A stretch of 64,000 bases of DNA from Agrococcus sediminis (GTDB taxonomy: Bacteria > Actinomycetota > Actinomycetes > Actinomycetales > Microbacteriaceae): contig NZ_VOIR01000012.1 in the NCBI RefSeq assembly GCF_007923295.1, forward strand, positions 124,001-188,000, read 5' to 3'. The stretch's first letter is position 1. Each line of letters opens with the position of its first letter. Below, in pieces: positions 1 through 64,000 of this stretch. The position numbers and the translations under genes are program-made. The notes under the pieces are model-generated. The model ran no database searches. It worked only from the letters and a program-made list of their open reading frames with translations, and was not told the DNA's origin.

Positions 1-551
1 TCGCCGGCACGGCGCCCGAGGTGCGCGTCGAGATGGTGCAGCGCGAGCCCGAGACGGCGCTCTACGACACGTTCGTCGGCGACTTCGACCTCGTCGTCGC
101 CGAGCAGTACCCCGGGCACGCGGCACCGCAGCACGCGGGGCTCGACCGGCGGCTGCTCATGACCGACGCGCTGCGGCTCGCCGTGCCGCCGGGCAGCGGC
201 ATCCGCTCGCTGGCCGACGCCGCCGGGATGCCGTGGGTGATGGAGCCGGTGGGGGCCGCCTCGCGCCACTTCGGCGAGCAGCAGTGCCGGGTGGCGGGCT
301 TCGAGCCCGACGTGCGCTTCGCGACCGCCGACCTGCAGGCGCAGATGCGGCTCATCGAGACCGGCCACGCGGTGGCCATCATGAACGACCTGACGTGGGC
401 GGGCACGCCCGTGCGCTTCCGCATCGTCGAGCTGCCGGGCGCGCCCCGCCGCGAGGTGTTCACGGCCGCCCGCGCGGCCTCCGACGGCAATCCGGCCATC
501 GCGGCCGTGCGGGCAGCGCTGCAGGAGGCGGTGCCCGCCGGCCTCGCGTGA
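1..551 (+). CDS. LysR-family transcriptional regulator, C-terminal part
   Basis: The open frame runs in from the left edge, so the N-terminal winged-helix domain lies outside the window. The visible 183 residues look like the second half of a LysR effector-binding (periplasmic-binding-protein-like) domain: a segment like DFDLVVAEQYPG, then LRLAVPPGSG, a central FEPDVRFATADLQAQMRLIETGHAVAIM stretch broken here only for length, and an amphipathic C-terminal helix. That order (hinge, 'e-x-v-x-aGlGia' region, 'R.l.l..aaR') is characteristic of the family. Its target and effector cannot be told. It ends 6 bases before the end of the convergent MFS gene. Confidence 0.8.
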   Translation, partial: AGTAPEVRVEMVQREPETALYDTFVGDFDLVVAEQYPGHAAPQHAGLDRRLLMTDALRLAVPPGSGIRSLADAAGMPWVMEPVGAASRHFGEQQCRVAGFEPDVRFATADLQAQMRLIETGHAVAIMNDLTWAGTPVRFRIVELPGAPRREVFTAARAASDGNPAIAAVRAALQEAVPAGLA

Positions 552-557
552 GCGCGG

Positions 558-1772
558 TCAGGCCGCGAGCGACCGCCGGTGCGTCGTGAAGCCGATGAGC
601 ACGAGGCTGATCGCGACGGCCGCGAAGAGCACCCACGGCAGCGCGCCGGGGCCGGCCGCGTCGTAGACGATCGCGCCGAGCAGCGCGCCGCCGCCGATGC
701 CGGTGTTGAAGCCGGTCGTGTACCAGGCCATCGCCGGCTGCAGCAGCCGCTCGGTCGAGGCGTGCAGCACGCGCGTCTGTAGCAGCGGCGGCAGCGCCCC
801 CATCGCGAGCCCCCAGACGAGCACGGCGGCGATCGTCAGCGGCAGCGCGGTCGAGAGCACGAGCACGAGCATCGTGGCGAGCATCAGCACCATGCACAGC
901 ACGGCGCCCGCGAGCGCGCGGCGCCCGAGCCACAGGGTGAGCGCCACGATCGCGAGCGCGCCCATGAGGCCGTAGGCGAGCAGCGCGGGGCTGAGCCACG
1001 CCTCCGGCAGGCCCGCGTGCTGCACGAGGAACGGCGCGATGAACGTGTAGAAGGCGTACTGGCCGGTCATCGCGAGGGTGGTCGAGACGACCGCGACGAC
1101 GATGCCGCGCACCGACTTGTCGGGGTCGGCCACGGGCACGGCGATCGAGCCCGTCTCGGTCGTCGCGACGTCGGCGAGGTGGTCGACGGCCGGCAGCACC
1201 CGCCACACCGCGAAGGCCGCGACGAGGCACGCGACGCCCAGCACCGCGAACGACGCGCGCCACCCGACCGCCTGGCCGAGCAGCGTCGACAGCGGCAGGC
1301 CCAGCACGAACGCGAGCGAGCCGCCGGCGCTCGTGATCGCGACCGCCCGCCCGATCTGCTCCTTCGGCACGAGGTAGGCGGCGTAGGCGCCCACCACCGT
1401 CCAGAAGACGCCGTGCGCGAGGCCGCCGACGATGCGCGTGGCGACGACCCACTCGTACGAGGGCACGACGGCGCCGGCGGCGGTGGCCGCGGCGAAGACG
1501 AGCAGCACGCCGATGACGAGCCGGTGCCGTGGCAGCCGCCGCGTGAGGCGGATGAGCGGGGTCGACGAGAGCACGACGGTGAAGGCGAAGACCGACACGA
1601 GCAGGCCGATCGCGCTCTCCGAGACGCCGAGGTCGCGGCTCATCGGCAGCACGAGGCCCATCGGCAGCATCTCGATGGAGATGTTCACGAAGATCGCGAG
1701 CGCGAGCACGAGCAGCGCCGCGAGCGGGAAGCGACCGGTCGTCTCGCCCCGGGCCGTGCTCTGCTCGCTCAC
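558..1772 (-). CDS. MFS transporter, DHA1-like efflux family
   Basis: A 404-aa major facilitator with about 12 hydrophobic segments. The start is the GTG (VSEQSTARG) just before the first membrane span; the longer in-frame upstream stretch is Arg/Gly-rich and lacks a start signal. GGLAHGVFWTVVGAYAAYL in the TM4-5 region and the short cytosolic N-terminus resemble AraJ/SotB/NepI-type drug or sugar exporters of the DHA1 family. The substrate cannot be inferred. A TAGGCT hexamer lies 8 bases upstream of the GTG and no Shine-Dalgarno is visible, so a leaderless or nearly leaderless transcript is possible. The start is only 24 bases from that of the divergent ORF at 1797. Confidence 0.85.
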   Translation of the reverse strand: MSEQSTARGETTGRFPLAALLVLALAIFVNISIEMLPMGLVLPMSRDLGVSESAIGLLVSVFAFTVVLSSTPLIRLTRRLPRHRLVIGVLLVFAAATAAGAVVPSYEWVVATRIVGGLAHGVFWTVVGAYAAYLVPKEQIGRAVAITSAGGSLAFVLGLPLSTLLGQAVGWRASFAVLGVACLVAAFAVWRVLPAVDHLADVATTETGSIAVPVADPDKSVRGIVVAVVSTTLAMTGQYAFYTFIAPFLVQHAGLPEAWLSPALLAYGLMGALAIVALTLWLGRRALAGAVLCMVLMLATMLVLVLSTALPLTIAAVLVWGLAMGALPPLLQTRVLHASTERLLQPAMAWYTTGFNTGIGGGALLGAIVYDAAGPGALPWVLFAAVAISLVLIGFTTHRRSLAA

Positions 1773-1796
1773 GACCGGCAAGCCTACGCTGGGCGG

Positions 1797-1979
1797 ATGC
1801 TGACCCTCGAGGCGATCGTCGCGCTGCCGCTGCGCTCCGCACGGGGGTGGCAGCCCGGCTACCCCGCCCCGGCCGTCGACGCGTGGCGAGCCCACGCGCT
1901 CGCCTTCGCGGCGCATCCGGAGTCCGACGCGCTCGCGGCCCGAGTGAGCGCCGCGCGCCTCGTAGACTCGACCGGGTGA
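1797..1979 (+). CDS. small ORF ahead of purU, 60 aa, unrecognised
   Basis: ATG-initiated 60-codon frame (MLTLEAIVALPLRSARG...) whose TGA overlaps the purU GTG start in a GTGA arrangement. No ribosome-binding site is present, but TACGCT lies exactly 6 bases before the ATG, as expected for a leaderless transcript. No domain is recognised. It could be a real small protein coupled to purU, or a fortuitous frame in the purU leader: TAGACT also lies 7 bases before the purU GTG and could serve a separate purU start. Treat as tentative. Confidence 0.4.
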   Translation: MLTLEAIVALPLRSARGWQPGYPAPAVDAWRAHALAFAAHPESDALAARVSAARLVDSTG

Positions 1980-2827
1980 GCGCGAACCACTGGATCCTGT
2001 CGTTCGTCTGCGACGACCGGCCCGGCATCGTGCACGCGATCACCGGCGCCATCGTCGACTGCGGCGGCAACATCACCGAGTCGCAGCAGTTCTCCTCGGC
2101 CGACACCGACCGCTTCTTCATGCGGCTGCAGGTCGAGGCCGAGGCCGAGCGGGCCGACTTCGAGGCGCGGCTCGCGCCGGTCGTCGAGCGCTACGGCATG
2201 CAGTGGCAGCTCGACGACGTCGGCCGGCCGCTGAAGACGCTCGTGCTCGCGTCGAAGGCCGCGCACTGCCTCAACGACATGCTCTTCCGGCAGCGCGCCG
2301 GCCAGCTCTCGGTCGAGATCCCGCTCGTGCTCGCGAACCACCCCGACCTCGGCTCGCTCGCCGCGTTCTACGGGGTGCCGTTCGAGCACGCGCCGGTCGT
2401 CGACGCCGAGTCGAAGGCCGCGTTCGAGCGCCGCATCCTCGAGGTGGTCGAGCGCGAGGGCATCGAGCTGGTCGTGCTCGCCCGCTACATGCAGATCCTC
2501 TCCCCCGAGCTGTGCGCGGCGCTCGAGGGGCGCCTGATCAACATCCACCACTCGTTCCTGCCCGGCTTCAAGGGCGCGAGCCCCTACCGGCAGGCGCACG
2601 CGCGCGGCGTGAAGCTCATCGGCGCGACGGCGCACTTCGTCACGAGCGACCTCGACGAGGGCCCGATCATCGAGCAGAACGTCGAGCGCGTCGACCACGC
2701 CCAGTCGCCCGCGCAGCTCGTCGCGATCGGGCAGGACGTCGAGTCGCGCACCCTGTCGCGCGCCGTGCAGTGGTTCGCCGAGGACCGCGTGCTGCTCGAC
2801 GGGCAGCGCACCATCATCTTCCGCTAG
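1976..2827 (+). CDS. purU: formyltetrahydrofolate deformylase
   Basis: A 283-aa cytosolic enzyme that hydrolyses 10-formyl-THF to THF and formate, balancing one-carbon units and supplying formate for PurT-type purine synthesis. Residues 6-80 form an ACT domain (LSFVCDDRPGIVHAITGAI) and 87-280 the formyltransferase fold. The catalytic triad is visible: N189 and H191 in INIHHSFLPGFKGA and D227 in TSDLDEGPII. The family is usually about 280 aa, so it is full length. The start is the GTG overlapping the preceding small ORF; the longer in-frame extension is Arg-rich and not family-like. A small hairpin (CATCCG-TCAT-CGGATG) follows at 2835-2850. Confidence 0.95.
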   Translation: MSANHWILSFVCDDRPGIVHAITGAIVDCGGNITESQQFSSADTDRFFMRLQVEAEAERADFEARLAPVVERYGMQWQLDDVGRPLKTLVLASKAAHCLNDMLFRQRAGQLSVEIPLVLANHPDLGSLAAFYGVPFEHAPVVDAESKAAFERRILEVVEREGIELVVLARYMQILSPELCAALEGRLINIHHSFLPGFKGASPYRQAHARGVKLIGATAHFVTSDLDEGPIIEQNVERVDHAQSPAQLVAIGQDVESRTLSRAVQWFAEDRVLLDGQRTIIFR

Positions 2828-2927
2828 CCGCGCGCATCCGTCATCGGATGTTCATCGGCGGGTCTGGTCCCGCGTCACACCCTCCGGCTAGGTTCAGGAG
2901 CGTCCCTGCACCTCGACGGAGAGATCC

Positions 2928-5420
2928 TTGCGCGCACGCACCCTGCTCGGCACCGGAACGGTCGCCGCGCTCGCCCTCACGGGCATCGTCACCGCCCCGG
3001 CACACGCCGCCGGCCACCCGGTGATCAACGAGTTCTCTGCCAACATCACCGGCACAGACATCGAGTACATCGAGATCCTGGCCGACCCCGGCACCGACGT
3101 CAGCGGCCACTCGCTGCTCGTCGTCAAGGGCGACACGGGCACGCAGCAGGGCCTGGTGCTGCAGTCCAACCCGGCGCCGGCGCTCGACGCCGACGGCCGC
3201 GGCACGCTGCAGTACCCGGTGAACGGCATCCAGAACGGCTCGGTCTCGCTGCTGCTCGTCGACGGCACCGCCGCGGTGGGCTCGAGCGTCGACGCCGACC
3301 TCGACGGCACGATCGACGCGGGCGTCGCCTTCACGGTCGTCGACGCGATCGCGCTGCTCGACGGCGGCTCGGGCGACCTCGGCTGGGGCACGGCGCTCGC
3401 GCCGTCCTTCGACGGCGGCTCGTTCACGGTCGGCGGCGCGAGCCGGGTGCCCGACGGCGTCGACACGGATGCGCCGTCCGACTGGGTGCGCAACGACTAC
3501 GACGGCGCGGGGCTCGCGGGCTACACGGGCACCATCTCGGCCGGCGAGGCCTACAACACCCCGGGCGCGGCGAACGAGGTCTTCGAGGCCGAGGAGCCGC
3601 CGGTCGAGCTGACCTGCGAGGCCGACGCGACCGCGATCGGCGCCGTGCAGGGCGCCGGCGACTCGACCCCCGTCGAGGGCACGACGGTGACCGTGCGCGG
3701 CACGGTCACGGGCGACTGGCAGAGCGGCGGCTTCAACGGCTTCACGCTGCAGGACGCCGGCGACGGCGACGCGGCCACGAGCGACGGCATCTTCGTCTAC
3801 GCCCCCTCCTCCCCCGACGTCGCCGCGGGCGACCTCGTGCAGGTGACGGGCACCGCCGCCGAGCACTACGGCATGACGCAGGTCTCGAACGCCTCGGTGC
3901 TCGACTGCGGCGACGGCGCGCTGCCCGCGCCCGTCGAGCTGACGCTGCCGGTGGCCGACCACGAGCCGACCGAGAGCATGCTCGTCACGCTGCCCCAGAC
4001 GCTGTCGATCCTCGAGTACTACAGCTACGGCCGCTACGGCCAGGTCGTCGTCGGGACCGAGCGCCAGATGCAGCCGACCGCGGTCGCCGACCCCGGCTCC
4101 GCCGAGGCGGCCGCGATCGCCGCGACCAACGCGGCGAACCGCATCACGATCGACGACGGCCGCTCGACGCAGAACCCCGACCCGGCCATCCACCCCGGCA
4201 ACCTCGCCGAGTTCACGCTCGAGAACGACTTCCGCGGCGGCGACACGATCACCGGCATCACGGGCGTGCTCGACTGGCGCTTCGACACCTGGGCGATCCA
4301 GCCGACCGCGGCGGGCACCTACGCCGAGGTGAACAGCCGCGAGGCGTCGCCCGAGATCGCGGGCGCCACGCTCGAGGTCGCGTCGTTCAACGTGCTGAAC
4401 TACTTCACGACGCTCGGCAGCCGCGGCGCGCAGACCGCTGAGGAGCTCGCGCGTCAGGAGGCGAAGATCGTCGCCGCCATCACCGAGCTCGACTCGGCGG
4501 TCGTCGGCCTGCTCGAGATCGAGAACAACGACGGGGCCGCGCTCGACGCGCTCGTCGCGGCGCTCAACGAGGCGGCCGGCCCGAACGCCGACGGCTCGGC
4601 GCGCTGGGCGGGCATCGACACCGGCACGCTCGGCACCGACGAGATCACGACGGCGATCATCTACCAGCCGGCGCTCGTCAGCCCCGAGGGCGCCCACGCC
4701 GTGCTCGACTCGAGCGTCGACCCCCGGTTCGACACGACGAAGAACCGGCCCGCGCTCGCGCAGTCGTTCCGCGACCTCGCGACCGACCGCATCCTCACCG
4801 TCGCGGTCAACCACCTGAAGTCGAAGGGCTCCGCGTGCGAGGGCGACACCGGTGAGCCGGAGCAGGGCAACTGCAACGACGTGCGCACGGCCGCGGCCGA
4901 GGCGCTCGCCGACTGGCTCGCGACCGGCCCGACGGGCGTCGAGTCCGACGGCTCGCTCATCATCGGCGACTTGAACTCGTACGACCACGAGGACCCGATC
5001 GCGGCGCTCGCGGCGGCCGGCTGGACCGACCTGCTCGCGCAGTTCCAGGGCGAGGAGGAGTACACCTACGTGTTCGACGGCCAGCTCGGCTACCTCGACT
5101 ACGGCCTCGCCGACGCCGAGATGCTGCCGTACGTGGTGGGCGCCGACGCGTGGCACGCGAACGCCGACGAGACGAGCCTCATCGACTACTCGATGCAGTT
5201 CAAGCAGGCGGCGCAGGATGCGCTCTTCGCGCCCGACCCCTACCGGGCGAGCGACCACGACGCCGTCGTGATCGGCCTCGCGTTCCCCGAGGACGAGCCC
5301 GAGGAGCCCGGCACGGGCGGCCACCCGGTGTTCGGCGACGCGCACCCGGTGCACGGCGACGACCACCCGGGCCAGGGCTTCGGCAAGGGCAAGGGCCCGG
5401 GCGCGCCGCGCGCGGTGTGA
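2928..5420 (+). CDS. secreted ExeM/NucH-family nuclease with lamin-tail domain
   Basis: An 830-aa secreted protein starting at TTG after a GGAGAG ribosome site. Residues 1-28 are a Sec signal peptide ending AHA-AGHPV. A lamin-tail domain follows (VINEFSANITGTDIEYIEIL), then an OB-fold DNA-binding region (about 225-330) and an endonuclease/exonuclease/phosphatase domain from about 482 (EVASFNVLNYF). Catalytic motifs are present: LLEIENND, VNHLKSKGS, IIGDLNSYD and SDHDAVV. This order matches extracellular ExeM/NucH nucleases that degrade extracellular DNA for phosphate scavenging or biofilm turnover. The last ~35 residues are His/Gly/Pro-rich with no sortase motif, so release to the medium is likely. 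It converges on dnaE2. Confidence 0.9.
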   Translation: MRARTLLGTGTVAALALTGIVTAPAHAAGHPVINEFSANITGTDIEYIEILADPGTDVSGHSLLVVKGDTGTQQGLVLQSNPAPALDADGRGTLQYPVNGIQNGSVSLLLVDGTAAVGSSVDADLDGTIDAGVAFTVVDAIALLDGGSGDLGWGTALAPSFDGGSFTVGGASRVPDGVDTDAPSDWVRNDYDGAGLAGYTGTISAGEAYNTPGAANEVFEAEEPPVELTCEADATAIGAVQGAGDSTPVEGTTVTVRGTVTGDWQSGGFNGFTLQDAGDGDAATSDGIFVYAPSSPDVAAGDLVQVTGTAAEHYGMTQVSNASVLDCGDGALPAPVELTLPVADHEPTESMLVTLPQTLSILEYYSYGRYGQVVVGTERQMQPTAVADPGSAEAAAIAATNAANRITIDDGRSTQNPDPAIHPGNLAEFTLENDFRGGDTITGITGVLDWRFDTWAIQPTAAGTYAEVNSREASPEIAGATLEVASFNVLNYFTTLGSRGAQTAEELARQEAKIVAAITELDSAVVGLLEIENNDGAALDALVAALNEAAGPNADGSARWAGIDTGTLGTDEITTAIIYQPALVSPEGAHAVLDSSVDPRFDTTKNRPALAQSFRDLATDRILTVAVNHLKSKGSACEGDTGEPEQGNCNDVRTAAAEALADWLATGPTGVESDGSLIIGDLNSYDHEDPIAALAAAGWTDLLAQFQGEEEYTYVFDGQLGYLDYGLADAEMLPYVVGADAWHANADETSLIDYSMQFKQAAQDALFAPDPYRASDHDAVVIGLAFPEDEPEEPGTGGHPVFGDAHPVHGDDHPGQGFGKGKGPGAPRAV

Positions 5421-5453
5421 CCGACGGGGCGACGGACTGACGTCCTGACGCGG

Positions 5454-5480
5454 AGGGGCTCGGCTGCGGCCGGGCCCCTT
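5454..5480. terminator. bidirectional terminator hairpin between exeM-like gene and dnaE2
   Basis: GGGGCTCGGC and GCCGGGCCCC pair over 10 bases (one G-T wobble) around a TGCG loop. It lies between two convergent genes and can serve both strands. Confidence 0.75.
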
Positions 5481-5540
5481 CGCCGTGCCCGGCAGTTCGC
5501 AGCCCGCACTCCGCAGCCCGACTCCCCTCGACCGGCGCTC

Positions 5541-8500
5541 CTACGCGAAGTCGCGCGACCGCGGGCTCGGCACATCGAAGCGGTCGAGCCGATCGGCCAG
5601 CACCGCGATGACGCCCTCCGGTGTGCGCTGCAGCATGCCGCGCACGACGAGCGCGGGCGAGTGTCGCGCCACCTGCCGCGAGTGCGCCCACAGGCCCTTC
5701 GAGACGATCACGTTGAGCATGCCCGTCTCGTCCTCCAGGTTCATGAAGGTGACGCCCTGCGCCGTGCGCGGCCGCTGGCGGTGCGTGACGATGCCGGCCG
5801 CCTGCACCCGCCTGCCCGGCTCCGCCTCGGCGAGCGACGCGATCGGCAGCACCCCGCGCGCCTCGAGCATCGCCCGCGCGTGCCGCACCGGGTGGTCGTC
5901 GGTGGCGACGCCCGTCGACCAGACGTCGAGCGCCACCTGCTCCTCGGCCGACAGCAGCGGCAGCAGCGGCACCTCGAGCGTCACCTGCGTGCCCTCGAGC
6001 TGATCCTCGCGCTCCGTCGACGCCGGGCCCGCGAGCCACAGCCCCTCGCGGCGTCCGACCCCCAGCCCCTCGAGGGCACCGGCGGTCGCGAGCGCCTCGA
6101 GCTCGCCGCGGTCGAGCGACGCGCGCCGGGCGAGGTCGTGGATGCCCTCGAGCGGACGCTCCTCGCGCGCCGCCACGATGCGCTCGGCGGCGGCGCGGCC
6201 GACGCCCGCGACGCTCGACAGGCCCATGCGCACGGCCAGGCCCGCGTCGCGCCGGTGCCGCTCGCGCATCCGCCTCGACTCGGTCGCCGCGGGCGGCACC
6301 GGCGGCTGCTCGCGCGCGAGGCACGCGTCGTCGCCCGGGCGGCGCTCGCCGTGCGGCTCGAGGCCCGCGTCGACGCCCGAGCGCACCGCATCCGGCCGCA
6401 GCGTCTCGACGCCGTGCCGCGCGGCGTCGGCGACGAGCGACGCCGACGACCAGAAGCCCATCGGCTGGCTGCGCAGCAGCCCCGCGAGGAACGCTGCCGG
6501 GTAGTGCAGCTTCAGCCACGACGACGCGTAGACGAGCTTCGCGAACGCGAGCGAGTGCGACTCGGCGAAGCCGAAGCCCGCGAACGCCTCGATCTTGCGG
6601 TAGATCGTCTCGCCCACCTCCTGCGAGATGCCGTTCGCGGCCATGCCCTCGAACAGCTTCGCCTTCAGCGCCTCGATCCGCTCGCGCGACCGCTTCGAGC
6701 CGATCGCGCGCCGCAGCTGGTCGGCCTCGCCGGCGTCGAAGCCGCCCACCGCGACCGACATCTGCATGAGCTGCTCCTGGAACAGCGGCACCCCGAGCGT
6801 GCGCTCGAGCACCGGCACCAGCAGCGGGTGCGCGTACGTGATCGGCTCGGCCCCCACCCGCCGGCGCAGGTACGGGTGCACCGCGTCGCCCTGGATGGGG
6901 CCGGGGCGGATGAGCGCGATCTCGACCACCAGGTCGTAGAAGCAGCGCGGCTTCAGGCGAGGGAGGGTGGCCATCTGCGCGCGCGACTCGACCTGGAACA
7001 CGCCCACCGCATCCCCCTCGCAGAGCATGTCGTAGACGCCCGCCTCCTCGGCGGGCATGCTCGCGAGCGACCATGACTCCCCCGTGTGCTCGGCCGCGAG
7101 CGCCAGCGTGTGCGAGAGGGCGCCGAGCATGCCCAGGCCCAGCAGGTCGAACTTCACCAGGCCCATCCACTCGCAGTCGTCCTTGTCCCACTGCAGCACG
7201 GTGCGGTTCGGCATGCGCGCCGGCTCGATCGGGCAGACCGAGCCGACCGGCTCCTCGGTGAGCACCATGCCGCCGGAGTGGATGCCGAGGTGCCGCGGGG
7301 CGTGCAGGAACTCGCCCGCGAGCGACACGACGGGCTCGGGGATGGTGTCGACGTCGACCTTCGAGTACGACTCGACCGACTTCGACCAGGCGTTCTGCTG
7401 GCCGACGGCGTAGCCGAGCGCCTTCGCCGCGTCGCGCACCGCCGACTTCGGCCGGTACGTGATGACGTTGGCGACCTGCGCGGCGTTGCGGCGGCCGTAG
7501 CGCTCGTAGACGTGCTGGATGACCTCCTCGCGGCGGCCGGCGTCGAAGTCGATGTCGATGTCGGGCTCCTCCTCGCGCATCATCGAGATGAAGCGCTCGA
7601 ACGGCAGCCGGTAGCGGATCGGGTCGACGGCGGTGATGCCGAGGATGAAGCAGACGGCGCTCGCGACGGCGCTGCCGCGGCCCTGGCAGAGGATGCCCTG
7701 CGCGTGCGCGAACTCGGCGATCTCGAAGACGATGAGGAAGTAGCCGGCGAAGCCCTTCTGCTCGATGAGGCCCAGCTCGTGCTCGAGCCGGGCGGCGACC
7801 TCGGCGCTCGGGCGCCCGTCGACGGTGTCGTAGACGCGCGGCAGCCGCTCGGCGACGAGCTCGCGCAGCCAGCTCATCGGGGTGTGGTCGCCGGGCGCGT
7901 CGATGACGGGCAGGCGGGGGGATGCGGCGCGCAGGTCGAAGGCGAGGGCCCGGCCGAGCGCGGCCGCGGTGCCGACCGCGCCGGGGAACGCCCGGAAGCG
8001 GCGCGCCATCACGCTGCCGGCGCGCAGCGACGGCACGCCGCCCGCGGGCAGCCACGCGTCGAGCTCGTCGATCGAGCGGCGGGCGCGCACCGCGGCGACG
8101 GCATCGCCGAGCCGCTGCCGGGCGGGGCTCGCGATGTGCGCGTTGGTGGTCGCGACCACGGGCAGGCGGCGCTGCTCGGCGAGCTGCGCGAGCACCCGGT
8201 TGCGCTCGAAGTCGCGGGGGTCGCCGATGTCGCTCAGCTCGACCGCGACCCGGTCCGGGCCGAACAGCGACGTGAGCCGGTCGAGCTCGCGGCCCGCGGC
8301 ATCCGCCCCGTCGGCACCGGCGCCGTGCCGCTCGAGCGCCTGCCGCACGCCGCCCTTGCGGCAGCCCGAGAGGATGAGCCACTCGCCCCGTGCGGTCTCG
8401 GCGAGCCGCTCGAGCTCGAAGATGGGCCTGCCCTTCTCGCCCGGGCCGTGCAGGTCGGTGGCGAGGTAGCCGTCGGTGAGGGCGGTGGCGAGCGCCGTGT

Positions 8501-8936
8501 ACCCGGCCGGACCGGTCGCGAGCGCCACGAGGTGCGAGCCGTCGGGGTCGGGCACGCCCTGCTGCGGCGCCTCGAGGCCGAGCGTGAACTCGGTGCCGAA
8601 GACGGTCGGCAGGCCCGCCTCGGCGGCGGCCTCGGCGAAGCGCACGGCACCGTAGAGGCCGTCGTGGTCGACGAGCGCGAGCGCCTCGAGGCCGAGCCTG
8701 CGCGCCTCGTTCACGAGCTCGGCAGGGCTCGAGGCGCCGTCGAGGAACGAGTAGTGCGAGTGCGCGTGCAGCTCGGCGTACGGGGTCGCGGCGCCGGGCG
8801 CGGGCACGCGGATGCGCTCGCGGCGCGCGTCGTCGAGCTCGGCCGGGTGGGCGACCTTGCCGGCGCCGACGTCGCGGTCGGAGAGGATGCCCTCGAGCTC
8901 GCGCCAGGGCATCGCGGGGTTGTTCCAGCCGGCCAT
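5541..8936 (-). CDS. dnaE2: error-prone DNA polymerase III alpha subunit DnaE2
   Basis: 1131 aa, the usual length for DnaE2 (about 1050-1130), an SOS-induced translesion polymerase acting with ImuA and ImuB. The PHP domain is at the N-terminus (ELHAHSHYSFLDGASSP, LALVDHDGLYG). The catalytic acidic motif PDIDIDFD is in the palm, followed by GRGSAVASAVCFILGIT, a finger region and a helix-hairpin-helix stretch (LSSVAGVGRAAAERIVAAR), then a C-terminal OB fold (GVTFMNLEDETGMLNVIVSK). About 30 residues between the fingers and the HhH are charged and disordered-looking. No LexA box lies directly upstream; transcription probably reads in from imuB, although a strong hairpin lies between the two genes. 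Confidence 0.96.
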   Translation of the reverse strand: MAGWNNPAMPWRELEGILSDRDVGAGKVAHPAELDDARRERIRVPAPGAATPYAELHAHSHYSFLDGASSPAELVNEARRLGLEALALVDHDGLYGAVRFAEAAAEAGLPTVFGTEFTLGLEAPQQGVPDPDGSHLVALATGPAGYTALATALTDGYLATDLHGPGEKGRPIFELERLAETARGEWLILSGCRKGGVRQALERHGAGADGADAAGRELDRLTSLFGPDRVAVELSDIGDPRDFERNRVLAQLAEQRRLPVVATTNAHIASPARQRLGDAVAAVRARRSIDELDAWLPAGGVPSLRAGSVMARRFRAFPGAVGTAAALGRALAFDLRAASPRLPVIDAPGDHTPMSWLRELVAERLPRVYDTVDGRPSAEVAARLEHELGLIEQKGFAGYFLIVFEIAEFAHAQGILCQGRGSAVASAVCFILGITAVDPIRYRLPFERFISMMREEEPDIDIDFDAGRREEVIQHVYERYGRRNAAQVANVITYRPKSAVRDAAKALGYAVGQQNAWSKSVESYSKVDVDTIPEPVVSLAGEFLHAPRHLGIHSGGMVLTEEPVGSVCPIEPARMPNRTVLQWDKDDCEWMGLVKFDLLGLGMLGALSHTLALAAEHTGESWSLASMPAEEAGVYDMLCEGDAVGVFQVESRAQMATLPRLKPRCFYDLVVEIALIRPGPIQGDAVHPYLRRRVGAEPITYAHPLLVPVLERTLGVPLFQEQLMQMSVAVGGFDAGEADQLRRAIGSKRSRERIEALKAKLFEGMAANGISQEVGETIYRKIEAFAGFGFAESHSLAFAKLVYASSWLKLHYPAAFLAGLLRSQPMGFWSSASLVADAARHGVETLRPDAVRSGVDAGLEPHGERRPGDDACLAREQPPVPPAATESRRMRERHRRDAGLAVRMGLSSVAGVGRAAAERIVAAREERPLEGIHDLARRASLDRGELEALATAGALEGLGVGRREGLWLAGPASTEREDQLEGTQVTLEVPLLPLLSAEEQVALDVWSTGVATDDHPVRHARAMLEARGVLPIASLAEAEPGRRVQAAGIVTHRQRPRTAQGVTFMNLEDETGMLNVIVSKGLWAHSRQVARHSPALVVRGMLQRTPEGVIAVLADRLDRFDVPSPRSRDFA

Positions 8937-8959
8937 CGGTCACCTCCCCCGCTCATCCG

Positions 8960-8996
8960 CCGGTCGAGCCGCCCGCGCAGCGGTCGAGTCGAGGCC
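8960..8996. repeat. intergenic palindromic repeat, family A (single copy)
   Basis: A short GGTCGAG...GTCGAG-GCC element between imuB and dnaE2, resembling the cluster at 17570-17895 and the single copies at 40692 and 45342. It looks like a decayed member of a dispersed intergenic repeat. Confidence 0.45.
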
Positions 8997-9035
8997 ACCC
9001 GCCCGGCCCCAGGCGCCGTTCGTCGACCGGCTCCG

Positions 9036-9072
9036 TGTGCGCCCGACCGGATAGTCCGGTCGAGCGCGCACA
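9036..9072. terminator. strong hairpin between imuB and dnaE2
   Basis: TGTGCGC (9036-9042) pairs with GCGCACA (9066-9072), and inside it GACCGGA-TAG-TCCGGTC forms a perfect 7-base stem. It follows the imuB stop on the minus strand and could terminate or attenuate read-through into dnaE2, or stabilise the upstream message. No T-run follows. Confidence 0.5.
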
Positions 9073-9114
9073 GGACCGGTTGACGGACGAGCGCGGCCGG
9101 CCGGCAGCGCGACG

Positions 9115-10671
9115 TCACGCATAGCGGCCCTCCGCGAGCCAGGCGCCGTCGGCCTGCAGCAGCACCCACGCCTCCCCCTCGCCGTCGAGGATCTGCACGC
9201 GGTGCACGACGTCGCCGAGGTCGCGGCGGCGGATGGGCCACGGCCCGGCCCAGGCGACGACGCGGCGGCGGGGCGCGGCGGGCGGGGAGAACGCCGCGGG
9301 CGCCCCCTCGCGCACGTCGAGCGCCGCCGCCTCGACCGGCGCGCCCGCCGCATCGAGCAGCCGCACCGGCAGCGGCGGCCGGAACACGACCGCCGGCCGG
9401 GGCGGCGGCAGCGCGCCGGGCCACGGGCCGGCCGCCTGCGCGGGCGCCGCGTCGCCCCAGGGCGTGAGCACGCCGCGCTCGGCGAGCAGCCGGCCGCCGC
9501 CGGGGGTCGCGGTGAGCACCGCCTCGCGGCCGAGCATGCCCTGCAGCCGCTCGAGCGCGTGCTTCGTGCGGTCGTCGATGTCGCCGCCGCCCCACAGCCC
9601 CGGCATGTGCTCGGCGTCGGCGTCGAGCCGCTCGGGCAGCGCCTGCACCTCGACGAGCGCCGAGCCGAGGTCGCCCTCGGTCAGCTGCCAGCGCATGCGG
9701 TCGACGATGTCGCCCGCGCGCAGGAAGCCGGGCTGCCGCCACAGCCGCTCGCTGACGCGGCCCTCCTCGCCGCGCAGCACGATGCGGATCTCGCTGCACA
9801 CGAGCCGCTGCTCGGCCAGCTGCCGCACGAAGCGCTCGACCGGCTCCCGCACGGCGAGCGCGAGCTCCTGCACGCCCTCGATGCCCGGCTCGAACACGAG
9901 CCGCAGCGCCCGCTCCTCGCCGAGCCCGCTGTCGTCGACGCGGCGGTCGTCGCCGCCGCGGGCGCGGGTGAGAGCGACGAGCCCCGCCTCGCCGAACCGG
10001 TCGCGCACGCTGTCGTCGGGCAGCTGCGCGAAGCCGCCGAGCGTGTGCACGCCGAGCCGGTGCAGCATGCCGGGCAGCTCGTCGTCGCCGAGCACGCCCA
10101 CCGGCAGCGGGCCGAGGAAATCGCGGCTGCGCCCCGCCGGCACGATCGTCTCGCGGCCCAGCTGGGCGGCGAGCTCTGCCGTGAAGCGGTCGTCGGCGAC
10201 GCCGAAGCTCGCCGAGAGCCCGAGCGGGTCGAGTGCGCCGCGCACCGCCTCGAGCGCCCGCGACTCCGAACCGTAGAACCGGCTGGCCCCCCGCATCCGG
10301 AACGCCAGGGCGCCGTCGCCGATCGGCTGGGCCGCCGGCACGACGGCGAGCACCGCGCGCACCACCCGCTCGAACGCGAGCGCCTCGCCCACCGGGTCGG
10401 CGGGGGCGAGCGCGAGCATGGGCGACGCGGCCTGCGCGTCGCGCACCCGCATGCCGACCCGCACGCCGTCGGCGCGGGCCTGCTCGTCGCACGCGACGAG
10501 GCGCAGCGCGTGCACGATCGCGCCGGGCGCGCCCTGCTCGCCGCCGGCGGGCAGCGCGCCCGTCTGGCGCGCGACGACGACCGGCCAGTCGGGCACCCGC
10601 AGCACGCCCACGCGGCCGCCGCCCACCCGCGCGCGGGGCGGGGCGCTGCTGCTGGTCGTCTCGGCTGCCAC
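9115..10671 (-). CDS. imuB: ImuB, Y-family polymerase-like mutasome protein
   Basis: A 518-aa Y-family (UmuC/DinB-fold) protein. The N-terminal segment LRVPDWPVVVARQTG replaces the usual D-x-N-x-F-Y-A catalytic motif, typical of ImuB, which is catalytically dead and bridges DnaE2 and the beta clamp. Palm-finger (RVRDAQAASPML...) and little-finger regions follow, then a Pro/Ala-rich C-terminal tail. The start is the GTG (VAAETTSSS) at 10671. TTGACG (10701-10706) and GATCAT (10677-10682) lie 18 bases apart with a perfect LexA palindrome between them, and the GTG sits 6 bases after the -10, so the message is probably leaderless. The 37 in-frame residues upstream would span the promoter and are rejected. 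Confidence 0.93.
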   Translation of the reverse strand: MAAETTSSSAPPRARVGGGRVGVLRVPDWPVVVARQTGALPAGGEQGAPGAIVHALRLVACDEQARADGVRVGMRVRDAQAASPMLALAPADPVGEALAFERVVRAVLAVVPAAQPIGDGALAFRMRGASRFYGSESRALEAVRGALDPLGLSASFGVADDRFTAELAAQLGRETIVPAGRSRDFLGPLPVGVLGDDELPGMLHRLGVHTLGGFAQLPDDSVRDRFGEAGLVALTRARGGDDRRVDDSGLGEERALRLVFEPGIEGVQELALAVREPVERFVRQLAEQRLVCSEIRIVLRGEEGRVSERLWRQPGFLRAGDIVDRMRWQLTEGDLGSALVEVQALPERLDADAEHMPGLWGGGDIDDRTKHALERLQGMLGREAVLTATPGGGRLLAERGVLTPWGDAAPAQAAGPWPGALPPPRPAVVFRPPLPVRLLDAAGAPVEAAALDVREGAPAAFSPPAAPRRRVVAWAGPWPIRRRDLGDVVHRVQILDGEGEAWVLLQADGAWLAEGRYA

Positions 10672-10676
10672 ACCCC

Positions 10677-10706
10677 ATGATCGAACAGACGTTCGAATGC
10701 CGTCAA
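10677..10706 (-). promoter_or_regulatory. imuB promoter with LexA (SOS) box
   Basis: Minus-strand promoter: -35 TTGACG at 10701-10706, -10 GATCAT at 10677-10682, 18-base spacing. The perfect palindrome TCGAAC-AGAC-GTTCGA (10681-10696) fills the spacer and touches the -10. This matches the actinobacterial/Gram-positive LexA operator, so imuB should be repressed by LexA and induced by DNA damage. Confidence 0.88.
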
Positions 10707-10752
10707 GCGGATGCGGCGTGTCGAGCGGGGCGGTCGGGCCGGGCACGCCGAG

Positions 10753-10782
10753 GTGCGGGACGCGCCGCTGCGCGCCCCGCAC
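10753..10782 (-). terminator. terminator hairpin after the LPXTG repeat protein
   Basis: GTGCGGG-A-CGCGC-cgct-GCGCG-C-CCCGCAC forms a 12-pair stem with one mismatch. It lies just after the stop of the gene at 10795 and upstream of the imuB promoter, insulating imuB from that gene. Confidence 0.7.
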
Positions 10783-10794
10783 CCGGGCCCGGGC

Positions 10795-12612
10795 TCACCG
10801 CATGGAGCGCACGCGGCGGGCGCCGACGAGCACCAGCGCGCCGAGCGCGAGCAGCGCGAGCGCCGGAGCGAGCACGTCGGCGCGCTCGGTGCCGGTGCGC
10901 GGCAGCTCGTCCTCCGAGGCGTCGGCCGAGACCTCGAACGAGGCTCGGTCGACGACCGCACCCGCGGCCGCCCCGACGTCGCCCTCGAAGGCGGCACCGA
11001 CGTCACCGCCGCCGAAGGAGGCACCGACGTCGCCCGAGGCGTCTCCGACCTCGGGCTCGGTGCCGTCCTCACCCGTGCCGGGCTCGATCGGCTCGACCGG
11101 CTCGACCGGCTCGACCGGCTCGACCGGCTCGACCGGGATGACCGGGATGACCGGCTCACCGGGGACGACCGGGACGCCGGGCTCACCCGGCTGGCCCGGC
11201 TCGACCGGGGCGACCGGCGCATCGGGATCGACCGCACCGGTCGTCGAGCCGCTGCTCGACGCATCGCCCGCGAGCGCCACGGCGTTGCCGCCGACCGTCA
11301 CCGGCGCGCTCGGGACGAGCACCACCTGCGAGCCCGACACCAGGCCGTCCTCGCCCGACGTCACCGCGCCATCCGACGAACCCGACGTCGCGGCCGGCGC
11401 CGTCGCGGTCGAGCCGGAGCTCGACGCGTCGCCGAGCACCGCCACGGCGTTGCCGCCGGCGGTCACCGGCGCAGCGACATCCGCGACGACCTGCGAGCCC
11501 GACGCGAGACCGTCGGAGCCCGACGTCACCGCGCCGTCGCCGCTCTGCTCAGCCGAGCCCGAGTCAGAGCCGGCGGTCGAGCCGGAGCTCGACGCGTCGC
11601 CGAGCACCGCCACGGCGTTGCCGCCGGCGGTCACCGGCGCAGCGACATCCGCGACGACCTGCGAGCCCGACACGAGACCGTCCTCGCCCGACGTCACCGC
11701 GCCGTCGCCGCCGCTCTGCGCAGCCGCGCCAGAGCCCGAGCCGGCGGTCGAGCCGGAGCTCGACGCATCGCCCAGCACCGCCACCGCGTTGCCGCCCGCG
11801 GTCACCGGCGCAGCGACATCCGCGACGACCTGCGAGCCCGACACCAGGCCGTCCTCGCCCGACGTCACCGCGTCGTCGCCGCCGCTCTGCGCAGCCGCGC
11901 CAGAGCCCGAGCCGGCGGTCGAGCCGGAGCTCGACGCATCGCCGAGCACCGCCACGGCGTTGCCACCTGCGGTCACCGGCGCAGCCACGTCGCCGACGAC
12001 CTGCGAGCCCGACCCGAGACCGTCGGAGCCCGACGTCACCGCGCCGTCGCTGCCACTGTCGGCAGCGCCGGAGCCCGCCGTCGAGCCGGAGCTCGACGCG
12101 TCGCCCGCGACCGCGACGGCGTTGCCGCCGACGGTCACGGGCGCCGAGGCATCCACGACGCCCTGCGTGCCGCCGAGCACGCTGTCGTCGCCGCTCGTCG
12201 ACGCCGGCTCCTGCGTGCCGGTCGGCGCGGGCTCCACCGTCGAGCCCTGGCTCGACGCGTCGCCGAGCACCCCGACCGCGTTCCCCGCGACCGTGACCGG
12301 CGCGTCGACGGCCAGCACCGCCTGCGTGCCCGAGAGCACGCCGTCGGCGCCGGAGGTGTCGACCGCCGCCGACGGCTGCGCGGTGTCCGCGGTCGAGCCG
12401 GTCGGCGCATCCGTCGACTCTGCGTCGCCGAGCACGCCGACGGCGGTGCCGCCGATCGTGACCGGCGCCTCGACCGCCACCACTGCCTGGCTTCCCGACC
12501 CGACGCCGTCCGAGCCGTCGGTCGTCACTGCACCGGCCACGCCGGTGCCTGCGGCCCAGAGGCCGCCTGCGAGCGCTGTCGTCCACAGCGCCCGTGAGAT
12601 GAGCTTGTTCAT
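10795..12612 (-). CDS. LPXTG-anchored surface protein with eight chaplin-like repeats
   Basis: 605 aa. The start is the ATG with AGAAGGG upstream; residues 1-28 are a signal peptide (MNKLISRALWTTALAGG...GVAGA). Eight repeats of about 50-57 residues follow, with core SGSQVVADVAAPVTAGGNAV and AVLGDASSSGST. This resembles the GNxVxVxG core of chaplins and related actinobacterial surface repeats, but there is no cysteine. A PVE/PGEP-rich wall-spanning region follows, then LPRTG (570-574), a hydrophobic helix and an RRVRSMR tail, so it is a sortase substrate. It is probably a hydrophobic coat or adhesin-like wall protein; function is unproven. It lies between imuA and imuB with its own terminator. 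Confidence 0.85.
   Translation of the reverse strand: MNKLISRALWTTALAGGLWAAGTGVAGAVTTDGSDGVGSGSQAVVAVEAPVTIGGTAVGVLGDAESTDAPTGSTADTAQPSAAVDTSGADGVLSGTQAVLAVDAPVTVAGNAVGVLGDASSQGSTVEPAPTGTQEPASTSGDDSVLGGTQGVVDASAPVTVGGNAVAVAGDASSSGSTAGSGAADSGSDGAVTSGSDGLGSGSQVVGDVAAPVTAGGNAVAVLGDASSSGSTAGSGSGAAAQSGGDDAVTSGEDGLVSGSQVVADVAAPVTAGGNAVAVLGDASSSGSTAGSGSGAAAQSGGDGAVTSGEDGLVSGSQVVADVAAPVTAGGNAVAVLGDASSSGSTAGSDSGSAEQSGDGAVTSGSDGLASGSQVVADVAAPVTAGGNAVAVLGDASSSGSTATAPAATSGSSDGAVTSGEDGLVSGSQVVLVPSAPVTVGGNAVALAGDASSSGSTTGAVDPDAPVAPVEPGQPGEPGVPVVPGEPVIPVIPVEPVEPVEPVEPVEPIEPGTGEDGTEPEVGDASGDVGASFGGGDVGAAFEGDVGAAAGAVVDRASFEVSADASEDELPRTGTERADVLAPALALLALGALVLVGARRVRSMR
11092..11150. repeat. 9-base tandem repeat encoding Pro-Val-Glu units
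   Basis: Tandem GGCTCGACC units (plus strand), with diverged GGGATGACC units at the end, encode the PVEPVE...PVIP wall-spanning stretch of the LPXTG protein. Simple repeats of this kind commonly change length between strains. Confidence 0.75.
11280..12150. repeat. tandem ~170-bp coding repeats
   Basis: At least four consecutive units of about 165-171 bases are nearly identical at DNA level (each carries GCCACGGCGTTGCCGCCGGC or a close variant and the GGTCACCGGCGCAGCGACAT segment). They encode repeats 4-7 of the LPXTG protein; the outer repeats are more diverged, suggesting recent duplication in the centre. Confidence 0.8.
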
Positions 12613-12647
12613 CGCTCTGCCCTTCTGATTGAAGTGATCCGTACTGG

Positions 12648-12691
12648 CCGTCCCGCTCCGGGACGGCTGCGTGCCGTGCTCAGGGCACGGC
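12648..12691 (-). terminator. tandem hairpins between the two secreted-protein genes
   Basis: CCGTCCC-GCTCC-GGGACGG (12648-12666) and GCCGTGC-TCAGG-GCACGGC (12673-12691) are two perfect 7-base stems in the gap between the genes at 12702 and 12612. They probably terminate the upstream gene, or structure the leader of the downstream one. Confidence 0.6.
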
Positions 12692-12701
12692 GTCGGATCG
12701 C

Positions 12702-13658
12702 TCAATCAGGGCGTGCGGTGCGCTCCTCCGCGAGGGAGACGGGAAGGCGGTCGTGCTCGACCGCCGTGAGGCGTCCGCCCGTCGGCGCGGGCTGGACATC
12801 GGCATGCAGGATGGCCGCCGGCGACGGCGACGCGCCCGCGGCCGGCGCGCTCGCGCCTGCGGGCGCCACCGCGATCGGGGCGGGCTGCGGCAGCAGCGGG
12901 TCGGCGGCGCCCGCCTCGTGCTGCGTGCTCAGGGTCACCGGGCTGACGCGCTGCGCCGCACCCGGCAGGGCTGCGGATGCGTCGTCGGCGTCCGCGCGCA
13001 CGTCGCCGTCGGCGCGCACGGCGGGATCGCCGCCCGGCGCGACGGCCGCGGGAGGCTCCTCGGCTGCGGGCGGGAGCTCGGGCAGCACCTCGGGGTCTCG
13101 CGGCTCGACCGCGCCCTCGACGACCGGCTCGATCACCGGCTCGATGCTCTCCCCGACCGACGCGACGCTCTCGCGCACGGGGTCGAGCACCGGGTCGACC
13201 ACGGCATCGACCACCGGGTCGACCACCGGCTCCACGACGTCCTCGACGAGCGGCGCCACCACGGCCTCCAGCGCAGGCGTGACCACGACGTCCACGACCG
13301 TCTCCGCCACGGGCGCGACCGGCTCCACGAGCTGCTCGGCGATCGGCGCCACCACCGGCACGACCGGCTCGACCGCCGTCTCGACGACCTCGGCCACCGG
13401 CGGCAGCGCGGCCTCGAGCTCGGCGGCGACCTCGTCCATGGGGTCGGACACGATCTCGACCGCCTCGCCTGCCGCGCTGCCGACGTCCTCGAGCAGCCCG
13501 CTGATCGCGCCGCGCGCATCGTCGGCGTCGGCGTCGGCGGCAGCAGCACCGGGAGCGCCGAGGAGGAGCGAGAGGGCGACCGCGCCGAGCGATGCCGCTC
13601 CCGCTGCGAGGCCGAGGCGCAGCGCGCGGGATGGGATCCCTGCGCCGCTGGCCGTCAT
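12702..13658 (-). CDS. secreted Val/Glu/Pro-repeat protein, unknown function
   Basis: 318 aa, starting at an ATG after GGAGG. The N-terminus has an RxxRLGL positively charged segment and a hydrophobic core ending GAPGAAAADA, so it is exported. Residues ~60-180 are degenerate VVEPVV/VVDPVVDAV repeats likely to form an extended or amphipathic rod. The C-terminal half is Ala/Pro/Asp-rich and disordered-looking, without LPXTG or a membrane anchor. No domain is recognised. Its position just upstream of the LPXTG repeat protein suggests a joint role at the cell surface. Confidence 0.75.
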   Translation of the reverse strand: MTASGAGIPSRALRLGLAAGAASLGAVALSLLLGAPGAAAADADADDARGAISGLLEDVGSAAGEAVEIVSDPMDEVAAELEAALPPVAEVVETAVEPVVPVVAPIAEQLVEPVAPVAETVVDVVVTPALEAVVAPLVEDVVEPVVDPVVDAVVDPVLDPVRESVASVGESIEPVIEPVVEGAVEPRDPEVLPELPPAAEEPPAAVAPGGDPAVRADGDVRADADDASAALPGAAQRVSPVTLSTQHEAGAADPLLPQPAPIAVAPAGASAPAAGASPSPAAILHADVQPAPTGGRLTAVEHDRLPVSLAEERTARPD

Positions 13659-13746
13659 GGCTGCCTCCGAAGTCGTGACCTTCTGGGCTCTGTCCGCGCC
13701 ACGGTACGCCGCCGCCGGGCGACGGGCAACGAATCCCAGCAGAGTC

Positions 13747-14478
13747 TCAGGCTGCGGGCTGATGCTCCGCGAGCGCCGATCCCAGGGCGAGGCCGGGCTC
13801 GGGCGCGAGCTCCGGCGCGAGCTCGGGCCCCGCTGGCCCGCCGCCGATGGGGATGCGCGCGAGCCGCGGCGCTCCGCCCGACGACGCCTCGACGAGCAGG
13901 CTGCCCCCGGCGATCCGGCCGTCGCCGTCGGCGAGCCCCTCCCACTCGGCGCGCAACGACCGCACGACGGTCGCGGCGTTCGGCCACGGGCCGGCGACCA
14001 GCAGCGTCGAGGACGCCTGGCGCAGCCGCGCCGCGATGCGCGCCGCGTCGGTGTGGGTCACGCGGCCGGGCGAGGCGGCGAGCACGACCGGCATCGCCTC
14101 GGCGAGGCTCGCGACCACGTCGAGCCAGGCGCGGCCCGGATGCGGCACGAGCGCGATGCGCTCGATCGGCACACCCAGGTCGCGGGCGGCCTCGACGCCC
14201 AGGTCGGGCATCCCCACGATCGCGCCCCACGCGCCGGCCGGCATCGCCGCGCCCAGGCAGGCGAGGGCGAGGCTGCGCGACTCGATGCTGTGCGCGGCGC
14301 CGGGCCGGAGCGCGCGCACGACCTCCGCGAGCCCCACCGCGGCCGGCTCGACCGGGGCGGGCTCGACCTGCAGGGAGCCCGCCTGCTGCATGCCGCGCAG
14401 CCGCTCGCGCAGCGCCTCGACCGTCGCCGTGCGGTCCTCCCCCGTGCGGCGCTCGAGCCTCGTCGATGCCATCCCCAT
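13747..14478 (-). CDS. imuA: ImuA, RecA-like mutasome protein
   Basis: About 243 aa, a short RecA-fold relative (ImuA). After an Arg-rich head (TRLERRTGEDRTATVEALRE) come a hydrophobic strand ALACLGAAMPAGAWGAIVGM, which corresponds to the RecA core but lacks a classical Walker A, then IERIALVPHPGRAW and STLLVAGPWPNAATVVRSL. ImuA partners ImuB and DnaE2 in translesion synthesis. Two in-frame ATGs compete. The one at 14478 is 6 bases after a -10 and suits a leaderless message; the one at 14472 has GGAGGG 6 bases upstream. The SOS promoter and the mutasome genes downstream support the call despite low conservation of the family. Confidence 0.82.
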   Translation of the reverse strand: MGMASTRLERRTGEDRTATVEALRERLRGMQQAGSLQVEPAPVEPAAVGLAEVVRALRPGAAHSIESRSLALACLGAAMPAGAWGAIVGMPDLGVEAARDLGVPIERIALVPHPGRAWLDVVASLAEAMPVVLAASPGRVTHTDAARIAARLRQASSTLLVAGPWPNAATVVRSLRAEWEGLADGDGRIAGGSLLVEASSGGAPRLARIPIGGGPAGPELAPELAPEPGLALGSALAEHQPAA

Positions 14479-14484
14479 CCCTCC

Positions 14485-14513
14485 ATTCTCGAACACACGT
14501 TCGAACGGGTCAA
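14485..14513 (-). promoter_or_regulatory. imuA promoter with LexA (SOS) box
   Basis: Minus-strand -35 TTGACC (14508-14513) and -10 GAGAAT (14485-14490) with 17-base spacing. The perfect palindrome TCGAAC-ACAC-GTTCGA (14489-14504) lies in the spacer. The layout is the same as at imuB. Confidence 0.88.
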
Positions 14514-14598
14514 CCGGCGGCGGCGTGTCGACGACCGGCCCGCGTGGGATGATCGAGCCACCCCGCCCGAGCGGGGACGACCGCGACGAGGAGGCCAG

Positions 14599-15567
14599 AT
14601 GGCGACCGACGCCGATGCCCGAAGCGTCGCACCGACCGCTGACTCGGCCACTCGCGGCCCGATCCTCTGCGTCACCACCAACCCCGCGATCGACATCACG
14701 TACACGATCGACGAGCTGCGACCGGGCGTCAGCCACCGCGTGCCCACGGGCCTCGCCCGCGCCGGCGGCAAGGGCGTCAACGTCGCGCGCGTGCTGCACC
14801 AGCAGCACGAGGACGCCATGGTCATCGCCCCGATCGGCGGCCCGGTGCAGGCGATCTTCGTGCACGACCTCGACCGCTCGGGCATCCGCCACCGGCTCGT
14901 CGAGGTCGACGCGCCCACCCGCCGCACCACCGCGATCGTCACGCCCGCCGGCACCACCAACCTCAACGAGACGGGCGAAGCGGTCGACGCGCGCGGCTGG
15001 GAGCAGCTGCTCGACATCCTGCGCGAGGAGGCGCCCGGCGCCCGCGCGATCGCCTCCTCGGGCTCGCTGCCGCCCGAGACGCCCGCGCACCTGTGCGCCA
15101 GCATCGTCGAGATCGCCGTCGCTGCCGGCACGCCCGTGATCGTCGACGTCGGCGGCGAGCAGCTGCGCCACGCGGTCGCCGCGGGCGCCACGGCCGTCAA
15201 GCCCAACCGGCACGAGCTCTTCGACGCCATGGGCGGCGCCGACCCGCTCGATGCCGCCCGCAGGCTCGCCGCCCTCGGCACCGGCACCGTCTTCGCGTCG
15301 CTCGACGTCGAGGGGATGCTCGCGGTGCTGCCCGACGGACGGGCCTGGCACGCGCGCATCCACCAGGTGCTCGACGGCAACCCGACCGGCGCGGGCGACG
15401 CCGCCGTCGCCGCGCTCGCGCAGGCGATCCCCGAGGGCGCGACCCTCGAGGAGCAGCTAGCGCGGGCCACCGCGTGGTCGGCCGCGGCCGTGCTGGCGGC
15501 CCAGGCGGGCACGATCGCCGACCCGCGCGAGCTCGCTCGGCACATCCGCATCACGCCCATCGGCTGA
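14599..15567 (+). CDS. PfkB-family hexose kinase (1-phosphofructokinase-like)
   Basis: 322 aa. The ATG follows GAGGAGG by 4 bases; the long open frame upstream is antisense to imuA and is not coding. The N-terminal TTNPAIDITYTID and AGGKGVNVARVL motifs are those of the FruK/PfkB/LacC subfamily. The ATP/anion-hole motif is NPTGAGDAAVAAL, with D as catalytic base. The enzyme phosphorylates a sugar phosphate, most likely fructose 1-phosphate or tagatose 6-phosphate. There is no adjacent PTS or fruR gene, so the exact substrate stays open. Confidence 0.88.
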   Translation: MATDADARSVAPTADSATRGPILCVTTNPAIDITYTIDELRPGVSHRVPTGLARAGGKGVNVARVLHQQHEDAMVIAPIGGPVQAIFVHDLDRSGIRHRLVEVDAPTRRTTAIVTPAGTTNLNETGEAVDARGWEQLLDILREEAPGARAIASSGSLPPETPAHLCASIVEIAVAAGTPVIVDVGGEQLRHAVAAGATAVKPNRHELFDAMGGADPLDAARRLAALGTGTVFASLDVEGMLAVLPDGRAWHARIHQVLDGNPTGAGDAAVAALAQAIPEGATLEEQLARATAWSAAAVLAAQAGTIADPRELARHIRITPIG

Positions 15568-15626
15568 CGCCGAACGTTCATCCCCAGGCCCCTGGGCATC
15601 CGTGGGCGCGCTGGTACGGTGTGCGC

Positions 15627-16073
15627 ATGGAGAACCTGCGCCTCGAAGAGCTGAACGCGGCCAACATCGTCGCCGCCAACGGCATGACGCTCAAGCGGGG
15701 CCAGGAGGCCTTCCTCGCCGGCAACGCGCGGCTCGAGGAGTTCGTCAACACGCAGAGCGCCTGGCAGCGCGTGATCTTCGACGGCGACGACCCGGTCGCG
15801 TTCGTGATGGCGAACTTCGACCCCGAGGTCGACCGCGAGGAGTACCGCTCGAGCATCCTGCGCATGTACGTCGCGGGCGACGCGCAGCGCAAGGGCGTCG
15901 GCAGCTTCACCGTCGACCAGGTGTGCGAGGAGGCGCGCCGGCTCGGCTTCGACAGCGTCTACGCCGTCTGGGAGGAGGGCGACCTCGGCCCCGGCAAGTT
16001 CTTCGAGGCCGTCGGCTTCGAGGTGATCGGCGAGAACGAGTACGGCGAGGCCATCGGCCGCAAGAGCCTCTGA
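15627..16073 (+). CDS. GNAT-family N-acetyltransferase
   Basis: 148 aa. Motif A of the acetyl-CoA site is visible as LRMYVAGDAQRKGVGSFTVD (the Q/R-x-x-G-x-G/A loop), followed by FDSVYAVWEEGDLGPGKFF and GFEVIGENEYG, the usual motif B with F/Y-x-x-x-GF. The acceptor is unknown. TACGGT ends 6 bases before the ATG and there is no ribosome-binding site, so this is probably a leaderless gene. Confidence 0.87.
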   Translation: MENLRLEELNAANIVAANGMTLKRGQEAFLAGNARLEEFVNTQSAWQRVIFDGDDPVAFVMANFDPEVDREEYRSSILRMYVAGDAQRKGVGSFTVDQVCEEARRLGFDSVYAVWEEGDLGPGKFFEAVGFEVIGENEYGEAIGRKSL

Positions 16074-16101
16074 CGCGCCGAGCGCCGAGCCCGAGCCTGC
16101 C

Positions 16102-17559
16102 GTGCCAGCGAGTCGCACCGCGCGCCGCCTGACGGCAGCCGTCGCCACCGCCGCCGTCCTCGCCGTCGCCGGCTGCGCATCCGCCGCCCCCGAGCGCCGC
16201 GACACGGGGCTCGCGATGTTCCAGTGGACGTGGGACGCGATCGCCGCCGAGTGCCCCGCGCTCGGCGAGGCGGGCGTCGCCTGGGTGCTGACGTCGCCGC
16301 CGCAGGAGCACGTCGACGGCGCGACCGCCGGCCTCGCGGGCGCCGACGGCTCCGAGTGGTGGTGGTCGTACCAGCCGGTCTCGTACGCCGTCGAGTCGCG
16401 GCTCGGCACGCGCGAGGAGTTCGCCGCGATGACCGCCGCCTGCGCCGAAGCGGGCGTCGACGTCTACGCGGATGCGGTGGTCAACCACATGGCGGGCGTC
16501 GAGTCGGGCACGGGCTGGGCGGGCACCGACTTCACCCACTACGCGTATCCCGGGCTCTACGCGCCCGACGACTTCCACGACTGCGACCGCACGCCCGACG
16601 ACGACATCGACGCGTACCGCGAGCCGTTCGTGATCCAGCACTGCGAGCTCGAGAACCTCGCCGACCTCGCGACCGAGTCCGAGCGGGTGCGCGCGACCAT
16701 CGGCGCCTACCTCGACGACCTGCTCGCGCTCGGCGTGGCGGGCTTCCGCATCGACGCGGCGAAGCACATCGACCCCGACGACGTCGCCGCGATCGTGGCG
16801 GCGCTCCCCGAGGGCACGCCCGTCATCAGCGAGGTGATCCGCGGCACGGGCGAGCCGGTGCAGCCCGAGCAGTACACGGCCTCCTCGACCGTGTGGGAGT
16901 TCGGATGGGCCGACCGGGTCGGCGCGTTCGTGCGCTCGGGCGCCGCGCGGGCGCTCGCCGACCTCTCCCCCGAGGCGTACGGGCTGCTCGACGAGCAGGC
17001 GCGCACCTTCGTCGCGAACCACGACACCGAGCGCAACGGCTCGACGCTCGCCTACCGCGACGGCGGCGCGTTCGCCGCGGCGACCGCGGTGATGCTCGCG
17101 AGCGACTACGGGCCGCCGACGCTCTACTCGGGCTACGCCTTCAGCGACCGCGACGCGGGGCCCGCGCTCGAGGCCGACGGCTCGGTGACGGATGCGTCGT
17201 GCACGGGCGACGAGACCGCCGACACCGAGTGGGCCGACGGCGCGTGGGTGTGCCAGCACCGCTGGCCCGGCACGCTGGAGCTCGTCGCGTGGCGCACGCG
17301 GGTCGTGGATGCGCCGGTGACAGCGACCGAGCCCATGGGCAGCGTGCTGGCGCAGCTGCGCGGCGAGACCGGGGCGTTCGCCGTGCAGCTCGACGACGGG
17401 CCGACGACCGTCGAGGTGCCGGTCGAGCTGCCCGACGGCCGCTACTGCGACGTCGTGGTGCCCGACTGCGCATCCGTCGTCGAGGTCGTCGACGGTGTCG
17501 CAGCCCTCGAGCTGGGCCCGTGGCAGGCGGTCGCGCTCGACCGCTTCAGCCGGCCGTAA
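16102..17559 (+). CDS. alpha-amylase family (GH13) lipoprotein
   Basis: 485 aa starting at GTG. Residues 1-25 form a lipoprotein signal with lipobox LAVAGC, so the enzyme is likely membrane-tethered outside the cell. GH13 signatures are DVYADAVVNHMAG (region I), GFRIDAAKH (nucleophile D), VISEVI (acid/base E) and FVANHDTE (region IV). Hydrolysis of alpha-1,4-glucan is expected. A C-terminal beta-sandwich domain (all-beta, ending LGPWQAVALDRF) closes the protein. The start lies 28 bases after the GNAT gene on the same strand, so the two could be co-transcribed. Confidence 0.92.
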   Translation: MPASRTARRLTAAVATAAVLAVAGCASAAPERRDTGLAMFQWTWDAIAAECPALGEAGVAWVLTSPPQEHVDGATAGLAGADGSEWWWSYQPVSYAVESRLGTREEFAAMTAACAEAGVDVYADAVVNHMAGVESGTGWAGTDFTHYAYPGLYAPDDFHDCDRTPDDDIDAYREPFVIQHCELENLADLATESERVRATIGAYLDDLLALGVAGFRIDAAKHIDPDDVAAIVAALPEGTPVISEVIRGTGEPVQPEQYTASSTVWEFGWADRVGAFVRSGAARALADLSPEAYGLLDEQARTFVANHDTERNGSTLAYRDGGAFAAATAVMLASDYGPPTLYSGYAFSDRDAGPALEADGSVTDASCTGDETADTEWADGAWVCQHRWPGTLELVAWRTRVVDAPVTATEPMGSVLAQLRGETGAFAVQLDDGPTTVEVPVELPDGRYCDVVVPDCASVVEVVDGVAALELGPWQAVALDRFSRP

Positions 17560-17569
17560 CCCTCGGGCC

Positions 17570-17895
17570 GCCGCTGGTCGAGGAGCCGGCGGCCGCCCTC
17601 TCCGCTGGTCGAGGAGCCCGCGGCCGCCCCCTCCGCTGGTCGAGGAGCCCGCGGCCGCCCCTCCGCTGGTCGAGGAGCCCGCGGCCGCAGGCCGCGGGCG
17701 TCTCGAGACCACCCCGCGTCCGCCCCTCCGCTGGTCGAGGAGTCCGCGGCCGCAGGCCGCGGGCGTCTCGAGACCACCCCACATCGTGCAGCAACGGGGT
17801 GGTCTCGACTCGCCGGCCTCCGGCCGGCGGCTCGACCGGCGACGGGGGCGGGGTGGTCTCGACTCGCCGGCCTCCGGCCGGCGGCTCGACCAGCT
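17570..17895. repeat. cluster of intergenic palindromic repeats, family A
   Basis: This stretch holds no gene. It contains about seven whole or half copies of an element whose full form runs from GGTCGAGGAGCCCGCGGCCG through CAGGCCGCGGGCG to TCTCGAGACC, itself an inverted repeat. Four to five copies face one way and two (GGTCTCGACTCGCCGGCCTC...GGCTCGACC) carry a different stem. Each copy can fold into a long hairpin, so the cluster can also end transcription of the amylase and the convergent ABC operon. Single relatives occur at 8960, 40692 and 45342. Confidence 0.85.
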
Positions 17896-17901
17896 GGGGG
17901 G

Positions 17902-19710
17902 CTAGACGAGCGACTCCCGCCACGCTCGGTGCAGCGACGCGAACTTGCCGCCCGCCTCGATCAGCTCGTCGGGCGAGCCGTCCTCGATGATGCGGCCGTG
18001 CTCCATGACGAGCACCCGGTCGGCGATCGCGACCGTCGACAGGCGGTGCGCGATGATGATCGCCGTGCGGTCGGCGAGCAGGGTCGTGAGGCCCTCCTGC
18101 ACGAGCCGCTCCGAGGGGATGTCGAGCGAGGCGGTCGCCTCGTCGAGGATGAGCACCCGCGGGTCGGCGAGGAACGCGCGCGCGAACGACAGCAGCTGCC
18201 GCTGCCCCGCGCTCACGCGCCCGCCGCGCTTGTTGACGTCGGTGTCGTAGCCGTCGGGCAGCGCCTCGATGAACTCGTGCGCGCCCACCGCGCGGGCGGC
18301 CGCCTCGATCTCGTCGTCGCTCGCGCCGGGCTTGCCGAGCGCGATGTTGTCGGCGACGGTGCCCGAGAACAGGTACGCCTCCTGCGTGACCATCACGACC
18401 GCGCGCCGCAGGTCGTCGTTCGACAGCTGGCGCAGGTCGACGCCGTCGAGCTTGACGCTGCCCGCCGTCGGGTCGTAGAACCGCGAGACGAGCTTCGCGA
18501 GCGTCGACTTGCCGGCGCCGGTGGTGCCGACGAGCGCGATCGTCTGGCCGGACGGGATGTGCAGGTCGAAGTCGGGCAGCACGACCTTGCCGCTGCCGTA
18601 CGAGAACTCGACGCGGTCGAAGTCGATCTGGCCGCGCGAGGCGGGCAGCGCCTGCGCGGCGACCGGCTCCTTGACCGTCGGCTCCTCCTCGAGCACGCCC
18701 GAGATCTTCTCGAGCGCGGCCGAGGCCGACTGGTAGCCGTTGAAGAACATGCCGATGCCCTGGATGGGCTGGAAGAAGTTGCGGGCGTAGAGCGCGATCG
18801 CGAGCAGCGCGCCGATCTGCAGCGACCCATCCACGACCCGCAGGCCGCCGACGAGCACGAGCGTCGCGACCGTGATCGCGCCGATCGCCATGATGCCCGG
18901 CTCGTAGATGCCGAAGATGTTGATGGTGCGGAAGTTCGCGTCGCGGTAGTCGTCGACTCGCTCGTCGAAGTCGCGCTGGTTGGCGGGCTCCTTGCGGAAC
19001 GCCTTCACGGCGCGGATGCCGGTCATCGTCTCGACGAAGTGCACGATCATGCGCGCGCTCGTCGTGCGCGTCTCGCGGAACAGCACCGTCGAGCGCACCT
19101 GGAACCAGCGCGTGAGGATGATCGCCGGGATGAGCGCGATGCCGATGATGAGGCCCGACAGCGGGTCGAGGATCGCCATCGCGATGCCCGTGAACGACAT
19201 GAACAGCACGCCGCGCACGAGCTCGTTGAGGCCCTGGTCGAGCAGGTCGCGGATCGACTCCAGGTCGCTCGTCTGGCGCGCGATGATGCGGCCCGACGTG
19301 TAGGACTCGTGGAACTCGAGGCTCAGGCGCTGCGCGTGGTCGAAGAGCCGGCGGCGCAGCTCGAACAGCACCGTCTGGCTGATGCGCGCGATGCTCACCG
19401 TGTAGACGTACATGAGCACGCCGCCGAGGATCGCCGCGACGATGTAGGCGAGCGTCGCCGCCCACAGCGGCATCCAGTCGGCGCGCTCGACGATCGCCGG
19501 CAGGCCGTGGTCGATGCCGTACGCGATGAGCATGGGCCCGGCGATGTTCGCGGCGACCGCGATCACCACCAGGATCATCGTCACGACGACGCGGCCGATG
19601 TGCGGCCGCAGCAGCGCGCCGAGCAGCTTCCGCGAGCGCGCTCGGATGGCCTTCGACTCGGCCTTCGTGTAGTCGGTGCGGTCCTCGCCCGCGACGCCCT
19701 GGACGGTCAT
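17902..19710 (-). CDS. heterodimeric ABC exporter subunit with consensus Walker B
   Basis: 602 aa: an exporter-type membrane domain (six spans, about residues 35-320) fused to an ATPase. Walker A is GTTGAGKST, the Q-loop is VTQEAYLF, Walker B is [12 protein letters not shown] with the catalytic Glu, and the H-loop is IIIAHRLST. The signature loop is the non-standard [10 protein letters not shown]. It overlaps the next subunit by 4 bases (ATGA). Together they match BmrCD/TM287-288-type multidrug or lipid exporters, where the atypical signature of one chain meets the degenerate Walker B of the other to form an inactive ATP site. Confidence 0.93.
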
Positions 19711-21587
19711 CGGGACACCTCCTCGGTCTGTGCGTCGAGACCGTCGAGGTCGTCGAGGTCGACGCGCTGCATCGAGCCGGTGACGGCCTCGATGCTGGTC
19801 CTGTCGCGCTCGGCCTCCTCGAGGCTCGAGATCACGTAGCGGTAGTGCTCGCTGCGCGCGAGCAGCTCGGAGTGGGTGCCGACGTCGTCGATCCGGCCGT
19901 CGCGCATGAGCGCCACCCGGTCGGCGAGCTGCACCGTGCTCGGGCGGTGCGCGACGATCAGCGCCGTCGTGCGCTCGAGCACGTGCCGCAGCGCCGCCTC
20001 GACCTGCGCCTCCGTCTCGACGTCGAGCGCCGAGAGCGGGTCGTCGAGCACGAGCACCGCGGGGTCGGCGGCGACCGCGCGGGCGAGCGCGAGGCGCTGC
20101 CGCTGGCCGCCGGAGAGCGAGAGGCCCTCCTCGCCGATCTGCGTGTCGAGGCCGTCCGGCAGGTCGCGCGCGAAGTCGGCCTGCGCGATCGCGAGCGCGC
20201 GGTCGAGGGCATCCTCCGACGCATCCGGGGCGCCCATGAGCACGTTCTCGCGCACGGAGGCCGAGAAGAGCGTGGCGTCCTCGAAGGCCATCGCGACGTG
20301 CGTGCGCAGCTCCTGGAGCGACAGGTCGCGCACGTCGACGCCGTCGAGCAGCACGCGGCCGCCCGTGACGTCGTACAGGCGCGCGGGCAGCGCGGTGAGC
20401 GTCGTCTTGCCGGAGCCGGTGACGCCGATGAGCGCCATCGTCTCGCCCGGCTCGAGCACGAGGCTCGCGCCGTCGACGAGGTCGCGCTCGTGCGGCTGCG
20501 CGTCCTGGTAGCGGAAGTGCACGTCATCGAACACGAGCCGCCCCTTCGGCGCCGGGATCGTCGTCGGCAGCTCGGGGTCGACGATCGTGTTCTCGGCGTC
20601 GAGGATCTCGTGGAAGCGGCGCGAGGCGTTCGACGCGTCGATGAGGAACGCGAAGAGGAACCCGATCGACTCGATCGGCCAGTTCAGCACCATCGCGACG
20701 GCGAAGAAGGCGAAGAGCGTGCCGACGGAGATCTGGTCGCTCGCGGCCAGCCAGACGCCCAGGAAGAGGCAGACGGCGTACGAGATGTACGGCACGATCG
20801 TCAGCCACATCCACAGGTACCCGTCCATGCGGGCCTTGTCGATCTCGGTCTCGCGCAGCGTCGACGCCTGGTCGGTGAAGCCCTCGAGCGCGTGGCGGCC
20901 GCGACCGAAGGCCTTCAGCACGCGGATGCCGTGGATCGACTGCTCGACGGTCGTGGCGAGGTCGCCCGCCTGGTCCTGCGCGGCGCGCGAGACGACGAAG
21001 TAGCGGCGCTCGAAGCGCAGCGCCACGAACACGACCGGCGCCGAGAGCACGACGAAGACGGATGCGAGCAGCGGGCTCCAGAAGAACAGGATGACGATGC
21101 CCACCACGAGCGTGATCGCGTTCACGACCAGCAGCGGCGCGCCGAAGGCGCTGAAGCGGCGGATCATGCCGAGGTCCTGCACGGCGCGGCTGAGCAGCTG
21201 GCCCGACTGCCAGCGGTCGTGGAAGGCGACCGGCAGCGCCTGCAGCTTCGCGTAGAGGGTGCGGCGCATCGACGCCTCGACCTGCGTCGACGGCAGCGTC
21301 ACGAGGAACCGGCGCATGTAGACGAAGAACGCCTCCCCGAGCGCGAGTGCCAGGATCGCGATCGCGACGGGCCACACGGCGGCGGAGTCGCGCTCGGCGA
21401 GCGGGCCGTCGACGAGCGCGCGCATCGCGATCGGGGTGGCGAGGCTCAGCAGCGCCGAGACGAGCGCGGCGGCGGTGCCCCAGAGCAGCCGCGGCAGCAC
21501 CGGGCGCAGGAACGGCAGCAGGCGCGCGAGCGCGGGCAGGTGCCCGGCGACCTTCGTGGGAGTGGGATCGGGAGGCGTCGAGGACAT
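19707..21587 (-). CDS. heterodimeric ABC exporter subunit with degenerate Walker B
   Basis: About 626 aa if started at the [12 protein letters not shown] methionine (21587, with AAGGA 9 bases upstream); upstream in-frame ATGs at 21623 and 21779 would add a Pro/Ser-rich leader. Six membrane spans precede an ATPase with Walker [11 protein letters not shown], consensus signature [16 protein letters not shown], and Walker [12 protein letters not shown], where Asp replaces the catalytic Glu. That substitution defines the degenerate-site half of a heterodimeric exporter. It is translationally coupled to the partner downstream. A 25-codon leader ORF and hairpins lie upstream, which suggests regulated expression. 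Confidence 0.92.
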
Positions 21588-21675
21588 GGGAGGGGATCCT
21601 TCGAGGTCGCCGACGTCGTGCATCGGCGATGGTGCGGTGCGACGGGTGGGTCGCGATGGTGGTGCTGCGTCGATC

Positions 21676-21693
21676 GTCGGCGGTGCCGCCGAC
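21676..21693 (-). promoter_or_regulatory. possible attenuator hairpin between leader ORF and ABC exporter
   Basis: GTCGGCG-GTGC-CGCCGAC is a perfect 7-base stem with a 4-base loop. It lies downstream (on the minus strand) of the leader ORF stop and upstream of the exporter start, with a second smaller stem (CGAGC-GGT-GCTCG) at about 21703-21715. The regulatory role is inferred. Confidence 0.4.
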
Positions 21694-21738
21694 ACGACGG
21701 GGCGAGCGGTGCTCGCGGCGGGCGGGAGGCCCTGCTCG

Positions 21739-21816
21739 CTACCGGCGTCCGGCGAGGACGAGGCGGACGCGGAGGGCACGGCCGGCAGCGATCGGGGCGG
21801 TCGTCGTCGTGCTCAT
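21739..21816 (-). CDS. 25-codon leader ORF upstream of the ABC exporter
   Basis: ATG preceded by GGAGG at ideal distance (GGAGGATGCC-ATG). It encodes [20 protein letters not shown] plus five more residues ending in GRR, then TAG. A TAGAAT hexamer about 50 bases upstream could be the -10 of the transcript. The ORF ends about 150 bases before the exporter start, and the gap contains hairpins. This resembles known leader peptides that control heterodimeric exporters by ribosome-mediated attenuation (BmrB ahead of bmrCD in Bacillus subtilis). No domain is recognised; the call rests on position, ribosome site and basic C-terminus. Confidence 0.55.
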
Positions 21817-21965
21817 GGCATCCTCCAGGTCAGCCGCTCCCTGGTGGCGCGGACAGCCTTCGATTCTAAGCAGGCTCACAGCGCCGCGTCCAGCCCCCAT
21901 CGGCGTTTCCCGATCACTTCCTCGAGCAGTCCTCACCGCGGTTCCCGACCCGATCGACCCGACAC

Positions 21966-21983
21966 GACCCGGTGCACCGGGTC
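21966..21983 (-). terminator. palindromic hairpin after the P-loop kinase gene
   Basis: GACCCGG-TGCA-CCGGGTC is a perfect 18-base palindrome shortly after the stop of the gene at 22015, flanked by further CGACCCG/CGGGTCG pairs. Confidence 0.6.
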
Positions 21984-22014
21984 GCCCGGGGTGGAACGGG
22001 TCGGCGAAGCTGGG

Positions 22015-22563
22015 TCAGCCCAGCTGCGCGAGCAGCGCGTCGGCCTCCGCGGGCCGGCGCAGCAGCAGCACCGGCGGGGCCGACGCATCCGCGTGCCATC
22101 GGCGCATCCGCTCGCGCTTCGAGCGCCACGAGCGGAAGTGCCACACGATGATCGAGTCGCGCGCGAGGGCGAGGCGCAGGGTCTCGACGTTGCCGTTGCA
22201 GACGAGCTCGCCCGTGCGGATGCGGCGGGCCGTGCGGCGGATGAGCCGCGCGAGCGAGACGTGCCGGGGGTAGTCGAGCGCGACGATCGCGTCGACGCGC
22301 TCGAGCGCGACCGCGTTGTGCGGGCCGTAGACGGAGTCGAAGACGTACGCCTCGCGCTCGAGCAGCGGCAGCACGCGCCGGTCGCGCTCCTCCTGCGACG
22401 GCTCCCGCCAGCCCGGATCCCAGCACAGGTCGTCGACGAGGGTGACGGGGAGCCCGAGCCGCTCGCCGAGCCGCGTCGCCATGGTCGACTTGCCCGACCC
22501 GGTCGCGCCGAAGCACAGCAGGCGGCGCGCCCGCCGCACGTCGTCGATGGTCCCCGCGCTCAC
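22015..22563 (-). CDS. P-loop kinase-like protein (topology-modulation/FlaR-like)
   Basis: 182 aa starting at GTG. Walker A is FGATGSGKST; then LVDDLCWDPGW, a conserved substrate-loop signature of adenylate-kinase-related 'DNA topology modulation protein' (FlaR) homologues, VFDSVYGPHN, and a lid-like basic stretch RLIRRTARRIRTGE with WHFRSWRSKRERM. It probably phosphorylates a small molecule; the substrate and the historical topology role are unproven. It stands alone, 25 bases downstream of purH on the same strand. Confidence 0.75.
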   Translation of the reverse strand: MSAGTIDDVRRARRLLCFGATGSGKSTMATRLGERLGLPVTLVDDLCWDPGWREPSQEERDRRVLPLLEREAYVFDSVYGPHNAVALERVDAIVALDYPRHVSLARLIRRTARRIRTGELVCNGNVETLRLALARDSIIVWHFRSWRSKRERMRRWHADASAPPVLLLRRPAEADALLAQLG

Positions 22564-22588
22564 CCGGCGACCCTACACAGCCGCCCGG

Positions 22589-24322
22589 TCAATGCGCGAA
22601 GTGGCGCTCCCCCGTGAAGTACATCGTGATGCCCGCGGCGTTCGCGGCCGCGATGACCTCCTCGTCGCGCACCGACCCGCCCGGCTGCACGACCGCGGTC
22701 ACGCCGGCGTCGAGCAGGATCTGCAGGCCGTCGGCGAACGGGAAGAAGGCGTCCGACGCGGCGACCGAGCCCGCGGCCCGCTCCCCCGCGCGCGTCACCG
22801 CGAGGCGGCACGAGTCGACCCGGTTGACCTGGCCCATGCCGACGCCGACGGAGGCGCCGCCCGAGGCGAGCAGGATCGCGTTCGACTTCACCGACCGCAC
22901 CGCGCGCCACGCGAACTCCAGGTCGGTGAGCACCGCATCCGGCACGTGGGGGCCCGAGACGCGGCGCCACGTGTGCGACGAGAAGCCCTCGAAGGTGTCG
23001 GGCTGCTGCACGAGCACGCCGCCCGAGACCTGCCGCAGCTCGGAGCCCTCGCGCGCGTAGCCCTCGGGCAGGCGCAGCAGGCGGATGTTCTTCTTCTGCG
23101 TCAGCAGCTCGAGCGCCTCGGGCTCGAAGTCGGGCGCGACGACGACCTCGGTGAAGATGTCCTTGACCGTCTCCGCCATCGCGCGCGTGACCGGCCGGTT
23201 CGCGGCGATCACGCCGCCGAAGGCCGAGACCGGGTCGCACGCGTGGGCGCGCTCGTGCGCCGACGCGATCGGGTCGTCGGCGCGCGGCGCGGCGATGGCG
23301 ATGCCGCAGGGGTTCGCGTGCTTGATGATCGCGGCCGCCGGCTCGGTGAAGTCGAAGGCGGCGCGCAGCGCGGCGTCGGCGTCGACGTAGTTGTTGAACG
23401 ACATCGGCTTGCCGTGCAGCAGCTCGGCCTGCGTGATGCCGCGGCCGCCCGGCAGCGCGAAGATGCCCGCCTGCTGGTGGCTGTTCTCGCCGTAGCGCAG
23501 GCCGGCGACGAGCGTCGCCCGGCCGACGGCCTGCAGCAGTCCCGTCGCGCTCGAGGTGTCGGGGGCGGATGCCTCGGCCGGCTCCGGCGCGCGGGTCGCC
23601 GCGGGCGAGGCGGCAGCCGGCGCCGCCTCCTCCACCGGCGCCGCGGCCGCATCGCCCGCCGCGGCAGCGGCCGGCTGCGCGGCGGCCGCCTCGTCGACCG
23701 GCTCGCCGGCGAACCAGCGCGCGACGGCGCGGTCGTAGGCGGCGGTGTGGGCGAAGGCGTCGCGGGCGAGCGCGCGGCGCTGCATGAGCGACAGCCCGGT
23801 GGCGGCTGCCTTCGCGATGAGCGGGTAGATGCGCGGGTCGGTGACGATCGCGACGTTGGCGTGGTTCTTGGCCGAGGCTCGCACCATCGCCGGTCCGCCG
23901 ATGTCGATCTGCTCGACGACGTCGGCGTCGGCGGCGCCCGAGCGCACGGTCTCGACGAACGGGTAGAGGTTCACGACGACGAGCTCGAACGGCGCGATGC
24001 CGAGCTCGGCCAGCTGCGCCTCGTGGTGCTCGAGCCGCAGGTCGGCGAGCAGGCCAGCGTGGATCGCGGGGTGCAGCGTCTTCACGCGTCCGTCGAGCGC
24101 CTCCTGGAACCCGGTGACCTCGGCCACCTCGGTGACCGCGAGGCCCGCATCCGCGAGCATGCGCGCGGTCGAGCCGGTCGAGACGAGCTCGACGCCCGCG
24201 TCGGCCAGGGCGCAGCCGAGCTCGACGATGCCGGTCTTGTCGCTCACCGACAGCAGCGCCCGGCGGAAGGGCACCGCGTCGCGCTCGCGGTAGAGGCTCG
24301 GGTCGTGCTGGGGTCCGCTCAC
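22589..24322 (-). CDS. purH: bifunctional AICAR transformylase/IMP cyclohydrolase
   Basis: 577 aa, catalysing the last two steps of IMP synthesis. The N-terminal MGS-like cyclohydrolase domain has [20 protein letters not shown] and [12 protein letters not shown]. The transformylase domain has [21 protein letters not shown] (catalytic K-H) and [11 protein letters not shown]. Start: GTG overlapping the purN stop by 4 bases, with GAGGAA upstream. The protein is about 50 residues longer than usual because of an Ala/Pro/Glu-rich linker (about residues 208-260) between the two domains. It forms an operon with perM and purN. Confidence 0.96.
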
Positions 24323-24966
24323 TGTGCTTCCTCTGGTCTCGGGTCGGGGTGCGTCGGTCGCTTGCGGCCGCGCTCGCTGCCGTGCTCGGCGAGGTCGCAC
24401 GTGCCGTCGGCGATGTCGCCGATCACCTGTGCGAGCAGGTCGCGCTCGACGAGCTTGATGCGCTCGTGCAGCGAGTCCTGCGTGTCGCCCAGCAGCACGG
24501 GCACGCGCTGCTGGGCGAGGATCGGACCGGTGTCGACGCCGCTGTCGACGATGATGACGGATGCGCCGGTCTCGGTCGCGCCGGCCGCGAGCGCGTCGCG
24601 CACGCCGTGGGCGCCCGGGAACTCGGGCAGGAACGCGGGGTGCGTGTTGAGGATCGCCGGCTCGAAGCGGGCGACCGCGGCGGCCGACAGCAGCCGCATG
24701 AAGCCCGAGAGCACGATCACGTCGGGCTCGAACGCCGCCATCCGGTCGGCGATCCGCATCGACCACGCCTCGCGCGGCGGCTGGAACGGCTCGACGAAGG
24801 TGGGGATGCCTGCGGCGCGGGCGATCTCGAGGCCGCCGCACTCGCGGTCGGCGCCGACGGCGATGATCTCGGCGGGCACCCGCCCCGCGCGCGTGCGCTC
24901 GAGCAGATCCGCGAAGTTGGTGCCGCTGCCGGAGACGAGGACGACGAGGCGCAGCACGCGCTCCAT
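24319..24966 (-). CDS. purN: phosphoribosylglycinamide formyltransferase
   Basis: 215 aa, transferring the formyl group of 10-formyl-THF to GAR in purine synthesis. [13 protein letters not shown] binds the phosphoribosyl group; the catalytic residues are N107 and H109 in [17 protein letters not shown] and D145 in [10 protein letters not shown]. The ATG ([10 protein letters not shown]) is 1 base after the perM stop; the in-frame upstream extension is Arg-rich antisense-type sequence. The last 20 residues are polar and His/Pro/Arg-rich, extending past the family norm of about 190. Confidence 0.95.
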
Positions 24967-24967
24967 C

Positions 24968-28914
<3,947 letters not shown>

Positions 28915-28924
28915 CGCAGCGCGC

Positions 28925-28952
28925 GAAGGGCCCGGCTCCGGCCGGGCCCTTC
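28925..28952 (+). terminator. icd terminator
   Basis: GAAGGGCCCGGC-TCCG-GCCGGGCCCTTC, a perfect 12-base stem, starts 11 bases after the icd stop. Confidence 0.9.
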
Positions 28953-28958
28953 GTCGTC

Positions 28959-29027
28959 GAGCGGGGCGGATGCGCCCGAGCGGGGTGGGCGCGCCGGCCC
29001 CAGACGGGCGCATCCGCCCCACTCGAC
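28959..29027. repeat. intergenic inverted repeat, family B
   Basis: GAGCGGGGCGGATGCGCCCG (28959-28978) pairs with CGGGCGCATCCGCCCCACTC (29005-29024) at 19 of 20 positions around a GC-rich loop containing GGGCGCGCCGGCCCC. The right arm and loop recur at 60507-60573. No gene lies here. Confidence 0.75.
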
Positions 29028-29049
29028 GCGGCGGGTGCAGCGCGGCGCC

Positions 29050-29862
29050 CTAGGTGAGGTCGTCGTGCTCGCCCGTCACCCAGGCGATGTGCCGCTCGGC
29101 GCTGCGGGCGATCGCGGCGGGGCCGTCGTCGATCACCTGCCCGCCGATGTTGCCGTAGATGCGCCGGAAGCGCAGCGTCGCCGCCTGGTCGGCCAGCCGC
29201 CGCACGACGCCCGCCGACAGCGGGATGTTGTTCGGGTACGACCGCATGAAGCCGACGCTCGCGCGGTCGGGCTTCGGCTGCATCGTGTCGCCCGCCAGCA
29301 GCGAGCCGTGCCCGTCGCTGCCCTGCTCCCACAGCACGACCGCCGCGCCGGGGAAGTGCCCGCCCATGCGGATGAGCCGCACGCCGGGGAGCACCTCGAG
29401 CTCGTCGTCCCACTGCTCGACGCGCGGATGCTCGCGCTGCACCCAGGATGCGTCGCGCGCGTTCACGAGCACGCGCGCGTCGAGCGCGTCGGCCCACGCG
29501 CACTGCACGCCGAACATGTGCGGGTGCGAGGCCGCGACGACCGCGAGGCCGCCGAGCTCCTGCACCTGCTCGACCGCCGCATCCGTGATCGTGCCGAGCG
29601 GATCCCACAGCAGGTTGCCCTCGGGCGTCTGCACGAGCAGCGACCGCTGCCCGATGCCGACGGCCGGGTCGGAGGTGAGCGCCCACAGGCCCGGCTCGTC
29701 CTCGACGAGGTCGATGCGCATCCCGCGCTCGGCGTGCTCGCCGGTGCTCGTCCAGATCTGCCCGTGCAGCGGCACCCACTGCCGCTCGTCGGCGCAGATG
29801 GCGCAGGTCTCGGGGAGCGGCTCGCCGGTCTCGACGCCGCACGTCGCGCAGAGGATGGTCAT
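29050..29862 (-). CDS. MBL-fold metallo-hydrolase with N-terminal zinc ribbon
   Basis: 270 aa. It opens with two CxxC knuckles ([20 protein letters not shown], residues ~5-24), then a metallo-beta-lactamase fold: [19 protein letters not shown], a metal-site remnant [21 protein letters not shown] and LAGDTM. The canonical HxHxDH signature is reduced (SHPH followed by F rather than DH), so metal number and activity are uncertain. Start chosen at MTILCATCG; the 40 in-frame residues before it are Arg-rich and overlap the next gene. Substrate unknown. Confidence 0.78.
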
Positions 29863-29917
29863 GCGCCCACTCTGCACCCGCACCGGGCGCTCGCGCGAGC
29901 GTCCGATGCCGCCGGCG

Positions 29918-30115
29918 CTACCGCGACGGCAGGTCGGGGTCGGCCTGCTCGTCCTCCTCGGGCTCGAACGTCGACTCCTCATCGGTCGTCGTCGCGCCGA
30001 GGCCGTCCGGGTCGTTCGGGATGGTGCCCTCGTCGCCGAGGCCGCCGGGCTTCCTCGTGCCGTCGTCGCCCGCGTCGTGCTGGTGGTCGTGCTGGTGGTC
30101 GTCGTGATGGCTCAT
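29918..30115 (-). CDS. small His/Asp-rich acidic protein, 65 aa
   Basis: Starts at MSHHDDHQHDHQHD. Seven His and many Asp/Glu occur in the first ~15 residues, followed by Gly/Asp/Thr-rich sequence and a DEESTFEPEEDEQADPDLPS tail. No domain or membrane span. The His/Asp cluster could bind divalent metal; that is inference. It precedes the MBL-fold gene on the same strand by about 55 bases. Confidence 0.55.
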   Translation of the reverse strand: MSHHDDHQHDHQHDAGDDGTRKPGGLGDEGTIPNDPDGLGATTTDEESTFEPEEDEQADPDLPSR

Positions 30116-30180
30116 GTCGTCCTCCGTGCTCGCGTCAGGTGCGCCCACCCTAGCCCCCCGCATCCGCACGCCGGCATGAC

Positions 30181-30210
30181 GGAGGGCCCCGGCCGCAGCC
30201 GGGGCCCTCC
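30181..30210. terminator. sucCD terminator
   Basis: GGAGGGCCCCGGC-CGCA-GCCGGGGCCCTCC, a perfect 13-base stem just after the sucD stop on the minus strand. Confidence 0.9.
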
Positions 30211-30223
30211 GCGAGCGCTCACG

Positions 30224-31123
30224 TCAGAGCGACTCGATGACCTCGCGCATGAGGCGGGCGGTCTCGGACGGCGTCTTGCCGACCTTCACGCCGGCGGCCT
30301 CGAGGGCCACCTTCTTCGCCTCGGCGGTGCCCGACGAGCCCGAGACGATCGCGCCGGCGTGGCCCATCGTCTTGCCCTCGGGCGCGGTGAAGCCGGCGAC
30401 GTAGCCGACGACCGGCTTCGTCACGTGCGCCTTGATGTAGTCGGCCGCGCGCTCCTCGGCGTCGCCGCCGATCTCGCCGATCATCACGATCGCCTTCGTC
30501 TCGGGGTCGGCCTCGAAGGCCTCGAGCGCGTCGATGTGCGTCGTGCCGATGACCGGGTCGCCGCCGATGCCGATGGCGGTCGAGAAGCCGAGGTCGCGCA
30601 GCTCGAACATCATCTGGTACGTCAGCGTGCCCGACTTCGACACCAGGCCGATCGGGCCCTTGCCGGTGATGTTCGCCGGCGTGATGCCGACGAGCGACTC
30701 CTCCGGCGTGATGATGCCGGGGCAGTTCGGGCCGATGATGCGGGTCGTGCCCTTCGCCTTCGCGTGCGCCCAGAACTCGGCGGAGTCCTGCACGGGGATG
30801 CCCTCGGTGATGACCACGAGCAGGCCGATGCCCGCGTCGATGGCCTCGATGACGGCGTCCTTGGCGAAGGCCGGCGGCACGAAGACGATCGAGACGTCGG
30901 CGCCGGTCTCGGCCATCGCCTCGGCCACCGAGCCGAAGACCGGCAGCGAGACCTCGGAGCCGTCCTTCGCGGTGTGCGTGACGGTCGTGCCGGCCTTGCG
31001 CGCGTTGACGCCGCCGACGACCTGGGTGCCGGCCGCGAGCATGCGGGCGGTGTGCTTGGAGCCCTCGCCGCCGGTGATGCCCTGGACGATGACCTTGCTG
31101 TCCTTGTTGAGGTAGATCGACAT
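30224..31123 (-). CDS. sucD: succinyl-CoA ligase, alpha subunit
   Basis: 299 aa. With SucC it makes the TCA-cycle enzyme converting succinyl-CoA to succinate with nucleotide triphosphate formation. CoA-binding Rossmann start: [20 protein letters not shown]. Further signatures: [25 protein letters not shown], and the phosphorylated-His loop [22 protein letters not shown] lies 11 bases after the sucC stop; GGAG is upstream. Confidence 0.97.
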
Positions 31124-31134
31124 CTTCTGCTCTC

Positions 31135-32301
31135 CTATGCCGCAGCCAGCTCGGCGGCCTTGGCCGCTGCCTCGTCCATGGTGCCGACGACGGTCACCAG
31201 CGGGTGGTTCGCCTCGGCGAGGATGCGTCGGCCCTCCTCGACGTTGTTGCCGTCCAGTCGGACGACGAGCGGCTTCGAGGCCTCGTCGCCGAGGATCTCG
31301 AGCGCCTTCACGATGCCGTTGGCGACCTCGTCGCACGCCGTGATGCCCCCGAAGACGTTGACGAAGACGCTCTTGACGTCCTGGTCGTGCAGGATGACGT
31401 CGAGGCCCGCCGCCATGACCTGGGCGGATGCGCCGCCGCCGATGTCGAGGAAGTTCGCGGGCTTCACGCCGCCGAACTGCTCGCCGGCGTACGCGACGAC
31501 GTCGAGCGTCGACATGACGAGGCCCGCGCCGTTGCCGATGATGCCGACCTGGCCGTCGAGCTTGACGTAGTTGAGGTCGGCGGCCTTGGCCTTCGCCTCG
31601 AGCGGGTTGGCCTCGGCCTTGTCCTCGAGGTCGGCGTGCGCGGGGTGCCGGAACGCGGCGTTCTCGTCGAGCGTGACCTTGCCGTCGAGCGCGATGACGT
31701 CGCCGCCCGCGGTGAGCACGAGCGGGTTGACCTCGACGAGCGTGGCGTCCTCGGCGGCGAAGACGCCGTAGAGCTGCACGAGCACGGGGGCGACCTTGGC
31801 GACGAGCTCCTCGGGGAAGCTCGCGGCGCGCACGATCTCCTCGGCCTTGGCGGCGTCGATGCCGACGGCGGGGTCGACCTCGACCTTCGCGAGCGCCTCG
31901 GGGCGCTCCTCGGCGAGCTGCTCGATCTCCATGCCGCCCTCGTACGAGCACATGGCGAGGTACGAGCGGTTGGCGCGGTCGAGCAGCACGGAGAAGTAGT
32001 ACTCCTCCTCGATCGATGCACCCTCGGCGACCATCACGCGGTGCACCGTGTGCCCCTTGATGTCGAGGCCGAGGATGGCCTCCGCCGCCGCCTTCGCCTC
32101 GGCGGCGCTCTTCGCGAGCTTCACGCCGCCGGCCTTGCCGCGGCCGCCGGTCTTGACCTGCGCCTTCACCACGACGACACCGCCGCCGAGCTCCGTGGCT
32201 GCTGCCTCGGCCTGCTCGGGGGTGTCGGCGGTGATGCCTCGCAGCACGGGCACGCCGTGCTGCTCGAACAGGTCCCTTGCCTGGTACTCGTAGAGATCCA
32301 C
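31135..32301 (-). CDS. sucC: succinyl-CoA ligase, beta subunit
   Basis: 388 aa starting at GTG ([20 protein letters not shown]). ATP-grasp domain: [56 protein letters not shown]-terminal ligase domain [20 protein letters not shown] and [17 protein letters not shown]. First gene of the sucCD pair, divergent from the VIT-family gene across about 185 bases. Confidence 0.97.
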
Positions 32302-32485
32302 GCGTCATCCAATCCGTGTGTGGGTGGGGGATTCGCCTGGGCAAGCCTAGCCCTCCGGCGAATGCCGCCCCCGCCGCTTTCGGCCCGCCGAAGCCCGAAG
32401 ATTCGGGTTTCTTGCCGGAATCGCACGAGCCTCGCCTTGCTTGCGGGGGTCCCGGCGACCGCCGACGATGGACCCAGGAGGAACC

Positions 32486-33208
32486 ATGGATCCCGCGATG
32501 CAGCGCCGTCCCGACCTGCCCCCGCCGGTCGAGTCGATGGCGTCGAAGCTCAACTGGCTGCGCGCCGGCGTGCTGGGCGCGAACGACGGCATCGTGTCGA
32601 CGTCGGCGCTCATGGTCGGCGTCGCCGGCGCCGGCACGGGCATCGGCGGCATCCTCACGGCGGGCGTCGCCGCGCTCGTCGCGGGCGCCTTCTCGATGGC
32701 GGTCGGCGAGTACGTCTCGGTCTCGTCGCAGCGCGACAGCGAGCGCGCGGCGATCCGCCGCGAGCTCGCCGAGCTCGAGAGCAACCCCGAGGGGCAGATC
32801 GACCAGCTCGCCCACATGTACGAGGCGCGCGGCCTCGCCCCGGCGACCGCGCACCAGGTGGCGGTCGAGCTCACCGAGGCCGATCCGCTGCGCGCGCACC
32901 TCGACGTCGAGTACAAGCTCGACCCCGACGACCTCAACAACCCCTGGTCTGCAGCGGCGTCGTCGGCGGTCGCGTTCACGCTCGGCTCGCTCGTGCCGCT
33001 CGTCGCGGCGCTCGTCGCGCCCGCGGCGTGGATGCCCTGGCCGATCGTCGTCGCGACGGTGCTGGCGCTGCTCGTCACGGGCGTCGTCTCGGCACGGATC
33101 GGCGGCTCCGGCAAGCGCATCGGCATGCTGCGGGTGCTGCTCGGCGGCATCGTCGCGCTCGCCGCGACGTGGCTGATCGGCACGCTCGTCGGCACGCCCG
33201 TGCACTAG
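32486..33208 (+). CDS. VIT1/CCC1-family transporter
   Basis: 240 aa. The ATG follows CAGGAGGAACC, an excellent ribosome site. [20 protein letters not shown] is the family hallmark first span, with [19 protein letters not shown] after TM2; a charged cytosolic metal-binding loop ([20 protein letters not shown]) follows, then three more spans. Members export Fe2+ or Mn2+ from the cytosol, so metal detoxification is likely. Monocistronic. Confidence 0.9.
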
Positions 33209-33227
33209 CGCGGCAGGCCGCCCGCGC

Positions 33228-33905
33228 TCAGCGGCGCGCGGTGTACCGCAGCTCGGGGCGCCCGGTGCCGCCGTAGCGGGGCGCGACCTCGGCCGCGCCG
33301 TCGACGACGAGCCGCTCGAGGTAGCGGCGGGCGCTCACCCGCGACATCCCGAGCCGCTCCCCCACCTCCGCCGCGCTCACGTCGGCGCCGATCGACTCGA
33401 GCAGCGCCGCGACGCGGTCGAGGGTGAGCTGCGACCCCGCCGGCGCCGGCTTCGCCGAGCGCTCGGACGGCTGCAGCATCGCGTCGACCGCGCGCTGGTC
33501 GAGCGCGCGCGGCCCGTGCGCCTCCGCCCGCTCGATCTCGGCGCGGATCGCCTCGAGCCGCTCCCGCATCGCCTCGAGCCCGAACGGCTTCACGAGGTAG
33601 TGGCGCACGCCGAACGCGCGCGCCGCGCGCACGGTCTCGAGGTCGCGCGCAGCGGTGACCGCGACCACCTCGCCCGCGAAGCCGCGCGCGCGGGCGACGC
33701 GCAGCACCTCGATGCCGGATGCGTCGGGCAGGTGCACGTCGAGCAGCACGAGGTCGGGGCGCACGGCCTCGATCGCCTCGAGCGCGTCGCGCCCGGTGGC
33801 GGCCTCCCCCGCGACGACGAACCCGCCGTGGCGCTCGACGAAGCCGCGGGTGACGATCGCGACCGCCTTGTCGTCCTCGACGATCAGTGCGCGCAGCGGC
33901 CTCAC
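33228..33905 (-). CDS. response regulator of a CitB/DcuR-type two-component system
   Basis: 225 aa starting at GTG, overlapping the kinase stop by 4 bases. Receiver domain at the N-terminus: [18 protein letters not shown], phospho-acceptor in [17 protein letters not shown] switch Lys. The C-terminal HTH ([21 protein letters not shown]) matches the DctR/CitB class. It probably activates the divergent tctCBA operon; see the direct repeats at 35535. Confidence 0.92.
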
Positions 33906-35497
33906 GCGGGCACCTCGCTGCGGTCGACCGGCAGCGTCGCGACGAAGCGCGCGCCGCCGAGCGGCGACGTCTCGACCCGCACGTCGCCGCCGAGCCGCTC
34001 GGCGACGCGGCGCACGAGCGTCAGCCCGTAGCCGCGGGTGAGGCCGGCGGCGTGCGTCTTCGTCGAGACGGCGAGGTCGAAGATGCGCTGCCGCCGCTCC
34101 TCGGGCACGCCGGGGCCGTCGTCGTCGACCGCCATCGTGACGACCCGGCCGGCGTCGGTGTCGTCGTCGGCGATCGCGACCTGCACGCGCCCGCCGCCCG
34201 ACGCATCCACCGCGTTGTCGATGAGGTTGCCGAGCACCGTCACCCAGTCGCTCGAGCCCGCCGTCGACGCGGCGGGGCGCAGCGTCGACCCGGGCGCGAC
34301 CGCCAGCTCGACGCCGTGCTCGCGCGCCTGCGCCCGCTTGGCGAGCAGCAGCGCCGCGACCTCGAGGTCGAGCACGCCCTCGGCGGGCGCGAGCGACGAC
34401 AGCGCCCCGCCGGCGCCCGCGCGAGCGATGACCTGCATCGCCGCGTCGGCCTCGCCGAGCTCGAGCAGGCCGCCGAGCGTGTGCAGCGTGTTGGCGAACT
34501 CGTGCTGCTGCGCCCGCAGCGTCTCGGTCATGCCCTGCGCGCCCGCGAGGTCGCGCAGCGCCGCGTCGAGCTCGGTGCGGTCGCGCAGGATGAGCACGGT
34601 GCCGACCGTGCGGCCGTCGACGACCACGGGGTCGGCGCGCGCGACGAGCACCCGCTCGCCCGCGAGCACGAGCTGCTGCTCGCCCGCGTCGGCCAGCAGC
34701 GGCTCGAGCCGCGCGTCGAGCACCTCGGCGACCGGCACGCCCGCGAGCTCGTCGCCCTCCCGCCCCAGCAGCCGCAGCGCCGCGTCGTTGCAGAGCGCGA
34801 TCGTCGCCCGCTCGTCGAGCACCACGAGGCCCTCGCCGATGCCGTGCAGGGTCGCGTTGCGGGTCTCGAGCATCGACTTGATCTCGTCGGGCTCGACGCC
34901 GTGGATGCGCCGGCGCACGAGCGACGCGGCCCAGCTCGCGAGCAGCACGCCGACGACGGCGGCCGCGGCGAGGCACAGCGCGAGCACCCAGATGCTGCCG
35001 AGCCAGTCGGCGTGCAGCTCGGCCTCGAGGATGCCCACCGAGACCTGGCCGATCACCTGACCGTCGGCGTCGTGCACGGGCACCTTCACGCGCCACGAGG
35101 TGCCGAGCGTGCCGGTCTGCGTGCCGACGAACCGCTCGCCGGACTGCGCGGCGGTCGGGTCGGTCGAGACGACCTCGCCGATGCGGTCGGGGTTCGGATG
35201 CGAGTAGCGCACGCCCGCGACGTCGGTGACGACGACGTACGTGACGGCGGATGCGACGCGCACCGTCTCGGCGATCGGCTGGATGACCTCGGCGGGGTCG
35301 GGATCGTCGAACGCGTCGACCACCGACGGCAGCTGCGCCACCGACGAGGCGACGCCCACCATGCGGTCGAGGTAGGCGTCGCGGATCGCGCGCTCCTGCA
35401 CCCAGGCGGCGGCGACGCCGGAGCCGACGATGACGACGAGCATGATGGCGCTCTGCAGCAGCACCAGCTGCGTCCGCAGCGTCATCGCCCGCCCCAT
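33902..35497 (-). CDS. sensor histidine kinase, CitA/DcuS/DctS type
   Basis: 531 aa. First membrane span (LVLLQSAIMLVVIVGSGVAA), an extracytoplasmic single-Cache/PDC sensor (about 40-170), second span (WVLALCLAAAAVVGVLLASW), a cytosolic PAS domain (IGEGLVVLDERATIALCNDA), then the SpoOB-type H-box QQHEFANTLHTLGGLLELG and an ATPase domain (NLIDNAVDAS, DDDGPGVP, RGYGLTLV). Such kinases sense extracellular citrate or C4-dicarboxylates. Start: ATG at 35497 after GAGGG; a second ATG lies four codons in. Confidence 0.93.
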   Translation of the reverse strand: MGRAMTLRTQLVLLQSAIMLVVIVGSGVAAAWVQERAIRDAYLDRMVGVASSVAQLPSVVDAFDDPDPAEVIQPIAETVRVASAVTYVVVTDVAGVRYSHPNPDRIGEVVSTDPTAAQSGERFVGTQTGTLGTSWRVKVPVHDADGQVIGQVSVGILEAELHADWLGSIWVLALCLAAAAVVGVLLASWAASLVRRRIHGVEPDEIKSMLETRNATLHGIGEGLVVLDERATIALCNDAALRLLGREGDELAGVPVAEVLDARLEPLLADAGEQQLVLAGERVLVARADPVVVDGRTVGTVLILRDRTELDAALRDLAGAQGMTETLRAQQHEFANTLHTLGGLLELGEADAAMQVIARAGAGGALSSLAPAEGVLDLEVAALLLAKRAQAREHGVELAVAPGSTLRPAASTAGSSDWVTVLGNLIDNAVDASGGGRVQVAIADDDTDAGRVVTMAVDDDGPGVPEERRQRIFDLAVSTKTHAAGLTRGYGLTLVRRVAERLGGDVRVETSPLGGARFVATLPVDRSEVPA

Positions 35498-35534
35498 GCC
35501 CTCAGGATAGGCGCGCGCTGGCTCCCGCGGAGGG

Positions 35535-35552
35535 CGACCGAAACGACCGAAA
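35535..35552. promoter_or_regulatory. tandem direct repeats between sensor kinase and tctC
   Basis: CGACCGAAA occurs twice in succession (35535-35543 and 35544-35552) in the divergent region between the two-component genes and tctC. Direct repeats in this position are plausible binding sites for the response regulator. The role is inferred. Confidence 0.5.
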
Positions 35553-35650
35553 CGTGCACATCGACCACAACCGCGCACCGGGCATCCGTCGCCGCTAGCG
35601 TCGCCCCCAGATCGCGACCCGGCACGGCGCCGGGCGCTCAAGGAGGAGAC

Positions 35651-36703
35651 GTGCGATCCATGCACCCACGCACCGCGCCCAGCACGCGCACCAGCACCAT
35701 CGTCCGCATCGGCCTCGCGGGGGCTGCAGCGCTCGCGCTCGCCGCCTGCTCGTCCGGCGGCGCCCCCGCCTCGACCGGCGGCGCCGAGGGCGAGGCGCCG
35801 GCCGCCGTCACCGAGGTCAGCGTCATCGCCCCCGCCGACCCGGGCGGCGGCTGGGACCAGACCGCCCGCGCCATCGGCCAGGTGCTGACCGACACCGACC
35901 TCGTCAGCTCGGCGCCGGTCGAGAACATCGGCGGCGCTGGCGGCACCGTCGGCCTCGCGAGCCTCGCGACCGAGACCGACCCGAACACGCTCATGATCAC
36001 CGGCTCCGTCATGGTCGGCGCCGTGGAGACGAACGCCTCCGAGGTGCGCATCGAGGACATGACGCCGATCGCGAAGCTCACCGAGGAGCCGCTCGTCATC
36101 GTCGTGCCGGCCGACTCTCCCTACGAGAGCCTGCAGGACCTGGTCGACGCGATCGTCGCCGAGGGCCAGGGCCTCGCGGTCACCGGCGGCTCCGCCGGCG
36201 GCATCGACCACATCCTCGCGGGCCTGCTCCTCACCGAGGCCGGCGTCGACGCGGCCGAGGTCCCGACCACGCTCAACTACGTCGCCAACTCCGGCGGCGG
36301 CGAGGCGCTCACGATGCTGCTCGGCGGCACCGTGCAGGCCGGCATCTCGGGCGTCGGCGAGTTCTCGGAGTCCGTGCTCTCGGGCGACCTGCGCGCCCTG
36401 GCCGTCTCGAGCGAGGAGCCCGCGCAGGCGCTGCCCGACGTGCCGACGATCCAGGACGAGGGCATCGACGTGACGCTCACGAACTGGCGCGGCGTGATCG
36501 CCCCGGGCGGCATCACCGACGAGGAGCGCACGGCGCTCGTCGACCTCGTCACGCAGCTGCACGAGCAGGACGCGTGGACCGAGACGCTCGAGACCAACGG
36601 CTGGACGGATGCGTTCATGCCGGGCGACGAGTTCGACGCGTTCCTCGCCGACGACATCACGCTCACCCAGGAGACGCTGCGCACGATCGGCCTGATCGAA
36701 TGA
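35651..36703 (+). CDS. tctC: tripartite tricarboxylate transporter substrate-binding protein
   Basis: 350 aa starting at GTG with AAGGAGGAG ahead. Lipoprotein signal with lipobox LAAC ([11 protein letters not shown]). The mature part is a TctC-type binding protein: [58 protein letters not shown]. It captures a tricarboxylate (citrate-like) or other carboxylate outside the membrane and delivers it to TctAB. Overlaps tctB by 4 bases. Confidence 0.94.
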
Positions 36704-37242
36704 GCACCGCCCCGGCCGGCGCACCCACGGGTGCGTCGGCCGCGGCGCGCTCGGCCCGCATCGAGGCGATGGTCTTCGTCGGGCTGCTCGTGGTGCTGGC
36801 GATCGCCGTGCTCATCTCGACCACCACCATCCGCGAGCCCCCGGGATCGACCAACACGCTCGGCGCGCGCGTCGTGCCGTACGCCGTCGGCGGCCTGCTG
36901 CTGCTCTCGTCGCTCGTGGTGCTCGTCGGCCAGCTCCGCGGCCGCTTCGGGCACGCCGAGGAGGGCGAGGACATCGACCTCGAGCACGGCACCTCGTGGG
37001 GCTCGACCGGCATCGTCGTGCTGAGCTTCCTGTCGCTCATGCTCACCATCCCCCACCTCGGCTGGCCCCTCGGCGTCGCCATCCTCTTCACCGGCGCCTC
37101 GCTCGCCCTCGGCGCGAAGCGCTGGTGGCTCGCCGCCGCGATCGGTCTCGCCCTCGGCGTCGTCACGCAGCTCGTGTTCGGCACGCTGCTCGGCCTCTCG
37201 CTGCCCGCCACCGGCACCCTGACCTCCTGGATCGGCCTCTGA
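36700..37242 (+). CDS. tctB: tripartite tricarboxylate transporter small membrane subunit
   Basis: 180 aa with four hydrophobic spans ([37 protein letters not shown], a [10 protein letters not shown] span and a C-terminal [20 protein letters not shown] span). A charged loop ([18 protein letters not shown]) separates spans 2 and 3. ATGA overlap with tctC and TGATG overlap with tctA. Confidence 0.9.
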
Positions 37243-38930
37243 TGGACACCTGGACCCTGCTGCTCGAGGGCTTCGCGACCGCGCTCCAGCCCGTCTACCT
37301 GCTGTACGCGCTGCTCGGCGTGCTGCTCGGCACCGCCGTGGGCGTGCTGCCCGGCATCGGCCCGGCGATGACGGTCGCGCTGCTCCTGCCCATCACGTAC
37401 GCGCTCGAGCCGACCGCGGCGTTCATCGTCTTCGCCGGCATCTACTACGGCGGCATGTACGGCGGCTCGACCACGTCGATCCTGCTCAACACCCCCGGCG
37501 AGTCCGCGTCGATCGTCACCGCGCTCGAGGGCAACAAGATGGCGCGCGCCGGCCGCGGCGCGGCGGCGCTCGCCACCGCCGCGATCGGCTCGTTCGTCGC
37601 GGGCACGATCGCCACGGTGCTGCTGACGCTCCTCGCGCCCACCGTCGCCCGCCTCGCGGTCAGCCTCGGCCCATCCGACTACTTCGCGCTCATGGTGATC
37701 GCGTTCCTCACGGTCGGCGCGCTGCTCGGCGACAGCGCCTGGCGCGGCATGGTGTCGCTGTCGATCGGCCTCTTCATCGGCCTCATCGGCGTCGACTCGC
37801 TCACCGGGCAGGCGCGCTTCACGCTCGGCATCCCGCAGCTCGGCGACGGCATCGACGTCGTGCTCGTCGCGGTCGGCCTCTTCGCGCTCGGCGAGGCCCT
37901 GTACGTGGGCTCCCGCCTGCGCAACGGCGAGATCCCGATCATCCCCATCACGCGCGGATGGCGCACGTGGATGCGCCGCTCCGACTGGGCGAGGTCGTGG
38001 AAGCCGTGGCTGCGGGGCGCCGGCATCGGCTTCCCGATCGGCTCGATCCCCGCCGGCGGCGCCGACGTCGCGACCTTCCTCTCCTACGCGACCGAGCGGA
38101 GCCTCGCGAAGGGCGAGTACCGGAAGCAGTTCGGCAAGGGCGCGATCGAGGGCGTCGCGGGTCCGGAGTCGGCCAACAACGCGGCGGCCGCGGGCGTGCT
38201 GGTGCCGCTGCTGACGCTCGGCATCCCGACGACGGCGACCGCGGCGATCATCCTGAGCGCCTTCCAGACGTACGGGATCCAGCCGGGCCCGCGCCTGTTC
38301 GACACGCAGCCGGCGCTCGTGTGGGCGCTCATCGCGAGCCTCTTCATCGGCAACGCGATGCTGCTCGTGCTCAACCTGCCGCTCGTGGGCATGTGGGTGA
38401 AGCTCCTGCAGATCCCCCGCCCCTACCTCTACGCGGGCATCCTCGTCTTCGCCGGGCTCGGCGCCTACGCGGCGAACTTCACCGTCTTCGACATCGCGGT
38501 GCTGCTCGTGCTCGGCGTGCTCGGCTTCTTCATGCGGCGGCTCGGCTTCCCGATCGCGCCGCTCGTGGTGGGCGCGATCCTCGGCCCGATGGCCGAGGAG
38601 CAGCTGCGCAAGGCCATGCAGATCGGCCAGGGCGACCCCGCCTACCTCGTGCACAGCCCGTTCTCGATCGTCGCCTACGCGCTGCTCGCGCTCATCATCG
38701 CGCTCGCGCTGTGGCTCAAGCGCCGCCGCGCGCGCTTCGAGGCCGCGCTGCCGTCGATCGACACGACCACGATCGCCGCGGTCGACGAGGAGATCGAGTC
38801 GCACGAGCCGCACCCCGAGCTCGACCGCGGCCGGCTGTCGACCCGCGCGGTGCCGCTGCAGCGCGGCGGCGCCGACCCGGACGCCGAGCCCGGCCCGGGT
38901 CGCGACCCGGATCGCGACCGCGACGCGTAG
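37242..38930 (+). CDS. tctA: tripartite tricarboxylate transporter large membrane subunit
   Basis: 562 aa, about 12 spans. Hallmarks: [20 protein letters not shown] and [20 protein letters not shown] near the N-terminus and the internally repeated [20 protein letters not shown]. It is the proton- or sodium-driven permease of the system. The last ~60 residues are a hydrophilic, Asp/Arg/Pro-rich cytosolic tail not seen in most TctA proteins. A shared terminator follows. Confidence 0.95.
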
Positions 38931-38940
38931 CGACCCGCAT

Positions 38941-38979
38941 CGGAGCCGCCGCCCGGATCACTCCGGCGCGGCGGCTCCG
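38941..38979. terminator. bidirectional terminator between tctA and the CDF gene
   Basis: CGGAGCCGCCGC (38941-38952) pairs perfectly with GCGGCGGCTCCG (38968-38979), with an inner CCGG/CCGG stem. It overlaps the stop codon and last codons of the convergent CDF gene. Confidence 0.85.
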
Positions 38980-39962
38980 TCGTCGGAGCGGTCGTCGTCG
39001 CGCCGCTCGGCCTCCGGCGACGGCAGCCGGCCCATGACCGCGATCGTGACGTCCTGCACGCGCCAGTCGAGCGCGGTGACCTGCGCGACCGCGCGGTCGA
39101 CGTCCTCCACCTTGACCTTGCGCCGCAGCGGCACGACGTACGCCTCCACGTGGAACACGTGCCCCTCGTCGCGCACGCGACTGGCCGCATCCCGCACCCA
39201 CGGCAGCCGCCGCAGCGTGTCCTCGATGCGGACGATGAGCGGGTCGGGCTCCGACTGGTCGACGGTCGTCGCGCGCATGTCCATGAGGTCGAGCACCGAG
39301 GCGCGGGTGTTCTTCACGCCGTCCCAGATGATGCCGGCCGAGATGAACAGGGCGGCCGCGCCGTCGAGCCACCAGATGCCGAGGCCGACGCCCAGCACGC
39401 CCACGATCGAGCCGGCGTGCGTCGTCCAGTCGGCGCGCATCATGTCGGCGTCGGCGTGCAGCAGCTTGCTGTGCAGCTGCTTCGCGAGCCGCATCTTGAC
39501 GATGCCGAGGATCACGGGCGGCGCCGAGATGAGCAGCATCGTGCCGACCATGAGCCAGCCGAGCCAGATCGTGGTGCCGAAGAGCCGCACCGTGCCGATC
39601 GACGGGTGCTCGAGCGAGGCGAGCCCGCTGATCGCGTCGAACGCGAGGGTCGCGCCGACGGCGAAGAGCGCGACGCCGGCGACGAGGTGGCCGATGCCCA
39701 TCGCCCGGTGGTACCCGTACGGATGCTTCTGGCTCGGCGGGCGGCGGATGACCGCGAGGGCGATGAGGAACGCGAGCTGCGGGACGGTCGAGAGCATGTC
39801 CTCGATCCACGCCGTGCGCATCGCCTGCGAGCCGCCCATCACGAGGCCGACGAGCGTGATCGCGATCGCGGCGTAGCCGAGGCTCAGCCACTCGACGAGG
39901 CGCGCCTTGCGGAGCGCCTGCTCCTGGGCCGGGGGCAGCTCGGTGCGGCCGATGCGCTTCAT
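38958..39962 (-). CDS. cation diffusion facilitator family transporter
   Basis: 334 aa. Membrane part of six spans with the CDF pattern, including QKHPYGYHRAMGIGHLVAG and KLLHADADMMRADWTTHAGS (metal-site H/D residues), then a cytosolic C-terminal domain (about 235-315). Members exchange Zn2+, Mn2+, Co2+ or Fe2+ for protons. GLASLEHPSIGTVRLFG is a loop. The tail is Asp/Arg-rich. Its ATG overlaps the stop of the upstream mini-SBP lipoprotein (ATGA), so the two are made together. Confidence 0.88.
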   Translation of the reverse strand: MKRIGRTELPPAQEQALRKARLVEWLSLGYAAIAITLVGLVMGGSQAMRTAWIEDMLSTVPQLAFLIALAVIRRPPSQKHPYGYHRAMGIGHLVAGVALFAVGATLAFDAISGLASLEHPSIGTVRLFGTTIWLGWLMVGTMLLISAPPVILGIVKMRLAKQLHSKLLHADADMMRADWTTHAGSIVGVLGVGLGIWWLDGAAALFISAGIIWDGVKNTRASVLDLMDMRATTVDQSEPDPLIVRIEDTLRRLPWVRDAASRVRDEGHVFHVEAYVVPLRRKVKVEDVDRAVAQVTALDWRVQDVTIAVMGRLPSPEAERRDDDRSDDGAAAPE

Positions 39963-40450
39963 GGCGCCGCCTCGTCGAGGTGCTGCTCGAGGGCGGCGAG
40001 GAAGGCGTTCTCGCCCATCGGCGTGAGCATGACGACGCCGGTGGTCGAGCCGTCGGGCTGCAGCGCCTGCGCGTAGGCGCGGGTCGGCGCGGCGTGCGCC
40101 GCCCAGGGCGTCTGCTCGGTGATGCCGCCGATGACGAGGTCGAGGTCGCCCTCCTCGAGCTGGCGCACGAGGTCCTCCTCGCTGCCGACCGTCCACGAGA
40201 GCTCGGCGTCGATCGACGCCGCGAACGACTCGACGAGCGTCACCTCGGTGCCCGACGGCTCCTCGTCGTCGGCGTCGTCGGTCTCGGTGAACGGCGGGTT
40301 GGGCGTGACGCCCACCGCGAGCACGCCGCCCGAGACGGTCTCGAGGGTGCCGTCGGGGTCGGAGGGCACGGTGAGGCCGCAGCCCGCGAGGGCGAGCGCG
40401 AGCGCTGCGATGCCGCTCGCTCCGACCAGTCGACGCATGCTCCGCACCAT
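39959..40450 (-). CDS. small solute-binding-protein-like lipoprotein, coupled to CDF transporter
   Basis: 163 aa (or 159 from a second ATG). Lipobox LALAGC at residues ~20-25. The mature part aligns by eye with the first lobe of family-3 solute-binding proteins: GGVLAVGVTPNPPFTE, TEVTLVESFAASIDAELSW, LVRQLEEGDLDLVIGGIT and TPWAAHAAPTRAYAQ. After that point a normal protein would enter lobe 2 (another ~100 residues), but here it ends within 45 residues (VVMLTPMGENAFLAALEQHL). It is either a reduced binding protein or a truncated one kept in frame. It overlaps the CDF gene by 4 bases. Confidence 0.75.
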   Translation of the reverse strand: MVRSMRRLVGASGIAALALALAGCGLTVPSDPDGTLETVSGGVLAVGVTPNPPFTETDDADDEEPSGTEVTLVESFAASIDAELSWTVGSEEDLVRQLEEGDLDLVIGGITEQTPWAAHAAPTRAYAQALQPDGSTTGVVMLTPMGENAFLAALEQHLDEAAP

Positions 40451-40501
40451 AGTCCGGCCCTGCCTGTGCGTCGCTGATCGTCTCGTGGGAGGCTGGGGCG
40501 C

Positions 40502-40678
40502 ATGCAGGAGCAGCGCCACGAGCACGACCGCGTCCCGCCCGAGCTCGACCCCTACTTCGAGCGCTTCGACGACGACCGGCCGCCGCGCACGATGGCGCGC
40601 CGGTTCCGCCCGCTCATCGTTGGCGCCGCGGCGCTCACCCTCGTGGCGATGGTGCTGCTGGTGACGCAGGCGCTGTAG
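40502..40678 (+). CDS. 58-aa single-span membrane protein
   Basis: ATG after GGGAGGC. Encodes MQEQRHEHDRVPPELDPYFE, a short acidic/basic stretch with ARRF, then one C-terminal span (IVGAAALTLVAMVLLVTQAL) running to the stop. Hydrophilic N-terminus in, tail-anchored topology expected. Codon third positions are nearly all G/C as in neighbours, supporting a real gene. Function unknown. Divergent from the mini-SBP gene across about 50 bases. Confidence 0.7.
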   Translation: MQEQRHEHDRVPPELDPYFERFDDDRPPRTMARRFRPLIVGAAALTLVAMVLLVTQAL

Positions 40679-40691
40679 CCGCCGCCCTCCC

Positions 40692-40738
40692 GCCGGTCGA
40701 GCCGGGCTGCCGCCGGAGGCGGCCGCCCGAGTCGAGAC
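40692..40738. repeat. intergenic palindromic repeat, family A (single copy)
   Basis: CCGGTCGAG...GAGTCGAGACC with an inner GCCGCCGGAGGCGGC stem, between the convergent 58-aa gene and pcrA. Likely also a terminator. Confidence 0.65.
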
Positions 40739-40745
40739 CAATGGC

Positions 40746-43118
40746 TCAGAGCAGCTCGATCGGCGCGATCTTGATCAGCAGCCGCTTGCGCCCCACCTGG
40801 TCGAACTGCACCTCGGCGATGCGCTTCGCGCCCGCGCCCGAGACCGCCTGCACGCGCCCTTCACCGAAGTCCTTGTGGCGGATGCGGTCCCCGGGCGAGA
40901 GCTCGAGGGCCGAGTTGTCGCGCACCTCGGTGATGGTGTTGGCGAAGGTGCCCTTGCCCTTCGGGAGCGGCTTCGGGTCGCGGAAGCCCGTCACGAACGA
41001 CTCGCGCGGCCCGTCGCTCCAGCGCCCCACGGCGCGCTGCGCGGGCGCCGGCCGCATCGTCGTCGGCAGCGTGCGCCAGTCGACCAGCTCGGCCGGGATC
41101 TCCTCGAGGAACCGACTCGGCACCGCGGGGTTGACCTCGCCGAACTGCGCGCGCGTCATCGCGAGCGACAGGTGCAGCCGCTGCCGCGCGCGCGTGATGC
41201 CGACGTAGAACAGCCGCCGCTCCTCGGCGGGCCCGCCGGGCTCGTTCGCCGAGATGCGGTGCGGCAGCAGATCCTCCTCGACGCCGGTGATGAACACCGC
41301 GTCGAACTCGAGCCCCTTCGCCGTGTGCAGCGTCATGAGCGAGACCTGGCCGCCCGAGTCGTCGAGCTCGTCGGCGGCGGCGACGAGCGCCGTCTCGGTG
41401 AGGAAGTCGATGAGGTTGCCGCCCGGGTTCTGGCGGCGGTACTCGCGCGTCACCGCGACGAGCTCCTCGACGTTCTCGAGCCGCGCGGCGTCCTGCGGGT
41501 CGGGCGAGCGGCGCAGCTGGTCGGTGTAGCCGGAGCGGCTGAGCAGATCCCGCAGCACCTCTCCCGGGTCGGCCTCGGGCCGCTCGCTCCAGTGGTCGAG
41601 CAGCGCCGCCAGATCCTTGATGGCCGCGGCCACCTTCGGGCCGAGGGCGATCTCGTCGACGCGCCGCAGCGCATCCCGCAGCGTGATGCCGTGCTCGTCG
41701 GCGAACGCCTGCAGCGCCGCCTCGGTCGCGGGGCCGATGCCGCGCTTCGGCACGTTCATGATGCGCCGCAGGCTCAGCGGATCGGCGGGGTTCGCGACGG
41801 TGATCAGGTACGCCATCGCGTCCTTGATCTCGGCGCGCTCGTAGAACTTCGTGCCGCCGATCACCTTGTAGGGGATGGCGGTGCGGATGAGCACCTCCTC
41901 GAGCGCGCGCGTCTGGGCGTTGGTGCGGTAGAAGACGGCGATGTCGCTGTAGGCCATGCCGCCGGAGGTGAGCTCGACGATCTCGTCGGCGACGAACTGC
42001 GCCTCGTCGTGGCCCGAGTAGCCGGTGAAGCCGACGATCTTGGCCCCGTCGCCCGAATCGGTCCAGAGCCGCTTCTCGCGCCGGTCGAAGTTGTTGCCGA
42101 TGACGGCGTTGGCGGCCGAGAGGATGTTCTGCGTCGAGCGGTAGTTCTGCTCGAGCAGGATCGCGCGGGCGCCGGCGAAGTCGCGCTCGAAGTCGGTGAT
42201 GTTGCGGATGTCGGCGCCGCGGAAGGCGTAGATCGACTGGTCGGAGTCGCCCACGACGGTGAGCGAGGCGCCCGGCAGGTCGCTGCGCAGGTCGGGCAGG
42301 TCGGCGCGCGTGACGGGCTGCGTCAGCTCGCGGATGAGCGCGTACTGCGCCGCGTTGGTGTCTTGGTACTCGTCGACGAGGATGTGCCGGAAGCGCTTGC
42401 GGTACTGGGCGGCGACGTGCGGGAACGCGCGGAAGAGGAAGACCGTCTGCGAGATGAGGTCGTCGAAGTCGAAGGCGTTGGCCCGCCGCAGCTCGCGGTC
42501 GTAGTCGCGCCAGAGCTCGAGGAACGCCTGGTCGAGCGGGTTCTCGAGGTTGGCCGTGCGCGCCCACGAGTCGACGTCGTGCAGCTCGTTCTTGGCCTTC
42601 GAGATGCGCGCCGAGACGCCGCCGGGCGTGAGGCCCTGGATGTCGGCGCCGCGCTCCTTGATGAGCCGCTTGATCAGCGCCCGCACGTCGCCCGAGTCGT
42701 AGATCGTGAACGACTGCTTGAAGCCGAACTCCTCGGCCTCGCGGCGCAGGATGCGCACGCACGCGGAGTGGAACGTGCGGATCCACATGCCGCTCGCCTC
42801 CTCGCCGATGAGGCTGTGCACGCGCTCGCGCATCTCGGCGGCGGCCTTGTTCGTGAAGGTGATCGCGAGGATCTGGCTCGGCCACGCCTCACGGGTCGCG
42901 AGCAGGCCGGCGATGCGGTGGGTGAGCACGCGCGTCTTGCCGGAGCCGGCGCCGGCGACGATGAGGAGGGCGGGCCCGCGGTGCAGCACGGCCTCGCGCT
43001 GCGGCGGGTTCAGCCCCTCGAGCAGGTGCTCGGGCACGGCGTCGCCGCGCGGCCCGATCGGCGAGGGTCGCTGGACCGAGTCGAAGCCTTCGTCGCCCAG
43101 TCCCCAGAGATCGCTCAT
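40746..43118 (-). CDS. pcrA: ATP-dependent DNA helicase PcrA/UvrD
   Basis: 790 aa superfamily-1A helicase for excision repair and replication restart. Walker A IVAGAGSGKTRVL, motif Ia ITFTNKAAAEM, motif II VDEYQDTN, motif III VVGDSDQSIYAFRGAD, motif IV LEQNYRST, motif V LMTLHTAKGLEF, motif VI YVGITRARQRL. The C-terminal end carries the Tudor-like RNA-polymerase-binding segment (GDRIRHKDFGEGRV). Full length; no LexA box upstream. Confidence 0.95.
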   Translation of the reverse strand: MSDLWGLGDEGFDSVQRPSPIGPRGDAVPEHLLEGLNPPQREAVLHRGPALLIVAGAGSGKTRVLTHRIAGLLATREAWPSQILAITFTNKAAAEMRERVHSLIGEEASGMWIRTFHSACVRILRREAEEFGFKQSFTIYDSGDVRALIKRLIKERGADIQGLTPGGVSARISKAKNELHDVDSWARTANLENPLDQAFLELWRDYDRELRRANAFDFDDLISQTVFLFRAFPHVAAQYRKRFRHILVDEYQDTNAAQYALIRELTQPVTRADLPDLRSDLPGASLTVVGDSDQSIYAFRGADIRNITDFERDFAGARAILLEQNYRSTQNILSAANAVIGNNFDRREKRLWTDSGDGAKIVGFTGYSGHDEAQFVADEIVELTSGGMAYSDIAVFYRTNAQTRALEEVLIRTAIPYKVIGGTKFYERAEIKDAMAYLITVANPADPLSLRRIMNVPKRGIGPATEAALQAFADEHGITLRDALRRVDEIALGPKVAAAIKDLAALLDHWSERPEADPGEVLRDLLSRSGYTDQLRRSPDPQDAARLENVEELVAVTREYRRQNPGGNLIDFLTETALVAAADELDDSGGQVSLMTLHTAKGLEFDAVFITGVEEDLLPHRISANEPGGPAEERRLFYVGITRARQRLHLSLAMTRAQFGEVNPAVPSRFLEEIPAELVDWRTLPTTMRPAPAQRAVGRWSDGPRESFVTGFRDPKPLPKGKGTFANTITEVRDNSALELSPGDRIRHKDFGEGRVQAVSGAGAKRIAEVQFDQVGRKRLLIKIAPIELL

Positions 43119-43183
43119 CAGCAGACCAGTCTACGAGGGGCCGGTGACGCGCCGGGCCGGGCCGGCGTCGTCGGATGCGCCGG

Positions 43184-44158
43184 CTACGCCTCGAGGCGGC
43201 GCCAGAGGTCGGGGTGGTCGGCGAAGACCGCCTCGAGGCCGAGCGATGCGAGCATGCGCCACTCGGTCGTCCAGTCGCCCCACGCGGCCGGGTGCTCGCC
43301 GAGCCGGTGCTCGGGCTCGAGGAAGGCGTTCTCGGGCCGCAGCGTCCAGGCGATGGTGCCGAGGCCGACGGCGCGGGCGCGCTCGACGAGGTCGCTCGCG
43401 CGCAGCGCGCCGTCCGACCGGTCGAAGAGCACCGCCTTGTCGACGCTGATCGCGTCGACGCGCCGGGCGAGCTCGGCGAGCGACGCGTCGCCGCGCTGCT
43501 CGGCGTACGTGGGGGCGGATGCGCCGTCGCGGCCGACGAGGTCGGCGGCGGTGCCGCCCTCCCCCATCAGGTAGACGAGGCGCGCCTCGACGCCGCGGTC
43601 GCGCACCTCGTGCAGGACGGCCTCCTCGAACGACTCGACCGTGAGCCGCCCGTCGCCCGCCCAGTGGGTGCCGGCCACCGCATCCGCCAGCAGCGCGTCG
43701 AGCGGGAGCCCGAGCGCGGCGTGGTGGCTCGCGTGCTTGAGCTCGGCCACCACGTCGAGCCCCGTCTCGTCGGCGATCGCGAGCAGGTCGCTGAAGCGGA
43801 GCACGCCCTCGCGGCCCTCGCGCAGCGCGCCGAGCGGGCGCAGCCGCGGCAGGCGCTCCCGGGCGCGGAGCGTGGCGACCTCGGCCCAGGTGCAGTCCTC
43901 GACGAACCAGCCGGCGACCTCCTCGCCGTCGATCGTCTGCGTGCGGCGCCGGTCGGCGAGCTCCGGCCGGTCGGCGATGTCGGTGGTGGAGCCGAGCTCG
44001 CTGTCGTGCCGCACGACGAGCACGCCGTCGCGGGTGGCGACGAGGTCGGGCTCGACCGCGTCGGCGCCGAGCCGCGCGGCCAGCCGCACGGCCGTCTCGG
44101 TGTGCTCGGGCGCCCAGCCGGACGCGCCCCGGTGGGCGATGAGTCGAGTGGGCTGCAC
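43184..44158 (-). CDS. glycerophosphodiester phosphodiesterase
   Basis: 324 aa starting at GTG. GDPD motifs: IAHRGASGWAPEHTETA, AVEPDLVATRDGVLVVRHDS, VVAELKHASHHA and TIAWTLRPENAF. No signal peptide, so a cytosolic enzyme of the UgpQ class that hydrolyses glycerophosphodiesters to glycerol 3-phosphate is expected. It would feed the GlpD encoded at 54697, though not in the same operon. Confidence 0.92.
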   Translation of the reverse strand: MQPTRLIAHRGASGWAPEHTETAVRLAARLGADAVEPDLVATRDGVLVVRHDSELGSTTDIADRPELADRRRTQTIDGEEVAGWFVEDCTWAEVATLRARERLPRLRPLGALREGREGVLRFSDLLAIADETGLDVVAELKHASHHAALGLPLDALLADAVAGTHWAGDGRLTVESFEEAVLHEVRDRGVEARLVYLMGEGGTAADLVGRDGASAPTYAEQRGDASLAELARRVDAISVDKAVLFDRSDGALRASDLVERARAVGLGTIAWTLRPENAFLEPEHRLGEHPAAWGDWTTEWRMLASLGLEAVFADHPDLWRRLEA

Positions 44159-44326
44159 GGCGCCAGGCTAGGGCGCGCGGGTGAACGATCGGCGCGGTGC
44201 GGGTGAACGGCCTGCGCCTGGCGCGAACATGCCCGGATCCACAGGGAGATCTGGGCATCCGTCGCTACGCTGAACGCGTCCGCCCATGCGGCGGCAGCTC
44301 GACCTTCTCGAACAGGAGACCTTCCC

Positions 44327-45292
44327 TTGGCAGGCAACCCGGCGTTCCGCAACTCGCCCGCGTTCACCGAGAACACCCAGCGCGCCGCGCAGGCTGCTCC
44401 CGGTGGCCAGCAGGCGCCCTACGGCCAGCAGCAGTACGGCCAGCAGCCCTTCGGTCAGCAGCAGTACGGCCAGCAGCCCTACGGGCAGCCGATGCAGTAC
44501 GGCCAGGCCCCTTACGGCCAGCCCTCGCCCGACCAGCTCGACCAGCAGTTCAACCGGCCGGCGGCGTCGCCGCTCGAGACCGAGCGGCTGACCTACGAGG
44601 GCGTCATCACGAAGACCGTGGTCACGCTCGGCGTCACCGCGCTCGGCTTCATCGTGACGCTCGGCATGCTGCTGATGACGGGCACCTCGCTGCCCTTCTA
44701 CGTGCTCACGTACGGCGGCGCGCTCGTCGGCTTCGTGCTGGCGCTCGTCAACATCTTCAAGAAGGAGCCGAGCCCGGCGCTCGTGCTCGCCTACGCCGGC
44801 GCCCAGGGCCTCTTCCTCGGCGGCTTCTCGGGCCTGCTCGAGTTCGGCATGGGCCTCGACGGCATCATCTTCCAGGCGCTGCTCGCGACCGCCTGCGTGA
44901 TCGCCGCGACGCTCGCGCTCTACGCGTTCCGCATCGTGCGCACGTCGCCGCGGATGAACAAGATCTTCTTCATCGTGCTGATCGGCTACGGCCTGTTCTC
45001 GCTGGTCAACTTCGGCATGATGCTCTTCGGCGCCACGGGCGACCTCGCCTTCGGCATGCGCTCGGCGCCGAGCCCGATCTTCGGCATCCCGTGGGGCGTG
45101 CTGCTCGGCGGCCTCGCGGTGCTGCTGGGCGCCTACTCGCTCGTCATGGACTTCGAGGGCATCGAGCTGGGCGTGAAGCGCGGCGTGCACAAGAAGTACG
45201 GCTGGTCGGCGGCGTTCGGCCTGACGATGACGATCATCTGGCTCTACGTCGAGATCCTGCGCATCATCGCGATCCTCCGCGGCAACAACTAG
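44327..45292 (+). CDS. Bax inhibitor-1/YccA family membrane protein
   Basis: 321 aa starting at TTG with AACAGGAG ahead. Residues 20-70 are Gln/Tyr/Gly/Pro-rich repeats (APYGQQQYGQQPFGQ), a disordered cytosolic arm common in actinobacterial members. Seven hydrophobic spans follow, with GGALVGFVLALVNIFKK, LFLGGFSGLLEFG and a final MDFEGIELGVKRGVHKKYGW loop. Such proteins act as Ca2+-leak channels or affect membrane proteostasis in other organisms; here the role is unknown. Confidence 0.88.
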   Translation: MAGNPAFRNSPAFTENTQRAAQAAPGGQQAPYGQQQYGQQPFGQQQYGQQPYGQPMQYGQAPYGQPSPDQLDQQFNRPAASPLETERLTYEGVITKTVVTLGVTALGFIVTLGMLLMTGTSLPFYVLTYGGALVGFVLALVNIFKKEPSPALVLAYAGAQGLFLGGFSGLLEFGMGLDGIIFQALLATACVIAATLALYAFRIVRTSPRMNKIFFIVLIGYGLFSLVNFGMMLFGATGDLAFGMRSAPSPIFGIPWGVLLGGLAVLLGAYSLVMDFEGIELGVKRGVHKKYGWSAAFGLTMTIIWLYVEILRIIAILRGNN

Positions 45293-45341
45293 CGTCCGGA
45301 GCGCTCAACTTCGCGCAGCGAAGTTCAGCGCGGAGGACGCT
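45291..45341. terminator. long hairpin after the BI-1 gene
   Basis: AGCGTCC...GCGCT-C-AACTTCGC pairs with GCGAAGTT...AGCGC...GGACGCT around a 3-base loop, about 20 pairs with bulges. It begins at the stop codon. Confidence 0.8.
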
Positions 45342-45384
45342 AGATCGAGGAGCGCGCGACGAAGTCGCACGCGTATCGAGATCT
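45342..45384. repeat. intergenic palindromic repeat, family A (single copy)
   Basis: AGATCGAGGAGCGCGCGACG followed by AAGTCGCACGCGTATCGAGATCT. The ATCGAGGAGC...TATCGAGAT frame matches the family-A element, here with a different central stem (GCGCGACGAAGTCGC). Confidence 0.6.
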
Positions 45385-45395
45385 CCCGCTCCGCA

Positions 45396-45429
45396 GGAAG
45401 GGCCCCCGGCACACCCCGGGGGCCCTTCC
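45396..45429. terminator. terminator shared with the VOC gene
   Basis: GGAAGGGCCCCCGG (45396-45409) and CCGGGGGCCCTTCC (45416-45429), a perfect 14-base stem with a 6-base loop, just after the stop of the convergent gene. Confidence 0.9.
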
Positions 45430-45437
45430 TCATGCCC

Positions 45438-45836
45438 TCACTGCTCCCGCGACGACAGCACGCAGAACTCGTTCCCATCGATGTCGGCGAGCACCGTCCA
45501 CGACACGTCTGGCCCCTGGCCGACATCGATGCGACGTGCGCCGAGCCCCTCGAGCCGGGCGATCTCGGCGTCGCGGTCGTCGCTCGTGTGCGGCGCGAGA
45601 TCCATGTGGATGCGGTTCTTCGTCGCCTTCTCGTGGTCGACGCGCACGAAGACGAGCCCGGGCGGGAACTGGTGGAACGTCAGCCGCTCGCCGAGTTCCT
45701 GCGCCCACTTCGGGATCACCACCGACTCGTCGTCGGTCTCGTAGATGACGTCCCAGTCGAGCGCGTCGGCCCACCAACTGGCCAGCCGCACGACATCGGT
45801 CGTCTCGATCACGTTCGAATACCAGCGCAGCGCCAT
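45438..45836 (-). CDS. VOC-fold (glyoxalase/bleomycin-resistance-like) protein
   Basis: 132 aa: SNVIETTDVVRLASWWADAL, LVFVRVDHEKATKNRIHMDL (metal-ligand His), and C-terminal VLADIDGNEFCVL (metal-ligand Glu). One betaalphabetabetabeta pair as in the Glyoxalase-like subfamily. GAGGAGG precedes the ATG. Substrate unknown. Confidence 0.85.
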   Translation of the reverse strand: MALRWYSNVIETTDVVRLASWWADALDWDVIYETDDESVVIPKWAQELGERLTFHQFPPGLVFVRVDHEKATKNRIHMDLAPHTSDDRDAEIARLEGLGARRIDVGQGPDVSWTVLADIDGNEFCVLSSREQ

Positions 45837-45934
45837 CGCGGCCTCCTCGGAGTCGATGGGGCAACGCTACGCCCCGCCGCCCACAGCGGGGCGACGGGGC
45901 GGGGCGGGAGCGTGCGGGACGCGGAGCGGATGCC

Positions 45935-46924
45935 TCAGCTGGCGACCGGCTGGTCGTCGAGCGCGGGCGTCGTCGAGGCCGCGCCCTTCGGCGGGCGCCG
46001 CGACCAGTACGAGGCCAGCAGCGAGCCCGACACGTTGTGCCAGACGGAGAAGATGGCCGCCGGCAGCGCCGACTCGGGCGTGAAGTGGGTTCGGGCGAGT
46101 CCCGCGGCGAGGCCCGAGTTCTGCATGCCGACCTCGATCGCGACGGCGCGGCGGGCGCTCTCGTCGAGGTCCACGGCCTTCGCGGCGAGGAAGCCGAGGC
46201 CGTAGCCGATGCCGTTGTGGAGGATGACGACGAGCGCGACGAGCAGGCCGACCGAGAGGATCGTCGCGGCGGAGCCGGCGACGACCGCGAGCACGACGAG
46301 GGTGATGCCGACGACCGACACGAGCGGCAGCCACGGCAGGATGGCCCGCACGACCTTCGGCAGCAGCATCCGGAGCACGAGGCCGGCGATCACCGGCAGC
46401 AGCACGATCATGATGATCGACTGGAACAGGCCCCACGCGTCGACCGGCAGGTAGGAGCCGGCGAGCCACAGCACGAGCAGCGGCGTGAGCACCGGCGCGA
46501 GCAGCGTGGAGGCGGTCGTCATCGCCACCGAGAGCGCGGTGTCGCCCTTGGCGAGGTAGACCATCACGTTGGAGGCGGTGCCGCCGGGCGCCGAGCCGAC
46601 GAGGACGACGCCGACGAGCAGCTCGGGCGGCAGCTGGAAGGCGAGCGCGAGCGCGATCGCGGCGAGCGGCATGACGACGTACTGCGCCACGACGCCGACG
46701 GCGAAGGCCTTGGGCTTCTTGGCGATGACGGCGAAGTCGACCGGCTGCAGCGTGAGGCCCATGCCGAGCATGATGATGCCGAGCAGCGTGTTGATCCACG
46801 GCCCGATCGGCAGGAAGGCCTGCGGGACGAGGATCGCGATCGCGCCGGCGGCGAGGACGATGAGCGGGAACCAGGTGCCGGCGACGCGCCCCACGCGCTC
46901 GCCGATCGTCATGGTGCGGGACAT
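45935..46924 (-). CDS. bile acid:sodium symporter family (BASS) carrier
   Basis: 329 aa with nine to ten spans. The Na+-binding core shows LVGSAPGGTASNVMVYLAKG and AIEVGMQNSGLAAGLA, the E-x-G-x-Q-N motif of the family. Bacterial members transport organic acids such as pantoate, 2-keto acids or bile acids; substrate unknown. AGGAGG lies 6 bases ahead of the ATG. Confidence 0.9.
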   Translation of the reverse strand: MSRTMTIGERVGRVAGTWFPLIVLAAGAIAILVPQAFLPIGPWINTLLGIIMLGMGLTLQPVDFAVIAKKPKAFAVGVVAQYVVMPLAAIALALAFQLPPELLVGVVLVGSAPGGTASNVMVYLAKGDTALSVAMTTASTLLAPVLTPLLVLWLAGSYLPVDAWGLFQSIIMIVLLPVIAGLVLRMLLPKVVRAILPWLPLVSVVGITLVVLAVVAGSAATILSVGLLVALVVILHNGIGYGLGFLAAKAVDLDESARRAVAIEVGMQNSGLAAGLARTHFTPESALPAAIFSVWHNVSGSLLASYWSRRPPKGAASTTPALDDQPVAS

Positions 46925-46997
46925 GGCAGACCTCCTATGGTGCTATCAGACAGCGAACCACAGCATGCATGCCGCTCGCGCGCAGGAGGCTTCGGCG

Positions 46998-47438
46998 TCA
47001 GCGCCCGAGCTCGGTGAGCGCCTCCTCGAGCGCGACCCACGCGAGCATCGCGCACTTCACCCGCATCGGGAACCTCGCGACCCCGGCGAACGCGACCGCG
47101 TCGCCGAGCACCGCCTCGTCGGGCTCGACCGCGCCGCGCGAGCGCAGCAGCTCGCGCAGCGCCTCGATGCGCGAGCGCACGTCGGCGATCGTGAGGCCGG
47201 GCGCGAGCTCGGCGAGCACCGACGCCGACGCCTGCGAGATCGAGCAGCCCTGCCCCTCCCAGCCGAGCGCGTCGATCGCGTCGCCGTCGAGCCGCACGCG
47301 CAGCCGGATCTCGTCGCCGCACGTGGGGTTGCGCAGGAAGCGCTCGCCGTCGAACGGCTCGAGCGCGCCCTCCCCCTCGCGGCGCTTCGCGTGCTCGAGG
47401 ATGAGCTCCTGGTAGAGCCCCGCCAGCGGATCGCTCAT
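46998..47438 (-). CDS. sufU: SufU, zinc-dependent sulfurtransferase for Fe-S assembly
   Basis: 146 aa. Zn/sulfur Cys residues in NPTCGDEI, EGQGCSISQAS and FPMRVKCAMLAW, plus the 18-20 residue insertion typical of SufU over IscU. Accepts sulfur from SufS for cluster assembly on SufBCD. ATG overlaps the sufS stop (ATGA). sufBCD are not in the window. Confidence 0.94.
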   Translation of the reverse strand: MSDPLAGLYQELILEHAKRREGEGALEPFDGERFLRNPTCGDEIRLRVRLDGDAIDALGWEGQGCSISQASASVLAELAPGLTIADVRSRIEALRELLRSRGAVEPDEAVLGDAVAFAGVARFPMRVKCAMLAWVALEEALTELGR

Positions 47439-48727
47439 GCTCGCCCCGCCCCGAAGTAGCCGCGCACGGTCGAGAGCACGTCGAGGAACCGGTCGACCTC
47501 GGCCTCCGTGGTGTGGAGGTAGGTGGATGCGCGGGTCGTCGCGGCGACGCCGAGGCGGCGGTGCAGAGGCTGGGCGCAGTGGTGGCCGACGCGCGCCGCG
47601 ATGCCCGCGGCGTCGAGCACCTGGCCGACGTCGTGCGCGTGCACGCCGTCGACGACGACGCTCGCGAGCCCCGCGCGCTCGACGCCGGGCGGCGGCCCCA
47701 CGAGCCGCACGCCCTCGATCGCGACGGCACCGGCCGCGAGCCGTTCGCCGAGCGCGACCTCGTGCGCCTCGATCGCCGCCATGCCGACGCCCTCGAGGTA
47801 GTCGACCGCTGCGGCGAGGCCCACGATCGCCGACACCGGCTGCGTGCCGGCCTCGAAGCGCTGCGGCGCGGGCAGGAACTCGCGCTCGGTCATCGTCACG
47901 GTCGTGATCATCGAGCCGCCCACGCGCGCAGGCGGCAGCGCGGCGCCGAGGCGCTCGGCGAGGTAGAGCACGCCGATGCCGCCGGGGCCGAGCATCTTGT
48001 GGCCGCTGAACGCGGCGGCGTCGACGCCGAGCGCGCCGAGGTCGACCCGGCGGTGCGGCACCGACTGGCACGCGTCGAGCACGACGAGCGCGCCGACGGC
48101 GTGCGCGGCGGCGACGATCGGCTCGAGCGGCGCGATGAGGCCCGTGACGTTCGAGACGTGCGCGACCGCGACGACCCGCGTGCGCTCCGTGATGAGCGCG
48201 AGCGCCGCATCCGCCGTCCACACCCCGTCGTCGTCGACCTCCACCCAGCGCAGCCGCGCGCCGGTCTCGTCGGCGAGCCGCTGCCAGGGCAGCAGGTTGG
48301 CGTGGTGCTCGGCCTCGGTCACGAGGATCTCGTCGCCCTCGCGGAGCGCCAGGGCAGGGTCGACGTCGGCGGCGCGGTTCGCCTCGGCGAGCGACAGCGC
48401 GACCGTGTTGAGCGCGTCGGTGGCGTTCATCGCCCAGGAGATCTCGGTCGGGCGGGCGCCGACGAAGCGCGCGACGCGGTCGCGGGCCGACTCGTAGTCG
48501 TCGGTCGCGAGCGACGCGAGGGTGTGCGCGCCGCGGTGCACCGCCGCGTTGTGCCGGGTGCGGAAGGCCCACTCGGCCTCGAGCACCTGCCGCGGCTGCT
48601 GGCTCGTCGCGCCGGAGTCGAGGTAGACGAGCGGCACACCCACGGGCTGCTCGGCGAGGATCGGGAAGTCGCCGCGGAGCTGCTGGATGCGCTCCTCGGT
48701 CAGGGCGGGCTGGGTTCCGATCGTCAC
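47435..48727 (-). CDS. sufS: cysteine desulfurase SufS
   Basis: 430 aa starting at GTG. PLP-dependent: YLDSGATSQQPRQVLEA, TEAEHHANLLPWQ, schiff-base Lys in FSGHKMLGPGGIGVLY, and the active-site Cys in GHHCAQPLHRRLG. Releases sulfur from cysteine as persulfide and passes it to SufU. The N-terminal ~20 residues and the RAGLAS/VEGV spacing fit the family. Confidence 0.95.
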   Translation of the reverse strand: MTIGTQPALTEERIQQLRGDFPILAEQPVGVPLVYLDSGATSQQPRQVLEAEWAFRTRHNAAVHRGAHTLASLATDDYESARDRVARFVGARPTEISWAMNATDALNTVALSLAEANRAADVDPALALREGDEILVTEAEHHANLLPWQRLADETGARLRWVEVDDDGVWTADAALALITERTRVVAVAHVSNVTGLIAPLEPIVAAAHAVGALVVLDACQSVPHRRVDLGALGVDAAAFSGHKMLGPGGIGVLYLAERLGAALPPARVGGSMITTVTMTEREFLPAPQRFEAGTQPVSAIVGLAAAVDYLEGVGMAAIEAHEVALGERLAAGAVAIEGVRLVGPPPGVERAGLASVVVDGVHAHDVGQVLDAAGIAARVGHHCAQPLHRRLGVAATTRASTYLHTTEAEVDRFLDVLSTVRGYFGAGRA

Positions 48728-48802
48728 GCTCCCAGGGTAGTCGCCGCCGCCCCGGCCGCCGCGGGCGGGCTGGCGCGAGCGCCCCTCGGCGACGTGCCCC
48801 GC

Positions 48803-50107
48803 TCAGCGCCCTGCGGCCGCCCGCGCGAGCAGCACGGCGCGCTCGCGGGCGTTCTGCGCCCGCTCCGCCGCGAGCGCGAACGCCTCCCGTGCCTCCGCGT
48901 CGCGCCCGAGGCGCGCGAGCAGCTCGCCGCGCACCGACGGCAGCAGGTGCCCGGTCCTGAGCGCCCGCTCCCCCGCGAGCGCGTCGACGATCGCGAGCGC
49001 CGCCGCCGGCCCCTCCGTCATCGACACGGCGACGGCCCGGTTGAGGGCCACGATCGGCGACGGCGACAGCTGCAGCAGCCCGTCGTAGGCGGCGACGATG
49101 CGCGCCCAGTCGGTCGAGGCGACGTCGGATGCGACGGCGTGGCACTCGGCGATGGCCGCCTGCAGCCCGTACGGGCCGAGGCCGCGGCCGAACCCCTCCG
49201 CCCGGCGCAGCGCCGCCCGCCCGCGGCGGATCGCCGCGCGATCCCACCGGCGCCGGTCCTGGTCGGCGAGCAGCACCGGCTCGCCGTCGGCGCCCACGCG
49301 TGCCGGGAAGCGGGCGGCGGTGAGCTCGAGCAGCGCCAGCAGCGCGTGCACCTCGGGCTCCTCCGGCTGCAGCGCGGCGAGGACGCGCGCGAGCCGCACC
49401 GCCTCGCGGGCGAGGTCTGGCCGCATCCACTCGTCGCCGGCGGTCGCGGCGTGCCCCTCGGTGAAGATGAGGTAGACGACGCCGAGCACCGCCCCCAGCC
49501 GCTGCGCCCGCTCGGCGCGGGCCGGCGTCTCGAACGGCACGCACGCCTCGGCGAGCGCCTGCTTCGCGCGCACGATCCGCTGCTGGATCGTCGCCACGGG
49601 CACGAGGAAGGCGCGCGCGATCTCGGCGGTCTCGAGGCCCGCGACGACGCGCAGGGTGAGGGCGACGCGCGCCTGCGGGCTCAGCACCGGATGGCACGCG
49701 GTGAGCACGAGCCGCAGCACGTCGTCGTCGATCGCGTCCGGATCCCAGGGCACCGCATCCGCCGCCTCGTGCTCGGCGCGCTCGAGGTCGTGCGCGATCG
49801 CGGCGAGGCGCTCGTCGTAGCGCTCGCGCCGGCGCCAGTGGTCGATCGCCTTGCGCTTCGCGACGGCGGTGAGCCAGGCCGCGCCGTTCCGCGGCGCACC
49901 CTGCGCCGGCCACTGCACGAGCGCATCCGCGAGCGCCTCCTGCGCGAGGTCCTCCGCGAGCGCGAAGTCGCCCGTGAAGCGCGTGAGCGTCGCGACGATG
50001 CGCGCCGACTCGATGCGCCAGACGGCGACGACAGCGCGGCGGGCCGAGTCGTCGGCCCGCCGCGCCCGGTCGTCGCCGGTCGCCGGCTCCATCACCGGCT
50101 CCGTCAC
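48803..50107 (-). CDS. ECF42-type RNA polymerase sigma factor with C-terminal TPR-like domain
   Basis: 434 aa. Sigma-70 region 2 (LTRFTGDFALAEDLAQEALA, WLTAVAKRKAIDHWRRRER) and region 4 (LTLRVVAGLETAEIARAFLV, PVATIQQRIVRAKQALAEA), followed by a ~250-residue helical extension (DUF6596/TPR-like) that in ECF42 members is needed for activity. Start: GTG overlapping the upstream YCII stop by 4 bases; an ATG five codons in is possible. Neighbouring DGPF/YCII genes are the known ECF42 signature. No anti-sigma factor is present. Confidence 0.92.
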   Translation of the reverse strand: MTEPVMEPATGDDRARRADDSARRAVVAVWRIESARIVATLTRFTGDFALAEDLAQEALADALVQWPAQGAPRNGAAWLTAVAKRKAIDHWRRRERYDERLAAIAHDLERAEHEAADAVPWDPDAIDDDVLRLVLTACHPVLSPQARVALTLRVVAGLETAEIARAFLVPVATIQQRIVRAKQALAEACVPFETPARAERAQRLGAVLGVVYLIFTEGHAATAGDEWMRPDLAREAVRLARVLAALQPEEPEVHALLALLELTAARFPARVGADGEPVLLADQDRRRWDRAAIRRGRAALRRAEGFGRGLGPYGLQAAIAECHAVASDVASTDWARIVAAYDGLLQLSPSPIVALNRAVAVSMTEGPAAALAIVDALAGERALRTGHLLPSVRGELLARLGRDAEAREAFALAAERAQNARERAVLLARAAAGR

Positions 50108-50466
50108 CGGCGCAGGTCCTCCTCGCCGTGCACCCGCCGCAGCTCGAGCTTCGTGCCGGGCCCGAGCGGTGCCCGGCTCGCCCACTCGACCGCCGCGTCG
50201 CGCGAGGGCACGTCGATCACCCAGAAGCCGTTGCAGAGCTCCTTCGTCTCGCCGTAGGGGCCGTCGGTGACGAGCGGCGGGTCGGCCGAGAAGTCGACGA
50301 CGATGCCGGTGCCGGGGCTCGCGAGGCCCTGCGCGCTGACGAGCACGCCCGCGTCGGCCATGGCCCGGTTGTACCGGCCCATCCGCTCGAGCATCGCCTC
50401 GAAGGGCGCGTCGCGGCGCTCGACGGCCGCGGCGTCCTCGTCGCGCATGATGAGCATGAACTGCAT
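50104..50466 (-). CDS. DGPF/YCII-domain protein
   Basis: 120 aa (MQFMLIMRDEDAAAVE). YCII fold with the DGPF-type motif VTDGPYGETKELCNGFWVID. Between its paralogue and the ECF sigma gene, overlapping the latter. In ECF42 loci these proteins are regulated by, or partner, the sigma factor; biochemical role unknown. Confidence 0.9.
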   Translation of the reverse strand: MQFMLIMRDEDAAAVERRDAPFEAMLERMGRYNRAMADAGVLVSAQGLASPGTGIVVDFSADPPLVTDGPYGETKELCNGFWVIDVPSRDAAVEWASRAPLGPGTKLELRRVHGEEDLRR

Positions 50467-50487
50467 GAGCCGCTCCTCGCCCGCCGC

Positions 50488-50937
50488 TCAGCCCGCGACG
50501 CCGCCGGGCGCGTCCGCGGCCTTGCGAGCCGCCTGCTCCTCGCGCCAGCCCTCCTCCTTCTGCACCCACTCGTTGTCGGCCGGGAAGTCCTCGGGGCCGG
50601 TCACGCGTCGCACCTCGAGCTTGGCGCCGGGGCCGAGCGGGCAGCGGCTCGCCCACTCCGCGGCCTCCTCCTTCGACGACACCTCGAGGATCCAGAAGCC
50701 GTTGAACAGCTCCTTCGTCTCCCCGTACGGGCCGTCGGTGACGAGCGGCGGGTCGGCCGAGAAGTCGACGACGAAGCCCTCCGAGGCATCCGACAGGCCC
50801 TCGCCGGCGATGAGCACGCCCGCCTCCATCATCGACTCGTTGTACTTCCCCATCGCCTCGATGACCTGCTCGAAGGGGATCTCGCGATACGTGGCGACGG
50901 CGTCGTCGTCCGCGCGCATGATGAGCATGTACTGCAT
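50488..50937 (-). CDS. DGPF/YCII-domain protein, second copy
   Basis: 149 aa starting at MQYMLIMRADDDAVA with AGGAGGAACC ahead. VVDFSADPPLVTDGPYGETK and FNGFWILEVSSKEEAAEWA match the downstream paralogue closely. It has an extra ~30-residue C-terminal polar tail (NEWVQKEEGWREEQAARKAA). First gene of the YCII-YCII-sigma operon. Confidence 0.9.
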   Translation of the reverse strand: MQYMLIMRADDDAVATYREIPFEQVIEAMGKYNESMMEAGVLIAGEGLSDASEGFVVDFSADPPLVTDGPYGETKELFNGFWILEVSSKEEAAEWASRCPLGPGAKLEVRRVTGPEDFPADNEWVQKEEGWREEQAARKAADAPGGVAG

Positions 50938-50979
50938 GGTTCCTCCTGTGATCCGGGGGCCGTCGTCCGACCCTCTCAC

Positions 50980-51693
50980 TCACTGCGTCGAACGGGAACG
51001 GCTCGGATCGACATCGGTGGCGGATGCGCTCCGGCGGGCCCGGCGGTCGGGTCCGGTGGCCGCCGCCACGGTCCACCCCGCGGCGATGGCCGACGCCGCG
51101 ACGATGCCCGACGGCAGGGTGCCGAGCGACGACATCGCCGCCGCGCCGAGCAGCAGCAGCATGGCGCCGGCGAGCTCCAGCGTCGCGAGGCGCGGGAACG
51201 CGCCGATCGCCCGCACGCGCAGGCCCACGAACGCGAGCGCGCCCGCGAGGGCGGTGCTGAGGGCGGGGACCATGGCGCGCTCGGCCCACATGGCGACGCG
51301 CGACGCCTCGTAGCTGACGCCGCCCGCGTCGTGCACGAGCGCGTCGACGAGCAGCAGCGCGAAGAGCACGATCGTGGGCGCGACCGCGATGATGCCGATC
51401 GCCGCCAGCTGGCCCGCGCGCTCGCGCGGCGCATCCCAGGTGGCGCGCACGATGAGCGCCGCCCAGCCGAGCGCGAGCGCGCCGAGCGCGACGATCCCGA
51501 TCGCCGGCCACAGGAGCGCCGCCTGGTCGTCGCAGACCCAGTCCTCGCCGACGAACGCGCAGCCGAAGCGCAGTCGCGCCTGCAGGTAGCTGGCCGGCGA
51601 CAGCCCGACGAGCACGCTGGCGACGAAGCCGATCACGAGCGTCCAGAGCGCCGTGGCGCGAGCCGCGCGCGTGCGCGCCGTGTCCCGGGTCAT
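50980..51693 (-). CDS. predicted membrane protein, unknown function
   Basis: 237 aa with about six spans (LWTLVIGFVASVLVGLSP, a WPAIGIVALGALALGWAAL span, IGIIAVAPTIVLFALLL, ALSTALAGALAFVGL, LELAGAMLLLLGAAAMSSL, and a last weaker one). A loop after TM1 has two Cys (FGCAFVGEDWVCDD) outside the membrane that could pair. No family recognised. It precedes the YCII genes by 42 bases on the same strand and could be in their operon. Confidence 0.65.
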   Translation of the reverse strand: MTRDTARTRAARATALWTLVIGFVASVLVGLSPASYLQARLRFGCAFVGEDWVCDDQAALLWPAIGIVALGALALGWAALIVRATWDAPRERAGQLAAIGIIAVAPTIVLFALLLVDALVHDAGGVSYEASRVAMWAERAMVPALSTALAGALAFVGLRVRAIGAFPRLATLELAGAMLLLLGAAAMSSLGTLPSGIVAASAIAAGWTVAAATGPDRRARRSASATDVDPSRSRSTQ

Positions 51694-51717
51694 GCGCCCA
51701 TCATGCTCCTGTCGGCG

Positions 51718-53288
<1,571 letters not shown>

Positions 53289-53289
<1 letters not shown>

Positions 53290-53816
53290 CAGGACTCCCG
53301 GTGGGCGGAGGCGGTGGCGGATGCGCTGTCCCGGGCGGCCCTCTCGGCCTCCAGGCGAGCGACGTCGGCGAGCGCGATGCGGTCCATGCGGCGCTCGACG
53401 AAGAACGAGAGGAACGGCACGACGCCGCCGGCGGCCATCGCGAGCAGGCGCGCGAACGGCCAGCGCAGCAGGCTCCAGAGGCGGAACGACGCGAGCAGGT
53501 AGACGACGTAGATCCAGCCGTGCACGATGAGGATCGCGAGCGAGATGTTGAAGCCGTCGCCGAGCGAGACGATCTCGCAGCCCATGCCGCCGGGCACGAA
53601 CAGCGAGTACCACTGGCACCCGTCGCCGGGCACGACCGGCTGCAGCGACAGCGGGCCGCCGGAGCCGCCCGAGAAGACCTCGACGTGGCTCGGCGCGTAC
53701 TTCAGCACCATCTCGGCCACGAGCAGCAGCAGGAAGACGCCCGTCACCCACGACATCACGCGGTAGAGGGTGACCGCGGAGCGGATCTGCGGGAGCTGGT
53801 CGATGGGGCGCGGCAC
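53289..53816 (-). CDS. DUF3817-domain membrane protein
   Basis: 175 aa starting at GTG. Three spans: [37 protein letters not shown], and [19 protein letters not shown]. The last two with [10 protein letters not shown] are the DUF3817 hallmark. Two Cys in an extracytoplasmic loop (GDGCQW, GGMGCE). Function unknown; consistently near guaA in actinobacteria. Confidence 0.88.
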
Positions 53817-53826
53817 GGTGTCCAGC

Positions 53827-54672
53827 CTATCCGCGCGCGGGTGCGCCGCCGGCGGCGGCGGCGGCTGCCTCCGCGTCCTCGATCGCCTCGACCTCGCGCT
53901 CGAGGGCGTCCTTGACGAGCCGGTACCAGAGGTAGAAGGCGAAGAGCATGAAGGCGATCCACTCGACCGCGTAGAAGATGTTGAGCGCGTTCAGCTGGGT
54001 GTCGACGACGGGCCGCATCGACACGATCGGCTCGCCGCCCGCGTCGAGGGCGCCGGATGCGGCTGCCGACGGCTCGTCGAGGATCGCGTACGTGCCGTAG
54101 ACGCGGCCGTCCCAGCCCTCCCACTCGTTGATGAGCGCCGCGACGCTCATCGCCTCGCGGGTGTCGCCCTGGATGTCGCCCATCGTGGGCGCCTCGGTCG
54201 GCATCAGCCGCCCGACCAGCTCGGCCGGCGCATCCGCCGCTCCCGCCGCGAGCGCGGCGGCGTGCGCCTCGGCCGCCGCCGGCTCGGCGAACCACGCGAC
54301 CGCGACCGGCAGCGAGACGGGCTCCCCCGAGGGCTGCTCGGCGAGCACGCGGCCGATCACCCAGGTGCCCTGCGCGTCGTGCTGCGTGCGCCCGGCGAGG
54401 GTGTCGAAGTCGCCCGGCGCCCACGCGCCCGAGAACGACACCATGCGGCCGCCCGCCTCGGTGGTGAGGGATGCGTTCGGCTCGGCCACGCTCGTGAGCG
54501 GCACCGCGGTCTCGGTGTCGCGCTCGTCGGCCTGGCCCTGCTCGACGGCCCGCTCGATCTGCCACTGGCCGAGCAGCGCGAAGACGGCCGCGACCGCGAG
54601 GCAGCCCAGCAGCGCGGCGATCCAGCGCGGCCGCGCGGCGACCTGCAGGAAGGTGGGGATGGGGGCGCTCAT
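53827..54672 (-). CDS. SURF1-family cytochrome oxidase assembly protein
   Basis: 281 aa. Two spans bracket an extracytoplasmic domain: N-terminal WIAALLGCLAVAAVFALLGQ with WQIERAVEQ (hallmark G-x-W-Q), and C-terminal NIFYAVEWIAFMLFAFYLWY. Assists heme/CuA insertion into aa3-type oxidase. The ATG at 54672 is preferred (GGGGGTG at proper spacing) over one four codons earlier. Confidence 0.9.
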   Translation of the reverse strand: MSAPIPTFLQVAARPRWIAALLGCLAVAAVFALLGQWQIERAVEQGQADERDTETAVPLTSVAEPNASLTTEAGGRMVSFSGAWAPGDFDTLAGRTQHDAQGTWVIGRVLAEQPSGEPVSLPVAVAWFAEPAAAEAHAAALAAGAADAPAELVGRLMPTEAPTMGDIQGDTREAMSVAALINEWEGWDGRVYGTYAILDEPSAAASGALDAGGEPIVSMRPVVDTQLNALNIFYAVEWIAFMLFAFYLWYRLVKDALEREVEAIEDAEAAAAAAGGAPARG

Positions 54673-54696
54673 GGGCACCCCCATCCTACCGGCGGA

Positions 54697-56481
54697 TCAG
54701 GCCGCCGGCTCCTTCCGCGTGCCCACGGTGTCGGCCGTCGGCAGGGCGCTCAGCGGGATGATCTCGGGCGCCTCGGTGCGCGCGCGGTCGGCCGACTCGT
54801 CGTCCGGCAGCTGCTGGCTCGCGAGCTCGGCCGCCACGCGCTTGTTGTAGGTGTTGATCTCCTTCTCGATGCGCGCCTCGTCCCAGCCCAGCACCTCCGC
54901 CATGATGCGCGCGGCGACGGGCGCCGCCGCGACGCCGCGGTCCCACGACTCGATCGAGATGCGGGTGCGGCGGGCGAGCACGTCGTCGAGGTGCAGCGCG
55001 CCCTCGTGGGTGCAGGCGTAGCGCACCTCGGCGCCGATGTAGTCGTCGGCCCCCGGCAGCGGCTCGGCGAGCTGCGGCTCCTGCTTGATCATGTCGAGCA
55101 GCTCGTCGGTGAGCACGCCGTAGCGGTTGAGCAGGTGCTCGACGCGCGCCTTGTGCAGGCCGAACGCGCGCGCGATCTTCGCGCGCTTGTTCCAGGCGGC
55201 GCGGTAGCCGGTCGCGCCGAGCAGCGGGATCTGCTCGGTGCACGACTCGGGCACCTTGCCGTCGATGGCGCTCACGGCCTCGTCGATCGCATCCTTCGCC
55301 ATCACGCGGTAGGTGGTCCACTTGCCGCCGGCGACGAGCACGAGGCCCGGCACCGTGTGCGAGACGTGGTGCTCGCGCGACAGGTTGGCGGTCGACGAGC
55401 CGTCGCCCGCCGCGAGCAGCGGCCGCAGCCCCGCGTAGACGCCCTCGACGTCGGCGCGGGTGAGCTTCGTCGCCAGCACCGTGTTGACGTTGTCGAGGAT
55501 GTAGTCGATGTCGGCCGCGGCCGCCGCCGGGTGCGCCTTGTCGAGGTTCCAGTCGGTGTCGGTCGTGCCGAGGATCCAGTGGCGGCCCCACGGGATGACG
55601 AAGAGCACGCTCTTCTCGGTGCGCAGCAGCAGCCCCATCTCGGAGTGGAAGCGGTCGCGCGGCACCACGAGGTGCACGCCCTTCGAGGCGCGCACCTTGA
55701 ACTCGCCGCGCTCGCCGACCATCGCCTGCGTCTCGCCCGTCCAGACGCCGGTCGCGTTCACGACCTGCTTCGCGCGGATCTCGAACTGCTCGCCGGTCTC
55801 GTAGTCGTGCGCCTGCACGCCGACGACCCGCTCGCCGACCTTCAGGAACCCCTCCGCCCGCACGCGGCTCGCGACGTGGGCGCCGTAGAAGGATGCGGTG
55901 CGCGCGAGCTCGGCGACGTAGCGGGCGTCGTCGACCTGGGCGTCGTAGTACGTGAGCCCGCCGACGAAGGCGTCGGGGTCGAGCGACGGGATCTGCTTGA
56001 GCACCTGCTTCTTCGTGAGGTGCCGGTGGATGGGCACGCCCGGCTTCATGAAGCCCGTGTAGCTGAAGATGTCGTACAGCGCCATGCCGGCGCCGATGTA
56101 GGCGCGCTCGATGAGCGGCTTCTCGAGCGGGTACAGGAACCGCACCGGCTTCGCGAGGTGCGGCGCGATGCGCTGCAGCAGCAGGCCCCGCTCGATGAGC
56201 GCCTCGCGCACGAGGCCGAAGTTCAGCTGCTCGAGGTAGCGGATGCCGCCGTGGATGAGCTTCGACGAGCGGCTCGACGTGCCCGACGCGAAGTCGCGCG
56301 CCTCGATCAGGCCCACGCGCAGGCCGCGGGTGACCGCGTCGAGCGCGGCGCCCGTGCCGACGATGCCGCCGCCGATCACGAGCACGTCGACCTCGCGGTC
56401 GCGCATGGTGGCGATCGCGGCGGCGCGCTCCTCCGGGCCGAGCTTCCTCGACCGGCTCACGCTGTTGGTGGTCTCCGACAT
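54697..56481 (-). CDS. glpD: glycerol-3-phosphate dehydrogenase/oxidase
   Basis: 594 aa FAD enzyme that oxidises glycerol 3-phosphate to DHAP at the membrane. FAD-binding LVIGGGIVGTGAALDAVTRG, FASGTSSRSSKLIHGGIRYL, active-site region VNATGVWTGETQAMVG, LVAGGKWTTYRVMAKDAID, and C-terminal DAO_C helical domain. AAGGAGGAGCC precedes the ATG. Upstream of SURF1 on the same strand, 24 bases apart. Confidence 0.96.
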   Translation of the reverse strand: MSETTNSVSRSRKLGPEERAAAIATMRDREVDVLVIGGGIVGTGAALDAVTRGLRVGLIEARDFASGTSSRSSKLIHGGIRYLEQLNFGLVREALIERGLLLQRIAPHLAKPVRFLYPLEKPLIERAYIGAGMALYDIFSYTGFMKPGVPIHRHLTKKQVLKQIPSLDPDAFVGGLTYYDAQVDDARYVAELARTASFYGAHVASRVRAEGFLKVGERVVGVQAHDYETGEQFEIRAKQVVNATGVWTGETQAMVGERGEFKVRASKGVHLVVPRDRFHSEMGLLLRTEKSVLFVIPWGRHWILGTTDTDWNLDKAHPAAAAADIDYILDNVNTVLATKLTRADVEGVYAGLRPLLAAGDGSSTANLSREHHVSHTVPGLVLVAGGKWTTYRVMAKDAIDEAVSAIDGKVPESCTEQIPLLGATGYRAAWNKRAKIARAFGLHKARVEHLLNRYGVLTDELLDMIKQEPQLAEPLPGADDYIGAEVRYACTHEGALHLDDVLARRTRISIESWDRGVAAAPVAARIMAEVLGWDEARIEKEINTYNKRVAAELASQQLPDDESADRARTEAPEIIPLSALPTADTVGTRKEPAA

Positions 56482-56519
56482 GGCTCCTCCTTGGTTGCTC
56501 GCCCGAGTGCCGGGCGGAT

Positions 56520-57644
56520 CTAGCGTGGCGGGTTGGCCTCCACGACCACGTCGATCCGCTGGAACTCCTTGAGGTCCTTGTAGCCGGTCGTCGACATGGC
56601 CTTGCGCAGGGCGCCCATGATGTTGGCGGTGCCGTCGGCCGACGGCGACGGGCCGTTCAGCACGACGTCGAGCTGGCCGACCTGGTCGACCTGCACGCGG
56701 TTGCCGCGAGGCAGCTTCTGGTTGTGCGCCTCAGGGCCCCAGTGCCAGCCCCGGCCCGGCGCATCCGTCGCCCGCGCGAGCGCGGTGCCGAGCATGACGG
56801 CGTCGGCGCCGCACGCGAGCGACTTCACGATCTGGCCCGACGTGCCGAGCGAGCCGTCGGCGATGACGTGCACGTAGCGGCCGCCCGACTCGTCGAGGTA
56901 GTCGCGGCGCGCGGCGGCGACGTCGCTCACCGCGGTCGCCATGGGCGCGGCGACGCCGAGCACCTTCTCGCTCGTCGACGCGGCGCCGCCGCCGAAGCCG
57001 ACGAGCACGCCCGCGGCGCCGGTGCGCATGAGGTGCAGCGCCGCCGTGTAGGTCACGACGCCGCCGACCACGACCGGCACGTCGAGCTCGTAGATGAAGC
57101 GCTTGAGGTTGAGGGGCGCACCCGACTCGGCCGAGACGTGCTCGGCGCTCACCGTCGCGCCTCGGATCACCATGAGCTCGACGCCCGCGGCGAGCACGGT
57201 CTCGTAGTGCTCCTGCACCGCCTGCGGGCTCAGGCTGCCGGAGACGACCACGCCGGCGTCGCGGATCTGCGCGAGGCGGTCGCGGATGAGCTCGGGCTTG
57301 ATCGGCTCGGCGTAGATCTCGCGCATGCGGTTCGTCGCGAGGTCGGCGGGGAGCCCGGCGATCTCGGCGAGCAGCGGCTCGGGGTCGTCGTAGCGGGTCC
57401 AGACGCCCTCGAGGTTGAGCACGCCGAGCCCGCCGGCCCTGCCGAGCGCGATCGCGGTGGCCGGGCTCATCACCGAGTCGGTGGGGGCGCCGAGCACCGG
57501 GATGTCGAACTTGAAGGCGTCGATCTGCCACTGCAGCGACACGAGGTCGCTGTCGCGCGTGCGCCGCGACGGCACGATGCTGATGTCGTCGAAGCCGTAG
57601 CCCATCCGGGCGCGCTTGCTGCGGCCGATCTCGATCTCCGTCAC
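56520..57644 (-). CDS. guaB3: GuaB3-family IMP dehydrogenase-related protein
   Basis: 374 aa, starting at GTG. TIM-barrel IMPDH relative without CBS domains: YGFDDISIVPSRRTRDSDLV, LGAPTDSVMSPATAIALGRA, FGGGAASTSEKVLGVAAPM (counterpart of the IMPDH catalytic loop) and HVIADGSLGTSGQIVKSLAC. Where GuaB has Cys in SICTTR, this loop shows Ser (AASTSE). GuaB3 activity is not settled across the family. 38 bases upstream of glpD. Confidence 0.88.
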   Translation of the reverse strand: MTEIEIGRSKRARMGYGFDDISIVPSRRTRDSDLVSLQWQIDAFKFDIPVLGAPTDSVMSPATAIALGRAGGLGVLNLEGVWTRYDDPEPLLAEIAGLPADLATNRMREIYAEPIKPELIRDRLAQIRDAGVVVSGSLSPQAVQEHYETVLAAGVELMVIRGATVSAEHVSAESGAPLNLKRFIYELDVPVVVGGVVTYTAALHLMRTGAAGVLVGFGGGAASTSEKVLGVAAPMATAVSDVAAARRDYLDESGGRYVHVIADGSLGTSGQIVKSLACGADAVMLGTALARATDAPGRGWHWGPEAHNQKLPRGNRVQVDQVGQLDVVLNGPSPSADGTANIMGALRKAMSTTGYKDLKEFQRIDVVVEANPPR

Positions 57645-57719
57645 GCTCCCCAGCCTATCCCGGGCCGCCCCGGAGCCGACCCAGAGCCGCCCGGGAGCGC
57701 CCCCAGCGCCGCCCGATGG

Positions 57720-58436
57720 TCAGAGCACGCTCTTGATGCGCAGCAGCGCCGCCTCCAGCTCGTCGCGCACCCGGGTCGCGGCCGCGGCCGACATGCGCTC
57801 GCCGCGGTCGGCGCGCACCGCGTCGCGCACCTGCTGCCGGAAGTCGTTGAGCGCGAGGTCGACGTCGTGGATCGCGATGCGCGCGGCCGCCCGCCCGGGC
57901 GCCGACGGCGCATCCGCCCGCTCCTCCGGCTCCGGCCGCGGTGCGCTCCACGGGTTCTGCACCGGCCGCTCGGGGGGCGCGGATGCGTCGGGCCGGGCGG
58001 GCTCGGGAGGCCGCGGCGCGCTCGACCACGAGGGCGCGCTCGGCGCGCTGCGCGCATCGCGCTCGGCCGCGGCGAGGTCGGCCCGCAGCGCCTGCATGGC
58101 GCTCTTGACGCCCGCCCGCACGTCGGAGGCCATCCGCCGCACCGAGTCGGTGATCTCGCCCTCGAGGTCGCGCAGCTCGCCCTGCCGGGCGGCGAGCTCG
58201 GCGCGGCCCGCGTCGGTGATCTCGTAGGTGGTCTTGCGGCCGTCGGCGGTCTTCGTCAGCAGCCCCTCCTCCTCGAGCTTCGCGAGCCGCGGGTAGATGG
58301 TGCCCGCGCTCGGCGAGTACGTGCCGCCGAAGCGCTGCTCGAGCGCCTGCATGAGCTCGTAGCCGTGGCGCGGCGCCTCGGCGAGCAGGCTCAGCAGGTA
58401 GAGGCGGAGCGCCCCGTGGCCGAAGACGGGCGTCAT
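57720..58436 (-). CDS. PadR-family transcriptional regulator
   Basis: 238 aa. PadR winged helix at the N-terminus: LYLLSLLAEAPRHGYELMQA, FGGTYSPSAGTIYPRLAKLE, TYEITDAGRAELAARQ. A long helical and Pro/Ser-rich C-terminal extension follows, longer than typical PadR. ATG overlaps the DUF4097 stop (ATGA), so both are co-expressed. Likely autorepressor acting at the two palindromes at 59321-59360. Confidence 0.92.
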   Translation of the reverse strand: MTPVFGHGALRLYLLSLLAEAPRHGYELMQALEQRFGGTYSPSAGTIYPRLAKLEEEGLLTKTADGRKTTYEITDAGRAELAARQGELRDLEGEITDSVRRMASDVRAGVKSAMQALRADLAAAERDARSAPSAPSWSSAPRPPEPARPDASAPPERPVQNPWSAPRPEPEERADAPSAPGRAAARIAIHDVDLALNDFRQQVRDAVRADRGERMSAAAATRVRDELEAALLRIKSVL

Positions 58437-59299
58437 GCGTCCCTCCGAACGACCGTGATGTCGCCCGAGACGGTGTTGGCCGAGAAGCCGAAGGCGCTCG
58501 CGCCATCGATCGTCTCGCTGCCGCCGCGCTTCGGCAGCGAGCGGCCGACGACGGTGCCGCGGCCCGAGACGGTGCGCGTGGTGGCGCGCACGCCCTGGCC
58601 GGCGTCGAGCCGCAGCGTCACGTCGGCCGAGACGGTGTTGGCCGAGATGCTGCGGGGCGAGCCGTGCACGTCGAGCAGCACCTCGCCGCTGACGGTGTCG
58701 ACGCCGATGTCGGTGAGGGCGCCGCTCGCGGTGACGTCGGCTGAGACCGCGTGCACCGAGAGGGAGCCCGCGCCGCCCGAGACCTCGACGTCGCCGGAGA
58801 CGGTGTTGAGGTCGAGGTCGCCGCGGTGCGACTCGACCTGCAGCGGGCCCGACACGGTGCTGAGGGTCGCCTGGCCGCTGAGGCCCGAGACGAGGGCGGA
58901 TGCGCTCACCTGGCCGAGCGACAGCGCCACCTGCCGGGGCACGAGGATGCTCAGCTCGACCCGGGCGCGCACGCCCACGAGGGCCTTGACCGACTCCCAC
59001 ACGTCGTCCCAGCTCACGCGCGGGTGCGCGATCGAGAGCCGCCCCTGCTCGAGCGTGACGGTGAGGTCGCGCCCCTCGACCTTGTGCACCTCGACGCGCG
59101 CGGTCGGCTCGTCGTGCCCGACGATGTCGACGCTGCCGCCGACCACGCCGACGCGCAGCGACTGCACCGCGTCGAGGTCGATCACGCGGCTCTGTCCCTC
59201 GGCGATCGTCCACCGCTCGGTGATCGCATCGGCGCCCGAGGCGCCCGCGCCCGATGCGCTGCGCGGCCTCGTGTCGCCGCTCTCCCACTGCTGCTCCAT
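58433..59299 (-). CDS. DUF4097 (LiaG-like) beta-repeat protein
   Basis: 288 aa starting at MEQQWESGD with GGAGGAG ahead. No signal peptide. A parallel-beta-helix-like series of repeats with core LSTVSGPLQVE, LNTVSGDVEVSGG, VHAVSADVTASG, VDTVSGEVLLD, ANTVSADVTLRL and ANTVSGDITVVR. DUF4097 proteins are often encoded with PadR regulators in envelope-stress loci. Function unknown. Confidence 0.9.
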   Translation of the reverse strand: MEQQWESGDTRPRSASGAGASGADAITERWTIAEGQSRVIDLDAVQSLRVGVVGGSVDIVGHDEPTARVEVHKVEGRDLTVTLEQGRLSIAHPRVSWDDVWESVKALVGVRARVELSILVPRQVALSLGQVSASALVSGLSGQATLSTVSGPLQVESHRGDLDLNTVSGDVEVSGGAGSLSVHAVSADVTASGALTDIGVDTVSGEVLLDVHGSPRSISANTVSADVTLRLDAGQGVRATTRTVSGRGTVVGRSLPKRGGSETIDGASAFGFSANTVSGDITVVRRDA

Positions 59300-59320
59300 G
59301 CTGAGCTCCTCCCGCTCACT

Positions 59321-59360
59321 CGCGATATATCGCGTCTGCTGCGACACACGATATATCGCG
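59321..59360 (-). promoter_or_regulatory. two palindromic operators upstream of DUF4097-PadR
   Basis: CGCGATATATCGCG (59321-59334) is a perfect 14-base palindrome; CACGATATATCGCG (59347-59360) repeats it with one arm changed. Their centres are 26 bases apart, between an A-rich stretch and the DUF4097 ribosome site on the minus strand. They are the likely binding sites of the co-transcribed PadR regulator and probably cover the promoter. Confidence 0.8.
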
Positions 59361-59444
59361 TTTTCGCGCCGCACAACCCCCTCCTGCCCGACGCAGCCGC
59401 GCTCATCCGCGCCCCTCACGCTCCTCGCCGCACCGGTGCATCAG

Positions 59445-59467
59445 CGACTGGGGCAGCCACCCCACTC
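59445..59467. repeat. family B repeat remnant
   Basis: GACTGGGGCAGCCACCCCACT matches the two ends of the family-B element joined without its centre. The rest of 59361-59581 shows no gene. Confidence 0.35.
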
Positions 59468-59581
59468 GGCGAGCGCGGCGAGCTCGCGGGCAGCGACGGT
59501 CGCCGCGGGCCGCGACAGCGGTTGTGCACAGCGCGGCGCTCAGCCGGCGACGCGCGCGGACGGATGCGGCACGGTGCGCGC

Positions 59582-60481
59582 ATGGACCTCGACATCCTCG
59601 CCGCCGACGCCGGGGAGCCGATGCGCCTCCGGCGCGCTCCCGACCTGCGGCGCATCCGGCGCGGCGCCTACGTCGACCGGGCGGCGTACGCGGCGCTCCC
59701 CGAGCACGGCCGGCACGCGGTCGCGGTGCGCGCCGTCGCCCTCACGCGTCCCGGCGCGGTCTTCGCCCGCGAGTCGGCGCTCGCCCTCGCCGGGCTGCCG
59801 CACGGGCGGCCGCGCGAGGTGTTCACGATCGGCGACCCCAGTGCCTCGGGTCGCCGCCACGGCGTGGTCAGCGCACGCGTCGCCATCGCCGACGACGACG
59901 TCATCGTCGAGGACGGCATCGCGCGCTGCACCACCGCATACGCGCTCGCGCACCTCGCGCGGGTCGGACGCCAGGTGGACGCGGTGAGCGCGCTCGACGA
60001 GGCGCTCCGGCTCGAGGCGGTCACGAAGGACGAGGTGACGGATGCGCTCGGCCGCCAGGGCGCGCGGGGCCGGCGACGCGCGTCCTGGGTGGTCGCGTTC
60101 GCCGACCCGCGCTCGCAGTCGGTGGGTGAGTCCTGGAGCCGCGTGGCGATCCACCGCATCGGCGCGCCGGCACCGCAGCTGCAGGTCGAGGTCGCGACGC
60201 GGCTCGGCGCCCGCTACCCCGACTTCCTCTGGGAGCGGCCCGGGATGCGGCCGCTGGGCGGCGAGTTCGACGGCGCGTGGAAGTACGGCGTGATCGCGGA
60301 GGCGGACGGCGTGCAGCCGGTCGACGCGGTGATCGCCGAGAAGCGCCGCGACGACGCGCTGCGCGAGCACATCGACACGCTCCACTGGATGTGGGACGCG
60401 GCGCAGCGCCCGGAGCTGCTGCGCGCGATGCTCGCGCAGGCGCACCTGCCCGTGCGCAGCGCCCTGCTGCCCGGCTGGTGA
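59582..60481 (+). CDS. AbiEi-like N-terminal domain with C-terminal nuclease-like fold, hypothetical
   Basis: 299 aa. The N-terminal ~90 residues (LRRAPDLRRIRRGAYV...FARESALALAGLP) resemble the winged-helix segment of AbiEi-type antitoxins and of a large actinobacterial hypothetical family. The C-terminal part has GGEFDGAWKYG and VIAEKRRDDALRE, a pattern like the E-x-K core of DUF559/Vsr-type nucleases. No toxin gene is adjacent, so it is an orphan. CACGGT lies 6 bases before the ATG and no ribosome site is visible. Function unknown. Confidence 0.65.
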   Translation: MDLDILAADAGEPMRLRRAPDLRRIRRGAYVDRAAYAALPEHGRHAVAVRAVALTRPGAVFARESALALAGLPHGRPREVFTIGDPSASGRRHGVVSARVAIADDDVIVEDGIARCTTAYALAHLARVGRQVDAVSALDEALRLEAVTKDEVTDALGRQGARGRRRASWVVAFADPRSQSVGESWSRVAIHRIGAPAPQLQVEVATRLGARYPDFLWERPGMRPLGGEFDGAWKYGVIAEADGVQPVDAVIAEKRRDDALREHIDTLHWMWDAAQRPELLRAMLAQAHLPVRSALLPGW

Positions 60482-60506
60482 GCCCCCGCGCCGCGCCGGC
60501 GCCGCC

Positions 60507-60573
60507 GACTGGGGCGGCTGCGCGCCGCTGGGGCGGGCGCGCCGGCCCCGCTCGGGCGCGAGCGCCCCACTCG
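60507..60573. repeat. intergenic inverted repeat, family B (second copy)
   Basis: GACTGGGGCGGCTGCGCGCC ... GGGCGCGAGCGCCCCACTC, sharing the GGCGCGCCGGCCCC centre with the copy at 28959-29027. Confidence 0.65.
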
Positions 60574-60599
60574 CCGAGGCGGCAGCGCGACGCGCGCGG

Positions 60600-62204
<1,605 letters not shown>

Positions 62205-62285
62205 CTACTGTGTCACCACCGATGTAACGGGCATCCTGCGAACCGCATTCCTGCGGCCCCGCCCGCCCCACAGCATGGAGGACAT

Positions 62286-63725
62286 GTGAAGACGTCCAGC
62301 AGACCGCGACGGAGCGGGCTGCGGCGAGCGATCGCCGTTGCCCTGGCCGTCATGGGGATGGTGGCAGGAGGCGCGACCGCGGTCGCCGCCGCTCCCCTCC
62401 CCGCGACCGAGCAGCCCAGCCCGTTCAGCTTCAACGGCATCATCCGGGACGGCCAGGAGCCGGTCGAGGGCGTCGCGATCACCGTCACCGGCAACGGGGT
62501 GGATGAGACGGCCGAGACGGGCGCGGACGGCCGGTGGTCGGTCGGCGTGCCCGAGCGCGGCACCTACACCGTCTCGATCGACACGTCGACGCTGCCCGAG
62601 GGGCTGACGCTCCGCGATCCGTCGTTCGAGAGCCGCGAGTTCGAGATCGGCGGCTCGAGCTCGGTGGGCGTGCTGTTCCCGTTCGGCGAGTCCTCGGGCG
62701 GCTCCGGCGGCACCGGCGGCAACACCGGCACCGGCGGCAACACGGGCACGGGCGGCGAGGGCGGCACGGGCGGAGAGCCCGCGACCGGCGGCGAGGGTTC
62801 GCCGGGCGGCGAGACCTCCACGGGCACCTCCTCGAACGACTTCGGCTCGCAGCTGCTCTCGCGCATCATCTCGGGCCTCAACTTCGGCCTGCTGCTGGCC
62901 CTCGCCGCGATCGGCATCACGCTCATCTTCGGGACCACCGGCGTCAACAACTTCGCGCACGGCGAGCTGCTGACCTTCGGCGGGATCGTCTTCTACGTCA
63001 CGACGACGCTCGTGAACTGGCCGGCCTGGATCGCGATCGTCTTCACGCTCGCCGCCTCCGCGGCCTTCGGCTGGCTGCACGACTGGGGCATCTTCAAGCC
63101 GCTGCGGCGCCGCCGCGTGGGGCTCGTGCAGGTGCTGATCGTGACGATCGGCCTCTCCATCGCGCTGCGGTACTTCTACCAGTTCCTCATCGGCGGCGGC
63201 ACGTACGGCCTCTCGGTCGACCGCGGCCCGGTCCTGCAGATCGGCCCCGTGCTCATGACGACGTCGAACGTCGTCAGCACCGTCATCGCGATCGTCGTGC
63301 TCATCGCCGTCGGCCTCTTCCTCACCCGCACGCGCATCGGCAAGGCCACGCGCGCGGTGAGCGACAACGCGAGCCTCGCCGCCGCATCCGGCATCGACGT
63401 CGACCGGGTCATCCGCATCGTCTGGGTGCTCGCGGGCCTCCTCACCGGCGGCGCGGGCATCCTTTACACCTACTTCATCGGCGCGAACATCAAGTGGGAC
63501 GTGGGCTTCACGATCCTTCTGCTGCTCTTCGCCGGCGTCACCCTCGGCGGCCTCGGCAGCGCCTTCGGCGCGCTCGTCGGCGCGGTGATCATCGGCCTCG
63601 TCACCGAGATCTCGACGCTGTTCATCGCACCCGACCTGCGCTACGCGATCGCGCTGCTGGTGCTCATCCTCGTGCTGCTCTTCCGACCGCAGGGCATCCT
63701 GGGTCGACGGGAAAGGATCGGCTGA
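62286..63725 (+). CDS. livH: branched-chain amino-acid ABC permease (LivH type) with secreted N-terminal extension
   Basis: 479 aa starting at GTG with GGAGG ahead. Residues 1-36 are a signal peptide (RRAIAVALAVMGMVAGG). Residues ~46-133 are a carboxypeptidase-regulatory/Cna-B-like beta domain (GIIRDGQEPVEGVAITVTGN, ETGADGRWSVGVPERGTYTV). A Gly/Thr-rich linker follows (~135-182), then a full LivH permease: LNFGLLLALAAIGITLIFGT, GVNNFAHGELLTFGG, IGKATRAVSDNASLAAASGI. The extension places a folded domain outside the membrane ahead of the permease. Confidence 0.92.
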   Translation: MKTSSRPRRSGLRRAIAVALAVMGMVAGGATAVAAAPLPATEQPSPFSFNGIIRDGQEPVEGVAITVTGNGVDETAETGADGRWSVGVPERGTYTVSIDTSTLPEGLTLRDPSFESREFEIGGSSSVGVLFPFGESSGGSGGTGGNTGTGGNTGTGGEGGTGGEPATGGEGSPGGETSTGTSSNDFGSQLLSRIISGLNFGLLLALAAIGITLIFGTTGVNNFAHGELLTFGGIVFYVTTTLVNWPAWIAIVFTLAASAAFGWLHDWGIFKPLRRRRVGLVQVLIVTIGLSIALRYFYQFLIGGGTYGLSVDRGPVLQIGPVLMTTSNVVSTVIAIVVLIAVGLFLTRTRIGKATRAVSDNASLAAASGIDVDRVIRIVWVLAGLLTGGAGILYTYFIGANIKWDVGFTILLLLFAGVTLGGLGSAFGALVGAVIIGLVTEISTLFIAPDLRYAIALLVLILVLLFRPQGILGRRERIG

Positions 63726-63726
63726 C

Positions 63727-64000
63727 ATGGACTTCCTCAGCATCCTCAACACCGCTGCGGGCGAGATCCTCTCCCCCACCACGGCCGCCTTCGCGCTCGC
63801 GACCATCGGCCTGAACATCCACTTCGGCTACTCGGGCCTGCTGAACTTCGGCCAGGCCGGCTTCATGGCGATCGGCGCGTACGCGTTCGCGATCTTCACG
63901 ATGATGGCCGACCCGACCGCGACGCTCGGCTGGCCCGCGTGGCTGTCGTTCCTCACCGCGGTGATCGTCGCGATCGTGGCGGCGGTGGTGTTCGCGCTCA
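63727..64000 (+). CDS. livM: branched-chain amino-acid ABC permease (LivM type), 5' part
   Basis: First 91 residues; the gene runs off the right edge. MDFLSILNTAAGEILSPTTA then LNIHFGYSGLLNFGQAGFMA, the LivM hallmark, and further spans. ATG is 1 base after the livH stop. ATPases LivF/LivG and a binding protein are expected beyond the edge. Confidence 0.88.
   Translation, partial: MDFLSILNTAAGEILSPTTAAFALATIGLNIHFGYSGLLNFGQAGFMAIGAYAFAIFTMMADPTATLGWPAWLSFLTAVIVAIVAAVVFAL

Follow-up and report, generated by a model that had tools for sequence, protein, structure and literature searches.

Chaplins are textbook proteins of Streptomyces aerial growth, and the long chaplins ChpA-C have LAXTG as their sorting motif, the site at which class E sortases anchor long chaplins. 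The available excerpts of two papers give ChpA-C two domains with Cys pairs (PMC13251363, PMC7766987). According to the same excerpts, chaplin domains free of cysteine are already known in Streptomyces, namely ChpE and the C-terminal domain of ChpB (PMC7766987, PMC13251363). Rodlins RdlA and RdlB are described there as acting with chaplins in the rodlet layer (PMC7766987), and CwpA and CwpB of Actinoplanes missouriensis as sortase-anchored surface proteins which affect morphology and have been compared with long chaplins (PMC13251363). In the non-sporulating rod-coccus Arthrobacter chlorophenolicus, chaplin-like genes have been reported, for which the excerpted text suggests a role in attachment, perhaps predating aerial growth (PMC4255298). 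We found nothing in the open-licence PMC literature linking chaplins with Agrococcus or the Cys state of chaplins with Microbacteriaceae, and nothing on chaplins in non-filamentous actinobacteria by those words or on Arthrobacter chaplin-domain repeats. Searched by id, PF03777 returned one open-licence PMC paper, on Streptomyces.

The DNA studied here (the window) is a stretch of 64,000 nucleotides from Agrococcus sediminis, of a genus which we take to be non-filamentous. It carries two adjacent genes for an array of chaplin-like repeats (P0001) and a Val/Glu/Pro-rich partner (P0002), with the following features.

10795-12612, minus strand: chaplin-array protein P0001, 605 aa (PF03777, E 3.1e-10)
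12529-12612, minus strand: signal-peptide-like region, aa 1-28 (MNKLISRALWTTALAGGLWAAGTGVAGA), by eye; N-terminus conserved in eight congener sequences
12400-12522, minus strand: chaplin repeat 1, aa 31-71, with GT replacing GN
12235-12357, minus strand: chaplin repeat 2, aa 86-126
12076-12198, minus strand: chaplin repeat 3, aa 139-179
11914-12036, minus strand: chaplin repeat 4, aa 193-233, in the recently expanded block
11743-11865, minus strand: chaplin repeat 5, aa 250-290, in the same block
11572-11694, minus strand: chaplin repeat 6, aa 307-347, in the same block
11404-11526, minus strand: chaplin repeat 7, aa 363-403, in the same block
11239-11361, minus strand: chaplin repeat 8, aa 418-458
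11077-11217, minus strand: Pro/Val/Glu stalk, aa 466-512, with a 9-bp DNA repeat (TRF 11081-11218)
10798-10905, minus strand: sorting signal, LPRTG (10891-10905), then a hydrophobic stretch and a basic end
12702-13658, minus strand: partner P0002, 318 aa, with a signal-like N-terminus and no anchor seen
13539-13658, minus strand: partner signal-like region, aa 1-40, by eye; N-terminus conserved in an 11-row alignment
13098-13403, minus strand: partner Val/Glu/Pro rod, aa 86-187, modelled as mainly helical (pLDDT about 55-75)
12705-12755, minus strand: conserved C-terminal tail of the partner (HDRLPVSLAEERTARPD-stop), from the tail model

The start of P0001 is likely the ATG at 12612, which the signal-like stretch follows, rather than a longer TTG start at 12705; by eye this N-terminus shows an n-region with K/R, a hydrophobic core and AGA, and is a predicted secretion signal. 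A first-pass annotation had proposed eight repeats with a GN-type core, resembling chaplin modules, lacking cysteine, near-identical at the centre and carried by a sortase substrate, and in its main lines this description holds. There are eight repeats of 41 aa in a tandem array with a 171-bp unit (TRF), and no cysteine occurs in the 605 residues. The resemblance had been staked on profile similarity, which is clearly present: PF03777 scores 40.2 bits against the whole of P0001 (cut-off 21), with six matching stretches (E up to 10), and one repeat alone exceeds the cut-off (23.8 bits). Over 123 nt of DNA, repeats 4-7 share 89-96% identity, whereas pairs including an outer repeat share 59-80%, which supports a recent expansion of the centre of the array.

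Compared with ChpA-C, P0001 shares the tandem modules and, in register, the SG...PV...GN core, and its predicted signal peptide and putative C-terminal sorting signal would match theirs. It differs in having eight modules without Cys, where the cited excerpts describe two with Cys pairs, and in its LPRTG motif, added partner gene and non-filamentous genus. While Streptomyces chaplins are recognised by three GN motifs and two Cys per domain, none of the eight repeats has Cys and one GN of three is left: the middle GN is kept in seven repeats (GT in the other), the first is G without N in all eight, and in place of the third the repeats read SSSGS-type or similar. As far as the excerpts go, ChpE and the C-terminal domain of ChpB likewise lack Cys, the former being a single free domain and the latter one of two, whereas in P0001, an array that carries a sorting signal, all domains are without Cys. 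CwpA and CwpB, which their authors describe in the excerpt as having no chaplin domain (PMC13251363), are unlike P0001 in that respect. A search of the organism's own genome with PF03777 (E up to 10) gave seven matches, five in the array gene and two elsewhere below the cut-off (12.4 and 13.1 bits); short chaplins were not found in this search, in which a short cysteine-free chaplin may score too low. Among solved structures, P0001 gave three weak unrelated matches and a Streptomyces-type domain none.

The annotation had treated the missing cysteine as special to P0001, but among the family members examined it is usual. In 55 chaplin-array loci, 426 of the 437 repeats are without cysteine and 46 array proteins have none in any repeat, and a loss peculiar to P0001 is thereby rejected; these counts include repeat 9 of L033 (two Cys at a contig end, a probable artefact) and leave out the second piece of L039 (genome G020), a locus broken by a gap in the assembly; this piece holds two repeats, of which the final one has two Cys. 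Five congener proteins keep two Cys in the last, membrane-proximal repeat and so connect the array with an ancestral chaplin that bore Cys. The first of these Cys lies one place after chaplin Cys1 in four of them (e.g. PVNVSCNAIGLIGDASSSDC) and at the Cys1 position in L037 (PVGLCGTAV..ADC). Among class-level relatives, eight arrays of 3-8 repeats have Cys in 35 of 37 repeats, a count that leaves out L208 and L209 (no usable array) and rests on profiles one of which was made from Cys-bearing domains and may be biased towards repeats of that kind. In another set of 17 loci, L182 among them, no credible array is present in L184, L186 or L187. Joining head to tail therefore does not by itself abolish the need for Cys, and Cys loss as a simple result of many repeats is unsupported.

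The proposal that P0001 is a sortase substrate is supported by LPRTG with its hydrophobic stretch and basic end, although generic anchor models stay slightly below cut-off (Gram_pos_anchor 14.5 vs 20; TIGR01167 14.0 vs 15.9). The motif is of the LPXTG type and differs from the LAXTG found in 36 of 42 relatives from other genera. A class E sortase is encoded in the genome (222.8 bits vs 160), which has four sortases, two of them classified.

The neighbouring protein is indeed rich in Val, Pro and Glu, as the annotation had noted, and its pairing with the array extends far beyond this locus. A tail-bearing ORF lies directly upstream of 52 of the 55 array genes, and judged from such sequence comparisons the Val/Glu/Pro protein is a real and conserved partner of the array. 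No Pfam or NCBIfam family scores above cut-off for P0002 or for six partners taken from other loci; a structure model of the partner has helices (pLDDT about 55-80) and a disordered tail (pTM 0.31). The tail consists of 17 residues, roughly DDxLPxSPxxxxDxSPD-stop, and its model recovers the tail in the organism's own genome at E 2.7e-5, the window tail itself being among the model's rows. When 12 genomes without PF03777 matches were entered by the tail, nine had a chaplin array downstream and three another acidic repeat protein, all 12 with a signal-like start, so that the tail revealed arrays in genomes where the Pfam model gave none. Tail matches of similar strength in G014 (known beforehand), G204 (match short of the C-terminus) and G032 (internal stop) stand outside these 12. 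It is possible, though we hold it only tentatively, that these proteins form a two-component, cysteine-free surface system of Micrococcales, in which the 17-residue tail of an obligate secreted partner would act as a tag for docking or delivery that either the array or its export or anchoring machinery recognises, and would also serve arrays with swapped repeats.

The two-gene pair is common in the family of the window organism, which is mostly non-filamentous: arrays with sorting signals occur in 58 of 199 sampled genomes and 30 of 85 genera. A cruder pattern had found arrays in 34 of 42 other-genus loci, with partners at 31 of the 34, and is superseded by the 55-locus counts. In a contig search P0001 alone gave no match, while an alignment gave eight loci, seven in Agrococcus and one in Schumannella; a plasmid search gave a single 34% match, to a Nonomuraea record. 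Complete Agrococcus genes have from 6 to 27 repeats, and in some congeners and other genera the chaplin repeats are replaced by other acidic Asp/Val/Gly repeats, with the same type of signal and, where seen, the same anchor.

On balance we favour, with some reserve, a conserved pair of surface proteins in which an anchored, chaplin-derived array forms a beta-rich coat or fibre and the partner assists. The repeat protein would descend from sortase-anchored long chaplins. Its signal peptide would direct secretion, a sortase would join it to the wall at LPRTG, and the Pro/Val/Glu stalk would hold eight beta modules outward, with flexible Gly/Ser/Ala/Asp linkers between them. Each module appears to keep the chaplin strand-turn-strand centre (SG..........PV....GN.V.VLGD) with the disulphide pair gone, and modules of the same and neighbouring chains could pair edge to edge into a surface-active layer serving adhesion or cell-cell contact. 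In the excerpt cited, chaplin fibrils in vitro do not require Cys and disulphides are proposed to form chaplin nuclei (PMC3079736); modules fixed to the wall head to tail may be able to dispense with such disulphide-linked nuclei, which were proposed for the free chaplins of Streptomyces. The partner, presumably secreted and unanchored, most likely docks through its Val/Pro-rich rod and C-terminal tail onto the array or the export or wall machinery, and may be an assembly factor or co-polymer. It would not itself be a rodlin, and the likeness to rodlins, one of role only, is a guess. Several observations weigh against this reading as a whole: LPRTG in place of LAXTG, the two GN motifs lost, the short chaplins not found by the PF03777 search, the Cys kept in arrays of class-level relatives, the acidity and mild hydrophobicity of the mature array protein, and the low confidence of both structure models.

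How far the repeats are still chaplins in ancestry and behaviour bears directly on this reading. They are rich in Gly, Ala, Ser and Val, and singly they score weakly (4.4-17.8 bits) against a profile of 51 Cys-bearing Streptomyces-type domains, as a low-complexity resemblance without common descent might. Such convergence is very improbable, since the whole protein reaches 64.8 bits against 0.4 when reversed and 6.0 for the best of 500 shuffles, which rules out composition as the source of the match, the profile aligns to all eight repeats gap-free and in register, and intermediates exist with Cys in the last repeat or in six of nine repeats (L182). A more serious alternative, which we still consider unlikely, accepts chaplin ancestry and supposes that assembly was lost, the array being a flexible acidic stalk or spacer whose repeats set length or repel and whose length varies by slippage. 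It would account for the spread of repeat number within one genus, the loss of Cys and of two GN motifs, and the exchange for other acidic repeats. Low hydropathy and high acidity speak for it as well, and the hydrophobic layer or adhesive fibre suggested in the annotation would have to form from a mature P0001 of only modest hydrophobicity (GRAVY 0.18) with 69 Asp/Glu against 1 Lys/Arg; two-thirds of residues are Gly, Ala, Val or Ser, and the repeats average a GRAVY of 0.41 against 0.52 for the 51 Streptomyces-type domains. An AF2 model of three repeats has too little confidence (pLDDT 45, pTM 0.30) to reveal the beta stacking for which structure prediction had been suggested, though strands recur at the same position in each repeat; the low-confidence fold also suits a spacer. 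A mere spacer is disfavoured because it would need neither a conserved nor a hydrophobic core, whereas in three repeats compared across genera in 21 sequences 14 columns are invariant and 15 nearly so, with variable linkers, and the 29-aa core has a GRAVY of 0.78.

In Agrococcus the pair lies within or beside the SOS mutasome locus, whose elements in the window are as follows.

13747-14478, minus strand: ImuA', flanking and outside the pair, start by eye (NF058630, 133.8 bits vs 65)
9115-10671, minus strand: ImuB-like Y-family polymerase, flanking, start by eye (PF00817, 31.8 bits vs 23.2)
5541-8936, minus strand: error-prone polymerase DnaE2, flanking (NF004225, 1352.6 bits vs 939)
14489-14504, no strand assigned: LexA-type box before imuA', a perfect palindrome
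10681-10696, no strand assigned: LexA-type box before imuB, a perfect palindrome

The genes run on a single strand in the order imuA'-partner-array-imuB-dnaE2, and transcription from the LexA-controlled promoter of imuA' could continue into the pair, in which case DNA damage would alter the surface. A scan of 10500-14700 found two sigma-70-like sites only, both overlapping the LexA-type boxes; neither the partner gene nor the array gene is preceded by one, and terminator-like sites were not found. Two boxes are present in 10 of 10 checked loci where imuA' and imuB enclose the pair, and one in three of three loci where imuA' and imuB are adjacent. SOS control of the coat is nevertheless improbable: three congeners carry the pair outside the SOS unit, on the upstream side of imuA', and the pair may use its own promoter of a type outside the reach of the scan. 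Any such link is specific to the genus, because no imu genes lie near the arrays of 42 other-genus loci, although in two of these a single LexA-type box stands some 4-5 kb away from the array; within the 12 kb or less read, a general link between arrays and the mutasome is rejected outside Agrococcus.

Returning to the chaplin-derived array, predicted to be anchored, and its partner, their presence in a mostly non-filamentous family makes them a test case for the role of chaplins without aerial hyphae, and the absence of cysteine one for whether the disulphide concerns nucleation. The conserved partner tail offers a concrete, testable handle. If the two-component reading with its tail as a tag is true, it would represent an undescribed route to a bacterial surface coat, in about 30 genera of the one family sampled.

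P0001, the 605-aa product of the chaplin-array gene, and P0002, the product of the gene upstream of it, are placed in the window as follows.

10795-12612, minus strand: array gene encoding P0001 (605 aa)
89 bp upstream of the array gene, minus strand: partner gene encoding P0002 (318 aa)
5541-14504: imuA'-imuB-dnaE2 mutasome locus, interrupted by this surface-protein pair

P0001 has a signal-like N-terminus, eight 41-aa repeats (repeat units of 53-57 aa each), a Pro/Val/Glu stalk and an LPRTG motif with a hydrophobic and basic end, in agreement with the eight Cys-free repeats on a sortase-type anchor described in the first-pass annotation. The chaplin likeness claimed there is upheld by the match to Pfam ChpA-C (ChAP, PF03777), which scored 40.2 bits against a cut-off of 21 and makes P0001 a family member by Pfam. 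A separate profile, built from 51 Cys-bearing Streptomyces-type domains collected in this analysis, gave 64.8 bits (best of 500 shuffles 6.0, reversed protein 0.4), aligned ungapped and in register to all eight repeats, and had P0001 as its sole match in the window (E up to 10, six-frame ORFs of at least 40 aa). The repeats retain V.VLG-type cores, SG or GG, PV and one GN motif, the middle of three; the first and the third are lost. Gly or Ala stands at the first Cys position, and none of the eight has Cys at the second. Chaplins are described with three GN motifs and two Cys in PMC13251363 and PMC7766987, which also report two Streptomyces chaplin domains without Cys. Since P0001 is a Pfam member and yet departs from the published description in defining features, we regard it as chaplin-derived. 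Repeats 4-7 share 89-96% DNA identity and the remaining repeats less, and the array centre has therefore expanded recently, as had been suggested.

Other repeats are present in the window. A cluster of about 27-65-bp GC-rich repeats of the CTGGTCGAGGAGCCCGCGGCCGC type (17571-17890) lies between the ORFs 16102-17559 and 17902-19710 and resembles intergenic repeats, and a 15-bp repeat, TACGGCCAGCAGCAG, is found at 44405-44522, where one frame would encode Tyr-Gly-Gln-Gln-Gln runs.

P0002 consists of a signal-like N-terminus and a Val/Pro/Glu rod, with no anchor seen in its sequence, and ends in a conserved tail, roughly DDxLPxSPxxxxDxSPD-stop. We read 55 array loci, one per genome (13 from the genus Agrococcus, 42 from other genera of the family), and a tail-ending ORF of at least 200 aa stands upstream of the array in 52 of them at a gap of 67-324 bp, which bears out the proposed pairing with an adjacent Val/Glu/Pro protein; the first-pass observation is confirmed. 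The motif is rare (58/1864 stop-bearing ORFs of at least 200 aa in 60 scanned stretches), and Pro at -13 is invariant over the 52 tails, though the search pattern permitted other places. As for the three remaining loci, the partner in L038 is diverged and ends AHPN, the ORF at L106 is short and matches the tail only weakly, and the upstream ORF of L118 ends DFDITPD. The tail partner was also found at 7/7 further own-family loci and beside six of seven credible arrays in other families of the order (exception L189). At class level, L202 and L203 have upstream ORFs ending DDPSFSPD, and the pattern found no tail partner at the other six arrays; within about 1.5 kb on each side of 27 Streptomyces-type loci one ORF fits the pattern, with the rest of the tail missing. 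Neither P0002 nor six partners from other loci matched a Pfam or NCBIfam family above cut-off. Eleven congener partners align at the N-terminus and the tail, with a middle that differs in length, and the AF2 model of P0002 (mean pLDDT 56.5, pTM 0.31) has a signal helix, helices at aa 48-183 (pLDDT about 55-80) and disorder elsewhere.

From partners adjoining known arrays we derived a tail model of 23 positions, which matched 44/199 family genomes at E <= 1e-3. Arrays detected with A1, a model of three chaplin repeats, are present in 41 of these 44 versus 17 of the 155 others, the 17 being array genomes without a tail match at this threshold (Fisher p 3e-25; the comparison is in part circular, as the tail model derives from partners beside arrays). 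A cleaner test is provided by 12 genomes outside the model and without PF03777 matches (E <= 0.001), some being congeners of model genomes: nine have a chaplin array of 5-11 repeats directly downstream of the tail, with repeat-profile E-values no weaker than 9.2e-49. In the other three (L222, L223 and L229) the downstream protein begins with a signal-like stretch and is made of different acidic repeats. The L223 and L229 proteins show a sorting signal, while L222 runs off the stretch.

Similar replacements occur within the genus, where G003, G010 and G014 (loci L040, L041 and L121) have other acidic repeats (e.g. GDGVLSGAEAVVDADAVVDLGDGVA) at the place of the array protein, between a signal and an LPXTG motif like those of the arrays.

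L040, 6855-8864: non-chaplin acidic-repeat gene
L041, 6439-8475: non-chaplin acidic-repeat gene
L121, 6676-8004: non-chaplin acidic-repeat gene

The replacing repeats of all six loci are rich in Asp/Val/Gly (VDADVVVDLGD and VVDPLLGD types), Cys pairs about 11-12 residues apart persist in some of the proteins, and the signal and partner tail are of the same kind as with chaplin arrays.

P0001 had matches at E <= 1e-5 in 17/24 genus genomes, several being to the N-terminus or Pro-rich stalk only, and P0002 at E <= 0.001 in 13/24; in an alignment-based search, Agrococcus records made up seven of eight named loci. Agrococcus is a genus of the family Microbacteriaceae in the order Micrococcales. 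The 13 genus arrays, window included, have 4-27 repeats each, the 4-repeat array being truncated where its contig ends. L028, L030, L031, L032 and L037 each carry exactly two Cys in the last repeat, and no repeat has Cys in the window protein, L029, L034 or L036. The congener array L038 6579-11738 (1719 aa) has 27 chaplin-like repeats, whose cores contain aromatic residues (AWNFSGNAISVFGDA), and its anchor is preceded by a Cys-rich stretch. One contig of genome G021 carries two instances of the same array ORF, pointing in opposite directions (L009 and L025); true duplication is uncertain because the assembly is flagged as 8% contaminated.

PF03777 scored above cut-off in 45/199 family genomes (25/85 genera), and A1 at E <= 1e-10 in 58/199 (30/85 genera). 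Over the 55 loci, 426 of 437 repeats are Cys-free, nine have two Cys (one a contig-end artefact) and two have one; in 46/55 proteins every repeat is Cys-free. All eight credible two-Cys repeats stand last in their arrays (the last two in L112), and a gap-separated piece of L039, outside the 437 count, holds another. The sorting motif is LAXTG in 36 of the 42 other-genus proteins, LPXTG in two and not seen in four; the 13 genus proteins have LPXTG in ten and none seen in three (contig-end or gap losses). PF03777 matches were obtained in 67/296 class-sample genomes, and follow-up of ten gave no usable array in two and multi-repeat arrays in eight, with Cys in 35/37 repeats (4/4, 4/4, 7/8, 5/6, 4/4, 3/3, 4/4, 4/4). 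Of ten loci in the order's other families, seven have credible arrays, six of them Cys-free; the seventh, L182, with Cys in 6/9 repeats, is possibly an intermediate between Cys-bearing and Cys-free arrays. Predicted multi-repeat chaplins are widespread, and since the class arrays are Cys-bearing and the order arrays mostly Cys-free, wholesale Cys loss is, in this sample, a mark of the order Micrococcales.

The first-pass interpretation is partly supported, and the surface layer or fibre that it put forward is a possible role. The genome has four sortase genes, two of which were classified, one as class E above cut-off; P0001 would be displayed on the wall, where its beta cores may associate. 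PMC3079736 describes fibrils formed by synthetic chaplins without disulphides and proposes that disulphides make chaplin nuclei, for which head-to-tail joining and wall fixing could stand in. Counting against such a mechanism, the class-level arrays keep their Cys, the AF2 model of the P0001 repeats is poor, and P0001 is an acidic protein of no more than mild hydrophobicity; the array is possibly a plain stalk.

The pair lies between imuA' (NF058630, 133.8 bits versus 65) and imuB (PF00817), followed by dnaE2 (NF004225). Two perfect LexA-type palindromes precede imuA' and imuB and count, over both strands, as four pattern matches against 0.18 expected by chance. Just two sigma-70-like sites occur in 10500-14700, and both overlap these boxes. 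Among the 13 genus loci checked, both boxes are present in 10/10 with the pair between imuA' and imuB, and one box in 3/3 with the two genes adjacent; no imu genes were found in the stretches read at the 42 other-genus loci. The conserved partner, with the tail at its end, is the most valuable new element; it matched no family in Pfam or NCBIfam.
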